Of a stretch of DNA of 13,013 bases, positions 1-13,013 are shown piece by piece (the first letter of the stretch is position 1; each line of letters opens with the position of its first letter). The position numbers were made by a program, and so were the translations under genes. The stretch comes from Candidatus Falkowiibacteriota bacterium (GTDB lineage: Bacteria > Patescibacteriota > Patescibacteriia > Patescibacteriales > UBA12465), in NCBI GenBank assembly GCA_026396945.1, contig JAPLVX010000082.1, forward strand, positions 1-13,013. Direction: 5' to 3'. Under the pieces are notes generated by a model, which was given only the letters and a program-made list of their open reading frames with translations, had not been told where the DNA came from and did no database searches.

Positions 1-449
1 TTGCCCAATTTCTATTCTTAGACGCGGAAAATAAAGATCGGGATATAAAATTCTATATTAATTCTCCGGGGGGCTCGGTGACCGCCGGTTTAGCTATTTA
101 CGACACGATGCAATATATCAAATCAGATATTTCCACAATTTGCGTCGGCATGGCCGCTTCCATGGCTTCGGTTTTACTGGCTGCCGGCACGCCCGGTAAA
201 AGGCTTATTCTACCTAATAGTGAAATTATGATTCACCAGGTTATGGGCGGAGCCGAGGGTCAAGCCACGGATGTTAAAATTAGAGCCGAACATATTATAA
301 AAATCAAAGATAAAATGAATCGGATCCTAGCTCAGCATACCGGCCAGAAAATTGCGACAATTGAAAAAGACACTGACCGGGATAATTTTATGACGGCCGA
401 GGAAGCCAAGGCTTATGGAATTGTTGATAAGATAATTAGAAAGCAATAA
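1..449 (+). CDS. clpP: ATP-dependent Clp protease proteolytic subunit ClpP (5' truncated by window edge)
   Basis: ClpP is the serine-peptidase barrel that degrades proteins unfolded by ClpX or a similar Clp ATPase in the cytoplasm. The frame is open from base 3, so the gene enters from outside the window; 148 residues are visible and roughly 45-50 N-terminal residues are missing relative to typical ClpP. Visible signatures are [20 protein letters not shown] (oxyanion-hole Gly-Gly region), then the nucleophile Ser in GMAASMAS (visible residue 53), His in EIMIHQ (78) and Asp in DRDNF (127). The Ser-His spacing of 25 and Ser-Asp spacing of 74 match E. coli ClpP S97/H122/D171, so the triad is intact. 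The helix and YGIVDKII ending are also typical. The first in-frame GTG at base 78 lies inside the conserved core and is not the real start. It converges on the minus-strand gene that ends at 550. Which ClpP paralogue this is cannot be told. Confidence 0.97.
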
Positions 450-504
450 ATATTTAAACTGCCATGAGCGCCAAGCAAAAAATATCTGCTGACACAATAT
501 TAAA

Positions 505-537
505 ACAAAAAAACGGGAGTCTTGCCCCCGTTTTTTT
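505..537. terminator. Bidirectional intrinsic terminator between clpP and the convergent TSP3 gene
   Basis: An A-rich run followed by CGGG, a 9-base loop (AGTCTTGCC), CCCG and seven T. The A tract pairs with the T tract, so the hairpin has a U-run on either strand. It sits 60-90 bases after the clpP stop and just past the stop of the minus-strand gene ending at 550, so it can serve both convergent units. Confidence 0.85.
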
Positions 538-549
538 AGATTTATAAAG

Positions 550-1593
550 TTATTTTTTAAGAGTCAAGGAATTAATCATGAGCTTGAAAATATCAGGGTA
601 AGCTAAATTTTTAGCATCCAGCGGCGTATAATCTAGGACGTAAATATTGTTTCTATTGACATCGGTAAAGTAGGCAGTTAAACCGTCGTCACTTAATACC
701 CCAGTTCCGATAGAATTGCTAATTAATTGGGTGCTGGGAATTGTTGCCACGGCAAACTCTTTTTGATACCAAACTTCAATGTCTAGGGCGTCGGTATTTT
801 TTTGAACTGATAATTGAACAAATGATTCGTCCGGCGCCGAAAAAATAACAGAGGCATCGGTCGTGAGTGGTTTTAGGGTCCAGGTTTTAGGATATAAAAT
901 TTCATAATTAGCGACTGAATATTTGGCTAAATTAGAATCATCGGTTAGCTTACCGGTACCGGCGGGATTATAACCAGACAATAGTTCCGCCAAATCCGGG
1001 AAACCGTCACCGTCAGAATCGCTAAGTTTAGGGTCAGTCCCTAGGATAGCTTCTTCAGAATCGTTTAAGCCATCATTATCGGAATCAAGGATTGGCTGGC
1101 CGACAGATTTGATGATTTTTTCTTCACCGGGAAAAACTAGGGTCGAACTGGCGCTGGAAGTCGCTAATTCGGTTGAAGTGCTGATCGGAATATTCGCTTC
1201 ATTAATATTAACCGACGGGGTCGGCTCGACTGGCGCTGGGGCGACAGCGCTGGCCACCTGATTAGCGGTTGAAGAACTGGCCACCGGCGCCTGAGAATTA
1301 GGGCTTGGCTGAGCGGCCGGTTTAATTATGAAAATATAAGCTAAGTAAATAATACCTAAAATTGCGACTAAACCGCCGCCAATAATAAACAAACCAATTT
1401 TTTTATGTTTATCAGCGTTATCTGAGCCAACGGAATGGTTAGAATTTTGCGAGTAAGTTGAATTGGCCAAAACACTTTTGCTCGGCATATTGTGCACGAC
1501 AATATCTTGATTTATGCGTTCACTTAGCTCTTGGCCCTTATTTTTTGAATCCGTGTCTTTAACTTTTTTGTTTTTTCTGACTTGCAAAAACAT
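550..1593 (-). CDS. Membrane-anchored thrombospondin type 3 repeat protein with C-terminal PsbP-like region
   Basis: A 347-residue protein of no assigned function. In order it has a charged, probably cytoplasmic N-terminus (1-65), one strong transmembrane helix (about 66-90, IGLFIIGGGLVAILGIIYLA), a Pro/Ala/Ser/Thr-rich stalk (about 91-155), two calcium-binding TSP3 loops (DSDNDGLND at 170-178 and DSDGDGFPD at 192-200) ending in GYNPAGTGKL, and a globular C-terminal domain (221-347). The motif NYEILYPKTWTL recalls PsbP/Mog1-like folds, but that is only a resemblance. Expected topology is N-in/C-out with the Ca-binding part outside the cell. It is the last gene of a probable operon, five bases after the upstream small ORF. 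It is paralogous to the gene at 1861-2638, with the same stalk and TSP3 layout and a matching GYNPxGxGKL ending, but only this copy has the extra C-terminal domain. No Shine-Dalgarno is visible; Met36 (NMPSKS) is an alternative start. Confidence 0.88.
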   Translation of the reverse strand: MFLQVRKNKKVKDTDSKNKGQELSERINQDIVVHNMPSKSVLANSTYSQNSNHSVGSDNADKHKKIGLFIIGGGLVAILGIIYLAYIFIIKPAAQPSPNSQAPVASSSTANQVASAVAPAPVEPTPSVNINEANIPISTSTELATSSASSTLVFPGEEKIIKSVGQPILDSDNDGLNDSEEAILGTDPKLSDSDGDGFPDLAELLSGYNPAGTGKLTDDSNLAKYSVANYEILYPKTWTLKPLTTDASVIFSAPDESFVQLSVQKNTDALDIEVWYQKEFAVATIPSTQLISNSIGTGVLSDDGLTAYFTDVNRNNIYVLDYTPLDAKNLAYPDIFKLMINSLTLKK

Positions 1594-1598
1594 AGTTT

Positions 1599-1790
1599 TT
1601 ATTTAAAACAAAAATAAGATAAGGCGAACATTATCACTAAAGTAATTAAGCCGGCCATAAGCCAGGGGCGACCGGGGAAAATTTTTTCTCCCGGACGAGG
1701 CATAATATGCAAATCCAAAAGCAAATTACGACTCGGCTTCATTGGCGCCGAACTTCTAAAATTTTGGCTAGTAGCTAAGTTACTGAGCAC
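1599..1790 (-). CDS. Putative small C-tail membrane peptide (63 codons, GTG start)
   Basis: I do not recognise this gene. The frame encodes 63 residues with a C-terminal hydrophobic helix (about 44-61, LMAGLITLVIMFALSYF) preceded by a Pro/Gly-rich basic segment (PRPGEKIFPGRPW), as expected of a small membrane peptide with N-in topology. It fills the gap between two paralogous TSP3 genes on the same strand, and its stop is five bases before the ATG of the downstream gene, which favours it being real and co-transcribed. The GTG at 1790 is uncertain. ATG codons at residues 17 and 30 are alternatives; the first has AGAAG about 10 bases upstream, the only SD-like match seen at a start in this window. 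It could also be non-coding spacer. Confidence 0.45.
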   Translation of the reverse strand: MLSNLATSQNFRSSAPMKPSRNLLLDLHIMPRPGEKIFPGRPWLMAGLITLVIMFALSYFCFK

Positions 1791-1860
1791 ATGTTTCTGA
1801 TATAATTAATAGGTAAGCGAGAGAAGGCTTAATCGGCAAGAAGGAAGGTCCCAGCTAAAA

Positions 1861-2638
1861 TTATTTAATTAATTTGCCTGATCCGTTGGGGTTATAGCCA
1901 CCGTGGACTTCAACGCCGTCGGTGAAACCGTCACCGTCAGAATCGGGATTTAGGGGGTTAGTTTTATAAGTTTTCACTTCCTCATAATCAGTTAGGCCAT
2001 CATTATCGGTATCGGTTAAATTTGGGTTGGTCCCCAATTGAATTTCTTCGGCATCGGTCAGTCCGTCCGTCATGGTCGGAATCAATATTGGATAAATCAG
2101 TCGTCGAAGAAGCCACTAGCACAACCGGTTCCGTAGAGCTAGCGTTAATATCGGGCGAAGTTGAAGCAGTGATTTCCGGTGTCGTGGAAGCTGTCGGACT
2201 GGGTTCAGCGACAACCGGAGCGGCTGTTTCCGGCTGGACGGTCACCGGAGCGGTTTCTGGAGTATAATTGACGGGAGTTGCTTGGCTAAAAAATTTAGAA
2301 TAAGCAAAATAGGCACCCGCTCCTAAAATAACTAAAATAATAAGAGCGATCGCGATTTTTTTAAAAGCCTGGCTGCCGGAAGGTTTGGGTAAATCATCGT
2401 CCAAATTAGTTGCCGCCCCTAAGCCAACGGTTCGGGCCTCGATCTGCGGACGGGATTGAGAAAAGACGCCCTGAGTTTCAATCTGATCGGTTTCGGAAAA
2501 AATATCATCAACTTCCTTTCGAGGAGCGGCCGCTGAACTAAAAGAGCCGGGCGAAGGAACGGGACTGGGGCCAGGGGCAGGAGAATTTGTTGGATTAGAG
2601 CCACCCGCCGGCGAATTGTTTGTCAAATCATTAAACAT
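1861..2638 (-). pseudogene. TSP3-repeat membrane protein disrupted by a 4-bp tandem duplication (frameshift)
   Basis: Read from the ATG at 2636-2638, the frame gives a disordered Pro/Ser-rich N-terminus (1-90), a transmembrane helix (about 94-113, IAIALIILVILGAGAYFAY), a Pro/Thr/Ser/Ala stalk (about 118-180) and the start of a TSP3 array (DSDHDG at 186-191). It then runs out of frame and stops at 2003. The rest of the array (GLTDAEEIQLGTNP, DTDNDGLTDYEEV, DSDGDGFTD, GYNPNGSGKL) continues in another frame down to 1861. The break is at 2061-2070, where GTCC is duplicated. Removing one copy gives a 257-residue protein with three uninterrupted DxDxDGxxD loops. This was a paralogue of the gene at 550-1593 and heads the same operon. 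It may be a true pseudogene, a strain variant or a sequencing/assembly error; the tidy restoration argues that the inactivation is recent or artefactual. A truncated 211-residue membrane protein could still be made. Confidence 0.85.
2061..2070. repeat. Short tandem repeat (GTCC)2.5 at the frameshift point
   Basis: Plus strand reads GTCCGTCCGT, two and a half copies of a 4-mer in a TSP3 loop codon run. The intact paralogous loops need one copy fewer to encode DHDGLTDAEE. It is short for a phase-variable tract, but a duplication of this sort is what slipped-strand replication produces. Confidence 0.8.
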
Positions 2639-2678
2639 ATAAATGATAAAATTAAATATTACTATCTATAATAAAATA

Positions 2679-2687
2679 ATTATAACA
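2679..2687 (-). promoter_or_regulatory. Candidate extended -10 promoter of the TSP3 operon
   Basis: The minus strand reads TGTTATAAT, a consensus extended -10 (TGnTATAAT), about 40 bases upstream of the ATG at 2638. The position 17 bases further upstream has no -35 match, which fits an extended -10 promoter. It lies just downstream of the aspS terminator. Confidence 0.5.
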
Positions 2688-2764
2688 TTTTATTTAACAA
2701 AAGGCTACCGAATATCAATTCTGCTGACCCAATAATCTTGATTTTGCCGAAATACTCCATATAT

Positions 2765-2795
2765 AAAAATCCTCGTAATTGAAGCGAGGATTTTT
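2765..2795 (-). terminator. Intrinsic terminator after aspS
   Basis: A perfect 11-bp inverted repeat (AAAAATCCTCG / CGAGGATTTTT) with a 9-base loop, a few bases past the aspS stop at 2801. The T-run ends the stem on the minus strand, and the mirror-image A/T ends mean it could also work on the plus strand. It separates the aspS operon from the TSP3 operon. Confidence 0.9.
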
Positions 2796-2800
2796 GTATA

Positions 2801-4195
2801 CTACTTTGTTTTATTTATTTTTATGCCGACATCTTTCAGTGCTTGTTTCGGCAAAGGGCTGGGCGCACCGGTGAGCAGATCTTTGGCATCGCTGGTTTTT
2901 GGGAAGGCCATCACCTCCCTGATGTTTTTTTCGCCAAGCAAGCAAGAAATTAGGCGATCCAAACCAAGGGCGATACCCCCGTGAGGCGGCGGACCATACT
3001 TAAAAGCTTCTAATAGATGCCCAAAACGGGTATTTATTTCTTTAGATTTTAAACCTAAAATTTTAAAAACTTTCTCTTGCAGTTTCCTTTCATGAATCCG
3101 CAAACTACCACCGCCAATTTCATAGCCATTCAAAACTAAATCATAAGCTTCGGCCCTAACCGCCAAAGGATCGCTAGTTAACTTTTTCTCGTCTTCAGTT
3201 TTCGGTCGGGTAAAAGGATGATGAACGGCATTTATTTTATTATCAACTGAATCTTTTTCAAATAAAGGAAAATCGCTTACCCAACAAAAAGCTAAGGTCT
3301 TATCGTCTTTTTCGGCGTCTGTTCGCAAGTCCGGCTTATCGCTCTTATATTTCTCGACGGCTTCTTGATAAGTAAACCGAGGAAAGGGGGTTTCTTTAAT
3401 AATGCTTTCCGGACTAACGGCTTTAACCAGAGCAATCATGGCTGCTTCCATTAAATCCAAGATTTCGGCTTGGGGGGCGAAAGACATTTCTAAATCAAAT
3501 TGAGTGAATTCCGGTTGGCGGTCGCCCCGTTGGTCTTCATCACGAAAGCAACGAACGATCTGGAAATATTTTTCCAAACCGGCCACCATTAATAATTGTT
3601 TAAATTGCTGCGGCGATTGGGGTAAGACGTAAAATTCGCCGCGGTGGAGGCGAGAAGGCACGATGAATTCCCTTGCCCCCTCCGGGGTCCCCTTGGTTAA
3701 ATAGGGTGTTTCAATTTCCCAAAAACCAAGTTGCGAAAAATAATTGCGTAAAAACAAATTAACCACTTGCCTTAATTTTAAATTATTTTTCATTCGTTCA
3801 CTCCGTAAATCTAAGTAGCGATAAGTTAAACGCAAGCTTTCATTGATGCCACTCGTATCCTCGCTAATCGTTAAGGGGCTAGTAGCCGAGGCGGAAATAA
3901 TTTTTATTTCCTTGGCTAGAATTTCTATCTCACCGGTGGCTAAATTAGGGTTGGCTTTATCCCGTTTTTGAATACTGCCGACTACTTCTAATAAAAATTC
4001 GGCCCGGATATCTTTTAAAATTTTATTAGTTTTTTTATCAACCAAGCTAGGCACGACGACGATTTGAATCAAACCGCTGCGATCGCGTAAATCAAAAAAA
4101 ACGACCTTGCCCATATCGCGGCGCACATTAACCCAGCCATAAATATTTATGTTTTGTCCGACCTTGGTCAAACAGTCAATAATGTTGTTTTTCAT
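2801..4195 (-). CDS. aspS: Aspartate--tRNA ligase, compact form lacking the GAD insertion domain
   Basis: A class II synthetase that charges tRNA(Asp) in the cytoplasm. The 464 residues include an N-terminal OB-fold anticodon-binding domain (about 14-105, INIYGWVNVRRDMGKVVFFD), the bacterial-type linker LRLTYRYLDLRSERM (121-135), the motif 2 region with FRDEDQRGDRQPEFTQFDLE (217-236), the Asp-pocket segment QSPQQFKQLLM (193-203), HHPFT (325-329), and motif 3 GGIALGLDRL (406-415). Bacterial AspRS is usually near 590 residues because a GAD domain of roughly 100-130 residues follows the SDKPDLR motif. Here SDKPDLR (285-291) runs almost directly into FCWVSDFPLFEK (303-314), so the domain is missing although the rest is bacterial in character. 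Whether it also charges tRNA(Asn) cannot be decided by eye; the position of the P. aeruginosa specificity residue His31 is Met28 here. It is the last gene of a probable operon, 16 bases after the 108-residue membrane protein, with no visible Shine-Dalgarno. Confidence 0.97.
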   Translation of the reverse strand: MKNNIIDCLTKVGQNINIYGWVNVRRDMGKVVFFDLRDRSGLIQIVVVPSLVDKKTNKILKDIRAEFLLEVVGSIQKRDKANPNLATGEIEILAKEIKIISASATSPLTISEDTSGINESLRLTYRYLDLRSERMKNNLKLRQVVNLFLRNYFSQLGFWEIETPYLTKGTPEGAREFIVPSRLHRGEFYVLPQSPQQFKQLLMVAGLEKYFQIVRCFRDEDQRGDRQPEFTQFDLEMSFAPQAEILDLMEAAMIALVKAVSPESIIKETPFPRFTYQEAVEKYKSDKPDLRTDAEKDDKTLAFCWVSDFPLFEKDSVDNKINAVHHPFTRPKTEDEKKLTSDPLAVRAEAYDLVLNGYEIGGGSLRIHERKLQEKVFKILGLKSKEINTRFGHLLEAFKYGPPPHGGIALGLDRLISCLLGEKNIREVMAFPKTSDAKDLLTGAPSPLPKQALKDVGIKINKTK

Positions 4196-4211
4196 ATTTA
4201 TTTTAGCGGTT

Positions 4212-4538
4212 TTATTTTATCGGGACCTTGTCCGGTCGGGGCGGACGCTGCGCTTCGATTTGACTTAAATTAGTCACTACATCGTTATTATTTTTAATAA
4301 TTTTATAAATTGTCACAGTATTACCAGAGTCACGTTGCAAGGCCTGAACTTTTAAATCAGGCGAGATATTAAGTTTGTTTTTCTCGGCCGCACTCAAGTA
4401 CTCAACCTTAAAAGCCGGGCTAGTATTTTTTTGAGTAGCCCTTAAATTTATCTGACCAGAACGCTGAAGCCACCAAAGAGCAGCTAAAATAATAATTAGC
4501 GCGCCGACAATTATTAAAATTAATTTTCTCTTATCCAT
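4212..4538 (-). CDS. Small single-pass membrane protein, function unknown
   Basis: I do not recognise a named family. The 108-residue product starts MDKRK and goes straight into a hydrophobic helix (about 5-24, ending in WWLQR), giving a signal-anchor with a soluble domain of about 80 residues. That domain (45-95) is mixed polar/charged with the run SAAEKNKLNISPDLKVQALQ and a predicted strand-rich part (TVTIYKIIKNNNDVV), then a short Pro/Arg-rich tail. It has no cysteines, which contrasts with the neighbouring secreted protein. It is 12 bases after that 1088-residue gene and 16 bases before aspS, all on the minus strand, so co-transcription is likely. Whether the soluble part faces out or in depends on how the KR-rich start is oriented; positive-inside would put it outside the cell. 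Confidence 0.8.
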   Translation of the reverse strand: MDKRKLILIIVGALIIILAALWWLQRSGQINLRATQKNTSPAFKVEYLSAAEKNKLNISPDLKVQALQRDSGNTVTIYKIIKNNNDVVTNLSQIEAQRPPRPDKVPIK

Positions 4539-4550
4539 AAAATTAGTTTA

Positions 4551-7500
4551 TTATTGCCAATAGTTGCAAAGGCTTGGCTGACTAAAAGGGTAACAAAATG
4601 GCGCTCCAGCTTTAAAGCAACATTTATAACCGGTGCTGACATCGCAATAAACTCCATCGGGATCACCGGCCGGACAATTAGGCGCTTTGCAATGCGAATT
4701 AATACAAAACTTCATTTCAGGCGAACAGGTGCCGCAGGTGCCGCCACAACCATCGGAACCGCATTGTTTACCGGCGCAACTAGTGGGCGTGCAACATTGA
4801 TTATTGGTTTTACAAATTTGACCATTAGGGCAAGTGCCGCAGGTACCGTCGCAACCGTCTGGACCGCATTGTTTGCCGGCACAACTAGGACAGCATTGCG
4901 ATTCACAACCGTTAGTAATATTGCCATCGCAGTTAAACCAGCCGGGTTCACAAACAAAAGCGGCGTTATCAGCTATTTGATGAGGATAAAGACAGCTGGC
5001 GGTGCTTAAGGGATTTTCGAAAAAACTACATAACCATTGGTTTGTGCTAGAAGCATTATAGTTACCACATCTTAAACTTAAACCGTTAAAAGGCGCGACT
5101 GCCCAGATATTGAAATCCTTACAAGTCTTTCCTCCTAAGTCGCAATTAGACTCGGGAGTTTTGCAATCACATAATTCACCGGCTTGTTTTATACCATCGC
5201 CACAATTTGGGCCAGTGCCACCGGCCGGCGTTCCACAATCAGCCGGACAATTAGCCATCGTTTCTAACATTTCCCCAGTCAAGGTTACGGTTTCACAGAG
5301 CCCATCACCGCAGAAACCGCCACCCTCCAGCGGCGAAGCGAAAACACAATAACCACTGTCTTTTATAGGGTAATCGAGATTAGGATTAGACTTACAAGAA
5401 TATTGTTTGGAGACACTGCTAATAGCGACCCAGGCGCTGGTACTGGTCGAAGTGTCGAAGATAGCTGTTCCATCTAAACCGTCGCAATCCTCATAGCCAT
5501 CATTATAATAGCCACCTTTACCTTCGGTATTAGGATATTGCTGCATACTGTCACCGCAATAATTATTAACTTTTAAATTAAAGCTTTTCTGGCTCATAGT
5601 ACCATAATCATTAACGGCGCTTATAGTAATAGTTGAGGTTCCGATGGCAGTGGGTTGTCCATGAATATAAAAGTTAGAGTGGTCGGCGTTTTGGGCGGCT
5701 AGCACTTTAATCCCGGAAAAATTTAATTGACTAAAACAATTACCTAAATTTTTAAGCCAGGCGACGGCCTGAGTCTTTATAGAAGGAAAAAGGCGGGTAG
5801 TAAAATTTAATATTCTTTGCGTTGCATTATACTGCGTTCGGTTGTAGATGTACTGTATTCTCGTAACGTTATTAGGGCTATTGGTATTATTATTATTCGG
5901 AATAAAAGTGCCGGGGTCGTAAGCGTAATCGAATATTAAACCGGTCGGCCAACTTGGAATCGAAGAAGTTGAATAAGTAACATCATGCTTACCTTGAATT
6001 ATATTACCGATATAACAAGAATAGGGTTGATTTTGGCGAGCTTCTGTCGGACAGTCAAAATCTAAGACCGGAGGCTCAACAATCAAGTTTATTTTTATTT
6101 TTTTAGTGACAGTGCCGACGGTGATTGTATAGACGGAGGAGGTGTTAGTTTTGAACCAAGTGTTTTGGTTAAAAGTGTTCGGTGGAGTTAGGATAACCAA
6201 CTCGCTCAAATCTCCAATGGTCGAGGTGGCGGTTACTTTAAACTTATTAGAACTAATTTGGGTAGAAGTAGTAACCGAGATCGGGAGGGATAAATCAATT
6301 CCTGAATTTTTTGCAAAAGTTGTCGTTAAGCCCTCAGCGCTTTGATAAATAAAAGAATAAACCAACTTATTTCCCTTCCGCAAAATCTGATCCATGTCTT
6401 CGGCCTCTAAGTAAACCTGGGGGGCAGAAATCTTAATCGGGATAGTGGTCGTGGAGGTTGTAAGCTTTCCGTCATCAACATTCAAAGTAATATTATAGTT
6501 TCCGGCCGGACCGGCCTTGGGTGAATAAATCTTTATTTGATTAGGATCGTTAGTACTTTTTATGGTTACCGGGTCGATCCAACTTGACCAATTAGCGCCG
6601 CCGGCGTCCTTACTAAAAGTAAATTTTAAAGGATTATGTTCAGCATCATAAGCTTTAACGAAACCATTAAACTCTTGGCCGACCGTCCCATTTAATTGAT
6701 AGTCTAAAAATACTGGGGCGCTATTGCCGGCCTGAGCAATATTAGCGATAGCAGTACAGTTAAATTTAGAAAATTGGCCGACCTCCGTACCGTCAGCCTC
6801 TTTATCGTATATATCATAACCAGCGGAAAAAGACTCGATACCGGCACACAGGGTATAAGCCGAGCCATTGGCATTAGCCGTATAATATATGATTCGACTG
6901 CCGGCGGGGAAATTCAAATCCCCGCTGCCTGGCGCTTGGCTAAAAAACTGGTGATTATTTTTATTCCAACAGGTAGCTGCCTCATAGTCTGGAGAACAGT
7001 AACCGAGGGTATTAATGGGGTCAATAAGATCCGAGCTAATTCCAATTTCTGGCAAGAAAACTTCACGCCAACTCGGCCAAGTAGAAACAGTTTTATTCTT
7101 AACAAAAGTACCAGCCTCTAAAATGGGGTAATGACTCTTTACCTTTTTATAAGCAAATAATGATTCTTTCAGCTCGGACAAAAGACTAATTCTTTTGACG
7201 TCCCTGACTATTTCGGCCTTGAGGCTACCGCAAAAAAGCCCGCTGGGACAATCGGTATCGTTATAACAATTAAGCGCCTCCTTGGGCACACATTTCCCTT
7301 GAGCTGGGCTAGCTGTATCCGTTTCGCACTTCAATTTATCCGAGCAGTCTTTATCGCTTAAACAATTTATCGTACTTATATTACAAGTTCCCTGCAAATC
7401 TGTCTGGGAAAAATTATTATTAAATTTCCAATGAGCCACTATCTGCCCTAAAATATCAGCTGTCTGCTGGTTGGAAGTTTGATTATAAGAAATCAAGTAG

Positions 7501-7817
7501 ATATTAGTGTATATATATTTGTTAGAGAGAGAAATATTAGCCGCATTTACGTAAACAGTACGGCCGTCTCTAATCGCTTCATAACCGTCAACCGTTAAAG
7601 CCTGCGGTGAACCGGCAAAGCCTTGCTCTTTGTACCAGCGATCAATTGAATAATGATTAGGATTAGGTAAAATTCTAACGGCAATGGCGTCTGACTGGTT
7701 AGCCGCTAAAACCTGTGCGCCCACTAAGACCTTTAGATTAAAAAGGGAGAAAATTAAAAATGTCAGGACAAACAAAATCGCCCCGAAATAATATTTTTGG
7801 CTATGATTTTTTAACAT
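4551..7817 (-). CDS. Large secreted multidomain protein: pilin-like segment, Ig-like domains, Cys-rich C-terminus
   Basis: A 1088-residue surface or secreted protein of unknown function. The order is: N-terminal signal/anchor helix (about 11-32) ending near VLAANQ; a conserved-looking region with a WYKEQGF motif and TVDGYEAIRDGRTVYVNA (60-130); two CxxDxDC-type Cys clusters (152-196); a segment like the soluble half of type IV pilins/pseudopilins (about 204-336: helix ELKESLFAYKKVKSHYP, then WPSW, DPINTLGYC, CWN and YTLCAGIES); a cadherin/He_PIG-like domain (366-464); less clear Ig-like strands (466-580); a second He_PIG-like domain (585-750) with a large insertion; and Cys-rich modules from 754 to the end. 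The last include CGDSMQQY, CGDGLCE, CGDGIKQAGELCD, FNCDGNITNGCE and two 35-residue repeats. It has its own extended -10 promoter and leads the operon with the 108-residue protein and aspS. Adhesion or envelope decoration is plausible but unproven. Confidence 0.85.
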   Translation of the reverse strand: MLKNHSQKYYFGAILFVLTFLIFSLFNLKVLVGAQVLAANQSDAIAVRILPNPNHYSIDRWYKEQGFAGSPQALTVDGYEAIRDGRTVYVNAANISLSNKYIYTNIYLISYNQTSNQQTADILGQIVAHWKFNNNFSQTDLQGTCNISTINCLSDKDCSDKLKCETDTASPAQGKCVPKEALNCYNDTDCPSGLFCGSLKAEIVRDVKRISLLSELKESLFAYKKVKSHYPILEAGTFVKNKTVSTWPSWREVFLPEIGISSDLIDPINTLGYCSPDYEAATCWNKNNHQFFSQAPGSGDLNFPAGSRIIYYTANANGSAYTLCAGIESFSAGYDIYDKEADGTEVGQFSKFNCTAIANIAQAGNSAPVFLDYQLNGTVGQEFNGFVKAYDAEHNPLKFTFSKDAGGANWSSWIDPVTIKSTNDPNQIKIYSPKAGPAGNYNITLNVDDGKLTTSTTTIPIKISAPQVYLEAEDMDQILRKGNKLVYSFIYQSAEGLTTTFAKNSGIDLSLPISVTTSTQISSNKFKVTATSTIGDLSELVILTPPNTFNQNTWFKTNTSSVYTITVGTVTKKIKINLIVEPPVLDFDCPTEARQNQPYSCYIGNIIQGKHDVTYSTSSIPSWPTGLIFDYAYDPGTFIPNNNNTNSPNNVTRIQYIYNRTQYNATQRILNFTTRLFPSIKTQAVAWLKNLGNCFSQLNFSGIKVLAAQNADHSNFYIHGQPTAIGTSTITISAVNDYGTMSQKSFNLKVNNYCGDSMQQYPNTEGKGGYYNDGYEDCDGLDGTAIFDTSTSTSAWVAISSVSKQYSCKSNPNLDYPIKDSGYCVFASPLEGGGFCGDGLCETVTLTGEMLETMANCPADCGTPAGGTGPNCGDGIKQAGELCDCKTPESNCDLGGKTCKDFNIWAVAPFNGLSLRCGNYNASSTNQWLCSFFENPLSTASCLYPHQIADNAAFVCEPGWFNCDGNITNGCESQCCPSCAGKQCGPDGCDGTCGTCPNGQICKTNNQCCTPTSCAGKQCGSDGCGGTCGTCSPEMKFCINSHCKAPNCPAGDPDGVYCDVSTGYKCCFKAGAPFCYPFSQPSLCNYWQ
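4689..4883 (-). repeat. Two tandem 35-residue Cys modules in the secreted protein
   Basis: Residues 979-1008 and 1014-1043 of the 1088-residue protein repeat CAGKQCGxDGCxGTCGTC followed by a spacer and a further Cys pair, with a period of 35 residues (105 bp). Copy 1 has CGPDGCDG and copy 2 CGSDGCGG. Modules like this occur in Cys-rich proteins of myxobacteria and Patescibacteria; disulfide-stabilised folding outside the cytoplasm is expected. Confidence 0.85.
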
Positions 7818-7842
7818 AAATTAAAAAATATATTATATTTTT

Positions 7843-7851
7843 ATTATACCA
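7843..7851 (-). promoter_or_regulatory. Candidate extended -10 promoter of the secreted-protein/aspS operon
   Basis: The minus strand reads TGGTATAAT, a full extended -10, about 25 bases upstream of the ATG at 7817. A second TATAAT occurs at 7832-7837. No -35 box is seen. Initiation a few bases downstream would leave a leader of under 25 bases with no Shine-Dalgarno. Confidence 0.55.
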
Positions 7852-7862
7852 TAAAGCAATTT

Positions 7863-7895
7863 TAAAAAAAATCCCCGGGCTTTATGACCGGGGAT
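7863..7895 (-). terminator. Intrinsic terminator after the T9SS-tagged gene
   Basis: Minus-strand stem ATCCCCGG, 9-base loop, CCGGGGAT, followed by eight T. It lies about 35 bases beyond the stop at 7928. A second small inverted repeat (CTCC TTA GGAG, 7896-7906) lies between the stop and the main stem. Confidence 0.92.
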
Positions 7896-7927
7896 CTCCT
7901 TAGGAGAGCAAAAAATAATTAATAATG

Positions 7928-9826
7928 TTAGCGTTTAACCAGTTTGCCGGTTAAGACGGTTTGCGTAGCGTTGCTCAGTCGGTAGTAATAAAGGCCGACG
8001 GGCAAATCACTTAAATTCAGTTTTTGGGTCTGAGCGGTTATGAGCTTGTCGCCCAAAAGGTTGAAAATCTCTATCTGCGGATTAACAATTCCCTTGATAT
8101 AGAGGTAATCAGCGGTCGGATTGGGAAAAACCTTGATGGTCGTTGGATAATTTTCTTCGATACCGACGGTGATATCATACGTGATGTCATACCAAATCGA
8201 GTCATTGATATTGTTCTGATCGAAAAAAACATATCGGATATGGGTCGAACCGTTATGGCCGTTCCACTCGTAGCGCGAGGTAAAACTCTTGAAGCTGCTG
8301 TCCGGCGAGATATTCACCGGGTTGCCAGAAATAAAAGTGGTCGCCCCGTAAAGAATGTCCCAGGAAAAGCAATTGACGGTATTATTAACCTGGTTGATAA
8401 CAATTTTTTTACACATTACGGGCTTGGCGACAGCGCTGACGTTCTTGATCCAAAAGGAATCAGCGTTAGCGTTGAAGATCACTTCTGGTGGAGCCGAGGT
8501 ATTCAGATTCAGAATAGTGGAGCCGTTGGTTACGTCTTGTCCGGCCACACCATTGATAATTTTGAAGCTGGGCCAGACTGATACTAAGACTGAGAGCTCG
8601 ACGATTTTGTTGCCAAAAATATAAATTTTATCACCGGCTTCTTTAATTTTATAATTGGCGGCGATACTATTAATTACTTTGGTAGACAAAGTGTCTAGGG
8701 TAATTGGATCTAATAGATAAATGCGGAAAGGCTCAGTGGGGTTGGTCCCGGTTGGTCCGACAACCATGAACGGATATTCAGGGCTAGAACCAATCTTGCC
8801 AAAATAATAGCTGCAGTCAAAGGTCCAGGGCAAATTTACAATAAACTTGGTGCTTATCACCGCTCCATTAGCCGGATCAATTTTGTGGATATTGCCATCG
8901 CCCGGTCCCCATAAAAAGATATTACCGTGAGGGAATATCGCCAAATTATTATTTATATTAGAAGCTGGCAAATTGACCTGGTAACTAGTCGAGAAACCAT
9001 TCGTATCTTTTCTTATAAGTTTCGCGGTGGCCCAATTATAATAATCTAAATAATACAGGCTGCCATTATAAGGGAAAAGGTCGAGATACAAGTCCCCGGC
9101 AACTGGCGGATCATTATTAACAATTTGTAAATCATTATTAATTTTGAATTTACGACCAATCGTGTTATTGCCCGACACCGGCTTAAAGGCATTCAAGTAT
9201 AGTGAATTGCCATACTTAATAAAAAATCGATAATCGAGTTGATCGTTAGTAAGAAGATGATTGCATTTCACGGAGTCTATTGTCAGGGAGCCAAGATCGG
9301 TAAGATAGATGGGGTCAAATTTATTTAGTTTAACGGTTTCCAAATTGTTGCTAGCACCGCTACTAACCATCCATAGATATAGACCATCAAAATAAAACTT
9401 ATTCCGTACTTCGCCGGGTAAAATCCAGGGCGCACTCCAAACCGTGTCTTTTAAAAGGCTAAGGTTTTGATCATATAATTTAACCTTTAAAGAGTAAGAA
9501 ACACCGGTTGGGTTAGTCAGCAATACTTTGCCGTTATAGCAAAACATTTTTATCCCAATCCAGGCACTATCATTGGTGGCGGTTGCCACTACGGCGCCAC
9601 TAGCATTACGTTTTTCGACCTGATAATGATCGTTATAATTCCAGTGACCCAGATAAATCAGGTCATAGGTAAAGCCGTCCATCGTCTGGAGATCCAGGCA
9701 ATTCTGACCGGCTAATAGGGTAGAACTCCAATCTTCGTGCATCGTAATGCCCAAAGTTTGAGCTTCGACCGGCCGGAAATTAATCAACAGCCAGCCAAGA
9801 AACAATAAAATGCTTATTTTTTTCAT
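7928..9826 (-). CDS. Secreted protein with T9SS type A C-terminal sorting domain
   Basis: From the ATG at 9824-9826 the product is 632 residues: a signal peptide (1-23, MKKISILLFLGWLL then VEAQ), a long region of strand-rich repeats with YxxGxLYY-like motifs that could be a beta-propeller (about 25-420; inference), a beta domain with NCFSWD, NISPDSSF and IRYVFFDQNNINDSIW (about 485-550) of the kind that precedes sorting tags in Bacteroidota, and a C-terminal sorting domain (about 566-632: VFPNPTADYLYI, IEIFNLLGDKLI, LNLSDLPVGLYYYRL, GKLVKR). That tag directs export through the type IX secretion system, known from Bacteroidota and relatives, followed by cleavage and surface attachment. I chose this ATG over a TTG 60 bases upstream because it gives a normal signal peptide; the extra 20 residues are Lys/Asn-rich. 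The leader (ATCTGAAACCC before ATG) has no SD, as is usual in Bacteroidota. It is monocistronic, between a candidate promoter and a terminator. Molecular activity is unknown. Confidence 0.9.
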   Translation of the reverse strand: MKKISILLFLGWLLINFRPVEAQTLGITMHEDWSSTLLAGQNCLDLQTMDGFTYDLIYLGHWNYNDHYQVEKRNASGAVVATATNDSAWIGIKMFCYNGKVLLTNPTGVSYSLKVKLYDQNLSLLKDTVWSAPWILPGEVRNKFYFDGLYLWMVSSGASNNLETVKLNKFDPIYLTDLGSLTIDSVKCNHLLTNDQLDYRFFIKYGNSLYLNAFKPVSGNNTIGRKFKINNDLQIVNNDPPVAGDLYLDLFPYNGSLYYLDYYNWATAKLIRKDTNGFSTSYQVNLPASNINNNLAIFPHGNIFLWGPGDGNIHKIDPANGAVISTKFIVNLPWTFDCSYYFGKIGSSPEYPFMVVGPTGTNPTEPFRIYLLDPITLDTLSTKVINSIAANYKIKEAGDKIYIFGNKIVELSVLVSVWPSFKIINGVAGQDVTNGSTILNLNTSAPPEVIFNANADSFWIKNVSAVAKPVMCKKIVINQVNNTVNCFSWDILYGATTFISGNPVNISPDSSFKSFTSRYEWNGHNGSTHIRYVFFDQNNINDSIWYDITYDITVGIEENYPTTIKVFPNPTADYLYIKGIVNPQIEIFNLLGDKLITAQTQKLNLSDLPVGLYYYRLSNATQTVLTGKLVKR

Positions 9827-9898
9827 GGGTTTCAGATTTTCAGATTTGCGGGGTTTAACATTATTTTTAATTATTTTTGTTTTCAATGAGCTTTAGTG

Positions 9899-9914
9899 TG
9901 GCTAACATTAGCCA
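9899..9914. repeat. Perfect inverted repeat TGGCTAA-CA-TTAGCCA
   Basis: A 7-bp stem with a 2-base centre, followed on the plus strand by six T. On the minus strand it would lie in the leader of the T9SS-tagged gene, so it may be an operator or leader hairpin. Its right part (GCTAACATTA, 9901-9910) is the inverse of TAATGTTAGC at 7923-7932, which overlaps that gene's stop codon. Confidence 0.55.
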
Positions 9915-9930
9915 TTTTTTATCAATAAAG

Positions 9931-9947
9931 GTCTATTTTAAATAGAC
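9931..9947. repeat. Perfect inverted repeat GTCTATTT-T-AAATAGAC
   Basis: An 8-1-8 palindrome just downstream of the candidate -10 at 9953-9958 on the minus strand, so at about the transcription start. The position suits a repressor operator or a 5'-end hairpin. A short T-run follows on the plus strand, so a weak terminator is the alternative. Confidence 0.55.
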
Positions 9948-9952
9948 TTTTT

Positions 9953-9981
9953 ATATTAATTAATTTTTAAACATTAGTCAA
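9953..9981 (-). promoter_or_regulatory. Candidate sigma70-type promoter for the T9SS-tagged gene
   Basis: The minus strand has TTGACT (9976-9981), a 17-base spacer and TAATAT (9953-9958). This matches -35/-10 consensus at 5/6 and 4/6 positions. It would give a leader of about 120 bases containing both inverted repeats. It is not the Bacteroidota type (TTTG / TAnnTTTG), though by-eye matches in A/T-rich DNA are weak evidence. Confidence 0.4.
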
Positions 9982-10116
9982 GGACAAAAATTTAATAAAA
10001 AAAATTAAAATGAAGCTAAAAACTATCTAAAATATAGCTTAAAAAGGTTTAAAAGTAAATGAATTAAGGCTATTAAAATTCCGGTATAGCATAAAACATC
10101 CGATCTTCTGATATGC

Positions 10117-10151
10117 GAAAAGAGCCTCGTTTATTACATGAGACTCTTTCG
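10117..10151 (-). terminator. Intrinsic terminator after the Cys-rich gene
   Basis: On the minus strand GAAAGAGTCTCAT, a 7-base loop and ACGAGGCTCTTTTC form a stem with one mismatch, one G-U pair and one bulge, ending in a TTTT run. It lies about 30-60 bases past the stop at 10178. Confidence 0.75.
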
Positions 10152-10177
10152 AAAAACTAGATTTTAATTTTATCTGG

Positions 10178-12364
10178 TCAATTTAAACAGTTTTGAACGC
10201 AAACGCAACCTCCATTAGAGCAGTGGGGGTTTTTACCTTTGCATGGCAGCCCGGAACAACCACAATGGTTATCGTTATCAGAGGTATTGCAGTTACCGCC
10301 GCCACAAGATGACCAACCAGAGTCACAAACACAGCTACCGCTAGAACAGCTGCCATGGCTACCGCAATTATTAGGGCAAGAACCACAATGCGAATTACTA
10401 GTATTCAAATTAATTTCACAAGTATCTAAATCTGGTGGATCTGGTGGGGATGTAATATTCCAAGTTTTATTGCAATTCCCCCAACCACTTTGACAATTAT
10501 AACTGCAATTATTTAAATTGCTTCCCAGATTACAGATGGTATATTGAGGCAAAACAAAAGTACTTGTGTTCCAATTAATACAAGTGGACCCGCTAGCGAC
10601 AGAACAGTCAATAATATTATTTGACTGTGACGGACAATTGAAAGTGATTCTGCTGGAAGTTGGGCCAATGTTTGAATAACCCAAGGCTATTAAACCACCC
10701 AAATAATCAGAATCGGAACAATTAGCTAACAATTTATAAATTTTACATTCTTTTGACCCCCCTGTCGGATAACACCTCAAGTCGCCCGCTAAGGGGATAC
10801 TCGGTTCGCACTGTTCACCCCTACTTGTGTCCACATAATTATCCCCACAAATGCTTGGAGTACAAGTAACCCCATTAGCTTTTACATAACCCGACTTACA
10901 ACCTTTACAACTCCTATTAGTACAAACGGCATTTGGACCGCCGCAATTAGTAGCACAAAGGCCACAATGTTCCGGGTTAGTATTCAGAGCGGTTTCGCAA
11001 CCGTCCGTGCCGCCATTACAATCACCAAAATCTAACGACTTGCAAACACATCCATAGCCAGGGCCTGTCAGTCCGCAAGTCTGATTTTTGGTTGGGTCAG
11101 CCAAGCAATTATTACCACAAGAGCCACAATTAGGATCCTTCTTTAGGTCCGTCTCGCAAGTATCATAATCACCGGGATTCTGGACGCAATCGTCAAAATT
11201 ATTTGTACATTTATAACCGCAATAGCCTGACGGATAACTATTGCAATTAATATTAGCATAGGGGGTAGTCGTGAAAACGGGGAGGAGACTATTCCAATCA
11301 CTACAATAACGCTTTCCATTAGCGTTGTCTCCGGCCGTCAAACAGACCCTGGTATAGCCAGCGCCACCTTTTAGAAATTTAGAACAAGCAAAATTAATAT
11401 TTTCTGTATTATTATAAAGATTGAGAATCTCAGAAACGTCACAAAACGAGGTATCAATTATTTTGCATTCATTAGGATCGCCTTTCGGGACGCAGGTCCC
11501 ATTTTCCACCGGTGTCACACCAGGCTCGCATTGTTCACCCAAAGATTTATCTAGTTTACCATCGCCGCAAGAACCTGGCACACATTGGCCACTACTCCAA
11601 ACATACCCAGCGTTACAATCACAATAACCATTACTACAATAACCCTGCTGACCATTACTGCCTACTTTACAAGAGGTTCCGCAATTGCCGCAATTTACAT
11701 CCGCCACTGGACCAAATGTTATGTTGGTTTCACAACCAGTGGCCGGATTACCGCTACAATTTTTAAAACCAGCCTGGCAAACACAATCATAGGGACTAAA
11801 CGAAGAACATCCCTGATGTTTGTTTGAATCAGCTGAACAATTATGATGGCAAGTGCCACAATTCGGATCGGCACTTAGGGTTTGGCAACTTGGACCACCA
11901 TCGCAATGATCATACCCCTCATAACAACTACAAGCGTAATTACTGCCAGGAGGGCTAGTAGGATAACAGCCCTGTCCGCTCGAACAAATGTTGTTACAGG
12001 TGCCACAATTTGTAAGTTCGGTTAAAGCCGTTTGACAGCTAGTATCACCGGAACATTTACCCCAATTACCCGCACATTTAAAACGGCAAGAGCTAACTGA
12101 CTCTTCAATATTATATGTGGTAGTGCTTGTAGCCGGCGAGCTGGCGAGTGTCTTGCAGTTTTTAGCGCCTTGGTTAACTTCCAGACAAGGAATCTTGTAA
12201 AAAGACACCGAATTCCAAAGGTCGTAGGTCTGCGGGGTCGGCAAAGAATTACAGGTATATTTATAATTTCCTAAATGACAATTAGAGCCGCAACCATTAG
12301 TATCATCATTGTTAGAGCCAAAATCGCATTGCTCTTGCGGGCTAGTAATAACTCCGTCACCACA
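10178..12364 (-). repeat. Three higher-order protein repeat units in the Cys-rich gene
   Basis: Unit A 11570-12364 (265 residues), unit B 10850-11569 (240) and unit C 10178-10849 (about 223). All begin with CGD(G/N) and a GEQCE-like stretch (EQCDF in A), continue with a low-similarity domain that ends in a C(R/G/S)(F/Y)(K/N)C motif, and then carry Cys modules. B and C are closest in their heads (SLGEQCEP / SRGEQCEP, ECKI). Divergence at DNA level appears high, so the duplications are old. Confidence 0.8.
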
Positions 12365-13013
12365 TTTTGGGGTCGAACAATTAACGGGTGACCCGCCATG
12401 ATCTCCCTCACATTCCCATTCATATTTATAGGGTAAAGAGTTGTGATTATAATTCATACCAATATCTGTGCCGGATGAACATAAATATGTTTTACCAGTT
12501 GGCTCGGTCGCCTGAGCTGATTGAGTTGCTGGGCCGCAGGCACCGCTGACTTGTTTCTGGGCGGAGCAAGACACAAAATCGGCCGCGGTTCCTTCGCAAT
12601 TCCAAGTCCAAGTATTATCTTCATGCAAACTAAATTCTTTAACTATTCCAACTAGACAATTGTTTTGATTTTGCGGCGTAAGATTTTCAAAATTCCCGCC
12701 GCGGTTAGACCCGCATGAAGGAACGACCGAGCAGTTCCCCCATAAACAATTAGTCAGGCAACCTTTTATTCCGGTAAAACCATTCCAGGTACAGGGGGTT
12801 TCAACCACACCATTATCACCACATTGTTCGCCGTCCTCCATTACTCCTGCTAAACCCAAGCCATAAGAACATTTTTTAGGGTAGATATCACAAGTCCCGG
12901 TCTGGCATGAAGGATTAATACTGGGAGGGTTGCAAGTGGCTGTCCCAGTATAAACTCCCTTGGTGCAGGGGAAAGAACCGGATCCATCGCAGGTTTCGAT
13001 ACCATTGATTATC
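10178..13013 (-). CDS. Giant Cys-rich modular secreted protein (5' end beyond window)
   Basis: The frame is open from the window edge (first full codon at 13010-13012) to the stop at 10178, giving at least 944 residues. The TTG at 12859 is an internal Leu codon, not a start. I count 109 Cys (about 11.5%). Visible order: a Cys-rich lead (1-100); two repeats of the CG...W.W.CEG...V.CS type (about 100-214, with WTWNCEG and YEWECEG), familiar in Patescibacteria surface proteins; then three higher-order units starting at CGDG (217), CGDG (482) and CGDN (722). Each unit has a CGDxxxDxxxGEQC-like head, a variable Cys-flanked domain of about 100 residues, and one to three C(D/S)G...C(E/Q)T...NCGxC..xC modules ending in CxCxxGY. 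No transmembrane helix is visible near the C-terminus. It should be exported and heavily disulfide-bonded. It shares modules with the protein at 4551-7817. Adhesin, matrix or stalk roles are possible; I see no enzymatic motif. Confidence 0.9.
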   Translation of the reverse strand, partial: IINGIETCDGSGSFPCTKGVYTGTATCNPPSINPSCQTGTCDIYPKKCSYGLGLAGVMEDGEQCGDNGVVETPCTWNGFTGIKGCLTNCLWGNCSVVPSCGSNRGGNFENLTPQNQNNCLVGIVKEFSLHEDNTWTWNCEGTAADFVSCSAQKQVSGACGPATQSAQATEPTGKTYLCSSGTDIGMNYNHNSLPYKYEWECEGDHGGSPVNCSTPKCGDGVITSPQEQCDFGSNNDDTNGCGSNCHLGNYKYTCNSLPTPQTYDLWNSVSFYKIPCLEVNQGAKNCKTLASSPATSTTTYNIEESVSSCRFKCAGNWGKCSGDTSCQTALTELTNCGTCNNICSSGQGCYPTSPPGSNYACSCYEGYDHCDGGPSCQTLSADPNCGTCHHNCSADSNKHQGCSSFSPYDCVCQAGFKNCSGNPATGCETNITFGPVADVNCGNCGTSCKVGSNGQQGYCSNGYCDCNAGYVWSSGQCVPGSCGDGKLDKSLGEQCEPGVTPVENGTCVPKGDPNECKIIDTSFCDVSEILNLYNNTENINFACSKFLKGGAGYTRVCLTAGDNANGKRYCSDWNSLLPVFTTTPYANINCNSYPSGYCGYKCTNNFDDCVQNPGDYDTCETDLKKDPNCGSCGNNCLADPTKNQTCGLTGPGYGCVCKSLDFGDCNGGTDGCETALNTNPEHCGLCATNCGGPNAVCTNRSCKGCKSGYVKANGVTCTPSICGDNYVDTSRGEQCEPSIPLAGDLRCYPTGGSKECKIYKLLANCSDSDYLGGLIALGYSNIGPTSSRITFNCPSQSNNIIDCSVASGSTCINWNTSTFVLPQYTICNLGSNLNNCSYNCQSGWGNCNKTWNITSPPDPPDLDTCEINLNTSNSHCGSCPNNCGSHGSCSSGSCVCDSGWSSCGGGNCNTSDNDNHCGCSGLPCKGKNPHCSNGGCVCVQNCLN

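Follow-up and report, generated by a model that had tools for sequence, protein, structure and literature searches.

A conserved beta-propeller protein with a type IX secretion sorting domain in a Magasanikbacteria-like Patescibacterium

The stretch of DNA analysed here, which is one entire contig of 13,013 bp and is referred to below as the window, encodes a protein that combines a predicted Sec signal peptide and a predicted beta-propeller with a C-terminal domain (CTD, here also called the tag) of the kind that sorts proteins to the type IX secretion system (T9SS), in a genome in which no match to SprA, PorV or PorU was found. We read it as a conserved and secreted beta-propeller protein with a true T9SS type A CTD, encoded by a Magasanikbacteria-like Patescibacterium, and consider the chances about even that it is host-facing, derived from a partner and kept for use. 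Hosts are known for only a minority of Patescibacteria, and if the style of the tag follows the partner, then a genome sequence would yield a testable prediction of the host. If the reading is correct, a secretion tag is kept where no reader was found, so that it may do something besides export. In the open literature no title or beginning of an abstract was found that reports such tags in Patescibacteria, and none is reported in the available parts of PMC12455944 and PMC12419801.

The tagged protein, its family and its contig

The gene (Table 1) could also be read from an upstream TTG, which would give 652 amino acids, but the ATG was taken because the signal peptide begins there. A Sec signal peptide is predicted, using a simple in-house rule, from a hydrophobic N-terminus followed by a cleavage-like site, and the expected cleavage falls before Q23, which is invariant in the seven aligned members of the family. 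A preliminary description of the window had recognized a T9SS type A tag at the extreme C-terminus, and this is borne out by profile searches, in which TIGR04183 scores 39.1 bits (cut-off 23) over residues 566-632 and PF18962 scores 39.6 bits (cut-off 27) over residues 566-629; in the profile search of the whole genome the protein is the second of four matches, all above the cut-off, with 41.9 bits and E 6.7e-11. The full-length structure model, which was built from seven sequences and has a mean pLDDT of 68.2, places a propeller at about residues 26-416, then a poorly modelled beta-rich part, then seven strands in the tag at 565-631, while the tag folded alone yields six strands at low confidence (mean pLDDT 51.8) and was set aside. 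Foldseek ranks chains from BAM complexes, and BamB, as the top matches to the model (E 5.7e-11), and at about 10% identity such BamB-type matches speak for the predicted fold only.

Table 1. Features of the window, with positions counted from its first letter
Feature	Coordinates	Strand	Remarks
Aspartyl-tRNA synthetase (AspRS)	2801..4195	(-)	used to place the contig
Downstream Cys-rich protein, 1088 aa	4551..7817	(-)	hydrophobic N-terminus; 5.2% Cys
Intrinsic terminator	7864..7895	(-)	8-bp stem, 9-base loop and T-run; read by eye, 3' of the stop
Tagged gene	7928..9826	(-)	ATG at 9826; 632 aa; stop codon within the coordinates
T9SS type A sorting domain (CTD), residues 566-632	7931..8131	(-)	profile matches; seven predicted strands, block means pLDDT 54-84
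Beta-rich part, residues 417-558	8153..8578	(-)	model stretch of low confidence
Beta-propeller, residues about 24-416	8579..9757	(-)	model mostly pLDDT 70-93, blocks of 60 and 40
Signal peptide, residues 1-22	9761..9826	(-)	site inferred from sequence and a simple rule
Upstream Cys-rich protein, at least 944 aa	10178..13012	(-)	open at the contig end; 11.5% Cys

A protein search, which scored only the 7999 candidates that share most words with the query, identified six full-length homologues at 41-52% identity. The tag is present in all six and is thus kept in seven of the seven members found, with P568-N569-P570, G592, L608, G611, Y613 and K631 invariant. By our reading G592 corresponds to the published conserved glycine before strand 4, which is reported for CTDs together with an intact C-terminal end; the motif is not conserved in a Tannerella CTD (PMC11285876, as far as the available part of that paper goes). 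One homologue is annotated by NCBI as a T9SS type A sorting domain protein. The mean pairwise identity within the family is 0.649 for the signal peptide, 0.515 for the beta-rich part, 0.453 for the propeller and 0.397 for the tag, and the position of the tag as the least conserved part by identity counts against the reading preferred here. The signal peptide is the best conserved part, with L13, L14, I15, F17 and R18 invariant, and such conservation is unusual for a mere export signal. The homologues P0005 and P0006 are mosaic, sharing 82-100% identity at both ends and 40-56% in the stretch between the ends; this pattern, in which the middle of the propeller has strongly diverged, suggests an exchange of segments.

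A recent transfer from Bacteroidota and a chimeric contig, both of which had been put forward in the preliminary description, are each unlikely given the placement of the AspRS, the tagged Patescibacterial homologue on a long contig and a codon use that fits the genome itself better than Fluviicola. The nearest named homologue of the AspRS lies in Ca. Magasanikbacteria at 66% identity, with a closer one at 82%. The search of the 632-residue product for its nearest taxon, which had been proposed at the outset, returned a single homologue with a named organism, a 'Patescibacteria group bacterium', on a contig of 881,714 bp (P0006), and the tagged genes of relatives likewise lie inside long contigs. 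A codon model derived from 18 genes of the genome's own contigs fits the tagged gene better than a model from the ORFs of Fluviicola, the one Bacteroidota genome compared, by 0.26 per codon, which is within the range of the 18 genes (0.14-0.38); the fit of the gene to its own model (-1.10) is somewhat below that of the own genes (-0.88 to -1.08). A recent transfer of the gene is therefore not supported in view of this codon use and of six homologues that are all tagged, no closer than 41-52% and in the one named case Patescibacterial. A scan of genome_contigs with the family alignment gave one locus, in Fluviicola, which matches residues 532-632, the scan using two short patterns and so possibly missing near records, and a search of 379 genomes of the phylum, an even sample of a larger group, recovered the full-length protein from its own genome only.

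The surroundings of the gene also agree with the preliminary description. The gene stands alone with its own terminator, a stem-loop and T-run at about 7895-7864 after the stop, which does not appear in the list of the terminator scan because the limits of the scan exclude a 9-base loop. It is flanked on both sides by genes for Cys-rich proteins, the upstream one with a weak MXAN_6577-like match far under the cut-off. No break in composition is apparent: the GC content of the gene (0.37-0.44) is similar to that of its surroundings, and the spacer upstream of it has the lowest value in the window (0.298). The bin comprises 786 kb in 126 contigs and is 80.9% complete and 2.45% contaminated. An Rfam search of the window gave no match. 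At 1861-2638 (-) overlapping ORFs of 211 and 74 amino acids, the second with TSP3-like repeats, resemble one gene in two frames.

Distribution of the tags and search for the secretion machinery

The genome of the window (G000) was compared with 97 relatives of its family and order (G001-G097). A search of the same genome for further tagged proteins gave four matches over the cut-off, and hence three tagged genes besides that of the window, all three of them lone genes. By our own reading of the sequences, one lies between ftsK- and murE-like genes, another between a pnp-like gene and a NYN-type gene next to rpsO, and the third follows rplU. The product of the last is lipoprotein-like, with 283 amino acids and a weak tag (25.9 bits), and a second tagged protein of the genome (384 aa, L006) has 15 homologues, all tagged. 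In G027 the same gap between ftsK and murE holds a protein of 141 amino acids that consists almost entirely of a signal peptide and a stretch resembling a tag.

Across the family and order a tag match occurs in 33 of the 98 genomes, the own genome included, and in 31 it is over the cut-off; among good genomes only, the count is 27 of 67. Each such genome has one to four matches, and these lie at the C-terminus in 31 of the 33. The 64 matches extracted were reduced to 61 tags in 31 genomes by dropping three that are not C-terminal (G027_C68, G075_C18 and G082_C23), G075 and G082 being without any other tag match. Across the phylum a tag match was found in 20 of the 379 genomes, in ten of them over the cut-off (two of those ten from this order). 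Stray matches do occur, in 2 of 14 control genomes and in one of these over the cut-off. Three matches that exceed the cut-off are present in G143, a genome that belongs elsewhere in the phylum, and the trait therefore extends beyond this order.

The machinery that would read such tags was sought in the same genomes. SprA was matched in none of the 98 genomes of the family and order, in a search that gave no match in a control either; in a separate run the Fluviicola genome scored 2402 bits and none of seven Patescibacterial genomes gave a match. PorV was matched in none of the 33 genomes with a tag match, compared with five matches in Fluviicola, and the C25 peptidase (PorU) in none of these 33, compared with two in Fluviicola; across all 98 genomes the C25 peptidase gave two matches, both in genomes without tags. 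The Fluviicola control itself contains 98 tag matches. The search for porU, porV and sprA that the preliminary description had called for thus gave no match in the tagged relatives, nor in the own genome within a bin of the completeness given above.

The protein of the window resembles a T9SS type A cargo in its signal peptide, its cargo part, a C-terminal domain that scores over curated cut-offs, an invariant glycine that may be the published one and the C-terminal lysine, but differs in that neither its genome nor its tagged relatives match SprA, PorV or PorU and that each genome has only one to four tags. It fails to belong to that class on the machinery searched for (SprA, PorV and PorU), and it is accordingly named here an orphan CTD protein. 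The earlier suggestion that an orphan tag may be reused for another route is strengthened by the wide occurrence of tags in the order, as the preliminary description had expected for a tag present throughout the lineage.

Gene starts, tag styles and the readings they bear on

The signals of the tagged proteins in this order often appear FCB-group-like and unlike those of the genome's own genes, as judged from the Gln after the signal peptide, the tag and, outside f1 (the taxonomic family of the window's genome), the leader. According to an in-house rule that misses at least G030_C43, a Gln follows the signal peptide in 30 of the 52 tagged proteins with a usable start, whereas among 24 secreted-like ORFs without a tag it does so in 3 (p 2e-4), the untagged set having been filtered further than the tagged set. 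Tags were classed by regular expressions on the last 85 residues into a 'Bacteroidota style' and a 'QNYPNPFNP style', each of which we presume to be linked to a phylum, and a Gln is found in 22 of the 29 proteins with one style, in 4 of the 15 with the other style (p 0.003) and in 4 of 8 that were unclassed. A Gln at this position is described as a typical feature of Bacteroidota that the FCB group as a whole does not share, with values elsewhere from 2% to 77%, the latter in Ignavibacterium album (PMC5837995, in the part available), so it is not confined to Bacteroidota. The family of the window's protein resembles the Bacteroidota Q-rule signal peptides in having an invariant Gln past the expected cleavage site, and differs from them in that the genome is not Bacteroidota. 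M28-type proteins, the family which we take to hold the glutaminyl cyclase, had no match in 33 of 38 Patescibacterial genomes and a partial one in 5, and were set aside as an indirect stand-in for the cyclase.

Shine-Dalgarno leaders are rare in the native genes of the order, being found in 1 of 31 genes with well-known starts and 5 of 72 with unambiguous starts, or, under a generous rule, in 19 of 293 sampled ORFs and in 2 of the 55 among these that have a signal-like start, both lipoprotein-like. Tagged genes outside f1 have them in 22 of 24 or 20 of 25 cases, depending on which of two rules is applied, and those inside f1 in 9 of 28 or 6 of 31, which is above the native level (p 0.005 and 0.006); the four tagged genes of the own genome have none. 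Outside f1 the leaders accompany all 8 tags that have one style and 8 of the 12 that have the other. Leaders therefore track the taxonomic family more than the tag style, and leader, signal peptide and tag tend to agree in some lineages without doing so as a rule. A pattern for the 3' end of the 16S rRNA gave no match in the stretches of these genomes that were examined. A Bacteroidota-type promoter is not enriched, occurring in 1 of 52 tagged genes compared with 6 of 191.

Tags are more alike within genomes than between them, with a mean likeness of 0.323 compared with 0.144, a difference reached in none of 5000 shuffles and in 21 of 5000 when shuffling was done within one genus. With pairs of homologous cargo removed and shuffling inside families, the likeness within genomes is 0.297 (0 of 2000 shuffles). 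The tag styles vary between lineages, and of the 15 genomes that have at least two classed tags, 13 are uniform in regex class (5 of 20,000 shuffles). All counts by class are given as run, with G072_C4 in the wrong class, its motif having lost its first residues when the sequence was cut. Of the 20 genomes that have at least two tags, 9 exceed the upper 5% of pairwise likeness in Fluviicola (0.258, from 29 tags) and 11 do not; the own genome, at 0.14, lies under it. That CTDs from two species of Bacteroidota may fail to be compatible was demonstrated with a chimaera (PMC11285876, in the part available), and this would provide a reason for tags to suit one reader.

On the reading preferred here, partners among the Bacteroidota or elsewhere in the FCB group would have been the source of the gene class, through old or repeated acquisition. 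In favour of it are the tag itself and its retention in the protein family, the higher frequency of tags in the family and order than across the phylum, the silence of the machinery models, the likeness of tags within genomes, the link of tag style to the Gln, a lower dN/dS of the tag than of the cargo in three of four ortholog pairs, and the tagged genes and lipoproteins next to a giant Cys-rich gene, both described below. Against it, besides the low identity of the tag, stand the fourth ortholog pair, the genomes whose tags do not exceed the Fluviicola level, the leaders that track the taxonomic family, the Bacteroidota-type promoter that is not enriched and the Gln outside Bacteroidota. The protein would leave the cell by Sec, and we infer everything past that step: with about equal chances of being right or wrong, it may act at the contact with an FCB partner, where the propeller would be the working part and the tag would be retained because it is matched to the partner, for instance by being held by the partner's surface attachment complex.

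A fair rival, if a somewhat unlikely one, is that the tag is a stable beta-sandwich module which aids folding or anchoring on the Patescibacterial cell's own surface, so that the likeness to a partner reflects ancestry only. This reading needs no machine, and it is consistent with the seven strands predicted in the tag and with the low dN/dS of the tag in three ortholog pairs, which come from elsewhere in the order. In these pairs the tag and the cargo have ratios of 0.136 and 0.197, 0.082 and 0.199, and 0.120 and 0.180, two of the three being from the same two genomes and the difference being given without a significance test; in a fourth pair (G017 and G021) the tag is less conserved than the cargo, with 60% compared with 73% identity, and dS is saturated. 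We read the lower ratios and the invariant key residues as a sign that the domain is probably under selection, which does not prove that it serves as a signal. Reuse on the own surface does not, however, predict that tags resemble each other within a genome, that their style goes with the Gln after the signal peptide, or that Shine-Dalgarno leaders occur where native genes rarely have them.

A bolder reading, which we hold to be unlikely, is that these genes are written in the partner's 'language' (leader, signal peptide, lipoprotein signal and tag), that their products are made or sorted in the partner cell and shown on its surface, and that the style of the tag names the phylum of the host. 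Rather unlikely too is that the genes are passive relics, repeatedly taken up from FCB bacteria, with the tags as baggage. Partner-type signals at both ends of the genes would fit such uptake, as would the insertion of a single gene between metK- and ahcY-like genes, which are separated by 41 bp in G012 and enclose a tagged gene in G031, and the available part of PMC12455944 states that gene sharing with Patescibacteria was, per genome, three times more frequent for Bacteroidota than for Pseudomonadota; most transfers in that groundwater study were between Patescibacteria. Baggage would not, however, account for the retention of the tag and of Q23 in all seven members of the window's protein family, down to 41% identity, for a dN/dS of 0.08-0.14 in the tags of three pairs, or for the better fit of the own-genome codon model than that of Fluviicola. 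It is very improbable that the order has a T9SS-like exporter of its own which is too diverged for the models used: the tags are kept, and the models covered SprA, PorV and PorU out of a set of parts that also includes GldK-N and PorP, but the three that were run are silent in tagged genomes and strong in Fluviicola, and the tag styles vary between lineages. An artefact of assembly or binning, for which the division of the bin into 126 contigs might speak, is practically discounted by the long contig of P0006 and by the tagged genes of G045, G029 and G031, which lie among core-looking genes on long contigs.

Genomic neighbourhood of the tagged genes

In these three relatives the tagged gene lies, respectively, between uvrB-like and pilin-like genes before ileS on a contig of 284 kb, beside infB on a contig of 273 kb, and between metK and ahcY on a single contig of 976,925 bp; the names of flanking genes that have no Pfam match (ftsK, murE, pnp, rplU, metK, ahcY, uvrB, ileS, infB, rny and similar), here and above, are those we take from reading their sequences.

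Another recurrent place is next to a giant Cys-rich protein (2717 aa in G031), which is near-universal in the order (84 of 98 genomes at E 1e-10). A tagged gene follows the giant gene at a distance of 79-185 bp in six genomes of two families, and the tag style at this place differs between the two families. The product in G084 has a YCF48-type propeller, those of G073, G088 and G004 match it by BLAST, and those of G007 and G015 match each other only. The gene of the window lies elsewhere, yet it also follows a Cys-rich gene.

Twenty further genomes were examined at the giant-gene place, of which 18 could be judged, two stretches being too short, and a short lipoprotein with a Bacteroidota-like start, scored by eye, was present there in 9 of 13 other f1 genomes and in none of the five others (p 0.03). 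The nine loci are L147, L148, L150, L152, L154-L157 and L163; one of the lipoproteins is on the opposite strand, and five of the nine genomes have a tag elsewhere. When the start was scored by regular expression among the loci examined, 8 of 12 lipoproteins in f1 had it and none of seven elsewhere. No Pfam match over the cut-off was found for the lipoproteins and the polytopic neighbours. The motif C-X-K-(D/E)2 is a surface lipoprotein export signal defined in Capnocytophaga, with another consensus given for Bacteroides and Flavobacterium (PMC5080379, in the part available). The short lipoproteins resemble the Capnocytophaga surface lipoproteins in that four of the nine fit this motif exactly when read by eye, and differ in that they are found in Patescibacteria.

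In G012 a PrgI and a TraG/VirB4-like ATPase are encoded about 15 kb from the giant-protein gene. A PrgI and a VirB4-like ATPase recall the Patescibacterial type IV secretion system described in the available part of PMC12102498. A PHROGs search with four T4SS-like proteins gave weak or terminase matches and was set aside. On contig C4 of the own genome (L168, positions 1-8417) the giant protein is divided between two ORFs, of 2095 and 711 amino acids, whose overlap is a few bases, and part of that contig reads N.
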